From positions 953,001 to 1,017,000 of the forward strand of contig NZ_AP018560.1 of the NCBI RefSeq assembly GCF_003967035.1: a DNA stretch of 64,000 nt. The letters run 5' to 3'. Every line of letters starts with the position of its first letter. The first letter of the stretch is position 1. Origin of the DNA: Aerosticca soli (GTDB lineage Bacteria > Pseudomonadota > Gammaproteobacteria > Xanthomonadales > Rhodanobacteraceae). The notes under the pieces are model-generated. The model was given only the letters and a program-made list of their open reading frames with translations. It was not told the origin of the DNA and did no database searches. Position numbers and translations under genes: made by a program. Shown piece by piece: positions 1 to 64,000 of the stretch.

Positions 1-1592
1 CAGGGCAGCCGATCGTGCAGCGAACGCAGCAGCGTGCGCAGGCTGAGCTTGTCGAGTTTGCCGGTGACGCCGCGCGGCAGGTCGTCGACCACCAGCACGT
101 GCTTGGGCATTTCGAAGCGCGACAGCTTGTGCCGCTGCGCGCGGCAGAAGGCGAGGATCTCCTCGGCATCGGCCCGCACGCCGGCATTGAGCGAGACGAT
201 CGCCACCACCGCCTCGCCCCAGTCCGGATGCGGCGCGCCGACCACCGCCACTTCGCGCACTGCCGGGTGCTCGGCCACCACTTCCTCGACTGCGGCCGGA
301 TAGACGTTGTAGCCGCCGGAAATGATCATGAAGCTCTTGCGGTCGACCACGTAGAGATAGCCTTGCTCGTCCAGCCGGCCGATGTCGCCGGTGTTGAGCC
401 AGCCGTCCACGCCGAGCACTTCGGCGGTGCGTTCGGGCATCTTCCAGTAGCCGCGCATGACCGTCTCGCCGCGGACCCAGATTTCACCCGTCTCACCCGC
501 CGGCAGCGGCGCGCCGAAGGGATCGCGGATGTCGACCTCCACGTGCAGTGCGGGTGGCCCGCAGGAGGTCAGCAGCGCGGGCTCGTGGTCGACCGCACGC
601 CGGATGTCGGCGGGACCGAGATAGGAGACGATGCCCCAGGTCGCTTCGGTCAGGCCGTACACGTGGCCGAATTCGCAGCCGAAGGTATGGTAGGCGTCGC
701 GGATCAGCGCCGGCGTGGCCGGCATCGAGCCGAAGGTCATCAGTCGCCAGGAATCCCGGCCGATGCCGGTGCGCCGCGCCTCCTCGGTCACCCGCTTGAG
801 CTGGGTCGGCACGAACACGCCGGCGCTGATGTGGTAGCGGTCGGCCAGTTCCAGCGAGGCATGGGCGTCGAAATCGCCGCCGGGCAGCACCGTGGTCATG
901 CCGTTGCCGAGGTTGATGGTGCCGACCAGGATCGGCACGCCCGGCATCGGGAACGGGTTGTACCAGACGTCCTCGTGGCGCAGGCCCAGTGTCAGTGGCG
1001 TGCGCACCAGCGCCTCGCGCACGCCGCCCTGCGTCCACAGCACGCCCTTGGGCATGCCGGTGGTGCCGGTGGTGTAGCTGATGGCGCAGACGTCATCGGC
1101 ATCGAGCATGGGCCAGGCCGCCGGTGCAGCCGGGGAGTGCGCGATCAGGTCTTCGTAGTCGAGTTCGAGCGCATGGGTCGAACCGATGCCGATGAATTCG
1201 CGGCCCTCCGAGCGCAGGGCGTCGAGTTCGGCGTCGCCCAGCAGCGGCAGGCAGTTTTCCTGCACCAGGATGACCCGCGCTCCGCTGTCGCGGATGACGT
1301 GCAGCATCTGCGCCGGCGAGAAACGCCAGTTGATGCCGACCCGCCAGGCGCCGAGCTTGATGCAGGCGAAGAAGTGCTCGACCACCTCGACGATGTCGTG
1401 CGCCAGGATGCACACGGTGTCGCCCTTGCCGATGCCGAGTGCGGCAAGCGCCGCCGCGAGGCGGTCGCTGCGCTGGTGCATCTCTTCCCAGGTGCGGGTG
1501 CGCCCCGAGGCGCCGTCGACGTAGGCGAGCTTGCGCGGGTAGCTTTTGGCACAGTGACGCACCAGGTCGCGGGGAAGTTGAGTCGTGGGCAT
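1..1592 (-). CDS. Acyl-CoA synthetase, AMP-binding (ANL) family, cut by window edge
   Basis: ATP-dependent acid-CoA ligase; the substrate cannot be read from the sequence. About 530 residues are visible. The P-loop signature SYTTGTTGMPKG lies near residue 176. The C-terminal GKLDKL motif, whose second Lys belongs to the adenylation site of this superfamily, is present only a few residues before the window edge, so the gene is nearly complete. The ATG at 1592 is preceded by GGAGAAC. It is the last visible gene of the minus-strand catabolic series, 32 bp after the isomerase gene, which suggests activation of an aromatic or aliphatic acid. A fatty-acid or feruloyl-type ligase is equally possible. 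Confidence 0.85.
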   Translation of the reverse strand, partial: MPTTQLPRDLVRHCAKSYPRKLAYVDGASGRTRTWEEMHQRSDRLAAALAALGIGKGDTVCILAHDIVEVVEHFFACIKLGAWRVGINWRFSPAQMLHVIRDSGARVILVQENCLPLLGDAELDALRSEGREFIGIGSTHALELDYEDLIAHSPAAPAAWPMLDADDVCAISYTTGTTGMPKGVLWTQGGVREALVRTPLTLGLRHEDVWYNPFPMPGVPILVGTINLGNGMTTVLPGGDFDAHASLELADRYHISAGVFVPTQLKRVTEEARRTGIGRDSWRLMTFGSMPATPALIRDAYHTFGCEFGHVYGLTEATWGIVSYLGPADIRRAVDHEPALLTSCGPPALHVEVDIRDPFGAPLPAGETGEIWVRGETVMRGYWKMPERTAEVLGVDGWLNTGDIGRLDEQGYLYVVDRKSFMIISGGYNVYPAAVEEVVAEHPAVREVAVVGAPHPDWGEAVVAIVSLNAGVRADAEEILAFCRAQRHKLSRFEMPKHVLVVDDLPRGVTGKLDKLSLRTLLRSLHDRLP

Positions 1593-1624
1593 GGATGGCG
1601 TTCTCCGGATGTCGCCGTAAAGAC

Positions 1625-2215
1625 TCAAAGCCGCGCCAGGCGCAGCTCGCGCAAGTGGTCGGCGACGAACTCGATACGGTCCTGGCCCCAGAACAGCTGG
1701 TCGCCGACGACGAAGGTCGGCACGCCGAAGACGCCACGTTGCTCGGCCCTGGCCCAGTGCTCTTCGAGCCGTTGCCTGCGTTCCGGATCGTCGGCGGCGG
1801 CGAGCAGGACGTCGGCATCCATGCCGGCCCGGGCGGCGATATCGCGTAGCACCTCGTCCCGGCCGATGTCGCGGCCTTCGCCCCATGCGGCGCGCATGGT
1901 CTCGATCACGTAGGCGCGCAGGCAGCCGGCTTCCTCGGCGTACAGCGATGCCGCGCCGGCGCGGGTGGGGTCGGTTTCCGGCGGCGGCGGATTGAATGGG
2001 ATGCCCAGGCGGCGGGCGAAGCGGCCGACATCCTGGCGCGCCAGCGGCACCTTTTTCTTCGCCCGCTCAGGCGGTGAGCGGCCATGCCAGCCGCCCAGCG
2101 GACGCCATGCCAGGCGCGCGTGATAGGCGTCCAGCAGGCCGAACATCGTCTTGGAGGCGAGATAGCAGTAGGGGCTGCGGAAATTGAAGAAGATCTCGAG
2201 TTCGACGGCTTGCAT
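1625..2215 (-). CDS. DsbA-family isomerase, 2-hydroxychromene-2-carboxylate isomerase-like
   Basis: Small thioredoxin-fold protein (196 aa) of the NahD/kappa-GST-like family. Members isomerise ring-fission or chromene intermediates using glutathione. The N-terminal FFNFRSPYCYLAS segment matches the family's F-x-x-x-SP-x-SYLA active-site region, and GVPFVV-like GVPTFVVGDQLFWGQDR is the usual cis-Pro segment near the C-terminus. A TTG codon lies directly before the chosen ATG and would add one Met. The gene sits between the outer-membrane channel and the acyl-CoA ligase. A naphthalene-type pathway is not otherwise evident, so the true substrate is unknown. Confidence 0.8.
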   Translation of the reverse strand: MQAVELEIFFNFRSPYCYLASKTMFGLLDAYHARLAWRPLGGWHGRSPPERAKKKVPLARQDVGRFARRLGIPFNPPPPETDPTRAGAASLYAEEAGCLRAYVIETMRAAWGEGRDIGRDEVLRDIAARAGMDADVLLAAADDPERRQRLEEHWARAEQRGVFGVPTFVVGDQLFWGQDRIEFVADHLRELRLARL

Positions 2216-2281
2216 CAACGAAGGCCCTTGACGGAAGAAAGGACACTGCCGTCGCCGGTCCGGCGGCAGTGCCGCGGGAGG

Positions 2282-3190
2282 CTAGAACGGAATGGTGAGT
2301 GTCACCCTGCCGGTGTTGCCCTTCGGGTGATGCTGGGCGTCGTATTCGTGGTACAGCGCGACGTCGAACAGCATCCCCAGCGAATGCGAATGGAAGCTCC
2401 ACTGACCGCCGACCGCATGCACCGAATCCTTCGGCGTCGGCACACCGTGCGGAGCGTCGTCCCGTTCCACTTGCCAGCTGTCATAGCCAACCAGACCGAT
2501 GTTGGTCGAGGGACTGATCTGGTAGCTGATACCCCACTCGGCTACCCAGTTGTCTCCCGGAGTGACGTCGGTATGGCGGATCTTGGAAGCGAGCGTCTCG
2601 TAACGGTTGAGGATGGACAGTGCCCAGCGCCGGTCGCTGTCCGGATACCAGGTGCCGCCCAGGGTGAACATGGCGTTGGAATAGCCTTGCCCGGTGGAGG
2701 CGGGATCCTCGCGGTGGTAATCGCCGACGTCGGTCCAGTAGCCGATGCAGAACACGGTGTCGTACTGCTTGCCGTGCCAGGCCAGGATCACCGGGTTGAG
2801 GTAAAGATCGCCCATGCCGGTCTTGCTGGTGTGCATGGGTCCCACTTCGATGTGCTTGTGCTCGTAGGGCCACAGCGCGTCCATGCCGAAATCGGCGCCG
2901 AGGAACTTTTTGTCGCTGATCCAGATGATGCGTGGCACGAACGCATCCACGTCGGCCGAGGTGTGGCCGGGAATGGCGCCGTTGCCGCTGGGCGTGTCGA
3001 CGCGGATGTCGTCGGAACGGTAGGCGACGCCGTAAAGACGCAGATAAAGCCCGGCCGGCGGCACGGATGCGGCCTTGATGCCCTCCACGCCAGGCACGTA
3101 GTGAGCGGAAGCATCGGCAAGCGCAGTGGTCGGCGCGGCCGCGGCGGCGAGCAGGCTGCCCGCCATCCAGTGTTTCATCGAGCGATGCAT
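2282..3190 (-). CDS. Outer-membrane channel, phenol-degradation 'MetA' family
   Basis: Predicted outer-membrane beta-barrel of the family found in meta-cleavage clusters (PF13557-type), thought to aid uptake of hydrophobic aromatics. It is 302 aa, starts with a Sec signal (MHRSMKHWMAGSLLAAAAA, then ADA), is rich in alternating aromatic strands, and ends in Phe (LTIPF) as barrel proteins do. The reading frame is open another 56 codons upstream, but the ATG at 3190 is chosen because GAGGGGAAAA precedes it and a signal peptide follows. It lies downstream of dmpH after a 168-bp gap containing a hairpin. Confidence 0.8.
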   Translation of the reverse strand: MHRSMKHWMAGSLLAAAAAPTTALADASAHYVPGVEGIKAASVPPAGLYLRLYGVAYRSDDIRVDTPSGNGAIPGHTSADVDAFVPRIIWISDKKFLGADFGMDALWPYEHKHIEVGPMHTSKTGMGDLYLNPVILAWHGKQYDTVFCIGYWTDVGDYHREDPASTGQGYSNAMFTLGGTWYPDSDRRWALSILNRYETLASKIRHTDVTPGDNWVAEWGISYQISPSTNIGLVGYDSWQVERDDAPHGVPTPKDSVHAVGGQWSFHSHSLGMLFDVALYHEYDAQHHPKGNTGRVTLTIPF

Positions 3191-3330
3191 GGTTTTCCCC
3201 TCTTGCTGGTGGTTTGAGGTCTTGCCAGCGAGCTCCCGTCTTCTTGTGTCACTTTCCCTGTGCAACTGTCTGGCCAGCGGTCCCCTGTACGGTTTTGCGT
3301 CCTCCTTCTGTATGGGTGCGGTCGTTGGTG

Positions 3331-3347
3331 GCCCGGCTAGGCCGGGC
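3331..3347 (-). other. GC-rich hairpin between dmpH and channel gene
   Basis: A perfect 7-bp inverted repeat (GCCCGGC, 3-nt loop, GCCGGGC) lies about 10 bp past the dmpH stop in the 168-bp gap before the channel gene. There is no T-run, so it is more likely an mRNA 3'-end stabiliser or weak attenuator than an intrinsic terminator. The rest of this gap shows nothing I recognise. Confidence 0.4.
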
Positions 3348-3358
3348 CGGCTGGCCAA

Positions 3359-4150
3359 TTAGACAAAGCGCAGTCCGATCGTGCCCATGCCGTGCACATG
3401 CAGGGTGACGTTGTCGCCGGCGGCGACCGCGATGGCGGCGGTGATCGCCCCGGAGAGAATCACGCTCCCGGCCGGAATTTCTTCGTCGCGCTCGGCGAGC
3501 AGGTTGGCCAGCAGTGCCACGCTGGCCGCCGGGTGGTTGAGCACGGCTGCGCCGACGCCCATCTCGGCCACTTCGCCGTTCTTTTCCAGCACCACGCCCA
3601 CCGTGCGCAGGTCGAGCGTGCGCGGATCGGCGATCGCGCCGCCGGCGACGAAACGCGAGGACGAGGAGTTGTCGGCCACCACGCTCGGCAGGTCGAAGCG
3701 GAAGTTCTCGTAGCGGCTGTCGATGATCTCCAGTGCCGGCATCACGAAGGCGGTGGCCGCCAGCACCTGGCCGACGTGGCAGCCCGGGCCACGCAGCGGT
3801 GCCGAGGTCATGAAGGCGATTTCCGCCTCCACCTTGGGATGAATCAGGCGACGGGTGTCGACGGCGCTGCCCTCGGACACCTGGAAATCATCGGCGAGAA
3901 AGCCGTAGGTGGGCGAGGACACGCCCATCTGGCGCATCTTGGCCTGCGAGGTGAGCCCCATCTTGAGGCCGACGATGCGGTGGCCGCGCGCCTCCTTGCG
4001 CCGACGGATGGCCCACTGGATGGCATAGGCATCGTCCAGGTCGAGCGCCGGGTAGCGGTCGGTGATCTTGGTCACCTCGCGCGCTTCCATCTCGGCCGTC
4101 TCCAGGTGCTCGGCGAGCGCATCGATGGTGGCTGCGTCCAGCGTGCTCAT
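3359..4150 (-). CDS. dmpH: 4-oxalocrotonate decarboxylase
   Basis: Decarboxylates the keto form of 2-hydroxymuconate (4-oxalocrotonate) to 2-oxopent-4-enoate in the dehydrogenase branch of catechol meta-cleavage. It is 263 aa, the family length. [27 protein letters not shown] and [12 protein letters not shown] match the decarboxylase rather than the paralogous hydratase DmpE. The start ATG overlaps the dmpG stop by 4 bp, showing translational coupling. DmpH normally acts in complex with DmpE, and no dmpE is visible here, so the partner must be encoded elsewhere or this protein would have to serve a wider role. Confidence 0.9.
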
Positions 4151-5205
4151 GCGCGCTCTCCGCCGGCGACGCGCAGCGGCCGCGGCGCCCTTGCCTTGGC
4201 CAGATCCATGGCGGTGTCCTCGATCATGTCCTCCTGGCCGCCGACCATGCCGCGCCGGCCGAGCTCGACCAGGATCTCGCGCGCCGGCACGCCGTACTTC
4301 TGCTCGGCGCGCTTGGCGAACAGCAGGAAGGAGCTGTACACGCCGGCATAGCCCAAGGTCAGCGAATCGCGGTCGATGCGGATGGGGTGGTCCATCAGCG
4401 GCACCACCAGGTCCTCGGCCACGTCCATCAGCTTGAACACGTCCACGCCGGTGTGCGCACCCATGCGGCCCAGCACCGCGGCGAACACCTCCAGCGGCGT
4501 GTTGCCGGCGCCCGCGCCGAGCCCCGCCGCCGAGCCGTCGATGCGGTTGGCCCCGGCCTCCACCGCGACCAGCGAGTTGGCCACGCCGAGCGCGAGGTTG
4601 TGGTGACCGTGGAAGCCGAGCTCGGTCTCGGGCTTGAGCTCGGCGCGCAGCAGGCCGATCCGCACGCGCACGTCGTCGGGCAGCATGTAGCCGGCCGAAT
4701 CGGTGGCATAGATGCAGTTGGCGCCGTAGGACTCCATCAGCCGGGCCTGCTCGAGCAGCTTCTCGGGCGAGGCCATGTGCGCCATCATCAGGAAGCCGAC
4801 GGTGTCCAGACCCAGCTTGCGCGCCAGACCGATGTGCTGCTCGGCCACGTCCGCCTCGGTGCAGTGCGTGGCCACGCGGATGGTACCAACGCCACAGTCG
4901 CGCGCCATGCGCAGGTCGTCCACGGTGCCGATGCCCGGCAGCAGCAGCGCGGAGATGCGCGCCTGCTTCATCTTCGGCACCACCGCCTTGAGATATTCCT
5001 CGTCGCTGTGCGCCGGGAAGCCGTAGTTGACCGAGGCACCGCCCAGGCCGTCGCCGTGGGTGACCTCGATCAGCGGCACGCCGGCCGCGTCCAGCGCGCT
5101 GGCCACCGCGACCATGTCGTCGAGGCTGATGCGGTGCCGCTTGGCGTGCATGCCGTCGCGCAGGCACATGTCGTGCAGCGTGACCTTCTTGCCGCGTAGA
5201 TCCAT
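4147..5205 (-). CDS. dmpG: 4-hydroxy-2-oxovalerate aldolase
   Basis: Cleaves 4-hydroxy-2-oxovalerate to pyruvate and acetaldehyde. The acetaldehyde is channelled to DmpF in a heterotetramer. It is 352 aa. The HMGL-like TIM barrel shows [15 protein letters not shown] at the N-terminus (catalytic Arg and metal-binding Asp region) and GFHGHHN (two metal-ligand His). The ATG at 5205 is preceded by GGAG. The gene lies 19 bp after dmpF and overlaps dmpH by 4 bp, the standard F-G-H order. Confidence 0.95.
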
Positions 5206-5224
5206 GGGGAAGTCTCCGGATGAT

Positions 5225-6157
5225 TCAGGCCGTCTCGGCGACGGCAGGCGTGGACGGACGGGGCACGAACGCGCCCTTGAGGATCTCCTCGGCGAACATT
5301 TCCGCGGTGCGCAGCGCGGCGGCGGTCATGATGTCGAGGTTGCCGGCGTACTTGGGCAGGTAGTCGCCCAGGCCCTCGACCTCGAGGAAGATCGATACCC
5401 GCTTGCCGTCGAACACCGGGCCGTTCTTGAGCCGGTAGCCCGGCACGTAGCGCTGCACCTCGGCCAGCATGCGCTGCACCGACTCGGTGATAGCGGCCTG
5501 GTCGGGCTCGTCCGCGGTCAGACAATGCACGGTGTCGCGCATGATCAAGGGCGGCTCGGCCGGATTCAGGATGATGATCGCCTTGCCCTTGCGCGCGCCG
5601 CCCACCTCGGCCACCGCGCGCGCGGTGGTGCGGGTGAACTCGTCGATGTTCTTGCGCGTGCCCGGACCGGCCGAGCGCGAGGCCACGGTGGCGATGATCT
5701 CGGCGTAGTCCACGGGCTGCACGCGGCTCACCGCGGCCACCATGGGAATGGTCGCCTGCCCGCCGCAGGTGACCATGTTGACGTTCATCTCGTGCTTGCC
5801 GATGTGGTCCTTGAGGTTCACCGGCGGCACGCAGAACGGGCCGATCGCCGCCGGCGTGAGGTCGATCATCAGCACGCCGCGCTCCTGCAGCTTGCGGGCG
5901 TTCTCCGCATGCACGTAGGCGGAGGTGGCGTCGAAGGCGATCTGCACGCCATCCTCGGCCAAATGCGGCAGCAGGCCGTCCACGCCCTCGGCGGTGGTCT
6001 TGAGCCCGGCCGCACGGGCACGGGCCAGCCCCTCGGAAGTCGGGTCGATGCCGACCATCCACACCGGCTCGATCAGCGGCGAACGCAGCGCCTTGGCCAT
6101 CAGGTCGGTGCCGATGTTGCCCGAACCGATCAGTGCCGCACGGATTTTCTGGGTCAT
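5225..6157 (-). CDS. dmpF: Acetaldehyde dehydrogenase (acetylating)
   Basis: Converts acetaldehyde, CoA and NAD+ to acetyl-CoA, the last step of the meta pathway, in complex with DmpG. It is 310 aa with the N-terminal Rossmann motif [13 protein letters not shown] and the catalytic Cys in [12 protein letters not shown]. It follows dmpD by 69 bp. In the Pseudomonas dmp order dmpE would sit in this place. The spacer contains no hydratase remnant. Confidence 0.95.
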
Positions 6158-6226
6158 GGGAAAGCCTTGAGTCTTTTTTGGAAAATGCCGCCTAGTGGAA
6201 CGGCACGGGCTGTCGCTCGAATCCGG

Positions 6227-7063
6227 TCAGCTTTGACCGGCCTCGACAAAGAAGTCGGTGACTAGACGGTTGAAACGCGCCGTCTGCTCGATCTGCGTCC
6301 AGTGACCGCAGTGCCCGAATACGTGCAGCTGCGAGGGGCCGATCAGCGCATGCAGGCGATAGCTGCTTTCCAGCGGGATCACCTGGTCCTCGCGGCCGTG
6401 GATGATCAGGGTTTCCTTGTCGAGCTTGCGCAGCGCATCTTCGGGTGTGGCCAGGGCGTCGACCGAGCGCTGGCGCGGCGCCGGAAACATCGCCGCATAG
6501 GCTTCCTGTACGCCGGGGCGGGTGCTGGCGCGATAACGCAGTTCAGCCAGCTCGTCGTTCACCAGCGCGCGGTTGTAGGCGAAGATGTCGAGCAGCTTGC
6601 GCATATTCGCCACCGAGGGCGTGTAGCCCCACACCGCGTCCAGTCCCGGCGTGATCGGGAAGGACAGCCCGGCGCTGCCCATCAGCACCAACCGGCCGAC
6701 CCGCTCGGGATGACGGGTGGCCAATGCCAGCGCGAGCGCGCCGCCGAAGGAATTGCCGACGATGTGTGCACGTTCCACGCCGAGCGCGTCGAGCACCGCC
6801 AGCGCATGGCGGCACCAGGTATCCAGGCCGTAGTGGATGCCGGCGGGGCGTTCGGTGTAGCCGAAGCCGACCATGTCCGGCGCGATTACCCGGAAGCGCT
6901 CGGCCAGCACCGGCAGCACCGGGCGCCAGTTGGCCCAAGCGCTGACGCCCGGGCCCGAGCCATGGATCAGCAGCACCGCGGGACCCTGGCCGCGATCGTG
7001 CACGTTGGTTTCGAAATCGCCGGTGCGCAGGCGCTTGCCGAGTTCTGGGTTGTTCTCGCTCAT
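6227..7063 (-). CDS. dmpD: 2-hydroxymuconic semialdehyde hydrolase
   Basis: Alpha/beta-hydrolase (278 aa) that splits the ring-fission product of catechols, particularly the ketone formed from 3-substituted catechols, to 2-hydroxypentadienoate and an acid. Visible features are the oxyanion HGSGPG (residues 34-39), nucleophile Ser105 in GNSFGG, acid Asp226 in HGREDQV and His254 in GHCGHW. The ATG is preceded by AAGGAACC. It lies 18 bp downstream of dmpC. Presence of both DmpC and DmpD means that both branches of the meta pathway were intended. Confidence 0.93.
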   Translation of the reverse strand: MSENNPELGKRLRTGDFETNVHDRGQGPAVLLIHGSGPGVSAWANWRPVLPVLAERFRVIAPDMVGFGYTERPAGIHYGLDTWCRHALAVLDALGVERAHIVGNSFGGALALALATRHPERVGRLVLMGSAGLSFPITPGLDAVWGYTPSVANMRKLLDIFAYNRALVNDELAELRYRASTRPGVQEAYAAMFPAPRQRSVDALATPEDALRKLDKETLIIHGREDQVIPLESSYRLHALIGPSQLHVFGHCGHWTQIEQTARFNRLVTDFFVEAGQS

Positions 7064-7081
7064 CGCGGTTCCTTGGAGGTT

Positions 7082-8542
7082 TTAGAGTTTGATGCAGACG
7101 TTGGAGAGCTCGGTGTAGAACTCCAGGCTGTGCACGCCGCCCTCGCGGCCGATGCCAGAGCGCTTCATGCCGCCGAAGGGCGTGCGCAGATCGCGCAGGA
7201 ACCAGCTGTTGACCCAGACGATGCCGGCTTCCAGTCGTTGCGCGACGCGATGGGCGCGTTCCAGGTCGCGCGTCCACAGCGCGGCGGCGAGGCCGTAGTC
7301 GGTATCGTTGGCGAGCGCGATCGCTTCTTCCTCGCGGTCGAAAGGACGCACGTGGCAGCAGGGACCGAAGATTTCCTCGCGTACCACCCGCGCATCGTCG
7401 GCAAGGCCGGTCCAGATGGTCGGCTGGATCCAGAAACCGCCAGCCAGCGCGGCGGGCATGTCCGGTACGCCGCCGCCGGTGATCACGCGGGCGCCTTCCT
7501 GTTCGGCCAGACGGTAGTAGGAGAGCACCTTGTCGCGATGGGTCTTGCTGATCAGCGGTCCCAGCGTGGTGCTGGCCTCGTGGCTGGGACCGGGGCGCAA
7601 CGCCTCGGCACCGGCCTTGAGTCGGGCGACGAAGGCTTCGAACAGCGGCCGTTCGACATAGATGCGCTCGGTGCCCAGACACACCTGGCCGCAGTTGGCG
7701 AAGGCCGAGCGCAGGGTGCCCTCGATCGCCTTGTCGAGATCGGCGTCGGCGAACACGATCGCCGGATTCTTGCCCCCCAATTCGAAGGAGACGTCGCGCA
7801 GCCCGCCCGCAGCCGCCTTCATGATCGCGGTGCCGGTGGTGGTCTCCCCGGTGAAGGTGATGGCATCGACGCGCTCGTCGCGGGTCAGGTATTCGCCGGC
7901 CGAGTCCGGGCCGAAACCGTGCACCACGTTGTACACGCCGCGGGGGATGCCGGCGGCATTCATCACTTCACCGAGCAGGGCCGCGGTTTGCGGGGTCTCC
8001 TCGGACGGCTTGACCACCACGGTGTTGCCACAGGCGAGCGCGGGGCCGACCTTCCAGGTCATCAGCAGCAGCGGCAGGTTCCAGGGCGAGATCACCCCGA
8101 TCACGCCCTTGGGCCGGCGCACCGCATAGTTCAGCGCGCCGGCGCCGTCGGGGGTGTCGGTACGGAAGCATTCGGTCGGCACGTTCTTCACCGCATCGGC
8201 AAAGATGCGGAAATTGGCCGCCCCGCGCGGAATGTCGATGTGGCTGGCCAGGCTGCGCGGCTTGCCGGTGTCCTCGCATTCGGCGGCGAGGAACGCCTCG
8301 AAACGCGCCTCGATGCCATCGGCCACCTTGTGCAGCAGTGCGCAGCGCCGTTCCAGCGAAAGGCTTCCCCATTCGCCCTTGAGCGCGGCGCGGGCCGCGG
8401 CGGTGGCGCGGGCGATTTCCGCCGCACCGCCCTCGTGCACGCGGGCAATGACCGTGCCGGTGGTTGGGTCGATGTCGTCGAACTGCCGGCCGCTGGCCGA
8501 GCCGACGTATTCGCCGTCGATAAAGTGGCGGATCTCTTTCAT
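7082..8542 (-). CDS. dmpC: 2-hydroxymuconic semialdehyde dehydrogenase
   Basis: NAD-dependent aldehyde dehydrogenase that oxidises 2-hydroxymuconic semialdehyde to 2-hydroxymuconate. It is 486 aa, the family length. The general base Glu254 lies in ELGGKNP and the catalytic Cys288 in GQVCLG. The frame stays open 36 codons upstream into the preceding gene; MKEIRHFIDGEYV at 8542 is chosen because AGGA precedes it and homologues start there. It overlaps the stop region of the GlcG/HbpS gene, and dmpD follows. The product would need a tautomerase (DmpI), which is not in the window, before DmpH. Confidence 0.93.
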   Translation of the reverse strand: MKEIRHFIDGEYVGSASGRQFDDIDPTTGTVIARVHEGGAAEIARATAAARAALKGEWGSLSLERRCALLHKVADGIEARFEAFLAAECEDTGKPRSLASHIDIPRGAANFRIFADAVKNVPTECFRTDTPDGAGALNYAVRRPKGVIGVISPWNLPLLLMTWKVGPALACGNTVVVKPSEETPQTAALLGEVMNAAGIPRGVYNVVHGFGPDSAGEYLTRDERVDAITFTGETTTGTAIMKAAAGGLRDVSFELGGKNPAIVFADADLDKAIEGTLRSAFANCGQVCLGTERIYVERPLFEAFVARLKAGAEALRPGPSHEASTTLGPLISKTHRDKVLSYYRLAEQEGARVITGGGVPDMPAALAGGFWIQPTIWTGLADDARVVREEIFGPCCHVRPFDREEEAIALANDTDYGLAAALWTRDLERAHRVAQRLEAGIVWVNSWFLRDLRTPFGGMKRSGIGREGGVHSLEFYTELSNVCIKL

Positions 8543-8546
8543 GAGG

Positions 8547-8993
8547 TCATCCTGGGGACGGGTGAGGGGTTTCGAAGCCAATCGCGGCCAACCCGGCGCT
8601 TGCGCACAGCACGTCCTGCGCCTCGCTGCCGCCGGAGACGCCGATGCCACCCAGGCATTGTCCGTCGCGCAGCAGCGGCAGGCCGCCGCCCAGCATCACC
8701 AGGCGCGGACGCAGCATCAGCCCGGCGCGCAGGTGTTCATCGCCGCCGAGCAGCGCAGCCCAGGCACCGGTGGCGATGCCGAAACTCGCCGCGGTATAGG
8801 CCTTGTCCTCGGCGATCGTGATGCTGTGCAGCGGCGCCGCCGGCATGCGCAGGAAGGCGATCAGGTTGCCCCCGGCATCACACATCGCCGCATTGACACG
8901 CACACCCAGACTTTCGGCGTGTCCGATGGCCGCCTCGATCGCCTTGAACGCGGTCCGCCAATGCAGCATGGGGGGTGCGGGCACGATAGACAT
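8547..8993 (-). CDS. GlcG/HbpS (DUF336) family protein
   Basis: 148-aa protein of the GlcG/HbpS family, some members of which bind haem or small ligands. Family motifs are VNAAMCDAGGNLIAFLRM, AEDKAYTAASFG and GGLPLLRDGQCLGGIGVSGG, the last with the usual Gly-rich end. It is the first gene of the lower-pathway block, divergent from the GntR regulator, and its end overlaps dmpC. GlcG-like genes recur in aromatic-degradation operons without a proven role. A redox or flavin/haem-protective function is a guess. Confidence 0.85.
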   Translation of the reverse strand: MSIVPAPPMLHWRTAFKAIEAAIGHAESLGVRVNAAMCDAGGNLIAFLRMPAAPLHSITIAEDKAYTAASFGIATGAWAALLGGDEHLRAGLMLRPRLVMLGGGLPLLRDGQCLGGIGVSGGSEAQDVLCASAGLAAIGFETPHPSPG

Positions 8994-9001
8994 GCGTTCA
9001 C

Positions 9002-9029
9002 TTTATCGACAAAAGATAAAAAAGTCGAT
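9002..9029. promoter_or_regulatory. Candidate GntR operator: overlapping inverted repeats
   Basis: In the 115-bp divergent region between the GlcG-like gene and gntR there are two nested perfect inverted repeats. TTTATC-N7-GATAAA spans 9002-9020 and ATCGAC-N13-GTCGAT spans 9005-9029. The stretch is A/T-rich against a GC-rich background. FCD-type GntR proteins bind short palindromes next to their own genes, so autoregulation and control of the lower meta operon is likely. This is inference only. Confidence 0.55.
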
Positions 9030-9108
9030 GAGTTTCGCCATAATCGTGGCCGGACAGGAGGCGGGCTGCTAGAGTCGCCGCGCAAGGGGATTCCTGGAGC
9101 CACGACAC

Positions 9109-9798
9109 GTGCTGCCAATGCCGCCGGAAAACGTCACCACGCTGTCCGACCAGGCGTATGGCCGGCTCAAGCAGGACATCATCCTGGGACTCTGGCAGCC
9201 CGGCAGCCGGCTCGGGGTGCGCCAGCTTTCCGATCATTACCGCATCGGCGCGAGCCCGATCCGCGAGGCGCTGGCGCGGCTGGTCGGCGAGGGACTGGTG
9301 CTGGCGATCGGGCAGCGCGGCTTTCGCGTGCCGCCGATCGACCTTGCCGACCTGTGGGATGTCACCCGGACCCGCGTGCTGATCGAAACCGAGGCCCTGC
9401 GCCAGAGCATCGAGCACGGCGGCGACGCCTGGGAGGCGCAGCTGGTGGCGGCCTATCACCAGCTGGAGAAGCTGGAAAGCGCGCCGGCAGAGGATTTCAC
9501 CGAGTGGGAGTGGCGCAATCAGCGCTTCCACGAGGCGCTGGTCGCCGCCTGTCCCTCGCGCTGGCTGCAGCGCCTGCGCGCGACGCTGTACGACCAGCAC
9601 CGCCGCTATCGTTTCCTGAGCACCCGCTACGCACCCAGCCGCGACATCCATGCCGAGCATCGCGCTCTGCGCGAGGCGGCCCTGGCCGGCGACGTCGGCA
9701 CGGCTGCGGACATCCTGCGCGTGCACATCGAGCGCACCGCGCACAGCGTGGAGCACGCGCTGGCGCGCCGGCAGGATGCCGACCACGCCTCGGCCTGA
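9109..9798 (+). CDS. GntR-family transcriptional regulator (FadR/FCD subfamily)
   Basis: 229-aa repressor-type regulator. The N-terminal winged helix (residues about 12-80) carries DQAYGRLKQDII, the turn PGSRLGVRQLS and IGASPIREALARL. The C-terminal all-helical FCD effector domain shows RVLIETEALR and the metal-binding-type EWRNQRFHEAL and [13 protein letters not shown] segments. A GTG start at 9109 with CTGGAG 8 nt upstream is favoured; an in-frame ATG three codons later is the alternative. It is the only plus-strand gene inside the island, divergent from the lower-pathway block and convergent with the Rieske genes. Confidence 0.92.
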   Translation: MLPMPPENVTTLSDQAYGRLKQDIILGLWQPGSRLGVRQLSDHYRIGASPIREALARLVGEGLVLAIGQRGFRVPPIDLADLWDVTRTRVLIETEALRQSIEHGGDAWEAQLVAAYHQLEKLESAPAEDFTEWEWRNQRFHEALVAACPSRWLQRLRATLYDQHRRYRFLSTRYAPSRDIHAEHRALREAALAGDVGTAADILRVHIERTAHSVEHALARRQDADHASA

Positions 9799-9854
9799 AT
9801 GCCTCCCCGACCGCGTCGGCGCGGCGGTGGCCGGCACGCGGCGGATGCGCCCGT

Positions 9855-11108
9855 TCATGCCGGCTCCGGCAGCTCGAAGCCGACGAGGTCGCGGTAGTAC
9901 TCCCAGAACCCGATGATCGGCGCCTCGGTAACCAGGTGCGCGCTTTCCTCCGCATGGCCACCGCCCATGGCGATGTAGGACACGGCATCCCCCGAGCGGT
10001 TGACGCCGCGCTGGACGATCTCCACCGCTTCGGCGTCCTCCATCGAAATGGTACCGGCCGGGCCGATCAGGTTGGACTGCTTGAGCCGGATGCGCTGCAT
10101 CGTCTCGTCGTCGTCCGCATAGCCGAATTCGGTCCAGACGAGCTCGAACTGGTCCGGGCCGTAGGTGACGATCTGGCGTACCGCGAGCGTGTTGGAGATC
10201 TGCTGGATCAGCACGTTCGGGAATACCGCGAGGATCACCAGCGTGATGTCGTCCGGAAACTCCCGGCACGACTCCAGCAGCGAAGGGTCCTGCAGCGCGA
10301 AACGCGAGTTCATCGTGCGTATGCCCTGGTAGACGGCGCCGTCGCGCTCGGCGTCGTTGCTCGCCGAGCTGGCCCACAGCATCGAATGCCGGCGATGCGC
10401 GTCCATCCGCACGCCGCCTTGCTGCGAGGAGCGGTACAGGCCGAAGGTGGCATGGAACAGATGCAGCAGACTGCCGTGGTAGGGATCGCGGATGTTCTCC
10501 GCATAGGCCTTCCAGTTGCCGTGCATGAACTGGCGCAGGTCGCCCAGCACGCGCACCGGCCGGTTGAAGATGCGCAGCAGGCTCTCGACCACCATCGGCC
10601 CCAGGTACTCGCGCAGCGGCGGCACGCTGGGCGAGAAGCTGGCGAAGATGGTGCCGCCCAAGGTTTCCACGCGCAGCCGCTCCAGACCGTGCGCGCGCGG
10701 GTCGAAGTCCGCCGGCATGCCGCCCTGGCCGCGGATGCCGCGCCGGAACGGCACCCCGAGCAGCCTTCCCTTGAGGTCGTAGGACCATTGGTGGTAGACG
10801 CATTCGAGGGTGGCGCGATTGCCGCGCAGCTCGCGGCAGACCAGCGCGCCGCGATGGGCGCAGCGGTTCACCACCACGTTGATGCCGCCCTCTTCGTCGC
10901 GCATCACGATCACCGGTGTGTCGCCGATGGCCGTGGTCTTGTAGTCGCCCGGGTTGGGCAGCTCGGCCTCGAGGCCGACGAAGTTCCAATGCTCGCCGCG
11001 GAAGATGAGCGCCTGCTCGCGGTCGTAGAAGGCGCGTTCGGTGAAGACGCGGTAGGGGACGTGGCAGCCGGTTTCGGATGCGATGTCGGGACGGGTCTTT
11101 GCGTGCAT
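9855..11108 (-). CDS. Rieske aromatic-ring-hydroxylating oxygenase, alpha subunit
   Basis: Catalytic subunit of a two-component oxygenase (417 aa). The Rieske [2Fe-2S] ligands are C83-x-H85 and C103-x2-H106 with the standard spacing of 17. The mononuclear iron motif D208-x2-H211-x4-H216 is intact. The length and small partner resemble the salicylate-5-hydroxylase/anthranilate-dioxygenase (NagG/AndAc) group. No dedicated ferredoxin or reductase lies next to it; DmpQ or DmpP could supply electrons. The gene follows the beta-subunit gene by 20 bp and is the last of the block started by dmpK. Confidence 0.92.
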   Translation of the reverse strand: MHAKTRPDIASETGCHVPYRVFTERAFYDREQALIFRGEHWNFVGLEAELPNPGDYKTTAIGDTPVIVMRDEEGGINVVVNRCAHRGALVCRELRGNRATLECVYHQWSYDLKGRLLGVPFRRGIRGQGGMPADFDPRAHGLERLRVETLGGTIFASFSPSVPPLREYLGPMVVESLLRIFNRPVRVLGDLRQFMHGNWKAYAENIRDPYHGSLLHLFHATFGLYRSSQQGGVRMDAHRRHSMLWASSASNDAERDGAVYQGIRTMNSRFALQDPSLLESCREFPDDITLVILAVFPNVLIQQISNTLAVRQIVTYGPDQFELVWTEFGYADDDETMQRIRLKQSNLIGPAGTISMEDAEAVEIVQRGVNRSGDAVSYIAMGGGHAEESAHLVTEAPIIGFWEYYRDLVGFELPEPA

Positions 11109-11128
11109 GGGAATCTCCTCGTGGCTGG

Positions 11129-11617
11129 CTAGATCGGCCGCACCAGCAGGCTGTCGATGCGGTAGGTGTCGAAGACGGCGAGTTTTTCGCGGTAGCGCAG
11201 GGCGCCCTGGTCGACGACGACGCGATCCAGGTACTTGCCGGTCTGGTAGATCGAGGTGGTGCCGTCGCCGCGGGTCTGGAACACCGCGTAGTGGCTCTGC
11301 ACGCTCACGCTCTCGGCATCGCGCGCCAATACCCGCAACTCGCCGGTGAGATGACGGTAGTAGTGCACGCCGTAGATGTTGGCGTGGCGCAGGGAGACCA
11401 CGCGGTCGACCAGCATGCCGCGGCTGTCGCAGGAGAGCGCGGCGAGCGGCAGGCCGCGGTCGCTGTTCTCGCGTGGCACGATGCGGTACACACACGGATC
11501 GGTGAAGAAATCCGGCCAGGTCTCGAGGCGGTCATCGTCGATGCACTGCACGTATTCGGCCTGCAGCCGGACGAGGTGGAAGTAGAGCTCCATGTCGGAG
11601 AGATCGGTCAGTCGCAT
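11129..11617 (-). CDS. Rieske oxygenase, beta subunit
   Basis: 162-aa small subunit with the SnoaL/cystatin-like fold seen in ring-hydroxylating oxygenases. It has the typical ELYFHLVRLQAEYVQCIDDDRLETWPDFF opening (in two short parts), then RHANIYGVHYYRHL and the C-terminal KLAVFDTYRIDSLLVRPI. ATG 11617 is the only in-frame start after the preceding SDR gene ends; GGAG lies about 13 nt upstream. It is structural for the alpha3beta3 oxygenase and pairs with the downstream alpha gene. Confidence 0.88.
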   Translation of the reverse strand: MRLTDLSDMELYFHLVRLQAEYVQCIDDDRLETWPDFFTDPCVYRIVPRENSDRGLPLAALSCDSRGMLVDRVVSLRHANIYGVHYYRHLTGELRVLARDAESVSVQSHYAVFQTRGDGTTSIYQTGKYLDRVVVDQGALRYREKLAVFDTYRIDSLLVRPI

Positions 11618-11651
11618 GGCATGCAATGGCTCCGGTTGGGTGGCGTAGCGC

Positions 11652-12449
11652 TCAATAGGTGACGTGGTGGCCGACGCCGCCGGTGACGGCGATTGCCTCG
11701 CCGGTGATGCCGGCGGCCAGCGGCGAGGCGAGGAAGGCGACCACGTGGGCGATTTCGCTGGCGTCGACCAGGCGCCCGATGGCCTGCTGCGCGGCGAGCA
11801 GCTGCAGCTGCTCGGCCGGCGTCCGGTTGGCCTGGCTCGCCATGTGCGCCGCACGCGCGGTCAGCGTCTCGGTCACGGTCATGCCGGGGTAGATTGCATT
11901 GACGTTGATCCCGTGCCTGCCGAGCTCGATCGACAGACTCTTGGTCAGATGCACGACCGAGGCGTTGCGCGCGCCGGCGCTCAGGTTGCCGGCCATGCGC
12001 GCGGCATAGCCACTGATATTGATGATGCGGCCCCAGCCCTTGGCCTGCATGTACGGCGCGACCAATCGGCTGCAGCGCAGATAGCCTAAGAATTTCTCCT
12101 CGAAGTCGCGCAGCACCATTGCTTCGTCGACACGGGCGAAATCCTCCGGCTCGCCGCCGCTGACGCGCGCGGCGTTGTTGACGAGGATGTCGATGCCGCC
12201 CATGCGCTCGGCGGCGAATGCCACCAGCGCTTCCAGCGAGCGGCGGTCGCGCACGTCGGCGACGTGGGCATGTACGGGGCGGCCGGCTTCCTCGGCAAGC
12301 GCCTTCGCCGTGACCTCCAGCGACTCGCATGAACGGCCGCAGATGACGCATTCCACGCCTTCGGCCAGCAAGGCGCGGGTCACCGCCTTGCCGATGCCGC
12401 GACTGCCGCCAGTGATGAGGGCCTTGCGGCCGGCGAGTTTCAGGTCCAT
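11652..12449 (-). CDS. SDR-family protein lacking the catalytic Tyr/Lys
   Basis: 265-aa Rossmann protein with the cofactor motif TGGSRGIG (residues 13-20) and NNAA (91-94). The Ser146 position is present (IINISG), but where YxxxK is expected, 12-17 residues later, the sequence reads SAGARNAS. Ala158 and Asn162 replace Tyr and Lys. A typical C-terminal SDR tail follows (AIAVTGGVGHH). By position it could have been the cis-diol dehydrogenase partner of the Rieske oxygenase, but the classical proton relay is absent. Some divergent SDR groups share an 'RNA' motif here, so the protein may be folded and useful in another way. Confidence 0.8.
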   Translation of the reverse strand: MDLKLAGRKALITGGSRGIGKAVTRALLAEGVECVICGRSCESLEVTAKALAEEAGRPVHAHVADVRDRRSLEALVAFAAERMGGIDILVNNAARVSGGEPEDFARVDEAMVLRDFEEKFLGYLRCSRLVAPYMQAKGWGRIINISGYAARMAGNLSAGARNASVVHLTKSLSIELGRHGINVNAIYPGMTVTETLTARAAHMASQANRTPAEQLQLLAAQQAIGRLVDASEIAHVVAFLASPLAAGITGEAIAVTGGVGHHVTY

Positions 12450-12533
12450 GCGGTCAGGCCTCGATAGATGGCGGATGGGCTGTGCATAGGCGGCTCTCTG
12501 GTGTGAATGGATCAGGCGGCAGGTCTGGCGGTC

Positions 12534-13160
12534 TCATGCGGGCGTTCTTCCCGACGAAGACTCGCGCGTGCCGGCCCAGCGGTAGGCGAGGCCGGCGTCG
12601 ATGCCGAACAAGTCGAGTACGCGGCCGATGGTGTGGTCGACCATCTCGGTGAGCGTGGCCGGCTGCGCATAGAACGCCGGCACTGGCGGCATGCAGATGG
12701 CACCCATCTCGGTGGCGGCGAGCATGTTGCGCAAATGCCCGAGATGCAGCGGTGTCTCGCGCACCAGCAGTACCAGTCGGCGCCGTTCCTTGAGCACCAC
12801 GTCGGCGGCGCGGGCGATGAGGTTGTCGCCGGTGCCGCTGGCCACGCAGGCCAGCGTGCGCGCCGAGCACGGGGCGATCACCATCCCCTCGGTGCGGAAC
12901 GAGCCGCTGGCGATGGCCGCGCCGACATCGCGCTCGTCGTGCACCACGTCGGCCAGCGCGCCCAGCTGGCGGCGATCTAGGCCGAGCTCGGTGGCGAGAT
13001 TGATGTAGCCCGCGCGGCTGGTCACCAGGTGCGTTTCCCAGCCCGCCTGACCGCGCATGGCGGCCAGCAGCCGGGTGCCGTAGCACGCACCCGAGGCGCC
13101 GGTGATGGCGACCACCAGCCGCTTTGGCACGCTGCCCGGTTGCGGATGCGCGTTCAGCAT
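12534..13160 (-). CDS. UbiX-type flavin prenyltransferase (decarboxylase B subunit)
   Basis: Makes prenylated FMN, the cofactor of UbiD-type decarboxylases. It is about 208 aa. Motifs: VVAITGASGACYG (FMN binding), APCSARTLACVASG, and RETPLHLGHLRNM followed by PPVPAFY. The ATG at 13160 is favoured because it places the Rossmann strand at the usual distance; a GTG at 13223 would overlap the preceding gene by 17 bp. It corresponds to VdcB/BsdB of three-gene hydroxyarylate decarboxylase operons. Here it is separated from the C and D subunit genes by a flavoprotein gene. Confidence 0.9.
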   Translation of the reverse strand: MLNAHPQPGSVPKRLVVAITGASGACYGTRLLAAMRGQAGWETHLVTSRAGYINLATELGLDRRQLGALADVVHDERDVGAAIASGSFRTEGMVIAPCSARTLACVASGTGDNLIARAADVVLKERRRLVLLVRETPLHLGHLRNMLAATEMGAICMPPVPAFYAQPATLTEMVDHTIGRVLDLFGIDAGLAYRWAGTRESSSGRTPA

Positions 13161-13206
13161 GACGCCAGCTTCGTTCCATGCAGGGCCAGAGGTGACGAGT
13201 GAGGTT

Positions 13207-14640
13207 TCATGCGGGCGTGCCACTCAGGACGCCGCTGGGATCGAGCGCGGCGGCGAGCAGCGCATGGACATGGGCCTGACCGGTGCCGGCGAGTCTGGCT
13301 CGCGCCGGCTCCAGCACGCCGTCGTCGGTATGGCTGGGCGCATAGCCGGCCTGGGCCCAGGCGGCGAGGATGTCGCCGGCGGTGGTGCGCGCTCGCTCCA
13401 GCGAGGCGGCGTCCTGCCAGGGCAGTTCGACCTTGGCCAGCAGCGCCCGCCAGCAGAGCTGGAACTCGATCCGCGGCGGCAGTCCGGCCGCATCCAGCAT
13501 CCGGCGCGCCAGCGCCGCCATGGCGCGGGCATCGTCGCCATGGATGCCGCCGACCGCGGCGATCTCGAGCTTCTCGCCGGCCATCGGCGGCATCGCATCG
13601 GCGGACACCTCACCGCGCATCATGTGTGCGCGCGCGGCGAGTGGCGGATGCCCCATGGCGACGTCGTCGATGAGGCGCAGGTGCGCGCCAGGCACGGCAC
13701 CCAGCTGCGCCTGCACCATGCCCCAGAGCAGATCCACGTCGTCCGGCAGACCGTAGAGCGCGCCGAACACGTTCCAGTCGCCCAGGTCCGCCTCGTCCGC
13801 GTCGCCGGGCACGTAGGCGGCTTCCCAAGCCTTGCTGGCCACGGCCACCGGATGGGGCAGGATGCGGTTGATGGACAGAGGGCGCAGGATGTCCATCGCC
13901 GCTTCCAGCGCGGCCTCGTCGCGCAGGCTGGCCATGAACGGCAGGCAACGTGGCGCGGCCGGCATCAGCCACAGGCCGACCTTGGTGACGATGCCCAGCC
14001 GCGACTGCATGAACAGGCCGTCGTTGACCGGACCGAAACCCCACTTGAAGAGCTGAAACATATTGCTCTTGCTCATCGCGCCCATGCCGGTGCGCACCAG
14101 CAGGCCATCGGCGAGCATGACCTCGAGGCCGCACTGCATCAGCGCGCGGTCGCCGTAGGGCGTGTAGCCGTAGCGACGGGCCAGGATGTCGCCGGCGACC
14201 GAGGCGCGCGGATCGCGGCCGGCGTCGACAAGAAACGGCAGCTTGCGCGTGCCGAGTTCGGCGGCCAACTGCGCGTGGCTCACGCCCGGTTCGACCAGCG
14301 CGGTGGCGTTGGCCGCGTCGATGTCGACGATGCGGTTCATGTGTGCGAAGTCGATCAGCCAGACGTCGCGTGTCACCGGCCCGGGCAGGCCGCAGCTGTT
14401 CCACAGCGTGACGCCCTCCTGCCGGGCCTGGGCGAGGATGTCGCCCAGCGCGCCGGTGGAATCCGGACGTACCACGCGGGCCAGCCGGTGGCTGCCGAGC
14501 AGGTGCCGGTAGCGCAGCGACCAGGCTCGCGCGAGGGCATCGTCGCCGTTCACCGGCGCGACTGGCGGTGCGTTTGCGGCAGTTGCGGACTGGGCCACGG
14601 GGCGTTCTCCTCGGTGCATGCGCAAGGGGCCGTCAGCCAT
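13207..14640 (-). CDS. Degenerate VAO/PCMH-type flavoprotein paralogue
   Basis: 477-aa paralogue of the alkylphenol dehydrogenase encoded at 18168. The two share MNRI, VEPGVS, GYTPYG, LMQCG and KWG-GP-DGLF-QS-LGIVT segments. Features expected of a working VAO-family enzyme are missing. The FAD-pyrophosphate loop STGKN is replaced by NSCGLPGPVTRD (about 81-92). The covalent-flavin His region reads WRALLAKV instead of R-x-x-HHI. The EYRTH phenol-binding segment is absent. It lies between the UbiD D-subunit gene and ubiX and overlaps the former by 8 bp. It may be a structural partner, a non-covalent flavoprotein or a decaying copy. Confidence 0.75.
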   Translation of the reverse strand: MADGPLRMHRGERPVAQSATAANAPPVAPVNGDDALARAWSLRYRHLLGSHRLARVVRPDSTGALGDILAQARQEGVTLWNSCGLPGPVTRDVWLIDFAHMNRIVDIDAANATALVEPGVSHAQLAAELGTRKLPFLVDAGRDPRASVAGDILARRYGYTPYGDRALMQCGLEVMLADGLLVRTGMGAMSKSNMFQLFKWGFGPVNDGLFMQSRLGIVTKVGLWLMPAAPRCLPFMASLRDEAALEAAMDILRPLSINRILPHPVAVASKAWEAAYVPGDADEADLGDWNVFGALYGLPDDVDLLWGMVQAQLGAVPGAHLRLIDDVAMGHPPLAARAHMMRGEVSADAMPPMAGEKLEIAAVGGIHGDDARAMAALARRMLDAAGLPPRIEFQLCWRALLAKVELPWQDAASLERARTTAGDILAAWAQAGYAPSHTDDGVLEPARARLAGTGQAHVHALLAAALDPSGVLSGTPA

Positions 14641-14869
14641 GGCGCTTGGCGGGCGGGATGTTGTAGCGGTACTGCTCGGGATGGTCCGGATCGACGGCGA
14701 AGTCCGGATCGCGCAGCGCCGGATCGATGGTCTCGGCAGGCTCGCTGTCGCGCCAGGTAAAGGCGCAACGCGGGCAGTGGTAGACCGTCCAAACGACGAC
14801 GCCGTCCTCGCGGCCCTGGTGAACCGCGGCGGCGTCCTGTTTGCGGCAACGGGGGCAGGTGGCGTTCAT
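14633..14869 (-). CDS. Non-oxidative hydroxyarylic acid decarboxylase, subunit D
   Basis: 78-aa small subunit of the VdcD/BsdD family. It has two CxxC pairs (CPRC at 5-8 and CPRC about 32-35, the second in YHCPRCAFTWR), then the family tail with PDFAVDP. The start overlaps the stop of the UbiD gene by 4 bp, so the two are coupled. Subunit D is found only with decarboxylases of hydroxybenzoate, vanillate or related phenolic acids and not with ubiquinone UbiD. It therefore narrows the substrate class of the neighbouring enzyme. Confidence 0.9.
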   Translation of the reverse strand: MNATCPRCRKQDAAAVHQGREDGVVVWTVYHCPRCAFTWRDSEPAETIDPALRDPDFAVDPDHPEQYRYNIPPAKRHG

Positions 14870-16344
14870 GCGTTGGCCTCCTGGCGCAGGCGGGCCAGGC
14901 GTCGGGCGAGCTCGTCGATCAGCGGGCCGCTCGGCGGGCGGACCAGCTTGGCGTCGCTGCCCATCGGGTCGGGCGGCATGAAACTGGTGGCGTCGATGAT
15001 GAGGTGATGGCCCTTGCCGGGCACCTCGGCGGCCGGGTCGATGATGATCATCGCGGTGTTGGGAATGACGATGATGTCGTTGGCGCGGGTGCGGGTGGAC
15101 AGCGCCCACATCACCTCGTTGAGGTCGAACGGGTCGACGTCGGCGTCGACCATGATCAGGTTCTTGAGGTACATGAGTCCGTGTGGCGTGCCGAGCGCGC
15201 GCATCGCCACCGACTTGGCGAAGCCGGCAAAGCGGTTACGCACGGCGACGATGGCCGTCAGGCCGTGCTGATACAGCGCATTGACCGCCTCGACCTCGGG
15301 AAACTCCTTCTTGAGCGCGGCGTAGATCGGCGCGGAGGTGTTGAGCCCGATCAGGGTGTCGTGTTCGGTCCATTTGCCGCCGATGTAGAGATTCTCGAAG
15401 ATCGGTGCGCGGCGGTGGGTGAGCCGGGTCACCCGGAACAGCGGCACGCGGCGGACGCCCGAATAGCTGCCCGGGAATTCGCCGAATGGTCCTTCGAAGG
15501 CGCGCTGGTTGGGCAGCAGCTCGGCTTCGATCACGAATTCGCTGTCGGCCAGGATGTCCACGCCGTTGCCCGAGCGGGTGAGCCGCAGCGGTACGCCCAT
15601 CAGCTGCGAGGCGTAGGCGTATTCGGATTCGTCGTAGGGAATCGGCGTGCCGGCCAGCATGGCGATGGCCGGGTGGTTGCCGAGCATGATCGCGATGCGC
15701 AGCGGCTTGCCCTGTTCCTCCGCGGCCATGATGTGGCGGCCCATGTCGTGCGAGGGCACCGAGAGCAGGGTCAGCGTGTCCGGCCCGTGGATCTGGATGC
15801 GGTAGATGCCGACGTTCTGCTTGCCGAAGTGTTCCGGATCGTTCGGGTCGCGACTGACTACCGCGGCCTTGGCCAGGTAGAAGCCGCCGTCGTAGGCATT
15901 GGTGCGATAAAGCGGAATATGCGCGTAGAGGTTGATGTCGTGTTCGACCACCACCTCGCACACCGGCGCCTGCGCGGGGTCGACATGTTCCAGTTGCGGC
16001 CGGTCGCAGCCCCAGCGGCCGATCATCTCGTAGAACAGTTCCTTGACCGAGGTGCCCTTGGGCTTGCCGAGCAGCAGGGCAAGGTTGGTGAAGCTGCCAT
16101 GCACGCCGTTGACCACGCGCAGGCCGGGATAGCCGCGCACATGTTCGAACAGCACCGCCGGGCCGTGTAGCGGGTCACGGCCGGCGGCCTGGGTGATGTT
16201 GCGGATGTCCGGCTCCGGCAGCACCGGTTCGGGCCAGCGTACGCACTGGCCGTGCTTGCCGAGCAGGTCAAGGAAATCGCGCAGGCCGCCGATGCGTGGC
16301 GAGGCGCTGGCGCCTGGTGGCAGTGCAGTCTTGCCGTCCATCAT
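14866..16344 (-). CDS. UbiD-family hydroxyarylate decarboxylase (C subunit)
   Basis: Prenyl-FMN-dependent reversible decarboxylase, most likely of 4-hydroxybenzoate or vanillate type, giving a phenol and CO2. It is 492 aa. The conserved Arg182 lies in IYRIQ, and the EGPFGEFPG motif (284-292) carries the two catalytic-site Glu of this family. ATG 16344 (a double ATGATG) overlaps the aldehyde dehydrogenase stop. Placed directly after the aldehyde dehydrogenase and followed by subunit D, it should convert the 4-hydroxybenzoate made upstream into phenol, the substrate of the phenol hydroxylase in the same cluster. Confidence 0.9.
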   Translation of the reverse strand: MMDGKTALPPGASASPRIGGLRDFLDLLGKHGQCVRWPEPVLPEPDIRNITQAAGRDPLHGPAVLFEHVRGYPGLRVVNGVHGSFTNLALLLGKPKGTSVKELFYEMIGRWGCDRPQLEHVDPAQAPVCEVVVEHDINLYAHIPLYRTNAYDGGFYLAKAAVVSRDPNDPEHFGKQNVGIYRIQIHGPDTLTLLSVPSHDMGRHIMAAEEQGKPLRIAIMLGNHPAIAMLAGTPIPYDESEYAYASQLMGVPLRLTRSGNGVDILADSEFVIEAELLPNQRAFEGPFGEFPGSYSGVRRVPLFRVTRLTHRRAPIFENLYIGGKWTEHDTLIGLNTSAPIYAALKKEFPEVEAVNALYQHGLTAIVAVRNRFAGFAKSVAMRALGTPHGLMYLKNLIMVDADVDPFDLNEVMWALSTRTRANDIIVIPNTAMIIIDPAAEVPGKGHHLIIDATSFMPPDPMGSDAKLVRPPSGPLIDELARRLARLRQEANA

Positions 16345-17810
16345 GCCGTGCCTCCGGTCTGGATGGTGACCCACTTCCATTCGGTGCAGGTGTCGATGTC
16401 GACCTCGGTGCCTTCGCGACCGAAACCCGAATCGCCGACGCCGCCGAACGGCACGTGCGGCTCGTCGTGCAGGGTGGGCGCGTTGACGTGCACCATGCCG
16501 GCATGGGCCTGCGCGGCGAAGGCCAGTGCGCGGTCGAGGTCGCGGGTGTAGATCGCGGCGCTCAGGCCGTAGCGGCTGTCGTTGGCCTGGGCGAGTGCCT
16601 GCTCGAAACCGTCGACGGGGTAGACCGCCGCCACCGGACCGAAGGTCTCCTCGGCGTAGCAGGTCATTTCCGGCCGTACGCCGGCGAGCACGGTCGGCTG
16701 GCAGCGATGGCCGTTCCAGCCGCCGCCGGTGACCAGCGTGGCGCCCTTGCCGAGCGCATCCTCGATGTGGGCGCGCACGCGTTCGCGCTGGCGCGGCGAG
16801 ATCAGCGGGCCAATCACCGTTTCCGGCCGGCGCAGGTCACCCATCGGCAGTGCCTCCGCGGCCGCCTGGAAGCGCTCCAGGAAGGCCGCGTACAGCGGGC
16901 GTTCGACCAGGATGCGGCTGGAGGCCATGCATACCTGGCCCTGATACAGGAACATGCCCATCACCGCGCCGTGCACGGCCGCGTCGAGATCGGCATCGGC
17001 GAGCACGACGAGCGGATTCTTGCCGCCCAGTTCCAGCGTCACCCGTTTCATCTGCGCGCCGGCGATGGCGGCGATGTGCTTGCCCACCCGCGACGAGCCG
17101 GTGAAGTTGACCAGCCGCACCAGCGGATGGCCGGTCAGCGCATCGCCGATCTCGTGGCCGAAGCCGGTCACGAGATTGACCACGCCGGGCGGCAGGCCCG
17201 CCTCGTGGTAGAGCCGGGCGACCCGCGCGGCCAGCATCGGCGCTTCCTCCGAAGGCAGCAGCACTACGGCGTTGCCAGTGGCCAGCGGCACCGCGGTGAG
17301 CTTGATGCTCTTGATCAACGGCACGTTGAAAGGCGTGATCGCGGCGACCACGCCCAACGGCTGGCGCAGCGACAACGAAAGCCGCCCCGGCACGTCCGAA
17401 GGCAACGTCTGGCCGCTCGTGCGTCGCGCCGCGCCGGCGGCGGCGCGCAGATAGCCGACCGCCATCGCCACCTCGAAACGCGCCTTGGCCAGCGGCGAGC
17501 CGACCTCGTCGATCAGGATGTCGATGAACGCCTGCGCCTCGGCCTCAAGGCGCTCGGCGGCCTTGATCAGCCAGGCCTCGCGTTCGCGCGCGAGGGTGTG
17601 TCGATAGCCGTCGAATGCCTGCTGCGCTGCACGCACGGCCCGGTCCACGTCGACGGCAGCGCCGTGTGCGGCCCTGGCATAGAGCGCATCGTCCTCGGGA
17701 TTGCGGTCGTCGAAATAGCGGCCATCGGCGGCGGGCGCCCAGCGGCCGCCGATGAAGCAGTCCACGGTGGGGACGGCGGTTTGGGCATGTGCGGCTTGCG
17801 GCATGGGCAT
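16341..17810 (-). CDS. Aromatic aldehyde dehydrogenase (4-hydroxybenzaldehyde/vanillin type)
   Basis: NAD(P)-dependent dehydrogenase, 489 aa, with general base Glu260 in ELGGKNP and catalytic Cys294 in GQVCMAS. It belongs to the benzaldehyde/vanillin dehydrogenase group (FNVPLIKSIK, HVNAPTLHDEPHVPFGG). ATG 17810 is preceded by AAGGA. In Pseudomonas p-cresol clusters the equivalent gene is pchA, oxidising 4-hydroxybenzaldehyde to 4-hydroxybenzoate. Its place between the flavocytochrome genes and the UbiD gene supports that role. Confidence 0.88.
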   Translation of the reverse strand: MPMPQAAHAQTAVPTVDCFIGGRWAPAADGRYFDDRNPEDDALYARAAHGAAVDVDRAVRAAQQAFDGYRHTLAREREAWLIKAAERLEAEAQAFIDILIDEVGSPLAKARFEVAMAVGYLRAAAGAARRTSGQTLPSDVPGRLSLSLRQPLGVVAAITPFNVPLIKSIKLTAVPLATGNAVVLLPSEEAPMLAARVARLYHEAGLPPGVVNLVTGFGHEIGDALTGHPLVRLVNFTGSSRVGKHIAAIAGAQMKRVTLELGGKNPLVVLADADLDAAVHGAVMGMFLYQGQVCMASSRILVERPLYAAFLERFQAAAEALPMGDLRRPETVIGPLISPRQRERVRAHIEDALGKGATLVTGGGWNGHRCQPTVLAGVRPEMTCYAEETFGPVAAVYPVDGFEQALAQANDSRYGLSAAIYTRDLDRALAFAAQAHAGMVHVNAPTLHDEPHVPFGGVGDSGFGREGTEVDIDTCTEWKWVTIQTGGTA

Positions 17811-17829
17811 GTTCCTTGAGGATGTGTCG

Positions 17830-18171
17830 TCAGTGGATGGCCGACTTTGGCCTGGCCAGATAGGCGGCGATGTCGGCGAGGTCGCGATCGTCGAGCTCAC
17901 TCGGGCGGAACGGCGGCATCAGGCGCAGCCCGTGCCGCACCACCACCTCGACGTACGCGGCCGGCACTTCGCCGCGCTGCGCGAGCACGGCGTCGTGCGC
18001 GTCGTAGCGGCGTTCGAGGCCCATCGTGCCCGGATGCCCGGGACCTGCGGCGTGGCAGGGCGCGCAGCGGTAGGCGAACAGCGCTTCGCCATGATGCGGG
18101 TCGGCGGCGGCCGCCTCGGCAGCGGCGGCGAAGAAGATCAAGCCGCCAAGCAGGATGCGGACGGCATTCAT
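17830..18171 (-). CDS. pchC: Cytochrome c subunit of 4-alkylphenol dehydrogenase
   Basis: Small periplasmic c-type cytochrome (113 aa) that takes electrons from the flavoprotein subunit. A signal peptide (residues 1-23, ending AEAAAADP) is followed by C36-A-P-C39-H40 for haem attachment and Met85 in GLRLMPPF as sixth ligand. The start overlaps the flavoprotein stop by 4 bp. The gene pair is the signature of a PchCF/EhyAB-type flavocytochrome. Naming it pchC is by context; a 4-ethylphenol or eugenol hydroxylase cytochrome would look much the same. Confidence 0.85.
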   Translation of the reverse strand: MNAVRILLGGLIFFAAAAEAAAADPHHGEALFAYRCAPCHAAGPGHPGTMGLERRYDAHDAVLAQRGEVPAAYVEVVVRHGLRLMPPFRPSELDDRDLADIAAYLARPKSAIH

Positions 18172-19721
18172 GCGCGCATCCTCCGCGGCCACACGCCCAT
18201 CTTGCCCGGCGCCATGATGCCCCCGGGGTCCAGGGCGTCGCGCACGCGTTCGTTGAGCCGGCGCAATGCGTGGTCGTTCCAGTCGTAGGTAGCGGCGATC
18301 TGGTCCATGAAGTCCAGGTGCGTGCGGTACTCGCCGAAGCCTTGCGCCGCCGCGTCGGCCACGATCTCGCCGAACACCTGGTGCGCGCGCTCGCGCTCCT
18401 GCGGGTCGGTGCGGTCGAAGATGAGCATGAAGATGTGGTGCTGGTCGCGCCAGCCGATCAGGAACTCGCCGATGTAGTCGAAGCCGCGTGCCTCCACCTT
18501 GTCCTTGATGAGGTGGTAGAGCCGCACCGCATCGTCGCCGGTGGGGGCGGACATCGGCGAGAAGTCGATGTGCGCGCCGGAGCCGATCCAGTTCATGAGC
18601 GAGTATTCGGTCATGTTGGGGATGCCGCGCATCAGTTTGGCGCGGTATTCCCAGGCTGTATCGCCGGGGCGGTCCGTGTAGAAGCGCGCGCCCTTCACCT
18701 TGCCCAGCGCGTCGCGGACCACCGACCAGCTGCGCTCAATCATCGGCGGCGGTCCATACAACGCGGCATAGAAGTTCCAGGCGCCGATGTCCAGGTCCGC
18801 CATCAGCTTGCGGCGCACCGACGGTGGCAGCGGGCCCTTGCCACCGTAGTACTGCGCCTTGGTCACCCGGGTCGCGGCCTCCCACAGCAACTCCACCGAG
18901 GTCGCGCCGTTGGGGATCACCATGTTGAGCTTGAGCGGGCGGATCGCCTCGGTGAGGTCGTGCAGGGCGTCCTCGTCGGGAAAGGTCACCATGAAGGGCC
19001 GGTAGCCCGGCGGCTCGGGCATCAGCCACACGCCCAGCCGGGTGACGATGCCGAGCCCGGACTGGGTGAACAGGCCATCGATCCACGGTCCCGCGCCCCA
19101 TTTGTACAGCTGACTGGCGCGTGCGCCTGGCAGCGCGCCAGTGGCGGTGTCGACCACGGTGCCATCGGCCAGCACCACCTGCATGCCGCACTGCATGGTC
19201 AGGTGTTCGCCATAAGGGGTATAGCCGGCGCCGTGGTCGAGCAGGTTGCCGAGCACACTGCCCCAGCCCGGTGCCGCGCAATCGATCCAGAGCGGAATGT
19301 CGTGTTCCTTGAGGTAGCGGTACAGGTCGAAATAGCTGACGCCGGGTTCGACCACCGCGTAGCCGTCGCGTGCGTTGACTTCGATGATGCGGTTCATGCG
19401 CGCCAGATCGAGCACCACGTAACCGCTCTTGCGCGGGGCCGGGCCGCCGTAGGCGTAGTTCTTGCCCGTCGACACCGGCCACAGCGGAATGCCGTATTCG
19501 CGCGCCACCTTGAGCACCGCCTGGATTTCCTCCACCGAATGGGGAGCAACCGCAGCCGCGGGCGTGTGTGCGGCATCCTCGGTGGTCGAATACGGGTCGA
19601 GGTAGCTGCTGAGCGCGGTCTCGTCGGCATAGACATAGGTTTTGCCGACCGCCTGGCGGAAGCCGGCCAGCGCCTGGCTGAACGCGGCGGCGGAAAGTCC
19701 TGGGGGAAGCGTGGCTGGCAT
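18168..19721 (-). CDS. pchF: 4-cresol/4-alkylphenol dehydrogenase (hydroxylating), flavoprotein
   Basis: VAO/PCMH-family flavoprotein, 517 aa. It oxidises the side chain of para-alkylphenols through a quinone methide and water addition. The FAD loop PVSTGKNYAYGG is at 82-93, YTPYG near 167-171, and RDQHHI at 425-430 aligns with the covalent-FAD His segment of vanillyl-alcohol oxidase. GEYRTH at 464-468 carries the Tyr465/Arg466 pair that binds the phenolate. The catalytic Asp loop of VAO (IDVPD) reads IDCAA, which fits a dehydrogenase using a cytochrome rather than an oxidase. Substrate could be p-cresol, 4-ethylphenol or eugenol. Confidence 0.85.
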   Translation of the reverse strand: MPATLPPGLSAAAFSQALAGFRQAVGKTYVYADETALSSYLDPYSTTEDAAHTPAAAVAPHSVEEIQAVLKVAREYGIPLWPVSTGKNYAYGGPAPRKSGYVVLDLARMNRIIEVNARDGYAVVEPGVSYFDLYRYLKEHDIPLWIDCAAPGWGSVLGNLLDHGAGYTPYGEHLTMQCGMQVVLADGTVVDTATGALPGARASQLYKWGAGPWIDGLFTQSGLGIVTRLGVWLMPEPPGYRPFMVTFPDEDALHDLTEAIRPLKLNMVIPNGATSVELLWEAATRVTKAQYYGGKGPLPPSVRRKLMADLDIGAWNFYAALYGPPPMIERSWSVVRDALGKVKGARFYTDRPGDTAWEYRAKLMRGIPNMTEYSLMNWIGSGAHIDFSPMSAPTGDDAVRLYHLIKDKVEARGFDYIGEFLIGWRDQHHIFMLIFDRTDPQERERAHQVFGEIVADAAAQGFGEYRTHLDFMDQIAATYDWNDHALRRLNERVRDALDPGGIMAPGKMGVWPRRMRA

Positions 19722-19746
19722 CGGGCCGGTTCCTTGTGCGGTGGCG

Positions 19747-20331
19747 TCAGACGGCGGTGAAGACGAAGGAGACCAGGTGGTCTGGACTGCGCGCGGGAAG
19801 CCGCACCGGCGCCAGGCGCGCGGTAACCACGCTCGGCGCAGTAGCGGTGGCGGAACGTGCGCTCATCGGCGGCAGGCAGCGCGCCAGCACTACCGGCCAG
19901 TGCCCGGCGGCGTCGGCCAGCGCGGCGGCGAGGACCGTGGCCGCCGGCCCACCCTCGAGCGTATGCAGCAGACCGGCATCGCCATAGCCGTGGCGGGCGA
20001 TCAGCAACGGGCGCAGGCCGGCGCGCTGCAAGGCCGTCGAGAGCACGAAAAAGGCCGCCGCGCCGGTGAGACCGCTCACCGCGGCTGGAGACGCCTGTCG
20101 GCACCAGTCGAGCAGCACGCCGGGATCATGGCCGGGCGCGCGGCGCACGCCGCCCGGGTACGCGGCCGCAAAAGCATCCGCATCGGCGCCCTCCGCCGCG
20201 AGCCACACAGCGGAAGATGAAGACGGCCCTGTGACGCCGGGCAGGCCGACATGGGCGGCCATGGCAGGCAACATGGGCCAGGCCGCCCATGCCGCGGTGG
20301 CCTTGATCACGTTTCGACGACTCCACGGCAT
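19747..20331 (-). CDS. Tat-exported protein of unknown function (PchX-like position)
   Basis: 194-aa protein with a twin-arginine-type signal (SRRNVIKATAAWAAW). The body is Ala-rich and alpha/beta-like, without a motif I recognise; it contains VLLDWCRQASPAA and VSGLTGAAAFFVLSTALQRAG. ATG 20331 is preceded by GGAGGTGT. It lies 25 bp upstream of the flavoprotein gene. The P. putida p-cresol operon also carries an uncharacterised gene, pchX, between pchC and pchF. Equivalence is suggested only by context. A role in assembling or exporting the periplasmic flavocytochrome is a reasonable guess. Confidence 0.65.
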   Translation of the reverse strand: MPWSRRNVIKATAAWAAWPMLPAMAAHVGLPGVTGPSSSSAVWLAAEGADADAFAAAYPGGVRRAPGHDPGVLLDWCRQASPAAVSGLTGAAAFFVLSTALQRAGLRPLLIARHGYGDAGLLHTLEGGPAATVLAAALADAAGHWPVVLARCLPPMSARSATATAPSVVTARLAPVRLPARSPDHLVSFVFTAV

Positions 20332-20432
20332 CGGACACCTCCGGAAGGCGCGGCCCCGTGAGGGCCTGCGCGCCACGATGATCGGTCATACATGCCGGCC
20401 GCCCCATCGGGCGGCGCGGCGCTGGCTGCGGG

Positions 20433-21386
20433 TCAGTAGCCTTCGGTATAGACCGCGGTGAAGGCCTCGTGGATCTCCCCGGTGTGGTAGAAGATCGCGC
20501 TGCCGATCTGGTCATCGGTCCAGGTGATCACCGGCATGTCCGGATAGGCGGCGTAGCCCAGGCCGGCGAAGGTCTCGTTGCGGTTGCCGGAGGGGTCGAA
20601 GAAGTAGATCGTCTTGCCGCGGGTGATGCCATGGCGCTGCGGCGTCACATCCATCTTCACTCGGTTCTTGCCCATGACGTCGGCGGCGCGGAGCACGTCG
20701 CCCCAGTCCTCGAGGAAGAACGAGCAATGGTGCAGGCCATTGCAAGGGCCGCCGACGAAGGCGATGTCGTGCGGCTTGATCGACACTGTCATGAAGGCCA
20801 GCGCCTTGACGCTCTTGTCCGGACCGGCCATGAGCTGCTCGGTCAGCCTGAACCCCAGGACGTCGCGAAAGAACGTCTCGTTCTCCACCACCTTGTTCAC
20901 CCCGGCCTCGGGGTTGAGTTCGCACAGCAGCAGTACGTGGTCCAGCCAGTGGGCTCCGGCGCCGCGGATGTCGTCCGGCCACGGATCGGGATTGAGCGTG
21001 CCTACCGAGGTGCCGACGAATTCCTTATCGGCATAGAGGTACATGAGATGGCCACTCGGCATCTTGAAGCGCAACGCGCGACCGCAGTACGGCAATTCGC
21101 CAGGAGCCAGTTCCTCCACCTCGCGTCCGTAGTCGCGGATGCGCGCCTTGATGTCGTCGAGATCGCTGTCGCGTTCGACCTTGTAGGCGACGTGGTTCAT
21201 GCCGGCGCGGTCGGCCGGGCTCAGCATAACCGAGTACTTGTCCCATTCGTCCCAGCATTTCAGGTAGACGTTGCCTTTGTGGTCCTCGTCGGTGGGGACC
21301 ATTCCCAGCACGTCGCGGTAATGACGCAACGCGGCCTGCATGTCGAGCACGCGCAGGTTGATGTGTCCGATTCGCATGACGCCCAT
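20433..21386 (-). CDS. dmpB: Catechol 2,3-dioxygenase (extradiol, XylE/DmpB type)
   Basis: Fe(II) extradiol dioxygenase, 317 aa, cleaving catechol to 2-hydroxymuconic semialdehyde. Two vicinal-oxygen-chelate domains are seen. The iron ligands are His150 (HWLDHVL), His219 or His220 (GLHHCSFF) and Glu271 (GNRNETF), and [14 protein letters not shown] is the family signature. ATG 21386 has GAGGAG 8 nt upstream; an ATG three codons later is possible. It follows dmpQ by 57 bp, as in dmpQB and xylTE. Confidence 0.96.
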
Positions 21387-21443
21387 GTTGGTTACTCCTC
21401 TGCCTCGTTCGTGAGCGGCCGGCCGGCCGTCGCGTATTGCCTT

Positions 21444-21809
21444 TCACAAAAGCCCGTATCGGCGCGTCAGTCCCTTGCGCATGCCGCCGACCACTTCCAG
21501 CACCACGTCGCTGAGCGGATAGGCGCGACAGGCCAGCGCGTAGCCGGTGGCCTGTTCCTCGACACTGACATGGCTGCGCGACATCGCCTCGCAACGCACG
21601 CTGCCTTCCAGCACCCTGATCTTGCATACGCCGCAGCCGCCGCCATGGCAACCGGAGGGGATGCCTCTGCGGCCCAGCGCCACCATCGCCTTGAGCAGGC
21701 TGCGGTCGCCCGCGCAGGCATAGCTCTCGCCGGTTTCGCGCAGGGTAATGCGATGCAGCCGTGCCCCGTCCTGGGCGGGCATCGACTGTCTTGGCTCACC
21801 GTCTGCCAT
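21444..21809 (-). CDS. dmpQ: Plant-type [2Fe-2S] ferredoxin, dioxygenase-reactivating
   Basis: 121-aa ferredoxin of the XylT/DmpQ type, which re-reduces the oxidised iron of catechol 2,3-dioxygenase. Cluster ligands are C54-x4-C59-x2-C62 (CHGGGCGVC) and C94. GAGGAAAA precedes ATG 21809. It sits between dmpP and dmpB. It may also serve the Rieske oxygenase, which has no ferredoxin gene of its own beside it. Confidence 0.92.
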   Translation of the reverse strand: MADGEPRQSMPAQDGARLHRITLRETGESYACAGDRSLLKAMVALGRRGIPSGCHGGGCGVCKIRVLEGSVRCEAMSRSHVSVEEQATGYALACRAYPLSDVVLEVVGGMRKGLTRRYGLL

Positions 21810-21822
21810 GCGATTTTCCTCG

Positions 21823-22884
21823 TTAGACCACCTTGAACAGGGGACTCTTGCGCAGCTGACGCGTCGCGTCAGCGGCATCGATGAAGCGCTCGGTATAGAT
21901 GTCACGCTCGAACAGCCGCCCACGCATGAGCGTGGTGATGCACGCATCGACCATCCCGGGTGGGCCGCACAGATACGCCTTGTGTCCCGCGAAACGTCCG
22001 CCAAAGTGCGCGGCGGCCACTTCATGCACATGACCCACCGCACCCTGCCAGTGATCCTCCGGCAGCGGGCGGGACAGGCAGGGTACGTAGTGGAAATGGT
22101 CGTGCGTCTCGGCGAGCGCCTGCAGTTCCTCGTGCAGGTACAGCTCGGCGCGGTGGCGCTGGCCATAGAACAAAGTGATTTGCCGGCGGACGCCCTCGGT
22201 CAACAGGTCGAGCAACATCGAGCGGATGCTGGAAAGTCCGGTGCCGGCAGCGAACAGCAGGATGTTTTCCGGCGCCGACTTGCGTATGAAGAAGCGGCCG
22301 TACGGTCCGGAAACGCGTACGCGGTCGCCGGGCTTCAGATGCTCATGGATGAAGGTCGTCGCCTCGCCGCCTTCCACCCGGCGTACGTGCAGTTCGATCC
22401 GGCGTGACTGTGCCGGTGGATTGGCCAGCGAGAAGGCGCGCGGCAGTGCCACGCCAGGCAGGTGCAGGTTGATGTACTTGCCTGCCTGGAAGGTGAGTGC
22501 ACGATCGAGTTCGATCACCACGCCGCGTGCGGTGGACGAAAGCGCCCTCAATTCGGCCACCGTGCCGATATAGTCGGCGACCGGCTCGACACGGGCGTCG
22601 GGATCGATTTCGACGTCGGCCTCGATGGTGACGTCCGAGCAAGGCTTGGCGACGCAGGCCAGGGTATGGCCTTCGGCACGCTCGAAATCCAACAAGGCAA
22701 AGGAGGACGCATCGCCGTCGTCCACGCTGCCTTCCAGCAATTGGACCTTGCAGGTACCACACAGCCCGTGGCAACAGGCATGGGGCAGATAGATGCCGGC
22801 GCGCAGGGCGGCATCGAGCAGGGTTTGCTGCTCGTCCACCGCCACGTCCTGGCCAAGCGGTTCGATGGTCAATCGGTAAGTCAC
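21823..22884 (-). CDS. dmpP: Phenol hydroxylase reductase component P5
   Basis: NADH-dependent reductase of the multicomponent phenol hydroxylase, 353 aa, exactly the DmpP length. The N-terminal ferredoxin domain has C37-x4-C42-x2-C45 and C77. FAD binding is shown by PRAFSLANPP and NAD binding by GTGLSSIRSM and KAYLCGPPGMV. A GTG at 22884 is chosen since it aligns with the family start TYRLTIEP; the TTG three codons upstream would be only 2 nt from AAGGAG. It follows dmpO by 28 bp. Confidence 0.95.
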   Translation of the reverse strand: MTYRLTIEPLGQDVAVDEQQTLLDAALRAGIYLPHACCHGLCGTCKVQLLEGSVDDGDASSFALLDFERAEGHTLACVAKPCSDVTIEADVEIDPDARVEPVADYIGTVAELRALSSTARGVVIELDRALTFQAGKYINLHLPGVALPRAFSLANPPAQSRRIELHVRRVEGGEATTFIHEHLKPGDRVRVSGPYGRFFIRKSAPENILLFAAGTGLSSIRSMLLDLLTEGVRRQITLFYGQRHRAELYLHEELQALAETHDHFHYVPCLSRPLPEDHWQGAVGHVHEVAAAHFGGRFAGHKAYLCGPPGMVDACITTLMRGRLFERDIYTERFIDAADATRQLRKSPLFKVV

Positions 22885-22912
22885 GCCTTGCAAGTCTCCT
22901 TACCAGGGCAGG

Positions 22913-23272
22913 TCATAGCGCCTGACCGCCCAGGCCGTCGAGGCCCCGGGCGGTGAAACGTAGGAAGGATTTGTGGCCGATGCCCTGGGCGGCCAGACCG
23001 CGCTCCGGGGCGGGTTGGAAGACGGCGCCGTCCAGCTCCCAGTCCACCGCATCCCAGCGCACTCGGGCCCAGTCCGGGTGGCTGCCATACAGGCTGGGCA
23101 GGATCTCTTTCATCACCGCGCCAAAGGGCAGGTCCGGCGGCACCGGCACGCACATCGGAAAGGCAAACAGCAAATGGCGCTGCCATTCCAGATACAGAAG
23201 CTGATTGCCGTGGAAGTGTTCGAGCCGGTCGCGCGGCTCGAATTTGTAGTCATACATCGCGCGTACGGGCAT
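22913..23272 (-). CDS. dmpO: Phenol hydroxylase subunit P4
   Basis: 119-aa small subunit of the hydroxylase oxygenase complex (gamma subunit type). It begins MPVRAMYDYKFEPRDR, typical of the family, and contains QLLYLEWQRHLLFAFP. It is structural in the (L-N-O)2 oxygenase. ATG 23272 follows GAGGTG and lies 9 bp after the dmpN stop. Confidence 0.93.
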   Translation of the reverse strand: MPVRAMYDYKFEPRDRLEHFHGNQLLYLEWQRHLLFAFPMCVPVPPDLPFGAVMKEILPSLYGSHPDWARVRWDAVDWELDGAVFQPAPERGLAAQGIGHKSFLRFTARGLDGLGGQAL

Positions 23273-23281
23273 GGCAGCACC

Positions 23282-24820
23282 TCATTGCGGGGTCAAGGCA
23301 TCGCTGGTGGCGGCGTCCGCGTCCGCCCGTCCCTTCCAGCGCAGCCAATTGATCCGGTCGGGCGAGTCGGCATAGTCCTTGTTGTCCACCCCGTCGACGA
23401 TGCGATACCACTCGAGGACCTGTGAAATCTCGGCACCACCGCAGTGGCCCTGGAAGATCTGATGCACCGGCAGCCAGGCCTGGACGTACTTTTCCGGCTC
23501 CTGGTCGAAGATGTCCTTGCAGCCGTCCGAGCAGAAGTGGTAGCGGTCGCCTTCGTATTGGCTGCTGCGGTGGCACAGGCGGGTGGGGTCGTCCGGTTCG
23601 GTGAAGACCAGCGGGATCTGGCAGACCTGGCACAGCATCGGCAATCCGGCGCTGAACCAGCGGCCATGTTCGGCACGGTAGTTCTTCCAGAACTCCCAGC
23701 GCGGGCGGTAGTAGCGGTCGAACGTCTGTGGGTACTTCGACGACAGCCAATCCAGCTCCTCCGGTTCCGGGATCCAGGTGTGGAAGGCGGTGGCAAAGCC
23801 CACGCCATAGAAGGTGGACCACAGCTGGTGCGAGACGTGGTCCTTCTCCTTGACCGCCACCTCGGCATATTTGGGTGTGCGGATGCCATAACGGGAGAGG
23901 TCCTCGAACAGCGCGCCACCGTTCTGTTCGAAATAGATTTCCCAGGCTTCCTTCCAGGACATCACGCGCTTGGGCAGCATGTAGTCCATCATCATCGAGA
24001 CCAGGCTGAGCAGCCGATAGCTGCGCCAGAACCATTTGTCCAGCCAGCGCTGGACCACCGGTACGTTGCGCTCGTCCTGCTCGAGCATGAACTTGATCAC
24101 TTCCAGCCCCAGGGTCATGTGCCGGGATTCGTCGGACTGGGCGGAAAAGCCGAAGGTGACCGTGGCCATGTCGCCGTTGTAGGCGGCCCCGGACATGAAC
24201 GGCATGAACAGCAGATTGGTCAGTACGTATTCGAAGCTGAAAGAGATCGCGGCGACGAATTCGAACGGTCCGGACGAATGCACGTCGTCGATCCACGACT
24301 TGGGCACCGAGAGATACCAGACGCGTTCGAACATGTGCGTCCAGTCGTGGAAGCCATGGAAATACTTGTTGTACTGGCTCAGGGTATGGATCTCGGTCTG
24401 CGCGTGGCGCAGCTCGTCGATCGCCTGCATCTGGCAGGCCACCTGCGGGCCGGGGCCGGCAAACTGGCGGCCGATCCGTGCGAAACCGCGATGGGCCTCG
24501 TATTCGAGCGGGGTGACCGCGGTGAGGAAGATCTTCAGCGCGTTGATATAGCGCGCATCGCTGACGTTGAGCTGGCCGTTGTTCTGGGCGAAGGCATCGA
24601 TGATCGCGTAGAGCTTGCGCTCTTTCTCGGCCTGGTACTTCCAATAAGCGTCCACGGTCAGGCGGAACGGATCCTCCCATTGATCCCAGTCATGGATATG
24701 GATGCCTTCGAAAGCAGTCTGCGGATGAATCCGGGACCTTGGCTGGTAACTCGGCTCCCAGGCGAGGTCACGGGTCAGTCGGGTGTATTTCTCGCGCAGA
24801 CTCATGCGTTTGTTGGTCAT
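23282..24820 (-). CDS. dmpN: Phenol hydroxylase large (diiron) subunit P3
   Basis: Catalytic subunit of the bacterial multicomponent monooxygenase, 512 aa, that hydroxylates phenol to catechol. The four-helix diiron site is complete: Glu106 (LEYEAH), Glu136 and His139 (IDELRH), Glu197 (FSFEYV), Glu231 and His234 (SDESRH). A C-terminal zinc-ribbon-like stretch, CQVCQIP with CHRSS and CSDGC, is as in DmpN. ATG 24820 (MTNKRMSLREKY) is preferred over an earlier ATG at 24880 inside the dmpM-dmpN spacer. Same gene order as in Pseudomonas. Confidence 0.97.
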   Translation of the reverse strand: MTNKRMSLREKYTRLTRDLAWEPSYQPRSRIHPQTAFEGIHIHDWDQWEDPFRLTVDAYWKYQAEKERKLYAIIDAFAQNNGQLNVSDARYINALKIFLTAVTPLEYEAHRGFARIGRQFAGPGPQVACQMQAIDELRHAQTEIHTLSQYNKYFHGFHDWTHMFERVWYLSVPKSWIDDVHSSGPFEFVAAISFSFEYVLTNLLFMPFMSGAAYNGDMATVTFGFSAQSDESRHMTLGLEVIKFMLEQDERNVPVVQRWLDKWFWRSYRLLSLVSMMMDYMLPKRVMSWKEAWEIYFEQNGGALFEDLSRYGIRTPKYAEVAVKEKDHVSHQLWSTFYGVGFATAFHTWIPEPEELDWLSSKYPQTFDRYYRPRWEFWKNYRAEHGRWFSAGLPMLCQVCQIPLVFTEPDDPTRLCHRSSQYEGDRYHFCSDGCKDIFDQEPEKYVQAWLPVHQIFQGHCGGAEISQVLEWYRIVDGVDNKDYADSPDRINWLRWKGRADADAATSDALTPQ

Positions 24821-24842
24821 GTTCGGGTTTTCCGGTTGGCGC

Positions 24843-25115
24843 CTAGCGGCGTTCGAGCACGAATTCGTCTTCGTCTTCAAAAATGTTGCCGGAGAGCGAA
24901 ATCAGGCAGATGTGCAGGTCCTGCGGATTCCAGCGGCCGCCGGTCAGGCTTTCCACGGTGGCCCGGCGCAGCACCAGCCGTCCGGGTGCATCGATCTTCA
25001 CCATGCCCGGGTAGTGCTGCACGATGGCATGGCTGTTGTCGGCGGCCAGTGCCTCGACCAGCGGTCGCGCCTCTTCGTTGTTCTGCAGGGCGATGAAAAC
25101 GGTGTTGTTGGTCAT
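24843..25115 (-). CDS. dmpM: Phenol hydroxylase effector subunit P2
   Basis: 90-aa cofactorless regulatory protein that couples electron transfer to oxygen activation in the hydroxylase; family length is 90. It starts TNNTVFIALQNNEEARP and ends in the acidic EDEDEFVLERR. The ATG overlaps the dmpL stop by 4 bp. Confidence 0.95.
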   Translation of the reverse strand: MTNNTVFIALQNNEEARPLVEALAADNSHAIVQHYPGMVKIDAPGRLVLRRATVESLTGGRWNPQDLHICLISLSGNIFEDEDEFVLERR

Positions 25116-26125
25116 GTCGGCTCCTGGTGCGGGACGATGCCGAGCCGGGCGGCGCGTGCGGTCAGGCTTTGGTGCAGTTCCTGCATCACCTCTGGCGCGT
25201 CGTCGGCGAAAGCCTGTTCGGCAAGCGGCAGCAATGCCTCGCGTGCACGGGCACCCCACTGCTCGAGCCAGTCCTCGAGCTGCCGGCGATTGCCGTCCGC
25301 TTCGGCAACCGCTGTCTTGAGCATGGCATCCACCCAGCGCGTGGCTTCGGCATACCATTCGCCCATGAAGCCGGTCAGCATGGCCAATACCGGTCCGTGC
25401 TCGCGCGAGAAGATCGCGGCGAGGCGCTCATACACCAGCGGATAGAGCAGGCCATCGAGAGCAAGGTTCTGCGCCACGAAGAGCTCGAACCAATCCTCGA
25501 TGACCCAGAGGTCCTCGACCAGGCGGCGCAGCGGCTGCCATGCCGGCGCTTGCGTCCACATGGTCTTTGCCGCATCGAGGCTGCTGCCCGTGTTGCCATC
25601 CAGCGCCAGTCCGAGGCGCGACAGGTATTGGGCGATGCCCAGGCGGTCGATGGTGGCGAACATGCTGGCCTGGGTCAGTGCGGCCCCGTAACCAAAGGCA
25701 GTGATGTAGCAGTTGTTGAGATTGGCGCCATATTCGACATGCCGGAGCGGTACCAGTAGCTGCGTGATGCGCTGCTGCTGGGATGCGTCGAGCATCTCCA
25801 GCAGGCGATGCTTTTCGGCAAAGGCGAAATGACTCTCCATCACCTCCTGCTGGCGCGCCCGCGTCTGGATCCAGGTGGCGTAGTAGTACTGCCGGGGATC
25901 CAGAAAGGCATACCAGTCCGCCATCACGATGGCGGTCCTGCGCGGGTCATAAATCTCGTGTTGCGGATCCCACAGCGGCCGGTAATGGAAGATGGTGGTG
26001 CACTGCAGGTCGTAGGTCGCTTCCAGGTAGCGTGAGGCCGGTTTGTCGGCGCCCAGGCGCCGTGCCACATGGCCAAAGGTATGGCGCGAGGGCTCCAGCG
26101 CAGCGGTCTTGATGTCGATACTCAT
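25112..26125 (-). CDS. dmpL: Phenol hydroxylase subunit P1 (beta)
   Basis: 337-aa beta subunit of the diiron hydroxylase. It is homologous to the large subunit but lacks a metal site. The segments RRTAIVMADWYAFLDPRQYYYATW and LRHVEYGANLNN (given here as short parts of the family pattern) identify it. It partners DmpN and DmpO in the oxygenase. It starts 35 bp after dmpK and overlaps dmpM by 4 bp. Confidence 0.94.
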   Translation of the reverse strand: MSIDIKTAALEPSRHTFGHVARRLGADKPASRYLEATYDLQCTTIFHYRPLWDPQHEIYDPRRTAIVMADWYAFLDPRQYYYATWIQTRARQQEVMESHFAFAEKHRLLEMLDASQQQRITQLLVPLRHVEYGANLNNCYITAFGYGAALTQASMFATIDRLGIAQYLSRLGLALDGNTGSSLDAAKTMWTQAPAWQPLRRLVEDLWVIEDWFELFVAQNLALDGLLYPLVYERLAAIFSREHGPVLAMLTGFMGEWYAEATRWVDAMLKTAVAEADGNRRQLEDWLEQWGARAREALLPLAEQAFADDAPEVMQELHQSLTARAARLGIVPHQEPT

Positions 26126-26160
26126 GGGTGCTTAAGGATCCAGACGGGGTCGGTGGGTGT

Positions 26161-26406
26161 TCACAAGCCGGCGGTATGCCATTTACAGCGGCCGGCGAGG
26201 CGTCTTGCCTGTTCCGTGGCATCGAGCAGGGCGGCATCGTGGCGATTGCAGAACTCTTCGAAGGCGCCCGCCGGCAACACCATTTCCAGGTACAGGTCCG
26301 GATCGCCGGGCGAGAACTCGAATTCCACGAAGCCATTGGCATGGCGGCGCAGGACGTGTATCGAGGGCTGCAGGGCGGAAGCTTGCATGGAGGATGTGCG
26401 TGCCAT
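26161..26406 (-). CDS. dmpK: Phenol hydroxylase assembly subunit P0
   Basis: 81-aa protein of the DmpK family, needed for iron loading of the hydroxylase in Pseudomonas. The core FVEFEFSPGDPDLYLEMVLP matches the family. Two in-frame ATGs exist, at 26406 and 26388, neither with a good ribosome site. Since the sigma-54-type promoter would put the transcript start near 26414, the second ATG leaves a more usual leader. First gene of the long minus-strand block. Confidence 0.85.
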   Translation of the reverse strand: MARTSSMQASALQPSIHVLRRHANGFVEFEFSPGDPDLYLEMVLPAGAFEEFCNRHDAALLDATEQARRLAGRCKWHTAGL

Positions 26407-26424
26407 CGGGGGGTGGACGTCTTA

Positions 26425-26440
26425 AGCACATCCCGTGCCA
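26425..26440 (-). promoter_or_regulatory. Sigma-54-type -24/-12 promoter for dmpK
   Basis: On the minus strand the sequence TGGCACGGGATGTGCT matches the consensus TGGCACG-N4-TTGCW with one change, T to G at the first base of the -12 element. The invariant GG and GC dinucleotides are kept at the right spacing. DmpR/XylR regulators act only on sigma-54 promoters, and one is encoded divergently about 130 bp away. Confidence 0.75.
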
Positions 26441-26512
26441 ATTCCTAACGCATTGAGTAACAAGCACTTTGCTGCGCCAGCAGCAAAAATTTCGATAAAA
26501 CGAAAAATAACG

Positions 26513-26546
26513 ATATGATCGACCCGACGGGAAGATTTGATCATAT
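26513..26546. promoter_or_regulatory. Candidate DmpR upstream activating sequence (inverted repeat)
   Basis: Perfect 8-bp inverted repeat ATATGATC-N18-GATCATAT. The right arm lies in TTTGATCATAT, close to the TTGATCA core of DmpR/XylR sites. It is centred about 115 bp upstream of the predicted dmpK transcript start, the usual UAS distance, with an A/T-rich segment (26481-26512) between that could be bent. It lies just upstream of the preferred dmpR start at 26566, so it may also affect dmpR. Confidence 0.5.
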
Positions 26547-26565
26547 GGACAAACGCGAGGTCGCC

Positions 26566-28290
26566 ATGTCTTCCAGGATCAGCTTCTATCCGCTGCCCGA
26601 GCTCGCCGCCCGCTTCAAGCTGGCTTTCCGGCCTGGGCACATCGTGTTGGAAGGGCAGCGCATGGTGCTGCTGCATGCCGGCGCGATGGGCGCGCTGCGG
26701 CGCGAGCTGATCGAGAGCCTGGGCACCGATCGCGCGCGCGGCATGCTGGTGCGCATGGGGTATGCGGCAGGCCGTGGCGATGCGGCGATGGTGCGGTGTC
26801 GGCTGCCCGAGGCCAGCGACGCGGAACTGCTCAGCGTGGGGCCGCAGTTGCATGCGCTGGAAGGCGTGGTGCACGTCGTGCCCCGGCATCTGGAGATCGA
26901 CATCGTCCGCGGCACCTATCACGGCGAATTCGTCTGGGAGGATTCCTATGAGGCCGCGTTGCATCTGGAATTGTTTGGCACCGGTGATGCGCCGGCCTGT
27001 TGGATGCAGCTCGGCTATGCCTCCGGCTACACCTCGGAATTGATGGGACGGCCGATCATCTATCGCGAGCTCGAGTGCCGCGGACGCGGCGATGCGCACT
27101 GCCGGGTGGTCGGCCGTCCGGTGGCCGATTGGGGCAACGCGATCGACGATGAACTGGCCTGCTACCAGCCGCAGGACTTCGCCGGCCAGTTTGCGGAACT
27201 GCAGGACGAGGTGCGACGACTGCGCCGTTCGCTGGAAAGGCGCGAGACACAGGAGGGCATGATCGGCATCTCGAGCGCCTTTCGCGAAAGCTGGCGCATG
27301 GTCCGCAAGGCCGCGCAGAGCAAGGTGAGTGTGCTGCTGCTCGGCGAGACCGGGGTCGGCAAGGAGATGTATGCGCAGGCATTGCATCGGCACAGTCCGC
27401 GTGCCGAGGCACCCTTCGTTGCCATGAATTGCGCGGCCATCCCCGACGAGCTCATCGAGGCGGAGCTGTTCGGTGTCGAAAAGGGCGCCTACACCGGCGC
27501 GCAGCAGTCGCGTCTGGGCCGCTTCGAGCGGGCCGATGGCGGCACCCTGTTCCTGGACGAGGTCGGCGAGCTTTCACCCGCCGCACAGGCCAAGGTACTG
27601 CGCGTGTTGCAGGAGGGCGAATTCGAGCGGGTCGGCGACCAGACCACGCGGCACGCCGACGTGCGGCTGGTGGCGGCGACCAACGTCGACCTCGCGCAGG
27701 CGGTCGCCGAGGGCCGTTTCCGCGCCGATCTCTACTACCGGCTCAATATCTATCCGGTACGCATCCCGCCGCTGCGCGAACGCCGCGAGGACATCGAGCC
27801 TCTCGTGGAGCACTTTCTGGCGGAGGCCTGCGCCCGCCACGACAAACGTATGCCCGGCATCACCAGCCGTGCGATGAAGGCGCTGGTGGCCTACGACTGG
27901 CCCGGCAACGTGCGCGAACTGCGGAACACCATCGAGCGCAGCGTCATCCTGCTCGAGCCACACGAACGCATCGATTTAAAGCACATCGATCCGGGTGCCA
28001 CGTCCGGTCCGCCGGCACCGACGCGCGCGGCCCCGGCGATGGCCGGAAGCGAAGCGGCCGCCATCCCGGGCGCGGATCTGGAGACGCTGGTGCAGGCGCT
28101 GCTCGACAGCACCGTCAAGCTCGATGAACTCGAGCCGCGGCTGATCGAGCTGGCCGTGCGTCGCGCCGGCGGCAACCTGAGCCAGGCGGCGCGTACCCTT
28201 GGCATGACCCGTCCGCAGCTCGCCTACCGGATGAACAAGCACGGCATCGTGTTCGAGGGCGACGCCGATCGCGGTAGTCGCCGGCATTGA
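26566..28290 (+). CDS. dmpR: Sigma-54-dependent phenol-responsive activator (DmpR/XylR type)
   Basis: 574-aa aromatic-sensing enhancer-binding protein. The N-terminal effector domain with a V4R segment ([21 protein letters not shown] region) is followed by a linker. The AAA+ domain has Walker A GETGVGKE (about 260-267), the sigma-54 contact loop GAYTGA (307-312) and Walker B GGTLFLDE (325-332). A Fis-type helix-turn-helix lies near residues 536-561 ([19 protein letters not shown]). ATG 26566 has GAGG 6 nt upstream. ATGs at 26515 and 26545 are in frame but overlap the inverted repeat. Divergent from dmpK. Confidence 0.93.
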
Positions 28291-28369
28291 TGATGCAGGG
28301 CTTGCGCGCGTGGCGCGTGCCGCCATCTTGTTTCTGGTCTGGACGGTAGCCGAGGAGGGCCGCAAGCCA

Positions 28370-28906
28370 ATGATCCGCGAGATCCTCAAGATGGGCGATC
28401 CACGCCTCTTGCGCATCGCCGCGCCGGTGCCCGATGGAATGTTCGGCAGCGCCGAGCTCAATGCGCTGATCGGGGACATGTTCGACACCATGCACGCGGC
28501 CGGCGGCGTGGGCCTGGCGGCGCCGCAGATCGGCGTGGACCTGCAGTTGGTGATCTTCGGTTTCGAGCGCTCCGAGCGCTATCCGGAGGCGCCGCCGGTG
28601 CCGCGGACGATCCTCATCAACCCGCAGATCACGCCGCTGTCGCAGGACATGGAGGAGGGCTGGGAAGGCTGCCTTTCGGTACCGGGGCTGCGCGGGGCGG
28701 TGAACCGCTTTTCGCTGATCCGCTACCAGGGCCTGGATCCGGCCGGCGCGCTGATCGACCGCACCGCCGAAGGCTTCCACGCGCGCGTGGTGCAGCACGA
28801 ATGCGACCATTTGATCGGTCGGCTGTATCCCTCGCGCATCACCGACTTTGCCAAGTTCGGTTTCACCGAGGTGTTGTTTCCCGATCGCGAAGCCGGCGAC
28901 GATTGA
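28370..28906 (+). CDS. def: Peptide deformylase
   Basis: Removes the N-terminal formyl group from nascent proteins; metal enzyme, 178 aa. All three family motifs are intact: [16 protein letters not shown] and [11 protein letters not shown] 28370 is preceded by GAGGAGGG; the frame is open upstream, but the family start is [11 protein letters not shown]. It is the first backbone gene after the catabolic island. It is not next to fmt, so it may be a second deformylase gene of the genome. Confidence 0.93.
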
Positions 28907-28924
28907 ACGCTGCGACGTGCGCGA

Positions 28925-29737
28925 TCAACGCCCCGCGGCGATGGCCTCCCGCAGCGTCCGTGCGGCTTCCCGTGCCGCGGCGGCGAAATCCTCGCCGTCG
29001 CCGGCATAGAGCACGGCGCGCGAGGCGCTGATGATGAGGCCATTGCCGTCGGCGTCGAGGCCGTGGCGCAGCACGGCGGCCACGTCGCCGCCTTGCGCGC
29101 CGATGCCGGGCACCAGTAGCGGCATCGTGCCGACGCGGGCGCGCACCTTGCCCAGTTCCTCCGGCCAGGTCGCGCCGACCACCAGCGCGCAGTTGCCGTG
29201 GGCGTTCCAGTCGCGGGCGATGGTCTCGGCCACGCGCAGGTACAAGGGTTCGCCGCCGCAATCGAGGGCCTGGAAATCCGCGCCGCCCGGATTGGAGGTG
29301 CGGCAGAGCAGGATCGCGCCCTTGTCGGCACGTTCCAGAAACGGTTCGACCGAATCGCGGCCAAGATAGGGATTGAGCGTCACCGCGTCGGCGCGGTAGC
29401 GCTCGAACGCCTCGCTCGCGTAGTGGCGTGCGGTGGAGCCGATGTCGCCGCGCTTGGCATCGAGGATCACCGGCACGCCCGGGTGCGCGTCATGGATGTG
29501 CGCGATCAGGCGTTCCAGCGCGTCCTCGGCACGCAGGGCGGCAAAGTGCGCGATCTGCGGCTTGAACGCGCAGACCAGGTCGGCGGTGGCATCGACGATC
29601 GCCGCGCAGAAGGCGAACACCGCGTCCGGCCGTTCGCGCAGGTGCGCCGGGAAGCGCGCCGGCTCCGGGTCGAGCCCGACACACAGCAGCGAGCCGCTGC
29701 GCGCCCAGGCCTGACGCAGGGACTGCATGAAACTCAT
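28925..29737 (-). CDS. pyrF: Orotidine 5'-phosphate decarboxylase
   Basis: Last step of UMP synthesis, 270 aa, the longer (type 2) PyrF. The catalytic Lys lies in [12 protein letters not shown] (residues 92-103), with LCVGLDPEP at the N-terminus and [10 protein letters not shown] near the phosphate site. It is convergent with def and lies downstream of ettA on the same strand. Confidence 0.94.
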
Positions 29738-29810
29738 CGCGGGTTCCTCTTGATGGCGGGTGCTGCGCGAGCGGGACCCGCGCAGGCTTCGCAGGGGGGG
29801 CTCTGCGCCC

Positions 29811-29842
29811 GCCCCGGCCGGTCGTCTGCGCTTGGCCGGGGC
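29811..29842 (-). terminator. GC-rich hairpin downstream of ettA
   Basis: Perfect 9-bp stem GCCCCGGCC / GGCCGGGGC with a 14-nt loop, 10 bp past the ettA stop and before pyrF. No U-run follows, so it may be a stabilising or Rho-linked 3' structure rather than a strong intrinsic terminator. Confidence 0.4.
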
Positions 29843-29851
29843 GCGTGCCCG

Positions 29852-31510
<1,659 letters not shown>

Positions 31511-31675
31511 GCGTGCTCCGGTGGCGCCGGCGGGCGACAACGCCTCGCGCCGGCATGGGAAGGAAAGTTCAATCGTGCATTATCGCCCAATCGCGATGGT
31601 CGGGGAAAATTTCAAGCCTCTCGGCGCCTCGCGCTCCCCGCCGTGTGTGGCCGGCAAGCCAGTGGACGGCCGCGC

Positions 31676-32461
31676 GTGGGCTTGAGGCCGCGCCGTCGCT
31701 GGCCCTGGCGAGTCGGGCTGGCATTCGTCCTCTGCGGCATAGGGGTACTCGTCGGCGTGCCGGCGCGCTGGGTCTGGGCCTGGGCCGCCCACCGGCTGCC
31801 CGGCGTGGCGCTGGTCGGCGTCGGCGGCACGCTCTGGCAGGGCCGGGCGCAGGCGCTGGTGCTGGCGGGCGGGCCGACCTTCCGCGACGTGCATTGGCGG
31901 CTCTCGCGGCGGCTGCTGCTCGGCCGGCCGGCGTTCGCGCTGACGGCGGGTTCACCCGCGCTGGAACTCGCGGCGCGACGCGAGCCGGCGCAAGAGGGCC
32001 GGACCTGCTGGCGGGAAGTGTCCCTGCGCCTGGCGCTCGACGGCCTCGTGCCCGCGCTGCCGGCACTCGGCGGTACGCCGACGGGGCGGCTGTCGCTCGA
32101 TCTCGATGACTTGCTGCTCGCGGGTGGCTGGCCGCTCGCCCTTGACGGGCATGCCCGCTGGCAGGCGGCCGGCGTGCGGACGGCCGACGGGCCGCTCGCC
32201 CTGGGCGAGCTGGACGCCCGGCTCGAGGCCCAGGCCGGCGTGGTGCGTATCGCCTTTGCCGATACCGGCGACGGGCCGCTGGCGGCACGCGGCACGGCGA
32301 TGCTTTCCCCGCTAGGCTGGCTGATCGGTGCGAAGCTCGCCGCGCGTCGCCAGGATCCGGCGCTCGCGCGTTGGCTGGCCGGTCTCGGTCCGGCCGATGC
32401 GCACGGCGTCGTCCATCTCGCCCGTGCCGGCGGCCTGGCACAACTGCCATCGGAGCCATGA
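31676..32461 (+). CDS. Type II secretion system protein N-like (GspN)
   Basis: About 261 aa. One N-terminal membrane helix (WRVGLAFVLCGIGVLVGVPARW) is followed by a periplasmic domain with GVGGTLWQGRAQAL, the usual GspN opening. No other gsp gene is nearby. The start is uncertain: GTG 31676 or TTG 31682, neither with a strong ribosome site; the long open frame upstream is only the antisense of ettA and pyrF. The stop overlaps the next start region (TGAATG). Confidence 0.65.
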   Translation: MGLRPRRRWPWRVGLAFVLCGIGVLVGVPARWVWAWAAHRLPGVALVGVGGTLWQGRAQALVLAGGPTFRDVHWRLSRRLLLGRPAFALTAGSPALELAARREPAQEGRTCWREVSLRLALDGLVPALPALGGTPTGRLSLDLDDLLLAGGWPLALDGHARWQAAGVRTADGPLALGELDARLEAQAGVVRIAFADTGDGPLAARGTAMLSPLGWLIGAKLAARRQDPALARWLAGLGPADAHGVVHLARAGGLAQLPSEP

Positions 32462-33250
32462 ATGCACGTCGAACGTCTCGCACACGCCCTTGAAGCCGCC
32501 CGCGCCGCCGCGCAGGCCGCCGCGCAGGTGATCCTTCGCCACTGGCAGAGCGGCGTGGCGGTGGAGTGGAAGAGCGATGCCACGCCGGTGACGCAGGCCG
32601 ACCGCGAGGCCGAGCAGGCGATCCGCGCGGTGCTCGCGCGCGCCTTGCCGGAGGCCGGCATCTACGGCGAGGAATACGGCCGCAGCGGCAACGAGCATCT
32701 GCTGTGGCTGGTCGATCCGCTGGACGGCACCAAGAGCTTCGTCCGCCGCACGCCGTTCTTTTCCACCCAGATCGCGCTGATGGAGGCGGGCGAGCTGGTG
32801 CTCGGCGTGTCCTGCGCGCCGGTCTACGGCGAGACGATGTGGGCCGCGCGCGGCATGGGTGCCTGGCTCGACGGCCGGCGCGTCACGGTGGCCGATACCG
32901 CGCGTCTGGAGCAGGCGGCGCTGTCCACCGGCAACATCAAGTCGCTCGCCGCCGATGCGCGCTGGGCGGCCTTCGGTGAACTGGTGCGCACGGTCGACCG
33001 TATCCGTGGCTATGGCGATTTCTGCCATTACCACCTGCTCGCGCGCGGCGCGCTCGATCTGGTGCTGGAGTCGGACGTGCACGTCCTGGACGTCGCCGCG
33101 CTGGCGGTGATCGTGCGCGAGGCCGGCGGCATCTTCACCGATCTCGACGGCCAGCCGCCGGGGCTGGCCACCCGCAGCGTGCTGGCCGGGGTGCCGGCAC
33201 TGCATGCGCAGGCACTGGCGCGCCTGCGCGCGGCACCGCGGTCGTGCTGA
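32462..33250 (+). CDS. Inositol monophosphatase family phosphatase (histidinol-phosphatase-like)
   Basis: 262-aa Mg-dependent phosphatase. Motif 1, with the metal ligands, is DPLDGTKSF (residues about 85-93), the metal Glu is in YGEEYG, and the second metal site is in DVHVLDVAALAVIVREAGG. Substrate may be histidinol phosphate (HisN type) or inositol/nucleotide phosphates. It is followed by nudE and cysQ, a second member of the same superfamily. Confidence 0.85.
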   Translation: MHVERLAHALEAARAAAQAAAQVILRHWQSGVAVEWKSDATPVTQADREAEQAIRAVLARALPEAGIYGEEYGRSGNEHLLWLVDPLDGTKSFVRRTPFFSTQIALMEAGELVLGVSCAPVYGETMWAARGMGAWLDGRRVTVADTARLEQAALSTGNIKSLAADARWAAFGELVRTVDRIRGYGDFCHYHLLARGALDLVLESDVHVLDVAALAVIVREAGGIFTDLDGQPPGLATRSVLAGVPALHAQALARLRAAPRSC

Positions 33251-33284
33251 AGGCGCCGCGCGCGACGCGGGCTACAATCGGCCG

Positions 33285-33839
33285 ATGCGCAAGCCTCCCA
33301 TCATCCATGCCGTCCGCGACGTCGGCCCCAGCCGCTTCCTGCGCGCCGAGCAGATCGACCTCGAGTTCTCCAACGGCGAGCGGCGCACCTTCGAGCGCCT
33401 GACCGGCGAGGGGCCGGGCGCGGTGATCGTGGTGCCCATGCTGGATGCGGATACCGTGCTGCTGGTGCGCGAGTACGCCGCCGGCGTGGACCGCTACGAG
33501 CTCGGCCTGCCCAAGGGCCGGCTCGATCCGGGCGAGACGGTGGAACAGGGCGCGAACCGCGAGCTCAAGGAGGAGGTCGGCTATGGCGCGCGCCGGCTCA
33601 CGCCGCTGCACGAGCTGGTGCTCTCGCCGTCGTACATGACCAATCGCGCGCACGTCGTGCTGGCGCAGGAGCTCTATCCCGAGCGGTTGCCCGGCGATGA
33701 GCCGGAGGAGCTCGAAGTGGTGCCGTGGCGGCTCTCCGAGCTGCACACGCTGCTCGGCCGCGCGGACGTCAGCGACGGCCGTTCGATCGCCGCCCTGTTC
33801 ATGGCCCGCGAATACCTGGCCGGGCGCTTCCGCCCGTGA
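33285..33839 (+). CDS. nudE: ADP compounds hydrolase, Nudix
   Basis: 184-aa Nudix enzyme acting on ADP-ribose, Ap3A, NADH and similar. The Nudix box runs from GLPKGRLDPGETVEQG through RELKEEVGYG with all catalytic Glu present. MRKPPIIHAVRDV at 33285 is the usual NudE start. Its stop overlaps the cysQ GTG start. Confidence 0.9.
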   Translation: MRKPPIIHAVRDVGPSRFLRAEQIDLEFSNGERRTFERLTGEGPGAVIVVPMLDADTVLLVREYAAGVDRYELGLPKGRLDPGETVEQGANRELKEEVGYGARRLTPLHELVLSPSYMTNRAHVVLAQELYPERLPGDEPEELEVVPWRLSELHTLLGRADVSDGRSIAALFMAREYLAGRFRP

Positions 33840-34681
33840 AGCGAGTGCCCGACGCCGAGCTGCGAGCCCTGGCCGATCTCGCCCGCCGCGCCGGCGAGGC
33901 CATCCTCGAGGTCTACCGCGGCGATTTCTCGGTCACGCGCAAGCTCGACGCCTCGCCGCTGACCGCCGCGGATCTGGCCGCGCAGCGGGTCATTCTCGCG
34001 GGGCTGGATGCGCTCGCGCCCGGCGTGCCGGTGGTTTCGGAGGAGGCGGTGCTGCCGCCGTGGGAAGAACGCCGGCACTGGCGTCGCTATTTCCTCGTCG
34101 ATCCGCTGGACGGCACCCGCGAGTTCGTCAAGCGCAATGGCGAATTCACCGTCAACATCGCCCTGGTCGAGGATCACCAGCCGGCGCTCGGCGTGGTGCT
34201 GGCGCCGGTCGACGGCAGCCTGTATCTGGCGCGGCGCGGCGGCGGTGTCTGGCTGCAGCAGGCCCCGGCCCTGGGCGAGGGCCAAGCCGAGCCGCCCTGG
34301 CAGCCGCTGCGCACGCGGCCCTTGGCCCATCCGCCGGTGGTCGCCGGCAGCCGTTCGCACGGCGCGGACACCCACGCCATGCTCGCCGACCTGCTCGGCA
34401 CCGATTACGTCGCCCTGCCGCTCGGGTCCTCGCTCAAGTTCTGCCTGATCGCGCGCGGCCAGGCCGATCTCTATCTGCGGCTGGGCGAGACCAGCGAGTG
34501 GGATACCGCCGCGGCGCAATGCGTGCTGGAGGAAGCCGGCGGCGCGGTGCTCGACCTGACCGGTCGGCCGCTGCGCTACAACACCCGCGATTCGCTCACC
34601 AACCCGGAATTCCTGGCCGTCGGCGACACCGGCGTCGACTGGCCGGCGCGGCTGCGTCACGCTCTGCGCGAACGCTACTGA
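33836..34681 (+). CDS. cysQ: 3'(2'),5'-bisphosphate nucleotidase
   Basis: 281-aa IMPase-superfamily enzyme that recycles PAP from sulfate assimilation. Motifs are VVSEEAVLPPWEER (metal Glu), DPLDGTREFVKRNGEFTVNIAL (CysQ-specific continuation of the DPLDGT motif, seen in parts) and SEWDTAAAQCVLEEAGG. GTG 33836 overlaps nudE (GTGA), so the two are translationally coupled, the common nudE-cysQ pair. Confidence 0.92.
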   Translation: MKRVPDAELRALADLARRAGEAILEVYRGDFSVTRKLDASPLTAADLAAQRVILAGLDALAPGVPVVSEEAVLPPWEERRHWRRYFLVDPLDGTREFVKRNGEFTVNIALVEDHQPALGVVLAPVDGSLYLARRGGGVWLQQAPALGEGQAEPPWQPLRTRPLAHPPVVAGSRSHGADTHAMLADLLGTDYVALPLGSSLKFCLIARGQADLYLRLGETSEWDTAAAQCVLEEAGGAVLDLTGRPLRYNTRDSLTNPEFLAVGDTGVDWPARLRHALRERY

Positions 34682-34721
34682 AGACGCCCGTTCGCGCCTT
34701 TTTTGCGCCAGGCAGTCTTCA
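34679..34721. repeat. Inverted repeat spanning two convergent stop codons
   Basis: TGAAGAC at 34679-34685 and GTCTTCA at 34715-34721 are perfect inverted arms. The left arm begins with the cysQ stop TGA and the right arm ends with the stop of the convergent exonuclease gene. Inner bases add GCC/GGC and CGC/GCG pairs, and a T6 run lies in the loop. It may fold in both transcripts and act as a shared 3' end. Confidence 0.45.
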
Positions 34722-35624
34722 GCAGGCCGCGGCCGGGACGACGCCGGCAAGCCATTCGAGTCGTGCCCGGCTGTGGGGCCCCAAGCGAAGCTGCGCGCAG
34801 AGCGCCTGCAGCCGTTCTTCGTCGCCCTGCCGGCGCCGCAGCGCGTCGGCTTCAGCAGGCACCGGTGCATCCAGGGCGATGCGGGTCAGACGCCGGTACA
34901 ACAGCGCGGCCTCGGCGTGCTCGGCCAGCCGCGCGGCGCAGGCCGCGGCGCCGCGCAGCGGCAGCGTCGGGACTTCCGCGAGCCGGTCGAGCAGCGCGTC
35001 CAGGCTGCCGAAATGGGCGAGCAGGGCGGCCGCGGTGCGTGCGCCGATGCCGGGCACGCCGGGAATGTTGTCCACCGCATCGCCGCACAGGGCAAGGTAA
35101 TCGGCCACCTGGTGCGGATGCACGCCAAGCCGCGCGTGCACGCCGGCGGCACCCCAGCGCAGGCCACGGGCGAAATCCCACTGCTCGTCATGCGGGCCGA
35201 GCAGCTGGCCGAAATCCTTGTCGGCCGAGACGATCACCGCCCCGTGTCCGTGCGCCCGCAGGCTCCACAACGCGCTGCCGATGAGGTCGTCCGCCTCGTA
35301 GGCGTGGTCGACCAGCACCGGCACGCCCAAGGCCTGGAGCAGCTCGCGGCAGCGCACGAACTGCCGCTCGAGGGCCGGCGGCGGCAGCGCGCGGTTGGCC
35401 TTGTAGGCCGGATAGATGGCGTTGCGGAACGAGCAGGTCAGCGCCGCATCGAAGGCCACCGCCACATGGGTGGGCTGCGTCCGTTCCAGGAGTTCGCACA
35501 GGAAGCGGGCGAAGCCGTGCACCGCGTTGACCGGCTCGCCGTCCTCGTCGCGCAACGAGTCCGGCAGCGCGTGCCAGGCGCGGAAGACGTACAGGCTGCC
35601 GTCGATGAGATGCGCCGCCGGCAT
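34719..35624 (-). CDS. 5'-3' exonuclease (FEN/ExoIX-like)
   Basis: 301-aa structure-specific nuclease, similar to the N-terminal domain of DNA polymerase I. Metal-binding acidic residues are in HLIDGSLYVFRAWHA, VAFDAALTCSFRN, EADDLIG and VSADKDFGQL. The helix-hairpin-helix is GVPGIGARTAA. ATG 35624 (MPAAHLIDGS) is chosen; the open frame upstream is antisense of the nitroreductase. It may process flap or primer ends. Confidence 0.88.
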   Translation of the reverse strand: MPAAHLIDGSLYVFRAWHALPDSLRDEDGEPVNAVHGFARFLCELLERTQPTHVAVAFDAALTCSFRNAIYPAYKANRALPPPALERQFVRCRELLQALGVPVLVDHAYEADDLIGSALWSLRAHGHGAVIVSADKDFGQLLGPHDEQWDFARGLRWGAAGVHARLGVHPHQVADYLALCGDAVDNIPGVPGIGARTAAALLAHFGSLDALLDRLAEVPTLPLRGAAACAARLAEHAEAALLYRRLTRIALDAPVPAEADALRRRQGDEERLQALCAQLRLGPHSRARLEWLAGVVPAAAC

Positions 35625-35632
35625 GGCGTTTT

Positions 35633-36214
35633 TCAATGCGGCGGCGTCCAGCCCGTGACCACGCGCTCGAGCGCGGGCCGCGCGCGTTCGGGCGCCGATG
35701 CACGCGGCGTGCCGATGTGCACGAAGCCGATGATGCGCTCGTTCGCGGCCAGGCCGAGCAGGGCGGCGACCTCGGCGTCGTAGGCGGCCCAGCCGGTCAG
35801 CCATTGCGCGCCATAACCGAGCGCCTCTGCGCCGAGCAGCAGGTTGTAGGCCACGCAGCCGGCGCTCAAGAGCTGCTCGCTCTCGGGGATCTTGCCGTCC
35901 GGTTCGATGCGCGCCACCACCACCAGCACCAGCGGGGCATGCGCATAGCGTTCGCGTTCCTTGGCCTGGCGCGCGACCGAGGCGTCGGGATCGCGGGCCG
36001 CGGCGATCCGGGCGAGGCGTTCGCCGAATTCGGTCTTGGCCGCGCCCTCCAGCACGATCAGCCGGAACGGCACGCGCTTGCCATGGTCGGGCACGCGCAC
36101 CGCGGCCTCCAGCAGGGCGCGGCGTTCATCGCCCTCTGGCGCGGGTGCGGTGAGCTGGCGCGCCGGCACGGAGCGGCGCTGCCGAAGCAGCTCGAAGGCG
36201 GCAGGAAGAGGCAT
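35633..36214 (-). CDS. Nitroreductase family protein (YdjA-like)
   Basis: 193-aa FMN-dependent NAD(P)H oxidoreductase. The FMN-binding N-terminus LLRQRRSVPARQL and the later SAGCVAYNLLLGAEALGYGAQW and IGFVHIGTP segments are typical of YdjA/YfkO-type members. ATG 36214 has AAGGAACC upstream. Physiological substrate unknown. Confidence 0.88.
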   Translation of the reverse strand: MPLPAAFELLRQRRSVPARQLTAPAPEGDERRALLEAAVRVPDHGKRVPFRLIVLEGAAKTEFGERLARIAAARDPDASVARQAKERERYAHAPLVLVVVARIEPDGKIPESEQLLSAGCVAYNLLLGAEALGYGAQWLTGWAAYDAEVAALLGLAANERIIGFVHIGTPRASAPERARPALERVVTGWTPPH

Positions 36215-36248
36215 GCGGGTTCCTTGCAAGTTCTACGGGCCGGCGATG

Positions 36249-36665
36249 TTACCGGGACGTGGCGCTTTTCAGCCGGAACGCGTCCGGCAGCAGCGCGCCT
36301 GCCGTGGTCGATCGGCGCTCGCCGCGCAGGTTGCCGAGTATCACCGGCATCGCGGCGTCGCACAGTTCCGCCAGCACCTGCCGACAGGCGCCGCAGGGGC
36401 TCACCGGCTCGGCGGTGTCGGCGATCACCGCCAGCGCGGCGAAATCGCCCGGTTTGCAGCCGGCGGCGATGGCGGCGAACAGCGCGGTGCGCTCGGCGCA
36501 ATGGCACAGGCCGTAGGCGGCGTTTTCCACATTGCAGCCGGAAAACCGGCGTCCGTCGCGGGTTGCTACCACCGCGCCGACGGCAAAGCCCGAATAAGGC
36601 GCGAAGGCGTGCTGGCGCGCCAGGCGGGCCAGGGCGAGCAGGGCGTCGGCATCCGGATCGGACAT
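36249..36665 (-). CDS. cdd: Cytidine deaminase
   Basis: 138-aa homotetrameric pyrimidine-salvage enzyme. Zinc ligands are Cys in CHCAERTALF and the pair in PCGACRQ; the catalytic Glu is in CAERT. PYSGFAVGAV is the family N-terminal motif. It is divergent from pntAA with a 108-bp spacer. Confidence 0.93.
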   Translation of the reverse strand: MSDPDADALLALARLARQHAFAPYSGFAVGAVVATRDGRRFSGCNVENAAYGLCHCAERTALFAAIAAGCKPGDFAALAVIADTAEPVSPCGACRQVLAELCDAAMPVILGNLRGERRSTTAGALLPDAFRLKSATSR

Positions 36666-36773
36666 GAGGGCACGCTCATTGGGACGAGGGCAGGCCAGTC
36701 TAGCCGCGCCGCTGCGCCGGCGGCGGCCTTGGGGCTAGGATGCGCATCGGTTCCAAGCGTTGAGGACGCATCG

Positions 36774-37874
36774 ATGCCGATCACCGTGACCGCATTGCGA
36801 GAAACCGCCGCCGGCGAGCGCCGGGTGGCGATCACCCCGGAGGTGGCGCGCAAGCTGCGTGCGCGCGGGTTGTCGGTGCTGCTCGAACGCGGCGCCGGCG
36901 AGGCCGCCGGTTTTCCGGACGAGGCCTACGCGGAGACCGCGTTTGCCACGGCCGCCGAGGTGCTGGCGCAGGCCGATGTGCTCGCCTGCGTGTTGCCGCC
37001 CGAGGATGCGGTCTATGCGCAGCTGCGCGAGGGCGCGGTCGTGTTCGGCCAGTTGCGGCCCTACGGCGCGGCGGCGCGGATCGAGGCGCTGAACCGCCGC
37101 AGGCTCACCGCGTTCGCGCTGGAACTCCTGCCGCGCACCACCCGCGCCCAGGCCATGGACGTGCTGAGTTCGCAGGCGGCGGTGGCCGGTTACCGCGCCA
37201 CGTTGATCGCCGCCGAGGCGTGCCCGAAGTTCTTTCCCATGCTGACCACCGCGGCAGGCACCATCCGGCCCTCGCGCGTGCTGGTGATCGGCGCCGGCGT
37301 GGCCGGTCTGCAGGCGATCGCCACCGCCCGCCGGCTGGGGGCCCAGGTCGAGGGCTACGACGTGCGGCCGGAGACGCGCGAACAGGTGGAATCGCTCGGT
37401 GCGAAGTTTCTGGACTTGGGCGTCAGCGCCGCCGGCAGCGGCGGCTATGCGCGCGAACTGTCCGCCGAGGAGCGCGCCGCGCAGCAGCAGGCGCTGGCCG
37501 ATCACCTCAAGGTCGTGGACGTGGTCATCGGCACCGCCGCGGTGCCTGGTCGGCCGGCGCCCAAAATCCTTTCCGCGGCGATGGTGGAAGGCATGCGGCC
37601 GGGCGCGTTGATCGTCGATCTGGCTGCCGAGAGCGGCGGCAATTGCGAGCTGACCCGTCCGGGTGGAGGCGTCAGCCACGGCCATGTGCGCATACTCGGG
37701 CCGCTCAATCTGCCGGCGGGCGCGCCGCTGCATGCTTCGGAAATGTACGCACGCAACCTGTTCAACTTCCTGGAACTGCTGCTCAAAGACGGCCACCTGC
37801 AGCCGGATTTCGCCGACGAACTCGTCGAGCGGACCTGTCTTGCGCATGCCGGCGAGCTGCGCTTCAAGGGCTGA
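36774..37874 (+). CDS. pntAA: NAD(P) transhydrogenase, NAD-binding subunit alpha-1
   Basis: 366-aa dI component of the proton-translocating transhydrogenase (NADH + NADP+ to NAD+ + NADPH). It has RRVAITPEVARKL, the Rossmann motif VIGAGVAGLQAIATARRLGA, the mobile RQ-loop region YDVRPETREQVESLGA, and AAVPGRPAPKILS. Its membrane partners lie 1.7 kb downstream instead of adjacent, with three minus-strand genes between. Confidence 0.93.
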   Translation: MPITVTALRETAAGERRVAITPEVARKLRARGLSVLLERGAGEAAGFPDEAYAETAFATAAEVLAQADVLACVLPPEDAVYAQLREGAVVFGQLRPYGAAARIEALNRRRLTAFALELLPRTTRAQAMDVLSSQAAVAGYRATLIAAEACPKFFPMLTTAAGTIRPSRVLVIGAGVAGLQAIATARRLGAQVEGYDVRPETREQVESLGAKFLDLGVSAAGSGGYARELSAEERAAQQQALADHLKVVDVVIGTAAVPGRPAPKILSAAMVEGMRPGALIVDLAAESGGNCELTRPGGGVSHGHVRILGPLNLPAGAPLHASEMYARNLFNFLELLLKDGHLQPDFADELVERTCLAHAGELRFKG

Positions 37875-37898
37875 AAAAGCGGCGCGCGCGGGTGGTTT

Positions 37899-38480
37899 TC
37901 AGTCCGCTGCCGGGTCGTCCGGCGGCGGAGGCGGCGGGTCGTGTCCGGAGCCGGGCGGCGGGGGCGGCGGCATCGCGCCGTGATCGCCGGGCGGCGGGCC
38001 GTGCCGTTCGCGCCATGCCTGCCGCAGGCGCTGACGTTCCTCGGGCGGCAGTTGCTGGAAGCGTTCGAAGGCGGCATGCAGCCGCTCGCGTTCCTCCGGC
38101 GAGAGCCGTTCGAAGGCCTGGTGGTTGCGGTGCGCGGTGGCCCGTTGCTCCGGGGTCATGTGTTCCCAGCGCTCGATCCGCTCGCGAATGCGTTCGCGCT
38201 GCTCGGGCGGCAGGGTGGACCAGTGCTGGGCGCGCTCGAGCAGGCGGGATTGCCGGCGGGGCGGCAGGCTGTCCCACTGATCGCGCAGCGGGGCGAGCAC
38301 GTCCTGTTCGGCCGGACTGAGCGCCCGCCACGGCCGGGGCGGCGGGGGCGGGGGCGGGGGCGGAGATTCCCCGGCCGGCGGCGGCGCCGGCATCGTCTGC
38401 GCGGCCACGGAGGGGCTGGCGAGCGCGAGCAGCAGGGCCAACGCCGCTGCAAGGCCCGGACGTGCGCAAAGTGCCGGCAT
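37899..38480 (-). CDS. DUF3106-like secreted protein, proline-rich
   Basis: 193-aa predicted periplasmic protein. A signal peptide (LAAALALLLALASPSVAAQ) is followed by a run of nine Pro, then repeated charged helical units of the pattern LxPEERERLxxxxERFxxLPPEERQRLR, and a second Pro-rich tail. The helical units recall Spy/CpxP-like or DUF3106 proteins. ATG 38480 gives a clean signal peptide. It is the last gene of the sigma-factor operon, which suggests a role in an envelope response. Confidence 0.7.
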   Translation of the reverse strand: MPALCARPGLAAALALLLALASPSVAAQTMPAPPPAGESPPPPPPPPPRPWRALSPAEQDVLAPLRDQWDSLPPRRQSRLLERAQHWSTLPPEQRERIRERIERWEHMTPEQRATAHRNHQAFERLSPEERERLHAAFERFQQLPPEERQRLRQAWRERHGPPPGDHGAMPPPPPPGSGHDPPPPPPDDPAAD

Positions 38481-38485
38481 GAAGT

Positions 38486-38854
38486 TCAGCGCCCGCCCTG
38501 GCCGCTGGCGGCGAGCCAGCGGTAGAAGTCGAGGTCCTGATAGAGCGCCGGATCGGTGCTGTCCGGATCGGGCGGCAGCTCGCCCTCGCCGCTCTCGCCG
38601 ACGGCGACCGGACTTGCGGCCGGCAGCGGCGTGCGCATGTTCGGCCACAGCGTCACCAGTGCGAGCGCGAGTACCGCGAAGGCGCCGGCCGGCAGCAGCA
38701 CGCGGCGCGACCAGGCCGGCGCCGCACGCGGCGCGGCCAACGCGGTCTGGCGCGCCGCGCGCAGTCGGGCGGCGGTGGCCGGGTCCACTTGCCGGGCGGC
38801 GGCGCGGTACGCGGCGCGGGCGCGTTCGACAAAGGGCGGCATCGGGGCATTCAT
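38486..38854 (-). CDS. Small single-pass membrane protein, putative anti-sigma-like
   Basis: 122 aa with one membrane helix (VLLPAGAFAVLALALVTLW, about residues 54-72), a basic cytoplasmic N-terminus and an acidic C-terminal tail (DPDSTDPALYQDLDFYRWLAASG). It resembles the DUF3619-like protein often placed between an ECF sigma gene and DUF3106. The ATG overlaps the sigma stop by 4 bp. Anti-sigma function is inferred from position only. Confidence 0.6.
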   Translation of the reverse strand: MNAPMPPFVERARAAYRAAARQVDPATAARLRAARQTALAAPRAAPAWSRRVLLPAGAFAVLALALVTLWPNMRTPLPAASPVAVGESGEGELPPDPDSTDPALYQDLDFYRWLAASGQGGR

Positions 38855-39477
38855 CGCCAGTCCTCCAGGGCGTCGCGCAGGTGTTGCATGGCGCGCGACA
38901 GATGGGTTTTCACGCTGCCTTCCGAGCAGCCCATGGCCTTGGCCGTCTGCGCCACGTCCAGTCCTTCCAGCATGCGCAGCACGAAGGCCTCGCGCTGGCG
39001 GCGCGGCAGGGCGCGCAGGGCCTCGACCAGCGCCGCATAGGATTGCGCATCGCCGAGCCGATGCAAGGGGTCGGGCGCCTCGTCGGCCGGGTCCCACGCC
39101 GGCAGTTCCTCGCCGTCGCCGTCGTGGCCGCCGCCGAGCCAGCCGACCACGATGGAACGCACCTTGCGCCGCCGCTGCAGGTCGACGATGCGCCGGCGCA
39201 GGATGCCCCAGAACAGCGGCGTCCATTCCTCCGGCGGCTTGTCGCGGTAGTGCCGGACCAGACGCAGCATGGCGTCCTGCACGGCATCGAGTGCGTCCTC
39301 GCGATGGCCGAGATGGAGTTCGGCCATGCGATAGGCGCGCCGCTCGATCCCGGCCAAAAAGGCCTCCAGCGTGGTCGGCACGGCCTGTGCGGCCGCCAGC
39401 GGTTCGTCCAGCAGTCCAACCCAGGCGTTCATGGCAGCGTCGCTGCCGGCGTCGCTCCGCTCATCAGCAGGCTCCAT
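38851..39477 (-). CDS. ECF-type RNA polymerase sigma factor
   Basis: 208 aa. Region 2 is seen in HREDALDAVQDAMLRLVRHY and region 4 in LPRRQREAFVLRMLEGLDVAQTA, ending SVKTHLSRAMQHLR. The linker is long and acidic (GDGEELPAWDPADEAPD). ATG 39477 is taken; ATG 39432 is an alternative that still keeps both domains. Divergent from pntAB; it probably drives its own operon with the two genes that follow. Confidence 0.85.
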   Translation of the reverse strand: MEPADERSDAGSDAAMNAWVGLLDEPLAAAQAVPTTLEAFLAGIERRAYRMAELHLGHREDALDAVQDAMLRLVRHYRDKPPEEWTPLFWGILRRRIVDLQRRRKVRSIVVGWLGGGHDGDGEELPAWDPADEAPDPLHRLGDAQSYAALVEALRALPRRQREAFVLRMLEGLDVAQTAKAMGCSEGSVKTHLSRAMQHLRDALEDWR

Positions 39478-39573
39478 CTGGAAAATCACCCGTACGAACG
39501 CGCGGCAGTCGCACGGGTTGACCTGCGACCGTATGATGCGGCCAGGGTCCGGTGCCTGAGCGAGGTGGGGGTC

Positions 39574-39876
39574 ATGATCGACGGTTTCCTGGCGCTGTAC
39601 ATTTTCATGCTGGCCGCATTCACCGGCTACGAGATCATCGCGCGGGTGCCGGTGATCCTGCACACGCCGCTGATGTCCGGTTCCAACTTCGTTCACGGCA
39701 TCGTGCTGGTCGGCGCGATGGTGGCGCTGGGGCATGCGCAGACCACCTTCGGCATGGTCATCGGTTTCCTCGGCGTGCTGCTCGGCGCGGGCAACGCGGC
39801 CGGCGGCTACGTGGTGACCGAGCGCATGCTGGAGATGTTCAAGTCGAGCAAGCCGGCCGGGCGGGAGGGCAAGTGA
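39574..39876 (+). CDS. pntAB: NAD(P) transhydrogenase subunit alpha-2 (membrane)
   Basis: 100-aa membrane subunit with three predicted helices (LALYIFMLAAFTGYEII; NFVHGIVLVGAMVAL; FGMVIGFLGVLLGAGNAAGGY). Part of the proton channel of the transhydrogenase. GAGGTGGGG precedes the ATG. The stop overlaps the pntB start (TGATG). Confidence 0.92.
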   Translation: MIDGFLALYIFMLAAFTGYEIIARVPVILHTPLMSGSNFVHGIVLVGAMVALGHAQTTFGMVIGFLGVLLGAGNAAGGYVVTERMLEMFKSSKPAGREGK

Positions 39877-41306
39877 TGAACTGGCTGCCGACTCTCATCA
39901 AGGCGTGCTATTTCCTCGCTGCGCTGCTGTTCATCCTGGGGCTCAAGCGGATGAGCTCGCCGCGCACCGCGCGCGGCGGCATCGTCTGGGCCGGCATCGG
40001 CATGCTGCTGGCGGTGCTGGCCACTTTCGCGCTGCCGGGCCTCGAGCATCGCGGGCTGATCCTCGCCGCCGTGCTGATCGGCGTCGTCGCGGCCTGGTGG
40101 TCGGGCCGGCGCGTGGCGATGACGGCGATGCCGCAGATGGTCGCGCTCTACAACGGCATGGGCGGCGGCGCGGCGGCGGCGATCGGCGCGGTGGAGCTGA
40201 TCGGCTACGCCGGTGCGGCGGTCACCCTGCTCGACGGCGACCGGTTCACCGCCAGCGGCGGCGGTCCGGCGCTCGCGCCGCTGGCGCTGGCGGTGCTCGG
40301 CGCGTTGATCGGCGCGGTGAGCTTTTCCGGCTCGCTGATCGCCTTCGCCAAGCTGCAGGGCTGGCTGGACCGGCGCTTCGTGTTCCCCGGCCAGCGCGTG
40401 GTCAATCTGCTCGTGCTCGCCGCCGCGCTGGTGCTGGGCGGCATGCTGGTCGCCGGTCGCTTGCAGTTGCCGCTGATCGTCGTGTTCTTCGTGCTCGCGC
40501 TCGTGTTCGGGCTGTTGATGACGCTGCCGATCGGCGGCGCCGACATGCCGGTGGTGATCTCGCTGTACAACGCGTTCACCGGGCTGGCCGTCGCCTTCGA
40601 GGGCTTCGTGCTGCAGAACGAGGCGATGATCATCGCCGGTACCGTGGTCGGCGCCGCCGGCACGCTGCTCACCCAGCTGATGGCCCGGGCGATGAATCGC
40701 TCGCTCGGCAACGTGCTGTTCGGCAGTTTCGGCGCCGCCGCCGGCGCGACCGCACAGGAGATCGCCGGCAGCCAGAAGCCGATCGAGGCCGCCGACGCCG
40801 CGGTGATGATGGCCTACGCCGAGCGCGTGGTGATCGTGCCCGGCTACGGCATGGCGGTGGCGCAGGCCCAGCACAAGGTGTGGGAACTGGCGCAGATCCT
40901 GATCGCGCGCGGGGTGAAGGTGAAGTTCGCCATCCATCCGGTGGCCGGCCGCATGCCCGGGCACATGAACGTGCTGCTCGCCGAGGCCGGCGTGCCCTAC
41001 GACCTGATCGCCGACATGGAAGACATCAACCCGGAGTTTCCGGCCACCGACGTCGCGCTGGTGATCGGCGCCAACGACGTGGTCAACCCGATGGCCAAGA
41101 CCGATCCGGCCTCGCCGATTTACGGCATGCCCATCCTCGACGTGGCGAGCGCGAAGAACGTGATCGTGATCAAGCGCGGCAAGGGCACCGGTTTCGCCGG
41201 CATCGAGAACGCGCTGTTCTACGCCGACAACACCCGCATGCTCTACGGCGACGCGCAGGGCGCGGTGGCGGCGCTGGTGGCGGCGATCAAGGCGCTGGAC
41301 GCCTGA
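39876..41306 (+). CDS. pntB: NAD(P) transhydrogenase subunit beta
   Basis: 476 aa: about eight membrane helices, then the NADP-binding domain dIII with VPGYGMAVAQAQ, GRMPGHMNVLLAEA, GANDVVNP and KRGKGTGFAGIENALF. It completes the proton-pumping NADPH-generating enzyme with PntAA and PntAB. NADPH and NADH supply may matter for the aromatic hydroxylases, but no direct link is visible. Confidence 0.95.
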   Translation: MNWLPTLIKACYFLAALLFILGLKRMSSPRTARGGIVWAGIGMLLAVLATFALPGLEHRGLILAAVLIGVVAAWWSGRRVAMTAMPQMVALYNGMGGGAAAAIGAVELIGYAGAAVTLLDGDRFTASGGGPALAPLALAVLGALIGAVSFSGSLIAFAKLQGWLDRRFVFPGQRVVNLLVLAAALVLGGMLVAGRLQLPLIVVFFVLALVFGLLMTLPIGGADMPVVISLYNAFTGLAVAFEGFVLQNEAMIIAGTVVGAAGTLLTQLMARAMNRSLGNVLFGSFGAAAGATAQEIAGSQKPIEAADAAVMMAYAERVVIVPGYGMAVAQAQHKVWELAQILIARGVKVKFAIHPVAGRMPGHMNVLLAEAGVPYDLIADMEDINPEFPATDVALVIGANDVVNPMAKTDPASPIYGMPILDVASAKNVIVIKRGKGTGFAGIENALFYADNTRMLYGDAQGAVAALVAAIKALDA

Positions 41307-41318
41307 TTTTGCGACGCA

Positions 41319-41747
41319 TCAGCCACGCCGCGCGGCCAGCGCGGCGCAGACCGCGCCGAGTGCGAACCAGATCAGATCCGACCAGGCCAGACCATGCAGA
41401 CCGAGCGCCAGCAGCATCGGCGCGCCGGCACGGACGAGGGTCTCGATGAGGCCGAGTCCCATCATCGCGGCGATCTTCACCGCCGCGGTCAAGGCGGCCA
41501 CGTAGAGCGCGGCGAGCAGCAGGGCCAACGCGGCGAGCACGGCGCTGAACGTGCCGGCCGGCTGAATCCAGCGCCGCATCGACACGCCGAGCAGCCAGCC
41601 GACCGGAATCGCCAGCCAAGGCAAGGGCCGCAGCAGCGCGAGCGTGGGCAGCATCCACAGCGCGCCGGCGGTGGTGCTGAGCACGAAGGCGCCCAGGCAC
41701 GCCCCCGGCAGGCCGCGCCAACGCGCATGGCTTCGCTGACTTTGCAT
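41319..41747 (-). CDS. Small integral membrane protein, unknown function
   Basis: 142 aa with four predicted membrane segments (LGAFVLSTTAGALWMLPTLALL; PWLAIPVGWLLGV; FSAVLAALALLLAALYVAALTAAV; ETLVRAGAPMLLALGLHGL, ending near WFALGAVCAALAA). No catalytic motif. ATG 41747 (MQSQRSHARW) is chosen over upstream in-frame codons to give a plausible cytoplasmic N-terminus. Convergent with pntB, divergent from sufT. Confidence 0.65.
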   Translation of the reverse strand: MQSQRSHARWRGLPGACLGAFVLSTTAGALWMLPTLALLRPLPWLAIPVGWLLGVSMRRWIQPAGTFSAVLAALALLLAALYVAALTAAVKIAAMMGLGLIETLVRAGAPMLLALGLHGLAWSDLIWFALGAVCAALAARRG

Positions 41748-41895
41748 CACAGGCGCCCCTTTGGATGGCAAAGCCACGCATGTTAGCGCGCAGGGCTTGA
41801 GACGGCCGCGGCGAGGCCAGACATCCACGCTTTGGCACAATAGACCGATGACGGCGCGGCGCGTCGTCCTTTTTCACACTCCCCCAAGGTCCGGC

Positions 41896-42453
41896 ATGAG
41901 CGGCTTCAGCCTGAACAGTGAACCTTTCACCCTGACCCGCGACTGCGACGCCGTGATGGTGCCGCAGGGCGAGCACGTCACCCTGCCGGCCGGTCAAACG
42001 GGTTACATCACCCAGGCCCTGGGCGGCAGTTTCACGGTATTCGTGGACGGCAACCTGTTCCGCATCGCCGGCAAGGACGCCGATGCGCTCGGCAAGGAAC
42101 CGCCGCCGCCGCTGGAACTGCCCGCCGACGCCAGCGACGCGGACGTCGAGAAGCTGGTCTGGCAGCAGTTGCGCACGGTCTACGATCCCGAAATCCCGAT
42201 CAACGTCGTCGAACTCGGCCTGGTCTATGACGTCTCCCTGGAAACCGTCGCGCCCGGTCAGCGCAAGGTCTACGTCAAGATGACCCTGACCGCGCCCGGC
42301 TGCGGCATGGGCGACATCCTGGTCGACGATGCGCGCACCAAGATCGAACTCGTGCCGACGGTCGTGGCGGCCGATGTCGATCTGGTCTTCGACCCGCCCT
42401 GGAACCACTCGATGATGTCCGAGGCGGCCAAGCTCGAGACCGGCATGCTCTGA
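41896..42453 (+). CDS. sufT: Iron-sulfur cluster assembly protein SufT (DUF59)
   Basis: 185-aa protein. The MIP18/DUF59 domain occupies the C-terminal two thirds, with TVYDPEIPINVVELGLVYDV and the conserved LTAPGCGMGD Cys. The N-terminal extension (PQGEHVTLPAGQTGYITQALGGSFTV, in parts) is typical of SufT, which helps Fe-S maturation. ATG 41896 has AAGGT 6 nt upstream. The gene stands alone, without other suf genes. Confidence 0.88.
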   Translation: MSGFSLNSEPFTLTRDCDAVMVPQGEHVTLPAGQTGYITQALGGSFTVFVDGNLFRIAGKDADALGKEPPPPLELPADASDADVEKLVWQQLRTVYDPEIPINVVELGLVYDVSLETVAPGQRKVYVKMTLTAPGCGMGDILVDDARTKIELVPTVVAADVDLVFDPPWNHSMMSEAAKLETGML

Positions 42454-42554
42454 AAGCACGCTTCCCGGCGACAGGCCGGCCGGATGTGCGGCTTGTGAGC
42501 CAGTTCTCGCGGCTTGGAAAAATTCCGGCTTGTACGGGTTCTTCCATGCCATCT

Positions 42555-44980
<2,426 letters not shown>

Positions 44981-45029
44981 AAAGCGGAGTGCGGCCGCCG
45001 CTCGCGGCGGTCGCAGCAGGGAAGCCCGC

Positions 45030-45062
45030 GGGCCCGGCCAGGAAGGCCGGGCCCGTTTTTTT
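45030..45062 (+). terminator. Strong intrinsic terminator
   Basis: Perfect 10-bp GC stem GGGCCCGGCC / GGCCGGGCCC with a 5-nt loop followed by GTTTTTTT, 50 bp after the peptidase stop. The T-run touches the stop of the convergent asparaginase gene. Confidence 0.92.
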
Positions 45063-45547
45063 CATGCCGCTTCGAAGCGGTTGGCCTCGCGGTTCTTGCG
45101 TACCCGTGCCGGGTCCCAGACCCGGCCGTTCATGACGATGTAGACCCCTTGGGGCAGGGTCTGCACGGCGATGACCGCGCCACCAATGTTGAAGACCGCG
45201 TCCGAGCCCTGGAAGCGGGCCGGATTGAGCGCGCCGGTGAGCACGATCACCTTGCCCCGGATGGCTGCCAGTTCGCGTGCGGTTTCCACCATGGTGTCGG
45301 TGCCGTGGGTGACCAGCACGTGCTTGTGCGGCTGGGCCTCGATGGTGGCGCGGATCAGCGCGCGGTCCTCGGCGGTGAGGTCCAGGCTGTCCTTGCGCAG
45401 GATCGGGATGACGTCGAAGCTGAAGGCGACGTTGAGCTGGCTCAGGATCTCGCCGATCTGCGGCTCGCCGATTTCGTAGTTCGACTTGGCGTCGAAATAG
45501 ATCTTGTCGATGGTGCCGCCGGTGGTGACGATGGTGAGGTGCTGCAT
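45062..45547 (-). CDS. Short asparaginase-domain protein
   Basis: 161-aa protein equal to the N-terminal catalytic domain of L-asparaginases. It has the first nucleophile Thr in TTGGTIDK and the second Thr and Asp in THGTDTMVETA. Full-length enzymes are about 330 aa and need a C-terminal domain. The protein is not an obvious truncation, because it ends in a regular basic tail (VRKNREANRFEAA). Stand-alone domains of this size occur in proteobacteria. ATG 45547 is chosen over 45574 to match the family start. Confidence 0.8.
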   Translation of the reverse strand: MQHLTIVTTGGTIDKIYFDAKSNYEIGEPQIGEILSQLNVAFSFDVIPILRKDSLDLTAEDRALIRATIEAQPHKHVLVTHGTDTMVETARELAAIRGKVIVLTGALNPARFQGSDAVFNIGGAVIAVQTLPQGVYIVMNGRVWDPARVRKNREANRFEAA

Positions 45548-45683
45548 GGTCTGCCCTGGGCTGGAAAGAAACACCGCATTCTAGGCGGCATCGCTGGATG
45601 CGTCGGCCGTTTCTGTCGTCACGAGCTCGCCTGGCACGGCGGGGCGCCGTGCCCGAACGGAGAAGACCCGCGCCGTCGCGCGT

Positions 45684-47321
45684 TCACGCGGTGAGCAGGC
45701 GGGTGTCGGCGGCATCCAGCGTGGTCAGGCGATCCAGACCGTGGGCGAGGAAGATGCGCAAGGCCGCGCCGGGTCGCAGGTCGCCGCGACTCTTGGCCCA
45801 GGCCGCCTGGTCGGCGAGCAGCGCCGCGGCGGCACTGCGGGCCAGGGTGAACGCGAAGCCCCGGGCGCCAGCCTCGCGCCGCTCGCGGGTGGCGCCGTGG
45901 CCCTCCAGCCAGCACGTGGCCGCATCCAGCGCGCCCTGCACGACCTGCGCGGCGGCCGGCGCGGCGTTGGTCAGCCATGCGGCGATGGCCTGACGCAGCG
46001 GCTCGATGCCGTCGGCCTCGAGCACGCGCAGCACGTCCAGGGCGAGCACGTTGGTGGTGCCTTCCCAGATCGGATAGACCTGCGCATCGCGCAGCAGCTG
46101 CGGCAGGCCGGTGTCCTCGATGTAGCCGGCGCCGCCGAAGCATTCCAGCGCCTCCGAGCAAACTGCCACCGCCAGCTTGCCGGTCCACAGCTTGGCCAGT
46201 GGGGTGAGCAGGCGCAGCAGCGCTGCCTCGTGCGGCGTGGCGAGGCCCTGTTCGACCCGGCCGAGCAGGCGCGGCAGGGCGAGCACCAGCGCGAAGGCCG
46301 CCTCCATTTCCGCGACAAGGCCGGCCAGCGTCTCCACGTGCAGCGGCTGCTCGATCAGTGGCCGGCCGAAGGCCTGCCTGCGCGCCGCATAGTCGCGTGC
46401 CAGCGCCACCGCGCGGCTCATGCTGGCGAGCGCGCATACCGCGTTCCACAGTCGGGTGATGTTGAGCACCGGCGCGATCTGCCGCACACCGTGCGCGAGC
46501 TCGCCCACCGGCCAGGCGGGCAGACCGTCCAGATGGATCTCGGCGGTCGGCAGCTCGTGGGTGCCGAGCTTGTCCTTGAGCCGGTCGATGAGGATCTCCG
46601 GCCGCCGCCGGCCGTGCTCCGTCGTCTCGACATAGAACAGCGCCAGGGCGCGGCTGCCGGGGCCGGCGCCTTCCGGCCTCGCCAAGGCGAGCGCGGCCTC
46701 GCCGACCACCGCCGAACTGAACCACTTGCGCCCGTACAGCCGCCATTGCCCGTCGGCATCGCGGCGGGCGATTGTCTCGGTCCGGCCGACATCCGAGCCG
46801 CCGGCGGTTTCGGTCATCCATTGCCCGCTGAGCCAGAAAGCCTCCGGGTCGCGGCTCAGGAAGTGCGGCAGCGCGCGTTCGCCCAGCGCGGCGTTGCCCG
46901 AGGCCTTGAGCGCGGTGGCGGCGCCGTCGGTCATCGCCAGTGGACAGGTGTAGAAGGCGCTCGCCACGTGGTAGAGGTAGACGCGGGCGAACTGCTCCAG
47001 ACGCGCGTGGACGTGCGCCTCGTGGCCGGCGGCGAGGAGGGCATGGCGGGTGGTGAGCCAGGCCCCTTCCTGCCAGGCCGGGGTGAGCTCGATGCGGTCG
47101 ATGCGGCGACCCCAGGCGTCCCAGGCGGTGAATAGCGGTTTTTTCGGTGTGCTTGCGCGCTCGCGCTGCCACGCCTTCAAGGCATAGTGACCGAGCGCGT
47201 CCAGATCGGCATCCAGCGCCTCGCGGCGCTCGGTCGGCAGGTGGCGGTCGAGAAGATCGAGCAGCAGCCGGTCGCTGCGATAGGGATGATCCAGTTGCGG
47301 CGGATCCTGCAGGAAGGCCAT
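45684..47321 (-). CDS. Acyl-CoA dehydrogenase family protein, AidB-like
   Basis: 545 aa, longer than classical acyl-CoA dehydrogenases and close to AidB, which has a DNA-binding C-terminal extension and acts in alkylation response. The FAD segments GQWMTETAGGSDVG and YGRKWFSSA, ECFGGAGYIEDTGLP and WEGTTNVLALD are present. ATG 47321 has AAGGAG upstream. Without the alkylation regulon in view it could equally be a long acyl-CoA dehydrogenase; both share these motifs. Confidence 0.82.
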   Translation of the reverse strand: MAFLQDPPQLDHPYRSDRLLLDLLDRHLPTERREALDADLDALGHYALKAWQRERASTPKKPLFTAWDAWGRRIDRIELTPAWQEGAWLTTRHALLAAGHEAHVHARLEQFARVYLYHVASAFYTCPLAMTDGAATALKASGNAALGERALPHFLSRDPEAFWLSGQWMTETAGGSDVGRTETIARRDADGQWRLYGRKWFSSAVVGEAALALARPEGAGPGSRALALFYVETTEHGRRRPEILIDRLKDKLGTHELPTAEIHLDGLPAWPVGELAHGVRQIAPVLNITRLWNAVCALASMSRAVALARDYAARRQAFGRPLIEQPLHVETLAGLVAEMEAAFALVLALPRLLGRVEQGLATPHEAALLRLLTPLAKLWTGKLAVAVCSEALECFGGAGYIEDTGLPQLLRDAQVYPIWEGTTNVLALDVLRVLEADGIEPLRQAIAAWLTNAAPAAAQVVQGALDAATCWLEGHGATRERREAGARGFAFTLARSAAAALLADQAAWAKSRGDLRPGAALRIFLAHGLDRLTTLDAADTRLLTA

Positions 47322-47433
47322 GGACAACTCCTTACGAGGCCAAGCTTGGGCCGAGTATAGGACCGCGTGCACGGTGCCCTCACGCGGGCGATACTCTGGC
47401 CTTTTCCAAGGCCGTGCCAGGGGGGAGCCTGAG

Positions 47434-48825
47434 GTGTTCAAGACTTGTCTGTGGCTCGTGTTGACCGCGTTCGCCGGTCTCGCTTCGGCGAGCGGGCTGG
47501 ATGCCAACGAGCGCGAGGCGCGTGAGCTCTTCGCGCGACTGATCGCCTTCCGCACCGAGGCCGGCCAGGGCCAGGTGCCGGTGATGGCCGAATACCTCGC
47601 CGGGCGCTTCCGCGAGGCGGGTTTTCCCGCCGCCGACATCCACCTGATGCCGCACGGCGAGACCGCCGCGCTGGTGGTGCGCTACCGCGGCGACGGCAGC
47701 GGCGGACGGCCGATCGCGCTGCTCGCGCACATGGACGTGGTCACCGCGCGGCGCGAGGACTGGCAACGCGACCCGTTCACGCTGACCGAGGAGAACGGCT
47801 ACTTCTACGGCCGCGGCACCGAAGACATCAAGAGCGGCGTCACCGTGCTCACCGCGAGCTTCCTGCGCCTGAAGCGCGAGGGCTTCGTGCCCAGCCGCGA
47901 TCTCGTCATCGTGTTCACCGGCGATGAGGAAACCGCCCAGGACACCGTCGCCGAACTGCTCGCGCGGCACCGTGACTGGGTGGATGCGGAATTCGCGCTC
48001 AACACCGACGCCGGCGGCGGCGAACTGGACGAACAGGGCCGGCCGTTGATGTACGATCTGCAGACCGCCGAGAAGACCTACGCGAGCTTCGAGCTGACCA
48101 CGCACAATCCCGGCGGGCACAGTTCGCAGCCGCGCGCCGACAACGCCATCTACGCGCTGGCCGACGCGCTGGAGAAGCTCAGGACGTTCCGCTTCCCGGT
48201 GATGTGGAACGACACCACGCTGGCCTCGTTCAAGGCGCGCGGCGCGGTGACGCCTGGCGCGCTCGGCAAGGCGATGCGCCACTTCGCGCGCGACCCGCAC
48301 GATGCCGCCGCCGCCGAACTGCTCGCCGGCGAGCCTGCCGAAGTGGGCAAGACGCGCACCACCTGCGTGGCGACGCTGCTGCGCGGCGGGCATGCCGAGA
48401 ACGCGCTGCCGCAGTCGGCCACCGCCACGGTCAACTGCCGCATCTTCCCCGGCGTCGCCGTCGCCGAGGTGCAGCGCACGCTGGCCGCGCTGGTCGGGCC
48501 GGAGGTCGCGGTGACGCCGATCGGCAAGGCGCTGGCCAGCGACGCCTCGCCGCTGCGCGCGGACGTGCTCGCCGCGGTCGGCAAGGCGGTCCACGCCATC
48601 CATCCGGGCGTGCCGGTCACGCCGATGCAGGAATCGGGCGCCACCGACGGGCTGTATTTCCGCGCCGCCGGCATCCCGACCTACGGCGTCGGCTGCGTCT
48701 TCATCAAGAGCAGCGACGAATTCGCCCACGGTCTGAACGAGCGCATCCCGGTGCAGTCGTTCTACGAGGACCTGCGCTTCTGGCACGTGCTGCTGACCAC
48801 GCTGGCCGGCCACGGCGCCGCATAG
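47434..48825 (+). CDS. M20-family metallopeptidase, exported
   Basis: 463-aa zinc peptidase. Signal peptide LWLVLTAFAGLASAS; metal His in LLAHMDVV; bridging Asp in GRGTEDIKSGV; catalytic/metal Glu pair in FTGDEETAQD; later metal His in EFAHGLNERI. A dimerisation lid lies between. GTG 47434 preceded by GGGGGGAG is chosen. The product probably hydrolyses dipeptides or acylated amino acids in the periplasm. Confidence 0.88.
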   Translation: MFKTCLWLVLTAFAGLASASGLDANEREARELFARLIAFRTEAGQGQVPVMAEYLAGRFREAGFPAADIHLMPHGETAALVVRYRGDGSGGRPIALLAHMDVVTARREDWQRDPFTLTEENGYFYGRGTEDIKSGVTVLTASFLRLKREGFVPSRDLVIVFTGDEETAQDTVAELLARHRDWVDAEFALNTDAGGGELDEQGRPLMYDLQTAEKTYASFELTTHNPGGHSSQPRADNAIYALADALEKLRTFRFPVMWNDTTLASFKARGAVTPGALGKAMRHFARDPHDAAAAELLAGEPAEVGKTRTTCVATLLRGGHAENALPQSATATVNCRIFPGVAVAEVQRTLAALVGPEVAVTPIGKALASDASPLRADVLAAVGKAVHAIHPGVPVTPMQESGATDGLYFRAAGIPTYGVGCVFIKSSDEFAHGLNERIPVQSFYEDLRFWHVLLTTLAGHGAA

Positions 48826-48829
48826 CGGT

Positions 48830-49803
<974 letters not shown>

Positions 49804-49862
49804 CTAGTGTAGCGGCAGCCTTCGCGCATCCCTTGGGTTGGACTTTTCCGGAGAACTGGCGA

Positions 49863-51125
49863 GTGCGCATCGACCGTGACCGCATCCGGGCCTTCGTGCG
49901 CTTCCTCTGGCAGCGCTTCCTGGACGACAAGTGTTTCGAGACCGCCGGCGCACTGTCCTACACCACGCTGGTGTCGCTGGTGCCGCTCACCGTGGCGGTG
50001 TTCGCGATGATCTCGGCGTTCCAGGTGTTCGAGGGCGCGCGCGACCGCCTGCTCGACTTCGTCTTCCGCAATTTCGTGCCGGCGACGGGGGCCCAGGTGC
50101 GCGCCGCGCTGACGGGGTTTGCCGCCAACGCCAGCCAGCTGACCGGCATCGGCATCCTCGGCATGCTGTTCAGCGCGCTGTCGATGATGGTCAGCATCGA
50201 GGATCGCCTGAACCGCATCTGGCGCGTCTACCAGCCGCGTTCCTGGGGTTCGCGCTTGCTGCTGTACTGGACCGCGCTCACGCTGGGGCCGATCCTGGCC
50301 GTCGGCGGGCTGGCCGCGGCCTCGTATGTCACCGCGATGCCGCTGCTGCGCGATGCCTCGGTGTCGCCCACGCTTACCCAGCAATGGCTGCGCGTGCTGC
50401 CGTTCCTGGTCACCTTTGTCGCCCTGTGGCTGATGTACGCGCTGGTGCCCAATTGCCGGGTGCCGCGCCGCGACGCGACGATCGGCGCCCTGCTCGGCGC
50501 GATCCTGTTCGAGGTGGCCCGCTGGGGGTTCGCCGTGTTCGTCCGCGGCGCGCACAACTACCAGCAGATCTACGGCGCGCTGGCGGTGATCCCGATCTTC
50601 CTGCTGTGGATCTACCTGGCCTGGGTGATCGTCATCCTCGCCGCCTCCATCGCCGCCTCGCTCTCGGCCTACGAGTACCACGCGCCCACCCAGGTGCTGC
50701 CCGAGGGCGGCGAGTTCCTGGGGTTGCTGGTGGTGCTGGGCCGGTTCATCGACGCCCAGCGGCATGGCGAGCGGCTGGATCCGGCGACCGTGCGGCTGCA
50801 CGAGCCGTATCTGCGCAACACGCAGATCGCGATGTATTTCGACGACCTGCAGCGCGCGGGGCTGATCCAGCGCGGCGAGGGCGGCGGCTGGCTGCTGGTG
50901 CGCAGCCTGGACAGCACCGACCTGCTGCACGTCTACCGGCACAGCCGTTACCGTCTGCCGCTGCAGCCCATCCAGCTGGTGCGCACGCTCGGCATCGTGT
51001 TGCCGGCCAAGCTGATCGGGCTGCTGGAGGAAACGGCCGAGGCCATCACCAGCCGGCTCGCCACGCGGCTGGACGAAGCCTATCCGCCGCCCGGCGATGC
51101 TCCACGCGAGGTGCCTGTCCCATGA
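49863..51125 (+). CDS. YihY/BrkB-family inner-membrane protein
   Basis: 420 aa. The first 300 residues carry six membrane helices with the family pattern ETAGALSYTTLVSLVPL, GILGMLFSALSMMVSIEDRLNRIW and YGALAVIPIFLLWIYLAW. A soluble winged-helix-like C-terminal domain follows. Long annotated as 'RNase BN', an assignment since withdrawn. GTG 49863 with GGAG 9 nt upstream is preferred; a TTG at 49833 is in frame. Couples to the next gene (ATGA overlap). Confidence 0.87.
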   Translation: MRIDRDRIRAFVRFLWQRFLDDKCFETAGALSYTTLVSLVPLTVAVFAMISAFQVFEGARDRLLDFVFRNFVPATGAQVRAALTGFAANASQLTGIGILGMLFSALSMMVSIEDRLNRIWRVYQPRSWGSRLLLYWTALTLGPILAVGGLAAASYVTAMPLLRDASVSPTLTQQWLRVLPFLVTFVALWLMYALVPNCRVPRRDATIGALLGAILFEVARWGFAVFVRGAHNYQQIYGALAVIPIFLLWIYLAWVIVILAASIAASLSAYEYHAPTQVLPEGGEFLGLLVVLGRFIDAQRHGERLDPATVRLHEPYLRNTQIAMYFDDLQRAGLIQRGEGGGWLLVRSLDSTDLLHVYRHSRYRLPLQPIQLVRTLGIVLPAKLIGLLEETAEAITSRLATRLDEAYPPPGDAPREVPVP

Positions 51126-51595
51126 AAAAAACCCTGTGCCGCGGCCTGCTCGGCGCGCTGCTGCTGGTCCTGGCCGGCAGTCTGCCGGCGGCGACGCCTC
51201 CGGACTTCACGCTCACCACGCTGGATGGCGGCCATTTCCGGCTCGCCGCGCAGCGCGGGCATTGGGTGATCGTCAATTTCTGGGCCACCTGGTGCGCGCC
51301 GTGCATCAAGGAGATGCCCGAACTGTCCGCCTACGTCGCCCGGCATCGCGACAAGATCGCCGCGATTGGCATCGCCTACGACGACACCGACCCGGCCGAG
51401 CTCAAGGCCTTCGTCGCCGCCCATCCGGTCGCCTATCCGATCGCCCGGCTCACCCTGGATGCGGCACTGCCCGGGTTCGCGGCGCCGCGGGTGCTGCCGA
51501 CCACCTATCTCATTGCGCCGGACGGCAGCGTGGTCCGGCGTTTCGACCGCCCGGTCGGCGCGGCTGAGCTCGGCGCCGTGACCGGTCTGCCATGA
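51122..51595 (+). CDS. TlpA-like thioredoxin-fold protein, exported
   Basis: 157 aa; signal peptide [15 protein letters not shown], then thioredoxin fold with redox motif WCAPC (residues 57-61) and cis-Pro in VLPTTYL. Periplasmic disulfide reductase or cytochrome-maturation helper. It overlaps yihY and acyP starts, forming a three-gene operon. Confidence 0.88.
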
Positions 51596-51858
51596 ACGGC
51601 GCCCGCTTTCTCGTCAGCGGACGCGTGCAGGGCGTGTTCTATCGCGCCGCCACGCGCGAGCGGGCCCGCCATCTGGGCCTTGTCGGATACGCGCGCAACC
51701 TGGATGACGGCCGCGTGGAAGTGGTCGCCTTCGGCGCGCCGGAAGCACTGGACGCGCTGGAGCGCTGGCTCTGGCAGGGGCCGCCGGCAGCGCGGGTCGA
51801 GGCGGTGCGGCGGGAGGCGCTGAACGCCGAGCCGCCGGCGGATTTCCGCGTGCTGTGA
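51592..51858 (+). CDS. acyP: Acylphosphatase
   Basis: 88 aa, the family length. The phosphate loop [16 protein letters not shown] holds the catalytic Arg, and [17 protein letters not shown] the catalytic Asn. Hydrolyses acyl phosphates. Start overlaps the preceding stop by 4 bp. Confidence 0.93.
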
Positions 51859-51867
51859 AGCCCCCGG

Positions 51868-52947
51868 TCAGGCGTGGAGCTGCTTGAGTTGGTCGATCTG
51901 GTCCTCGCGGGCCAGCGCGTCCATGAGTTCGTCCAGATCGCCCTCCAGGATCTCGGGCAGGCGATACAGGGTGAGGTTGATGCGGTGGTCGGTGACCCGG
52001 CCCTGCGGGAAGTTGTAGGTGCGGATGCGCTGGCTGCGATCGCCCGAACCGACCTGCAGCCGACGCGCCTCGGCCTGTTGGGCCGTCTGCTTGCGCTGCG
52101 CCTCGTCGAGCAGCCGCGCCTTCAGGAGGCTCATCGCGCGGGCGCGGTTCTTGTGCTGGCTGCGTTCGTCCTGGCACTCGACCACGATGCCCGAGGGCAG
52201 GTGGGTGATGCGGATGGCCGAGTCGGTCTTGTTGACGTGCTGGCCGCCGGCGCCGGAGGCGCGGAAGGTGTCGATCTTGAGCTCGGCCGGGTTGAGCTCG
52301 ATCTCGTCAATCTCGTCCAGCTCCGGCAGGATCGCCACGGTGGCGGCGGAAGTGTGGATGCGCCCCTGCGATTCGGTAGCCGGCACGCGCTGCACGCGGT
52401 GCGTGCCCGATTCGTACTTGAGCCGCGAATAGGCGCCGCGGCCTTCCACGCGGGCGACGATCTCCTTGTAGCCGCCATGCTCGCCCGGGCTTTCGGAGAG
52501 GATCTCCACCCGCCAGCCGCGCCGCTCGGCGTAGCGCGCATACATGCGGAACAGATCGCCGGCGAACAGCGCCGCCTCGTCGCCACCGGTGCCGGCACGC
52601 ACCTCGAGGAACAGGTTGGCCTCGTCGCGCGGATCGCGCGGCAGCAGCAGGCGCTCGATCTCCTGCTCGAGTGCGGCCAGGCGGTCCTTGAGCCCCTGCA
52701 GGTCGGCGGCGGCCAGTTCGCCGAGTTCGGGATCGTCCAGCATCGCCTCGGCATCGGCGAGTTCGCGTTGTGTTTGCTCGTGCGCGCGCAAGGCGGCGAC
52801 GAGGGGTTCGAGCTGGGCATATTCGCGCGAAAGCTCGCGAAAACGCGCAGGGTCGGCGAGCACCTCGGGCGCACCGAGCAGGTGGCCGAGCTCCTCGTGG
52901 CGTTCGCTCAGGGTTTCGAGTTTGCGGTGCAGGGCAGGCGTCGTCAT
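51868..52947 (-). CDS. prfA: Peptide chain release factor 1
   Basis: 359 aa. The GGQ motif lies in [16 protein letters not shown] and the stop-codon-reading region in the preceding domain; [12 protein letters not shown] is typical of RF1. ATG 52947. Follows hemA on the same strand, the conserved hemA-prfA pair of gammaproteobacteria. Confidence 0.96.
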
Positions 52948-53020
52948 CGGCGGCTCGGAACGGGCAAGGGCAGGGGGCGGACGGCCGGCGCGAAGGCGCC
53001 GTGGCGGCATCCGGGCCGAG

Positions 53021-54295
53021 CTACTCCTCGCGCAGTTCGGTCTCTTCCGATTGGCCGTATAGACGGCCGGCGGCATGCAGCAGGTCGAGATCGCCGGCCA
53101 GCGCGGCCTCGCGCAGGCGGGCACTCGGCTGGTGCAGCAGCTTGTTGGTCAGCGTGTTGGCCAGAAAGGCCAGCGCCTCGGCCGGCGGCTTGCCGTGCGC
53201 GAGCATGGCCTGGGCCTTGGCCAGCACCTCGTCGCGATGGCGTTCGGCATGCTGGCGCAGGTCCACCACCGGGTTGCGCACGGTGAGCGCGCGGCGCCAG
53301 GCCATGTAGCGCTCCACCTGCAGGTCGATGATCGCCTCGGCCTCGCGCGCGGCGGCCTCGCGCGAGCGCAGGTGGTCGTCGATCACCTGCTTCAGGTCGT
53401 CGATGCCGTAGAGATAGACGTCGTCGAGCGCGCCGACGGCGGGGTCGATGTCGCGTGGCACGGCGATGTCGACCATGAACATCGGCCGGCGCCGGCGCGC
53501 GGCGATCGCCCGTTCGACCATCGTCCGGGTCAGCACCGGCGTGCGGGAGGCGGTGGAGGCGATCACGATGTCGGCTTCGGCCAGGTGCTGCGGCAGATCG
53601 GACAGGGCGATCGCGTAGCCGCCGTGGCGGCCGGCGAGGTCCTGGGCGTTTTCCAGCGTACGGTTGGCCACGATCAGTCGGCGCACGTGTTTTTCCGCCA
53701 GGTGCCGGGCGGCGAGCTCGATGGTGTCGCCGGCGCCGATCAGCAGCACGCAGGCCTGTTTTAAGTCGGTGAACACCTGCTCGGCCAGCCGGACGGCGGT
53801 GAACGCCACCGACACCGTGTGCGCGCCGATGCGGGTGTCGGTACGCACCCGCTTGGCCACCGCGAAGGTGTGCTGCAGCAGCCGGTCCAGCGGAGCGCCG
53901 AGCGTCTGCGCGGCGCGGGCGCGGTGATAGGCGTCCTTGACCTGGCCGAGGATCTGCGGCTCGCCGAGCACCATCGAGTCAAGCCCGGTGGCGACGCGAA
54001 AGAGGTGCCGCACCGCGGCGTGCTCGTCGTGGCGGTAGAGGTATTCGTCCAGCCGCCCGGGCGCCAGCCGGTGATGGCGGCCGAGCCATGCTTGCGGCAC
54101 CGCCTCGGCGCCCGCCGCCACGTTGACGTAGAGCTCGGTACGGTTGCAGGTGGACAGGATCAGGGCCTCTTCCACGCCTTCTTCCCGGCGCAGCTCGCGC
54201 AGCGCCTGGCCGGTGGCTGCCGCGTCGAAGGCGACCTGCTCGCGCAGGCTGACCGGCGCGGTGAGGTGATTGAGCCCGAGGGCGATCAGCGGCAT
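53021..54295 (-). CDS. hemA: Glutamyl-tRNA reductase
   Basis: First step of the C5 pathway of tetrapyrrole synthesis, 424 aa. Catalytic Cys is in [11 protein letters not shown]; the [14 protein letters not shown] signature and NADPH-binding [16 protein letters not shown] are intact. ATG 54295; divergent from the TPR lipoprotein gene with a 105-bp spacer. Confidence 0.96.
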
Positions 54296-54400
54296 GGCGT
54301 GGATGATGGGTGTGCGGCGGGCGTCTGCCGGCTTGGGCTAAGCTTGCAGCATGGTGCCGGACGCAACGGGCCGAATCATAAGCGTACGACGGAGCATAGT

Positions 54401-56143
54401 GTGCTGAGCGGTACCCCCAAGTTCAAGCAACTGCGGCAATGTGCAATCGTCGGCGCGCTGCTCCTGCTCGCGGCCTGCGCCGTGAACCGTCCCCAGCGGG
54501 CTTCGCCTCCGGGCGCCTCGAACGCTGGCGTGGGCCAGCCGCTCGCGCGGCTCGAAGTGCCGATCCCGGATGCCGATCACGATCTCATCGCGCAGCTCAT
54601 CGCCGGCGAGATGGCCCTGGTGCACAACGATCTCAAGGCGGCCGCCGGCTACTACGGACGCGCCATGCAGCTGACCCGCGACCCGCAGGTGGCGGGGCGG
54701 GCGGCGCTGCTGGCGATCGCCGTGCACGACGCCGAGGCCGCGCAGCGCGCACTCGAGCGCTGGCAGGCGCTCGGGGCGACGCCTGCGCAGCTCGCCGTGG
54801 CGCGCGCGCAGCTGGCGCTGGATCGCGGCGACGGCGCCGAGGCTCGGCGGCAGCTCGACATCCTGCTGCACAGCGGTGAGAAAGACGCCTGGCGGCAGTT
54901 CACCCGCATCCTGCTCGAGGCCCGCGACCAGGCCCTGGCGGCGCAGCTCCTGGAGGCGCTGGCCACGCCCGAGCGCCTGTCGGCCGATCCACAGGCGTGG
55001 CTGGCGATGAGTGAGCTCGGCGACAAGCTCGGCCGTCACGCCTATGCCCAGCGTATCGCGGATGCCGCGGTACGCCGCTTCAAGCGCCCCGAGACCTATG
55101 CCTGGGCCGCGCAGCTCAAGTACAAGGCCGGCGACCGCGAAGGCGCCAAGCGCATGCTGCGCCAGGCCCTCGCCCGCACGCCGAACGACATCCAGCTGCG
55201 CCTGGCCTATGCCGGGTTGCTCGGCCAGGAGGGCGCCTATGCCGACGCCTCGCGGCTGCTCGATCGCGGCCCGCAGAACGCCGATACCTATGCCCTGCGT
55301 GTCGCGCTCGCGGTGCAGGCCGGCGACAAGGCCGCGCTGGCGCGGCTCTACGAGCAGCTGCAGCGCGCCCCCGATGAGGAACGCAGCCCCTGGCTGCTCG
55401 GTCAGCTCGCGGAGCTGCTCGGGCGGCGTGGCGAGGCGCTGGCCTGGTACGACCAGGTCGGCGACGATGACGAGCACGCCTTCGACGCCGATCTGCGCAG
55501 CGCGGTGCTGCTGTTCGGCCAGGGCAAGCGCGCCGATGCGCATGCCCTGCTGGAACAGCTGGAAACCAGCTACCTCGACCAGCCCGCGCAGCTGCGCCGC
55601 GCCTACCAGGCCGATGCCGAGCTGTACATGCAGGAGCAGCGCTATGCGCAGGCCGCCGACGCCTACGGGCGCGCGCTGCAGATCATGCCCGACGATCCGG
55701 AACTGCTCTATGGGCGCGGCATGGCCTATGCCCAGGGCGGCCAGATCGACCAGGCGGAGGCCGATTTCCGCCATCTGCTCAAGCTGCGCCCCAACGACCC
55801 GGACGCCTGCAATGCGCTCGGTTACACCCTGGCCGACGCCAGCCGTGACCTGGACGAGGCCGAGCGGCTGATCGAGATTGCCCGCGCCGCGCGGCCGAAC
55901 GATCCGGCCATCGCCGATTCCTGGGGCTGGCTGCAATATCGCCGCGGCCATCTGGACGAGGCCGAACGGGTGCTGCGCAGCGCGTGGGCGGGCCGCAAGG
56001 ATGCCGAGATCGGCGTGCATCTGGGCGAGGTCCTGTGGCAGCGCGGCAAGCGCGACGAGGCGATGCGGGTGTTCGACGAGGTGCGCCGGCTCGACCCGCA
56101 GAACGCCAGCCTCGAGGCGACGCTGCAGCGGCTCAAACCATGA
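54401..56143 (+). CDS. Tetratricopeptide-repeat lipoprotein
   Basis: 580 aa. Lipoprotein signal with lipobox LAAC (residues about 24-27 after KFKQLRQCAIVGALLLL). At least ten TPR-like helical pairs follow, the clearest at YAQAADAYGRALQIMPDD and DQAEADFRHLLKLRPNDPDACNALGY. GTG 54401 with GGAG 7 nt upstream is the start. Located just before lolB and coupled to it by a 4-bp overlap. Probably an outer-membrane assembly scaffold; the exact role is not known. Confidence 0.85.
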   Translation: MLSGTPKFKQLRQCAIVGALLLLAACAVNRPQRASPPGASNAGVGQPLARLEVPIPDADHDLIAQLIAGEMALVHNDLKAAAGYYGRAMQLTRDPQVAGRAALLAIAVHDAEAAQRALERWQALGATPAQLAVARAQLALDRGDGAEARRQLDILLHSGEKDAWRQFTRILLEARDQALAAQLLEALATPERLSADPQAWLAMSELGDKLGRHAYAQRIADAAVRRFKRPETYAWAAQLKYKAGDREGAKRMLRQALARTPNDIQLRLAYAGLLGQEGAYADASRLLDRGPQNADTYALRVALAVQAGDKAALARLYEQLQRAPDEERSPWLLGQLAELLGRRGEALAWYDQVGDDDEHAFDADLRSAVLLFGQGKRADAHALLEQLETSYLDQPAQLRRAYQADAELYMQEQRYAQAADAYGRALQIMPDDPELLYGRGMAYAQGGQIDQAEADFRHLLKLRPNDPDACNALGYTLADASRDLDEAERLIEIARAARPNDPAIADSWGWLQYRRGHLDEAERVLRSAWAGRKDAEIGVHLGEVLWQRGKRDEAMRVFDEVRRLDPQNASLEATLQRLKP

Positions 56144-56772
56144 ACAAGGCGGGGTGGGCGATCGTCTTGGCCGTGTTCCTGGCCGGTTGCGTGCCGGCCG
56201 TGCGCATGCGCGGCAGCCCCGAGGACCTGGCCGCCCAGCGCGCGCGCGAGCGGCAGCTGGCCGGCGTGGAGCGCTGGCAGGTTCGCGGCCGGCTGGGCGT
56301 GTACGACGCCCGCGGCGGCGGCAGCGGCGACTTCAGCTGGCGCCAGGACGGCACCCACTACGAATTCACCCTGCATGGCCCGTCCCTGAGCGGCGTGGAT
56401 CTGCGCCTGCGCGGGGACGAGCACGGCGCCCTGCTCGAGGGTGACAAGCGCGGGCCGCTGCGGGGCCGCGACGCCGAGGCCCTGATGCAGCAGGCGCTGG
56501 GCTGGGTGGTGCCGCTGGACGAGCTGCGCGCCTGGCTGTTCGGGCTCAGGGCGCCCGGCGGTGGTCCGGCCGAGCTCGAGTTCGGCGCCGATCACCTGCC
56601 GGCACGGCTGCGCCAGGACGGCTGGACGGTCGACTACCGCGCCTGGGACACCGATCGCCAGCCGCCGCTGCCGCGCAAGCTGTTCGCCGAGAAGCCGCCC
56701 TACAAGGTGCGGCTGGCGATCGATGCGTTCGAGCTGGACGCCGCGCCGACATCGACGACTGCAGGGCGATGA
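56140..56772 (+). CDS. lolB: Outer-membrane lipoprotein receptor
   Basis: 210 aa; lipobox LAGC, then the LolB core with VERWQVRGRLGVYDARGGGSGDFSWRQDG in parts and a later hydrophobic loop. It receives lipoproteins from LolA and inserts them in the outer membrane. It overlaps its upstream neighbour, and the fused GNAT-IspE start overlaps its stop (ATGA), the conserved lolB-ispE order. Confidence 0.9.
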   Translation: MNKAGWAIVLAVFLAGCVPAVRMRGSPEDLAAQRARERQLAGVERWQVRGRLGVYDARGGGSGDFSWRQDGTHYEFTLHGPSLSGVDLRLRGDEHGALLEGDKRGPLRGRDAEALMQQALGWVVPLDELRAWLFGLRAPGGGPAELEFGADHLPARLRQDGWTVDYRAWDTDRQPPLPRKLFAEKPPYKVRLAIDAFELDAAPTSTTAGR

Positions 56773-58166
56773 ACGCGATGCCAAGCATCGAGCGCGCCGT
56801 GCCCGCGCAGGTCGATGCCCTGTGCGCGATCGAACGGGCCGCGGTGCAGCTGTTCCGTGGCCATCCGGCGTGGCCGTTTTATCAGGCCGCGGCCTTGCCG
56901 CCGGACCGGCTCGAAGCGGCCATCACCCGTGGCCTGGTATGGGTGGCGATGGAAGCCGGTGCGCCGGTCGGCTTCATCTGGCTGGATGACGAGGGCCGCA
57001 CCGACGCCGACGGTATCGGCATCGCCGAGCTCGACGTACTGCCGCGCCACGGCCGCCGCGGCATCGGCGGTGCGCTGCTGGAACACGCCTGCGCCTGGGC
57101 GCGCGCGGCCGGCTATCGCCGCATCGATCTCGGCACCGTCGCCGACGTGCCGTGGAATGCGCCGTTCTATGCCGCACACGGCTTTGCCGTGGTCGACAAG
57201 CATGCGCCGGATTACGCCCGGGCCTTGGCGCGCGATCGCGCCAATGGCTTCCCCGACGCCTTGCGCGTGTTCATGGCGCGCGCGCTCGAGCCGCCGGCGC
57301 GCGGCGACTGGACGGTCTGGCCCGCTCCGGCCAAGCTCAACCTGTTCCTGCGCATCACCGGCCGCCGTGTCGACGGCTATCACGAGCTGCAAACGGTGTT
57401 CCGCCTGCTCGACTGGGGCGACGAGCTGCGCGTGCGGGTGCGCGAGGACGGCCAGTTGCGTCGCCTGGCCGGTGCCGCCGGGGTGGCCGAGGAGGACGAT
57501 CTCGCGCTGCGCGCCGCGCGCCTGCTGCGCGACCACACGGGCGTGACGTTCGGCGCCGAGATCGCCATCGACAAGCGCATCCCCATGGGCGGCGGCTTGG
57601 GCGGCGGCAGTTCGGACGCGGCCAGCGTGCTGGTCGCGCTCGATCACCTGTGGGGGTGCGGGCTGGACGAAGCCGCCCTCGCCGAACTGGGCCGCCGGCT
57701 CGGGGCCGACGTGCCGGTGTTCGTGCGTGGCCGTTCGGCCTGGGCGGAGGGCATCGGCGAACGGCTGACCCCGCTCGCGCTGCCGCGGCGCTGGTACGTG
57801 GTGCTCGACCCCCACGAGCACGTCGCCACCGCCGGCCTTTTTCAAGCGCCTGAATTGACACGAAATGCCACCCCGGCCAAAATGCCGGACTTCGTTTCGG
57901 GCGGGTTGGCCGACAATGCCTTCACGCCGGTCGTGCGCCGGCGCCACCCCAAAGTGGCCGCGGCGTTGGATTGGTTGGGTGCTTTCGGCGCGGCGCGGCT
58001 GTCCGGCAGCGGCGGCTGCGTGTTTCTCGAGACGACCTCGCGCGCCCGCGCGCGGCAGGTGGCCAGGCAATGCCCGGCCGACTTCGCCGCCGTGGTCGCC
58101 GAGGGCGTCGAGGTTTCGCCCTTGCTCGCGGCACTCGCGCGGCATCGGCGGGCCGGCGGGGCGTGA
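56769..58166 (+). CDS. ispE: GNAT acetyltransferase - IspE fusion
   Basis: 465 aa in one frame. Residues about 5-172 form a GNAT N-acetyltransferase with the acetyl-CoA site LPRHGRRGIGGALLEHA and APFYAAHGF. Residues about 180-465 are a complete 4-diphosphocytidyl-2-C-methyl-D-erythritol kinase (MEP isoprenoid pathway) with PAPAKLNLFLRI, the GHMP loop PMGGGLGGGSSDAAS (272-286) and the C-terminal LSGSGGCVF. No stop, ribosome site or good start separates the parts; the only internal Met near the boundary (57273) sits in the end of the GNAT domain. IspE is normally a separate 285-aa protein. Confidence 0.88.
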   Translation: MNAMPSIERAVPAQVDALCAIERAAVQLFRGHPAWPFYQAAALPPDRLEAAITRGLVWVAMEAGAPVGFIWLDDEGRTDADGIGIAELDVLPRHGRRGIGGALLEHACAWARAAGYRRIDLGTVADVPWNAPFYAAHGFAVVDKHAPDYARALARDRANGFPDALRVFMARALEPPARGDWTVWPAPAKLNLFLRITGRRVDGYHELQTVFRLLDWGDELRVRVREDGQLRRLAGAAGVAEEDDLALRAARLLRDHTGVTFGAEIAIDKRIPMGGGLGGGSSDAASVLVALDHLWGCGLDEAALAELGRRLGADVPVFVRGRSAWAEGIGERLTPLALPRRWYVVLDPHEHVATAGLFQAPELTRNATPAKMPDFVSGGLADNAFTPVVRRRHPKVAAALDWLGAFGAARLSGSGGCVFLETTSRARARQVARQCPADFAAVVAEGVEVSPLLAALARHRRAGGA

Positions 58167-58210
58167 CGCGTCGGGCACCGCCCAAGGTTTGCCTTCGCAA
58201 TGATTCATGG

Positions 58211-58287
58211 TGGGGCGTCGCCAAGCTGGTTAAGGCACGGGATTTTGATTCCCGCATGCGCAGGTTCGAATCCTGCCGCCCCAGCCA
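58211..58287 (+). tRNA. tRNA-Gln (anticodon TTG)
   Basis: 77-nt cloverleaf. Acceptor arms TGGGGCG and CGCCCCA pair; the anticodon stem is CGGGA/TCCCG with loop TTTTGAT giving anticodon TTG (Gln). The T arm is GCAGG-TTCGAAT-CCTGC. CCA is encoded. The position between ispE and prs is conserved in gammaproteobacteria. Confidence 0.97.
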
Positions 58288-58325
58288 CCATCCAACGCAT
58301 ACATCCCAAGCTCGAGAGGTCCACC

Positions 58326-59282
58326 GTGGACGCATCCACCCCGATGCTCTTCACCGGCAACGCCCACCGCGCGCTGGCCGAGGAGGTCTCCCAGCGCCTG
58401 GGCGTGCCACTGGGCAAGGCGCTGGTCGGCCGTTTCAGCGACGGCGAGGTGCAGATCGAGATCGAGGAGAACGTGCGCCGCCAGGAGGTGTTCGTGATCC
58501 AGCCGACCGGCGCGCCGAGCGCGGAGAACCTGGTCGAGTTGCTCACCCTGGTCGATGCCCTCAAGCGCGCCTCGGCGGCCAGCGTGACCGCGGTGATCCC
58601 GTATTTTGGCTACGCCCGGCAGGACCGCCGGCCGCGCTCGGCGCGGGTGCCGATCACCGCCAAGATGGTCGCCAAGATGATCGGCACCGTCGGCGTCGAC
58701 CGCGTGCTCACCGTGGACCTGCACGCCGACCAGATCCAGGGTTTCTTCGACATCCCGGTCGACAACGTCTACGCCTCGCCGCTGCTGCTGGCCGACATCT
58801 GGCGCAAGTACGCGATGGACAACCTGATCGTGGTCAGTCCCGACGTCGGCGGCGTGGTGCGCGCCCGCGCCATCGCCAAGCGCCTGGACGATGCCGATCT
58901 CGCCATCATCGACAAGCGCCGGCCGCGCGCCAACGTCGCCACGGTGATGAACATCATCGGCGAGGTCGACGGCAAGACCTGCGTGCTGGTGGACGACATC
59001 GTCGACACCGCAGGCACGCTGTGCGCGGCGGCGGCGGCGCTCAAGGAACGCGGCGCGCGCAAGGTGGTGGCCTACTGCGTGCATCCGGTGCTGTCCGGTG
59101 CCGCGATCGGCAACGTGGACGGCTCGCAGCTGGACGAGCTGGTCGTCACCAATACCCTGCCGCTGCGCCCGGAGGCGCACGGCTGCGCCAAGATCCGCCA
59201 GCTCTCGGTCGCCGAGCTGCTCGCCGAGACGATCCGGCGCATCGCCTATGGCGAGTCGGTGAGCTCGCTGTACGTGGATTGA
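58326..59282 (+). CDS. prs: Ribose-phosphate pyrophosphokinase
   Basis: 318 aa; makes PRPP for nucleotide, His and Trp synthesis. Motifs [37 protein letters not shown] and the PRPP loop [17 protein letters not shown] 58326 with GAGAGG upstream; ATG 58344 is an alternative. Directly follows tRNA-Gln. Confidence 0.96.
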
Positions 59283-59323
59283 CCGCGCCGCCGGCGCGTT
59301 GCGGTTATACTGGTGCGTTTTCC

Positions 59324-59369
59324 GGCTCGCCTGGTCGCGGGCGAGCCTATTTCTCCGCCGCGAGGCGGA
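59324..59369 (+). terminator. Twin hairpins between prs and rplY
   Basis: Hairpin 1 (59324-59347) is GGCTCGCC / GGCGAGCC followed by TATTTCT, resembling an intrinsic terminator for prs. Hairpin 2 (59354-59369) is TCCGCC / GGCGGA closed by a GCGA tetraloop of the GNRA type. They sit in the 119-bp leader of rplY, 33 bp before its start. Possible attenuation of rplY; a TATACT -10-like box lies at 59306-59311. Confidence 0.6.
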
Positions 59370-59401
59370 ATCACCTTTGACTTAAGGGAAGTGAACCCAT
59401 C

Positions 59402-60055
59402 ATGGCCAAGACCCATGTCATCCGGGCCGAAGTCCGCAAGGACGCAGGGAAAGGTGCGAGCCGCCGCCTGCGTCGTGCGTCCTACGTCCCCGCCGTCGTC
59501 TACGGTGCCGGCCAGCCGGCCGAGAACATCCAGATCGAGCACAACACCATCCTGCTCGCCGCCAAGCACGAGTGGTTCTTCTCCTCCGTGCTCGACCTCG
59601 AGGTCGACGGCAAGGTGCAGAAGGTGCTGGTGCGCGACTGGCAGAAGCATCCATACAAGCAGCAGATGCTGCATCTGGATTTCCTGCGCATCGACGAGCA
59701 CCACGCCATCCGCGTCAGCGTGCCGCTGCACTTCCTGAACCAGGAGAGCTCGCCGGCCGGCAAGACCGGCGGCGTGGTCATCTCGCACAACCTGACCGAA
59801 GTGGAAATCTCCTGCCTGCCCAAGGATCTGCCCGAGTTCATCGAGGTCGACCTGGCCAACCTCAAGCCGGGCGACATCGTCCACCTGTCGCAGCTCAAGC
59901 TGCCGGCGGGCGTGGAGATCCCGGCCCTGCATCTGGGCGCCGATCACGACATCGCCGTGGTCACCGCGGTCACCGTGCGCGAGGAGGCCGAGCCGGCCCC
60001 GGCCGAAGGCGCGACGCCGGCCGAGGGCGAGGCCAAGCCGGGCGAGAAGAAGTAA
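59402..60055 (+). CDS. rplY: 50S ribosomal protein L25, long (Ctc) form
   Basis: 217 aa. The N-terminal L25 domain binds 5S rRNA (LRRASYVPAVVYGAG). The C-terminal TL5/Ctc-type domain (about 95-190) and an acidic AEPAPAEGATPAEGEAK tail follow. ATG 59402 with AAGGGAAG about 12 nt upstream. The prs-rplY-pth-ychF order is conserved. Confidence 0.95.
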   Translation: MAKTHVIRAEVRKDAGKGASRRLRRASYVPAVVYGAGQPAENIQIEHNTILLAAKHEWFFSSVLDLEVDGKVQKVLVRDWQKHPYKQQMLHLDFLRIDEHHAIRVSVPLHFLNQESSPAGKTGGVVISHNLTEVEISCLPKDLPEFIEVDLANLKPGDIVHLSQLKLPAGVEIPALHLGADHDIAVVTAVTVREEAEPAPAEGATPAEGEAKPGEKK

Positions 60056-60103
60056 CCGGCTGTCCAGCCGCGCGCCCGGCGGTGCGCGGCCGGGTCGCAT
60101 CCC

Positions 60104-60697
60104 ATGGCAGGACTCAAGCTCATCGTCGGCCTCGGCAACCCCGGCGCCGAATACCTCCGAACCCGGCACAACGCCGGGTTCTGGTTTGTGGATGCGCTGG
60201 CCGCTGCGCAGGGCGAGCGCTTCGGCTTCGAGGGCAAGCTGCATGGCGAGACCTGCCGGGTCCGTATCGGCGCGACGCCGGTGTGGCTGCTCAAGCCCGC
60301 CACCTTCATGAACAAGAGCGGCATCGCGGTGGCCGCGGCGCTGCGCTATTACAAGATCGCGCCGGAAGAGTGCCTGGTCGCACACGACGACCTGGATCTG
60401 CCGCCCGGCACCGTGCGGCTCAAGTTCGACGGCGGTCACGGCGGCCAGAACGGTCTGCGCGACATCTTCGCCCACTTGGGCCATGGCCGGTTCCATCGTC
60501 TGCGCATCGGCATCGGCCACCCCGGGCACAAGGACAAGGTCACCCCTTGGGTGCTCGGCCGCCCGTCGGCAGCGGACGAAGAAGCCATCCTCGCCGCCAT
60601 CGGCCGCGCCCTGGACGTGCTGCCGCTGGCAGTGGCGGGCCAGTTCGACAAGGCCATGCAGCAGTTGCACACGCAGGGAACGGGAACCCGGGCCTAG
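60104..60697 (+). CDS. pth: Peptidyl-tRNA hydrolase
   Basis: 197 aa. Catalytic His in RTRHNAGFWFVD, GLGNPGAEY, KPATFMNKSG, and Asp in AHDDLDLPPGTVRLK. Recycles peptidyl-tRNAs. Lies 48 bp after rplY. Confidence 0.95.
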   Translation: MAGLKLIVGLGNPGAEYLRTRHNAGFWFVDALAAAQGERFGFEGKLHGETCRVRIGATPVWLLKPATFMNKSGIAVAAALRYYKIAPEECLVAHDDLDLPPGTVRLKFDGGHGGQNGLRDIFAHLGHGRFHRLRIGIGHPGHKDKVTPWVLGRPSAADEEAILAAIGRALDVLPLAVAGQFDKAMQQLHTQGTGTRA

Positions 60698-60781
60698 GAC
60701 CATCGTCAAAGCGAGTGCCTTTCCCCGATCGTCCCGTTGTCCCTATTTTCCATTTCCTTAAAAAATTTTCGGATCCACCTC

Positions 60782-61873
60782 ATGGGCATCAAATGCGGCA
60801 TCGTCGGCCTGCCCAACGTCGGCAAGTCGACCCTGTTCAATGCGCTGACCAAGGCGGGCATCGCCGCGGCCAACTTCCCGTTCTGCACCATCGAGCCCAA
60901 CGTCGGCGTGGTGCCGGTGCCCGACCCGCGGCTGGAGGCGCTGGCCGAGATCGTCAAGCCGCAGAAGGTGGTGCCGACCGCGGTGGAGTTCGTCGACATC
61001 GCCGGCCTGGTCGCCGGCGCCTCGAAGGGCGAGGGACTCGGCAACAAGTTCCTCGCGCACATCCGCGAGGTGGACGCCATCGCGCACGTGGTGCGCTGCT
61101 TCGAGCATCCGGACATCGTGCACGTGGCCGGCAAGGTCGATCCGATCGCCGACATCGAGACCATCGACACCGAGCTCGCGCTCGCCGATCTCGAATCGGT
61201 GGAAAAGGCGCTGAACCGCGCCGAGCGCGCGGCCAAGGCCAACGACAAGGAGGCGCTGGCGAAAAAGCCGGTGCTGCAGAAGCTCGCCGCCGTGCTCGAC
61301 CAGGGCCGCCCGGCGCGCAGCGCAGGGCTGGACGAGGAAGAGCGCGCGCTGGTGCGCGATCTGTTCCTGCTCACCTTGAAGCCCTTGATGTACATCGCCA
61401 ACGTCAAGGAGGACGGGTTCACCGACAACCCGCATCTCGAGGCGGTGAAGGCGCGCGCCGCCGCCGAGGGCGCCGAAGTGGTGCCGGTGTGCGCGGCGAT
61501 CGAGGAAGAACTGGCCCAGCTCGACGCGGCCGACCGCGACGAGTTCCTGAAGGACCTCGGCCTGGAAGAGCCCGGCCTCAACCGGGTGATCCGCGCCGCC
61601 TACAAACTGCTCGACCTGCAGACCTATTTCACCGCCGGGGTGAAGGAAGTGCGCGCCTGGACGATCAAGCGCGGCGCCACCGCGCCGCAGGCCGCCGGGG
61701 TGATCCACAGCGACTTCGAGCGCGGTTTCATCCGCGCGGAGACGGTGTCCTACGAGGATTTCATCCAGTACAAGGGCGAAGCCGGCGCCGCCGCCGCCGG
61801 CCGCTTGCGCAAGGAAGGCAAGGACTACGTGGTCAAGGACGGCGACGTGTTGCACTTCCTGTTCAACGTGTGA
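60782..61873 (+). CDS. ychF: Ribosome-binding ATPase YchF
   Basis: 363 aa Obg-family P-loop protein. [41 protein letters not shown] (DxxG), a coiled-coil insert, and a C-terminal TGS domain. Prefers ATP over GTP and affects translation and stress response. [12 protein letters not shown] at 60782 is the family start. Confidence 0.95.
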
Positions 61874-61887
61874 TTCCCCGGCGCCAT

Positions 61888-61917
61888 GGACGACACCTCA
61901 GCGAGTCGTCCTCTTCT
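61888..61917 (+). terminator. Terminator-like hairpin after ychF
   Basis: 7-bp stem GGACGAC / GTCGTCC with a 10-nt loop followed by TCTTCT, 14 bp after the ychF stop and before the convergent bpt gene. Confidence 0.6.
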
Positions 61918-61964
61918 CACCTTGCATGTATGCGCGGCGCTACCTCGCCCAGTCAGGGCGCAGC

Positions 61965-62681
61965 TCACTCCGCGTGCTCATCCAGGGCTTGCCAGCCGTC
62001 CACGGTGCGGATCTGCAAGGGCTGGAAGCGGCGCTTGTAGTCCATCTTGGGATGCCGTGCGATCCAGAAGCCAAGATAGAGCCACGGAATCGCGCGGCGC
62101 TGAGCCAGTTCGATCTGCTTGAGGATGGCGAAGGTGCCCAGGCCGCGCGCGGTTTCGTCCGGATCGTAGAAGGTGTAGACGGCCGATACGCCGGTCAGGC
62201 AGACGTCGGTGACCGCGACGGCGAGCAGCCGCCCGCCGAGCCGCCATTCCATGAACAGGGTCGGGCTCCAGGGCGCGGTGAGGAAGCGGCGGAAGTCGCT
62301 CGCGTCTGCCTCGTCCATGCCGCCGCCGGGGTGGCGCGCGCGCAGATAGCGCGCATAGAGCTCATGACGTTCGGCGCTGAAGCCGGCCGGTGCCTCGCGC
62401 AGGTCGAGGTCGGCGTTGCGGCGCAGGCAGCGACGCTGGCTGCGGTCGGGGACGAAGCGCTCCACCTCGATGCGGCAGGGGGTGCAGGCGTGGCATTGCG
62501 GGCAATGCGGCAGATAGAGGTGGCCGCCGGCGCGACGGAAGCCGCGGCCGAGCGCGGTTGCGTAGATGCGCTCGAGCTGCGGTGCGGCCGGATCGATCAC
62601 CAGGTTCTGCGCCGTGCGCTCGGCGTAGTAGCCGCAAGGATGCGGCAGGGTCTGGAACAGGCGGATGCGTTCAGAGCGCAT
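61965..62681 (-). CDS. bpt: Aspartate/glutamate leucyltransferase
   Basis: 238 aa. Bpt-type N-end-rule aminoacyl-tRNA-protein transferase. The N-terminal CGYY and CPQCHACTPCRIEVERF Cys motifs and the C-terminal LYLGFWIARHPKMDYKRRFQPL are family marks. Adds Leu to N-terminal Asp or Glu for ClpAP degradation. Convergent with ychF. Confidence 0.93.
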   Translation of the reverse strand: MRSERIRLFQTLPHPCGYYAERTAQNLVIDPAAPQLERIYATALGRGFRRAGGHLYLPHCPQCHACTPCRIEVERFVPDRSQRRCLRRNADLDLREAPAGFSAERHELYARYLRARHPGGGMDEADASDFRRFLTAPWSPTLFMEWRLGGRLLAVAVTDVCLTGVSAVYTFYDPDETARGLGTFAILKQIELAQRRAIPWLYLGFWIARHPKMDYKRRFQPLQIRTVDGWQALDEHAE

Positions 62682-62798
62682 GGGCCGATTCTATGCCCGC
62701 GGCGGCATCCCGCAAGCGCGGGTCGGCAGGCTTTCGGCGGCGTCGATGAAGCTATGGCCGGCGGGGGCTTGGGCCGGCCGCGTGGTATGCCGTGGCGG

Positions 62799-63206
62799 TC
62801 AAGGCCGCGCCGGGCCGAGCATGCCGAGGTAGCGCATCATCAGCAGGGCGAACACCGCGGCCAGCACCAGCATGACCAGCCGGCGCACGCGCACCACGAG
62901 CGCCTGCCGGCGATGCTGCGGCGAAGGCTCGCGCGCGAGGGCGAGTTCCTCGGCGTGGCGCACCACGGGCTCGATGCCGAGGCCGCGCAGCAGTTCGCGG
63001 GCGCGGGGGTAGTCGTCGGCGCGCTCGACCCAGACCTGCGGCCAGGCCGAGCGGTCCTCGTTGCGCTGCGCATAGCTGAAGCGGCGGTGCGCGGGCCGGT
63101 TCCAGTTGGAACGGTTGGTCACCTTGACGGCGATGCCGTGCTCGCTGAGCAGGGCGACCACGCGGTCGATGTTCTCGTGGCGTGGCGAGGTGTAGAGCTG
63201 GCGCAT
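62799..63206 (-). CDS. DUF2007-like protein with C-terminal membrane helix
   Basis: 135 aa. The N-terminal ferredoxin-like fold (QLYTSPRHENIDRVVALLSEHGIAVKV in parts) resembles DUF2007. A basic linker and one helix (LVMLVLAAVFALLMMRYLGML) end the protein. In xanthomonads similar genes are named 'pathogenicity-like', without a proven role. Confidence 0.7.
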   Translation of the reverse strand: MRQLYTSPRHENIDRVVALLSEHGIAVKVTNRSNWNRPAHRRFSYAQRNEDRSAWPQVWVERADDYPRARELLRGLGIEPVVRHAEELALAREPSPQHRRQALVVRVRRLVMLVLAAVFALLMMRYLGMLGPARP

Positions 63207-63219
63207 GGCGGGTCGTCTT

Positions 63220-64000
63220 TCAGTCGCGCAGGCGGATCAGCCCTTCCTGGGCGCTGGAGGCGACCAGCCGGCCGTCGCGGGTGAACACCTGGCCGCGGGC
63301 AAAGCCGCGCGCGCCCTGCGCGGTGGGGCTGTCGCAGGCATAGAGCAGCCATTCGTCCATGCGGAACGGCCGGTGGAACCACAGCGCGTGGTCGAGGCTG
63401 GCCATCTGCATGTGGTGGGTGGCGAGCGAGATGCCGTGCGGCAGGGTGGCGGTGCCGATCAGGTTGAAGTCCGAGGCATAGGCGAGCAGGGCACGGTGCA
63501 GGGCCGGCGTGTCCTCGATCGGCGCGGCCAGCCGGAACCAGATGTATTGCGCGGGCGGACGCTTTTCCGGCGCCAGGCGATCCATCGGCTGCACCTCGCG
63601 AAACTCGATCGGCAGGTCGCGGCCCAGCCAGCGTTGCACTTTTTCTGGCAGCGCGGCGAGCTTTTCGGCCGGGATCGGCGCCAGCGGAGAGAGTTCCTCC
63701 GGCATCGGCACGGCGGGCATGGCGGTCTGGTGTTCGAGGCCGTGTTCTTCGATCTGGAAAGAGATCGCGCCGTCCAGGATCGGCCGGCCGTGCTGGATCG
63801 CCACCACCCGCCGGGACGAGAACGAGCCACCGTCGCGGGTGCGCTCGACGTTGTAGACGATCGGCGCCTGCACGTCGCCGGCGCGCAGGAAATAGGCGTG
63901 CAGCGAATGCGCCGCGCGGGCCGGATCCACGGTCTGCTGGGCCGCCGAGAGCGCCTGGCCGAGCACCTGGCCGCCGAACACGAACGGCGTGCCGATGTCG
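63220..64000 (-). CDS. tesB: Acyl-CoA thioesterase II, 5' end outside window
   Basis: About 260 residues visible, running off the window edge. Double hot-dog fold with FVFGGQVLGQALSAA, the conserved GGSFSSRRVVAIQ, and ASDFNLIGTATLPHG plus SLDHALWFHRPFR carrying the catalytic Asp region. Hydrolyses acyl-CoA. The in-frame GTG at 63981 is internal, not the start. Confidence 0.93.
   Translation of the reverse strand, partial: DIGTPFVFGGQVLGQALSAAQQTVDPARAAHSLHAYFLRAGDVQAPIVYNVERTRDGGSFSSRRVVAIQHGRPILDGAISFQIEEHGLEHQTAMPAVPMPEELSPLAPIPAEKLAALPEKVQRWLGRDLPIEFREVQPMDRLAPEKRPPAQYIWFRLAAPIEDTPALHRALLAYASDFNLIGTATLPHGISLATHHMQMASLDHALWFHRPFRMDEWLLYACDSPTAQGARGFARGQVFTRDGRLVASSAQEGLIRLRD

Follow-up and report, generated by a model that had tools for sequence, protein, structure and literature searches.

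The window, i.e., the whole stretch of 64,000 nucleotides of Aerosticca soli DNA that was analysed, carries between positions 4147 and 26406 a phenol-degradation block (phenol hydroxylase, catechol 2,3-dioxygenase and meta-cleavage genes) that encloses a VAO-decarboxylase operon. The genes given here with coordinates all lie on the minus strand, and the operon is read in the order Tat-type protein, a1, cytochrome c, aldehyde dehydrogenase, VdcC, VdcD, a2 and UbiX. A protein of 209 aa (19747-20376), whose N-terminus bears a twin-arginine motif (SRRNVIK), is encoded upstream of a1 (alpha; 18168-19721), an intact VAO/PCMH-family dehydrogenase with the GAH covalent-His motif, which is 61% identical to the a1 of Rugosibacter and has the vanillyl-alcohol dehydrogenase of Marinicaulis flavus (8s7n) as its closest solved structure. 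The cytochrome c gene (17830-18192; CxxCH) likely starts at the ATG at 18171, which gives a 4-bp overlap with the a1 stop (ATGA); its product has a signal-peptide-like N-terminus, and no signal peptide was evident on a1. An aldehyde dehydrogenase (16341-17900) is followed by VdcC, the UbiD-family subunit of a non-oxidative hydroxyarylic acid decarboxylase (14866-16380; NF041204, 650.3 bits with a cut-off of 650), by the decarboxylase subunit VdcD (14633-14869; NF041205), by a2 (alpha-prime; 13207-14640) and by a UbiX-family flavin prenyltransferase of the VdcB type (12534-13223), beyond which a short-chain dehydrogenase and then a Rieske oxygenase pair are found. The pathway context is provided by a catechol 2,3-dioxygenase (20433-21386) and by multicomponent phenol hydroxylase genes (21823-26406; the scan covered all of them except the ORF at 26161-26406). 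Judging from the gene families, the pathway would run from a 4-alkylphenol to a 4-hydroxybenzaldehyde-type aldehyde, the acid, phenol, catechol and central metabolism. Nothing comparable to the a1/a2 pair was found in the sampled same-family relatives, a comparable a2 gene being absent from 36 of them, which fits a horizontal gain. No further close VAO paralogue was found in the source genome.

The a2 gene reads from ATG to TGA and encodes 477 aa with no internal stop, and its GC content by codon position (0.76/0.51/0.88) is coding-like. Its overlap with the VdcD gene is exactly 8 bp long (ATGGCTGA), and the UbiX gene comes next, so that the description in the initial annotation, an uninterrupted frame embedded between decarboxylase subunit genes, was accurate. 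The alignment that it had noted with the neighbouring dehydrogenase was also recovered: a2 and a1 share 34% identity over 452 aligned columns (E 9e-69), and the alignment of a2 to PchF (1dii) spans residues 84-473. In a Pfam scan a2 matched FAD_binding_4 at 61 bits, half of the a1 score, and FAD-oxidase_C was not found.

The residues required for flavin and phenol binding were then located in an alignment referenced to a1. A seven-residue deletion removes the pyrophosphate loop STGKN (S84-N88 of a1) from a2. In addition, Y91 of a1 (VAO Y108) is replaced by C83, E372 by A349, H384 (VAO H422, the covalent His) by K357, H428 by L401, and Y465/R466 (VAO Y503/R504) by S436/H437, the EYRTH segment being thus replaced; the position of the Tyr384-type covalent residue of PchF is occupied by Met, and the C-terminus is cut short, with K507 of APGK absent. 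Only one active-site Glu (E419 of a1) was found retained among these positions, as E392. The replacement or loss of STGKN, HHI and EYRTH, as originally noted, was confirmed for all three segments, but HHI had been wrongly identified as the site of covalent flavin attachment: in VAO-type enzymes the 8-alpha-histidyl bond is made by the His of GAHIDFSP, and HHI is the catalytic-histidine segment (PchF H436, VAO H466). Both segments are lost in a2. Hence, a2 has neither the FAD pyrophosphate loop (S/T)xG(K/R)Nxx(Y)G of catalytic VAO/PCMH enzymes, nor the phenolate-binding Tyr-Tyr-Arg triad (C83, S436 and H437 instead), nor a covalent-flavin residue (His of the GAH or Tyr384 type), a residue that some genuine members of the family also lack (PMC7617285). 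Among the 60 positions that are at least 95% conserved in a1-type sequences, 13 are lost and 33 kept in a2. The lost sites lie in or beside the loop, in the flavin-facing N159/G164 region, on the covalent-His strand, in the stretch after EYRTH and in the C-terminal segment; the kept ones belong to the general fold, all positions having been assigned by motif and not by coordinates. The flavin-domain scaffold pieces GYTPYGD, MQCG and RTGMG are also conserved, so that a weak non-covalent binding of flavin or of another nucleotide by a2 is possible.

The fold itself appears to be retained. An AlphaFold model of a2 (pLDDT 79, pTM 0.81) superimposed on VAO/PCMH chains with Z 33-37 and an rmsd of 2.5-2.7 over about 435-440 residues, and on PchF (1dii) with Z 34.9 and an rmsd of 2.6 over 434 residues, so that the comparison proposed in the initial annotation predicts a VAO/PCMH fold for a2. 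At the flavin loops the confidence of the model was low, but equally so in the a1 control, and it therefore says nothing about a loss of these loops.

A search of plasmid proteins revealed the same operon, with a loop-less second paralogue after vdcD, on pNL1, pF2, ES2-1 p4, KK22 p1 and the Paraburkholderia plasmids pBN2 and pBN3. A single-sequence scan of genome contigs gave no match, but the a2-only alignment did find matches, and the scan of bacterial genomes with it yielded 80 additional loci. The a2-type sequences recovered from independent loci, the window included, amounted to 61, from alpha-, beta- and gammaproteobacteria and from one MAG labelled as Myxococcota, and the closest relative of the window a2 was at most 38% identical to it. 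None of the 61 retains the G(K/R)N loop, the covalent residue or the Tyr-Arg pair, and almost all terminate before APGK, whereas the paired a1 genes keep the full motif set; the pattern of loss is therefore not due to chance. The loop has been deleted or replaced differently from lineage to lineage, as expected when flavin binding is no longer selected. In two unbiased samples (398 and 369 genomes) the sole a2 genes were that of the window and two others, all of them adjoining a1. One a2-type gene (L127; genome G573, contig C45:14891-16327), which also adjoins a1 and a cytochrome gene, carries a single in-frame TGA; this assembly has 94% completeness and 6% contamination, and the TGA represents an error or a recent decay.

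With the loop columns dropped, the a2 sequences formed one clade (support 100/99, recovered in 100% of the bootstrap trees), although the deep placement within it is unsure because long branches are present. AU tests rejected an origin by local duplication, with p 3.75e-10 for the a1/a2 pair of the window and p 2e-37 for the sphingomonad pairs. Between related pairs with unsaturated dS, from which the window a2 was left out as too divergent, the dN/dS of a2 was 0.06-0.23 (median 0.14), and that of a1 in unsaturated-dS pairs was 0.03-0.14 (median 0.094), a2 evolving about 1.7 times as fast as a1. The selection is thus purifying, and the relaxed selection with frequent frameshifts, which had been named as evidence against a retained function, was not borne out. 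A single clade, purifying selection among the relatives, the universal loss of the flavin and phenol motifs and the retained fold together give good support to the retention of a2 in a non-catalytic role.

The initial annotation had left it open whether such a role would be that of a partner of the dehydrogenase or of the decarboxylase. In 56 loci a2 adjoins a1, and the remaining five are apparently cut by contig ends, so that a2 stands constantly beside a1 and cytochrome c wherever the contig allows. In four loci (L069, L090, L091 and L092) the a1-cytochrome-a2 trio was found, and no VdcC/UbiD homologue was detected in the whole genomes of these four, which were listed without completeness values and two of which are MAGs. 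In L069, from Novosphingobium sp. FKTRR1, one base pair (TGATG) belongs to both the a1 stop and the cytochrome start, the cytochrome and a2 genes overlap by 4 bp (ATGA), and cell-shape (mre) and mismatch-repair (mutL) genes follow, without a decarboxylase. Conversely, L080-L082 carry a1, the cytochrome and VdcC/D but no a2. The trio genomes and L080-L082 together indicate that a2 tracks a1 and the cytochrome rather than the decarboxylase.

A dehydrogenase partner is thereby favoured, but a2 might act on a1 as an assembly or export factor (in flavinylation, folding or Tat hitch-hiking) instead of being a permanent subunit. The lack of an evident signal peptide on a1, the one present on the cytochrome and the Tat-type protein upstream would all suit such a factor, and so would the trio genomes, in which a2 is kept with a1 and the cytochrome only. 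Against it, many a1-cytochrome pairs occur without a2 (e.g., L084, L087, L089 and the plasmid locus L026), which indicates that a1 maturation is generally independent of a2, and a folding role would not need a whole two-domain VAO fold, so that we regard this explanation as unlikely. That a2 assists the VdcBCD decarboxylase as a partner or scaffold, the other role that had been suggested, is less probable still. VdcC, VdcD and UbiX do share the operon with a2, which follows vdcD directly in most loci, in the window with the 8-bp overlap, and the a2 and VdcC distances correlate. The a1 and a2 distances correlated with r 0.93, and in a partial Mantel test the partial r of a2 was 0.31 with a1 and 0.45 with VdcC; this did not separate a1 from VdcC as the partner, and co-inheritance points to neither alone. 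A scaffold of the decarboxylase is nevertheless disfavoured by the four genomes that have a2 with no VdcC/UbiD match and by L080-L082, where VdcC/D and a1 do without it. We know of no VAO-type subunit in the vdcBCD systems of Streptomyces and enterobacteria, and a2 is no defined component of VdcBCD.

It is equally doubtful that a2 binds FAD non-covalently, or another ligand, for an activity of its own or for substrate sensing. The FAD_binding_4 match, the kept GYTPYGD and RTGMG pieces and E392 would agree with it, as would the ability of VAO/PCMH enzymes to bind FAD non-covalently (PMC7617285), but each lineage has deleted or scrambled the pyrophosphate loop in its own way, and essentially no member retains the C-terminal segment of the flavin domain or either of the phenolate-binding residues. 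Finally, that a2 is a decaying duplicate heading for loss is extremely improbable in spite of its faster evolution and of the in-frame TGA in one MAG copy, since 61 full-length or nearly full-length open frames in several classes form one ancient clade with a dN/dS of about 0.14, and a pseudogene was rejected on the open frames and this ratio.

We consider it likely, on the strength of motifs and gene neighbourhood, that a2 is a flavin-free alpha-prime subunit that pairs with a1 in a PCMH-like flavocytochrome. Since it is predicted to be flavin-free, preserves the fold and is in the constant company of a1 and the cytochrome, a2 is best read as the second half of a dimer, the form in which VAO/PCMH enzymes occur, with a substrate chamber where the two subunits meet (PMC7617285). 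FAD would be held by a1, probably at His384, and a1 would oxidise a 4-alkylphenol or a 4-hydroxybenzyl compound at its para side chain and pass the electrons to the adjacent cytochrome c. With its VAO fold kept, a2 would probably replace the second a1 in the dimer, so that the resulting a1-a2-cytochrome complex would have one active site, and a2 could give the substrate chamber at the interface its shape or provide a second docking face for the cytochrome. The aldehyde would then be oxidised to the acid, the acid decarboxylated to the phenol by VdcBCD, and the degradation completed by the phenol hydroxylase and the meta-cleavage pathway. We infer from these observations that a2 lacks FAD, that the heterodimer forms with the proposed stoichiometry and that a1 benefits from it.

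A comparable arrangement has a reported precedent. In 2008, Johannes et al. (J Bacteriol 190:6493) reportedly described the PCMH of Geobacter metallireducens as an alpha-alpha'-beta2 complex, whose paralogous alpha' subunit is said to be without FAD and considered catalytically inactive. By analogy, this alpha' may be the one reported precedent for the role of a2, which, like PcmJ (the Geobacter alpha'), appears as a flavoprotein-subunit paralogue encoded with a1 and a cytochrome c; in a2 the flavin loop is deleted outright, and its gene lies inside a vdcBCD operon. PcmI and PcmJ are cited as homologues from that Geobacter metallireducens study in PMC12724174, and in a literature search on inactive subunits of PCMH no open paper was found that describes the a2 clade. 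PchF of the Pseudomonas putida PCMH (1dii/1diq) resembles a2 in fold and in the cytochrome c of the operon, but it carries covalent FAD (Tyr384) in an alpha2beta2 enzyme, and a2 has neither the flavin nor the phenol site. The nearest solved relatives of a1, the Marinicaulis enzyme and the eugenol hydroxylase-type dehydrogenases, are also dimers with an interface chamber (PMC7617285); they have, however, a single flavoprotein with full motifs, and no a2 was found in the Marinicaulis locus (L089).

More tentatively, this flavin-dead VAO-fold clade, ancient and represented both within several proteobacterial classes and outside them, might serve a hetero-oligomeric phenol dehydrogenase as an obligate subunit with no catalytic function, which would turn a two-site flavocytochrome into a one-site enzyme in which the dead subunit controls the interface chamber or the docking of the cytochrome. 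If so, an oddity of Geobacter would become a widespread design, and heterologous assays of such dehydrogenases without a2 may test an incomplete enzyme. To our knowledge, inactive paralogues that partner active enzymes are familiar in eukaryotes, but few families of them have been followed in bacterial catabolism. The hosts of a2 include organisms named or known as degraders of aromatic hydrocarbons (Cycloclasticus, Rugosibacter, the sphingomonad catabolic plasmids and Paraburkholderia BN5), and the substrates of a1 would, by family, be plant- and oil-derived phenols. Altogether, a2 is conserved and is probably a non-catalytic subunit of the dehydrogenase.

Two further observations concern the surrounding genes. 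In most related operons a Tat-type protein of about 190-210 aa is encoded immediately upstream of a1, with copies in the window (19747-20376, minus strand) and at L019:3563-4135, L020:3056-3685 and L027:8128-8706, and in Sulfuricurvum it adjoins a PchF-like gene. The window and pBN2 copies matched no Pfam family, and the sole match of the pNL1 copy was to the TAT_signal model, below cut-off. This protein could take the flavoprotein, which has no evident signal of its own, along through the Tat system. In addition, another VAO paralogue occurs in operons with VdcC/D at L080:14908-16473, L081:14938 and L133. It keeps the flavin loop and the GAH His, but at the phenol site HH has become IA and YR has become LK; as its motifs read, this enzyme is flavin-intact and its substrate site is altered.
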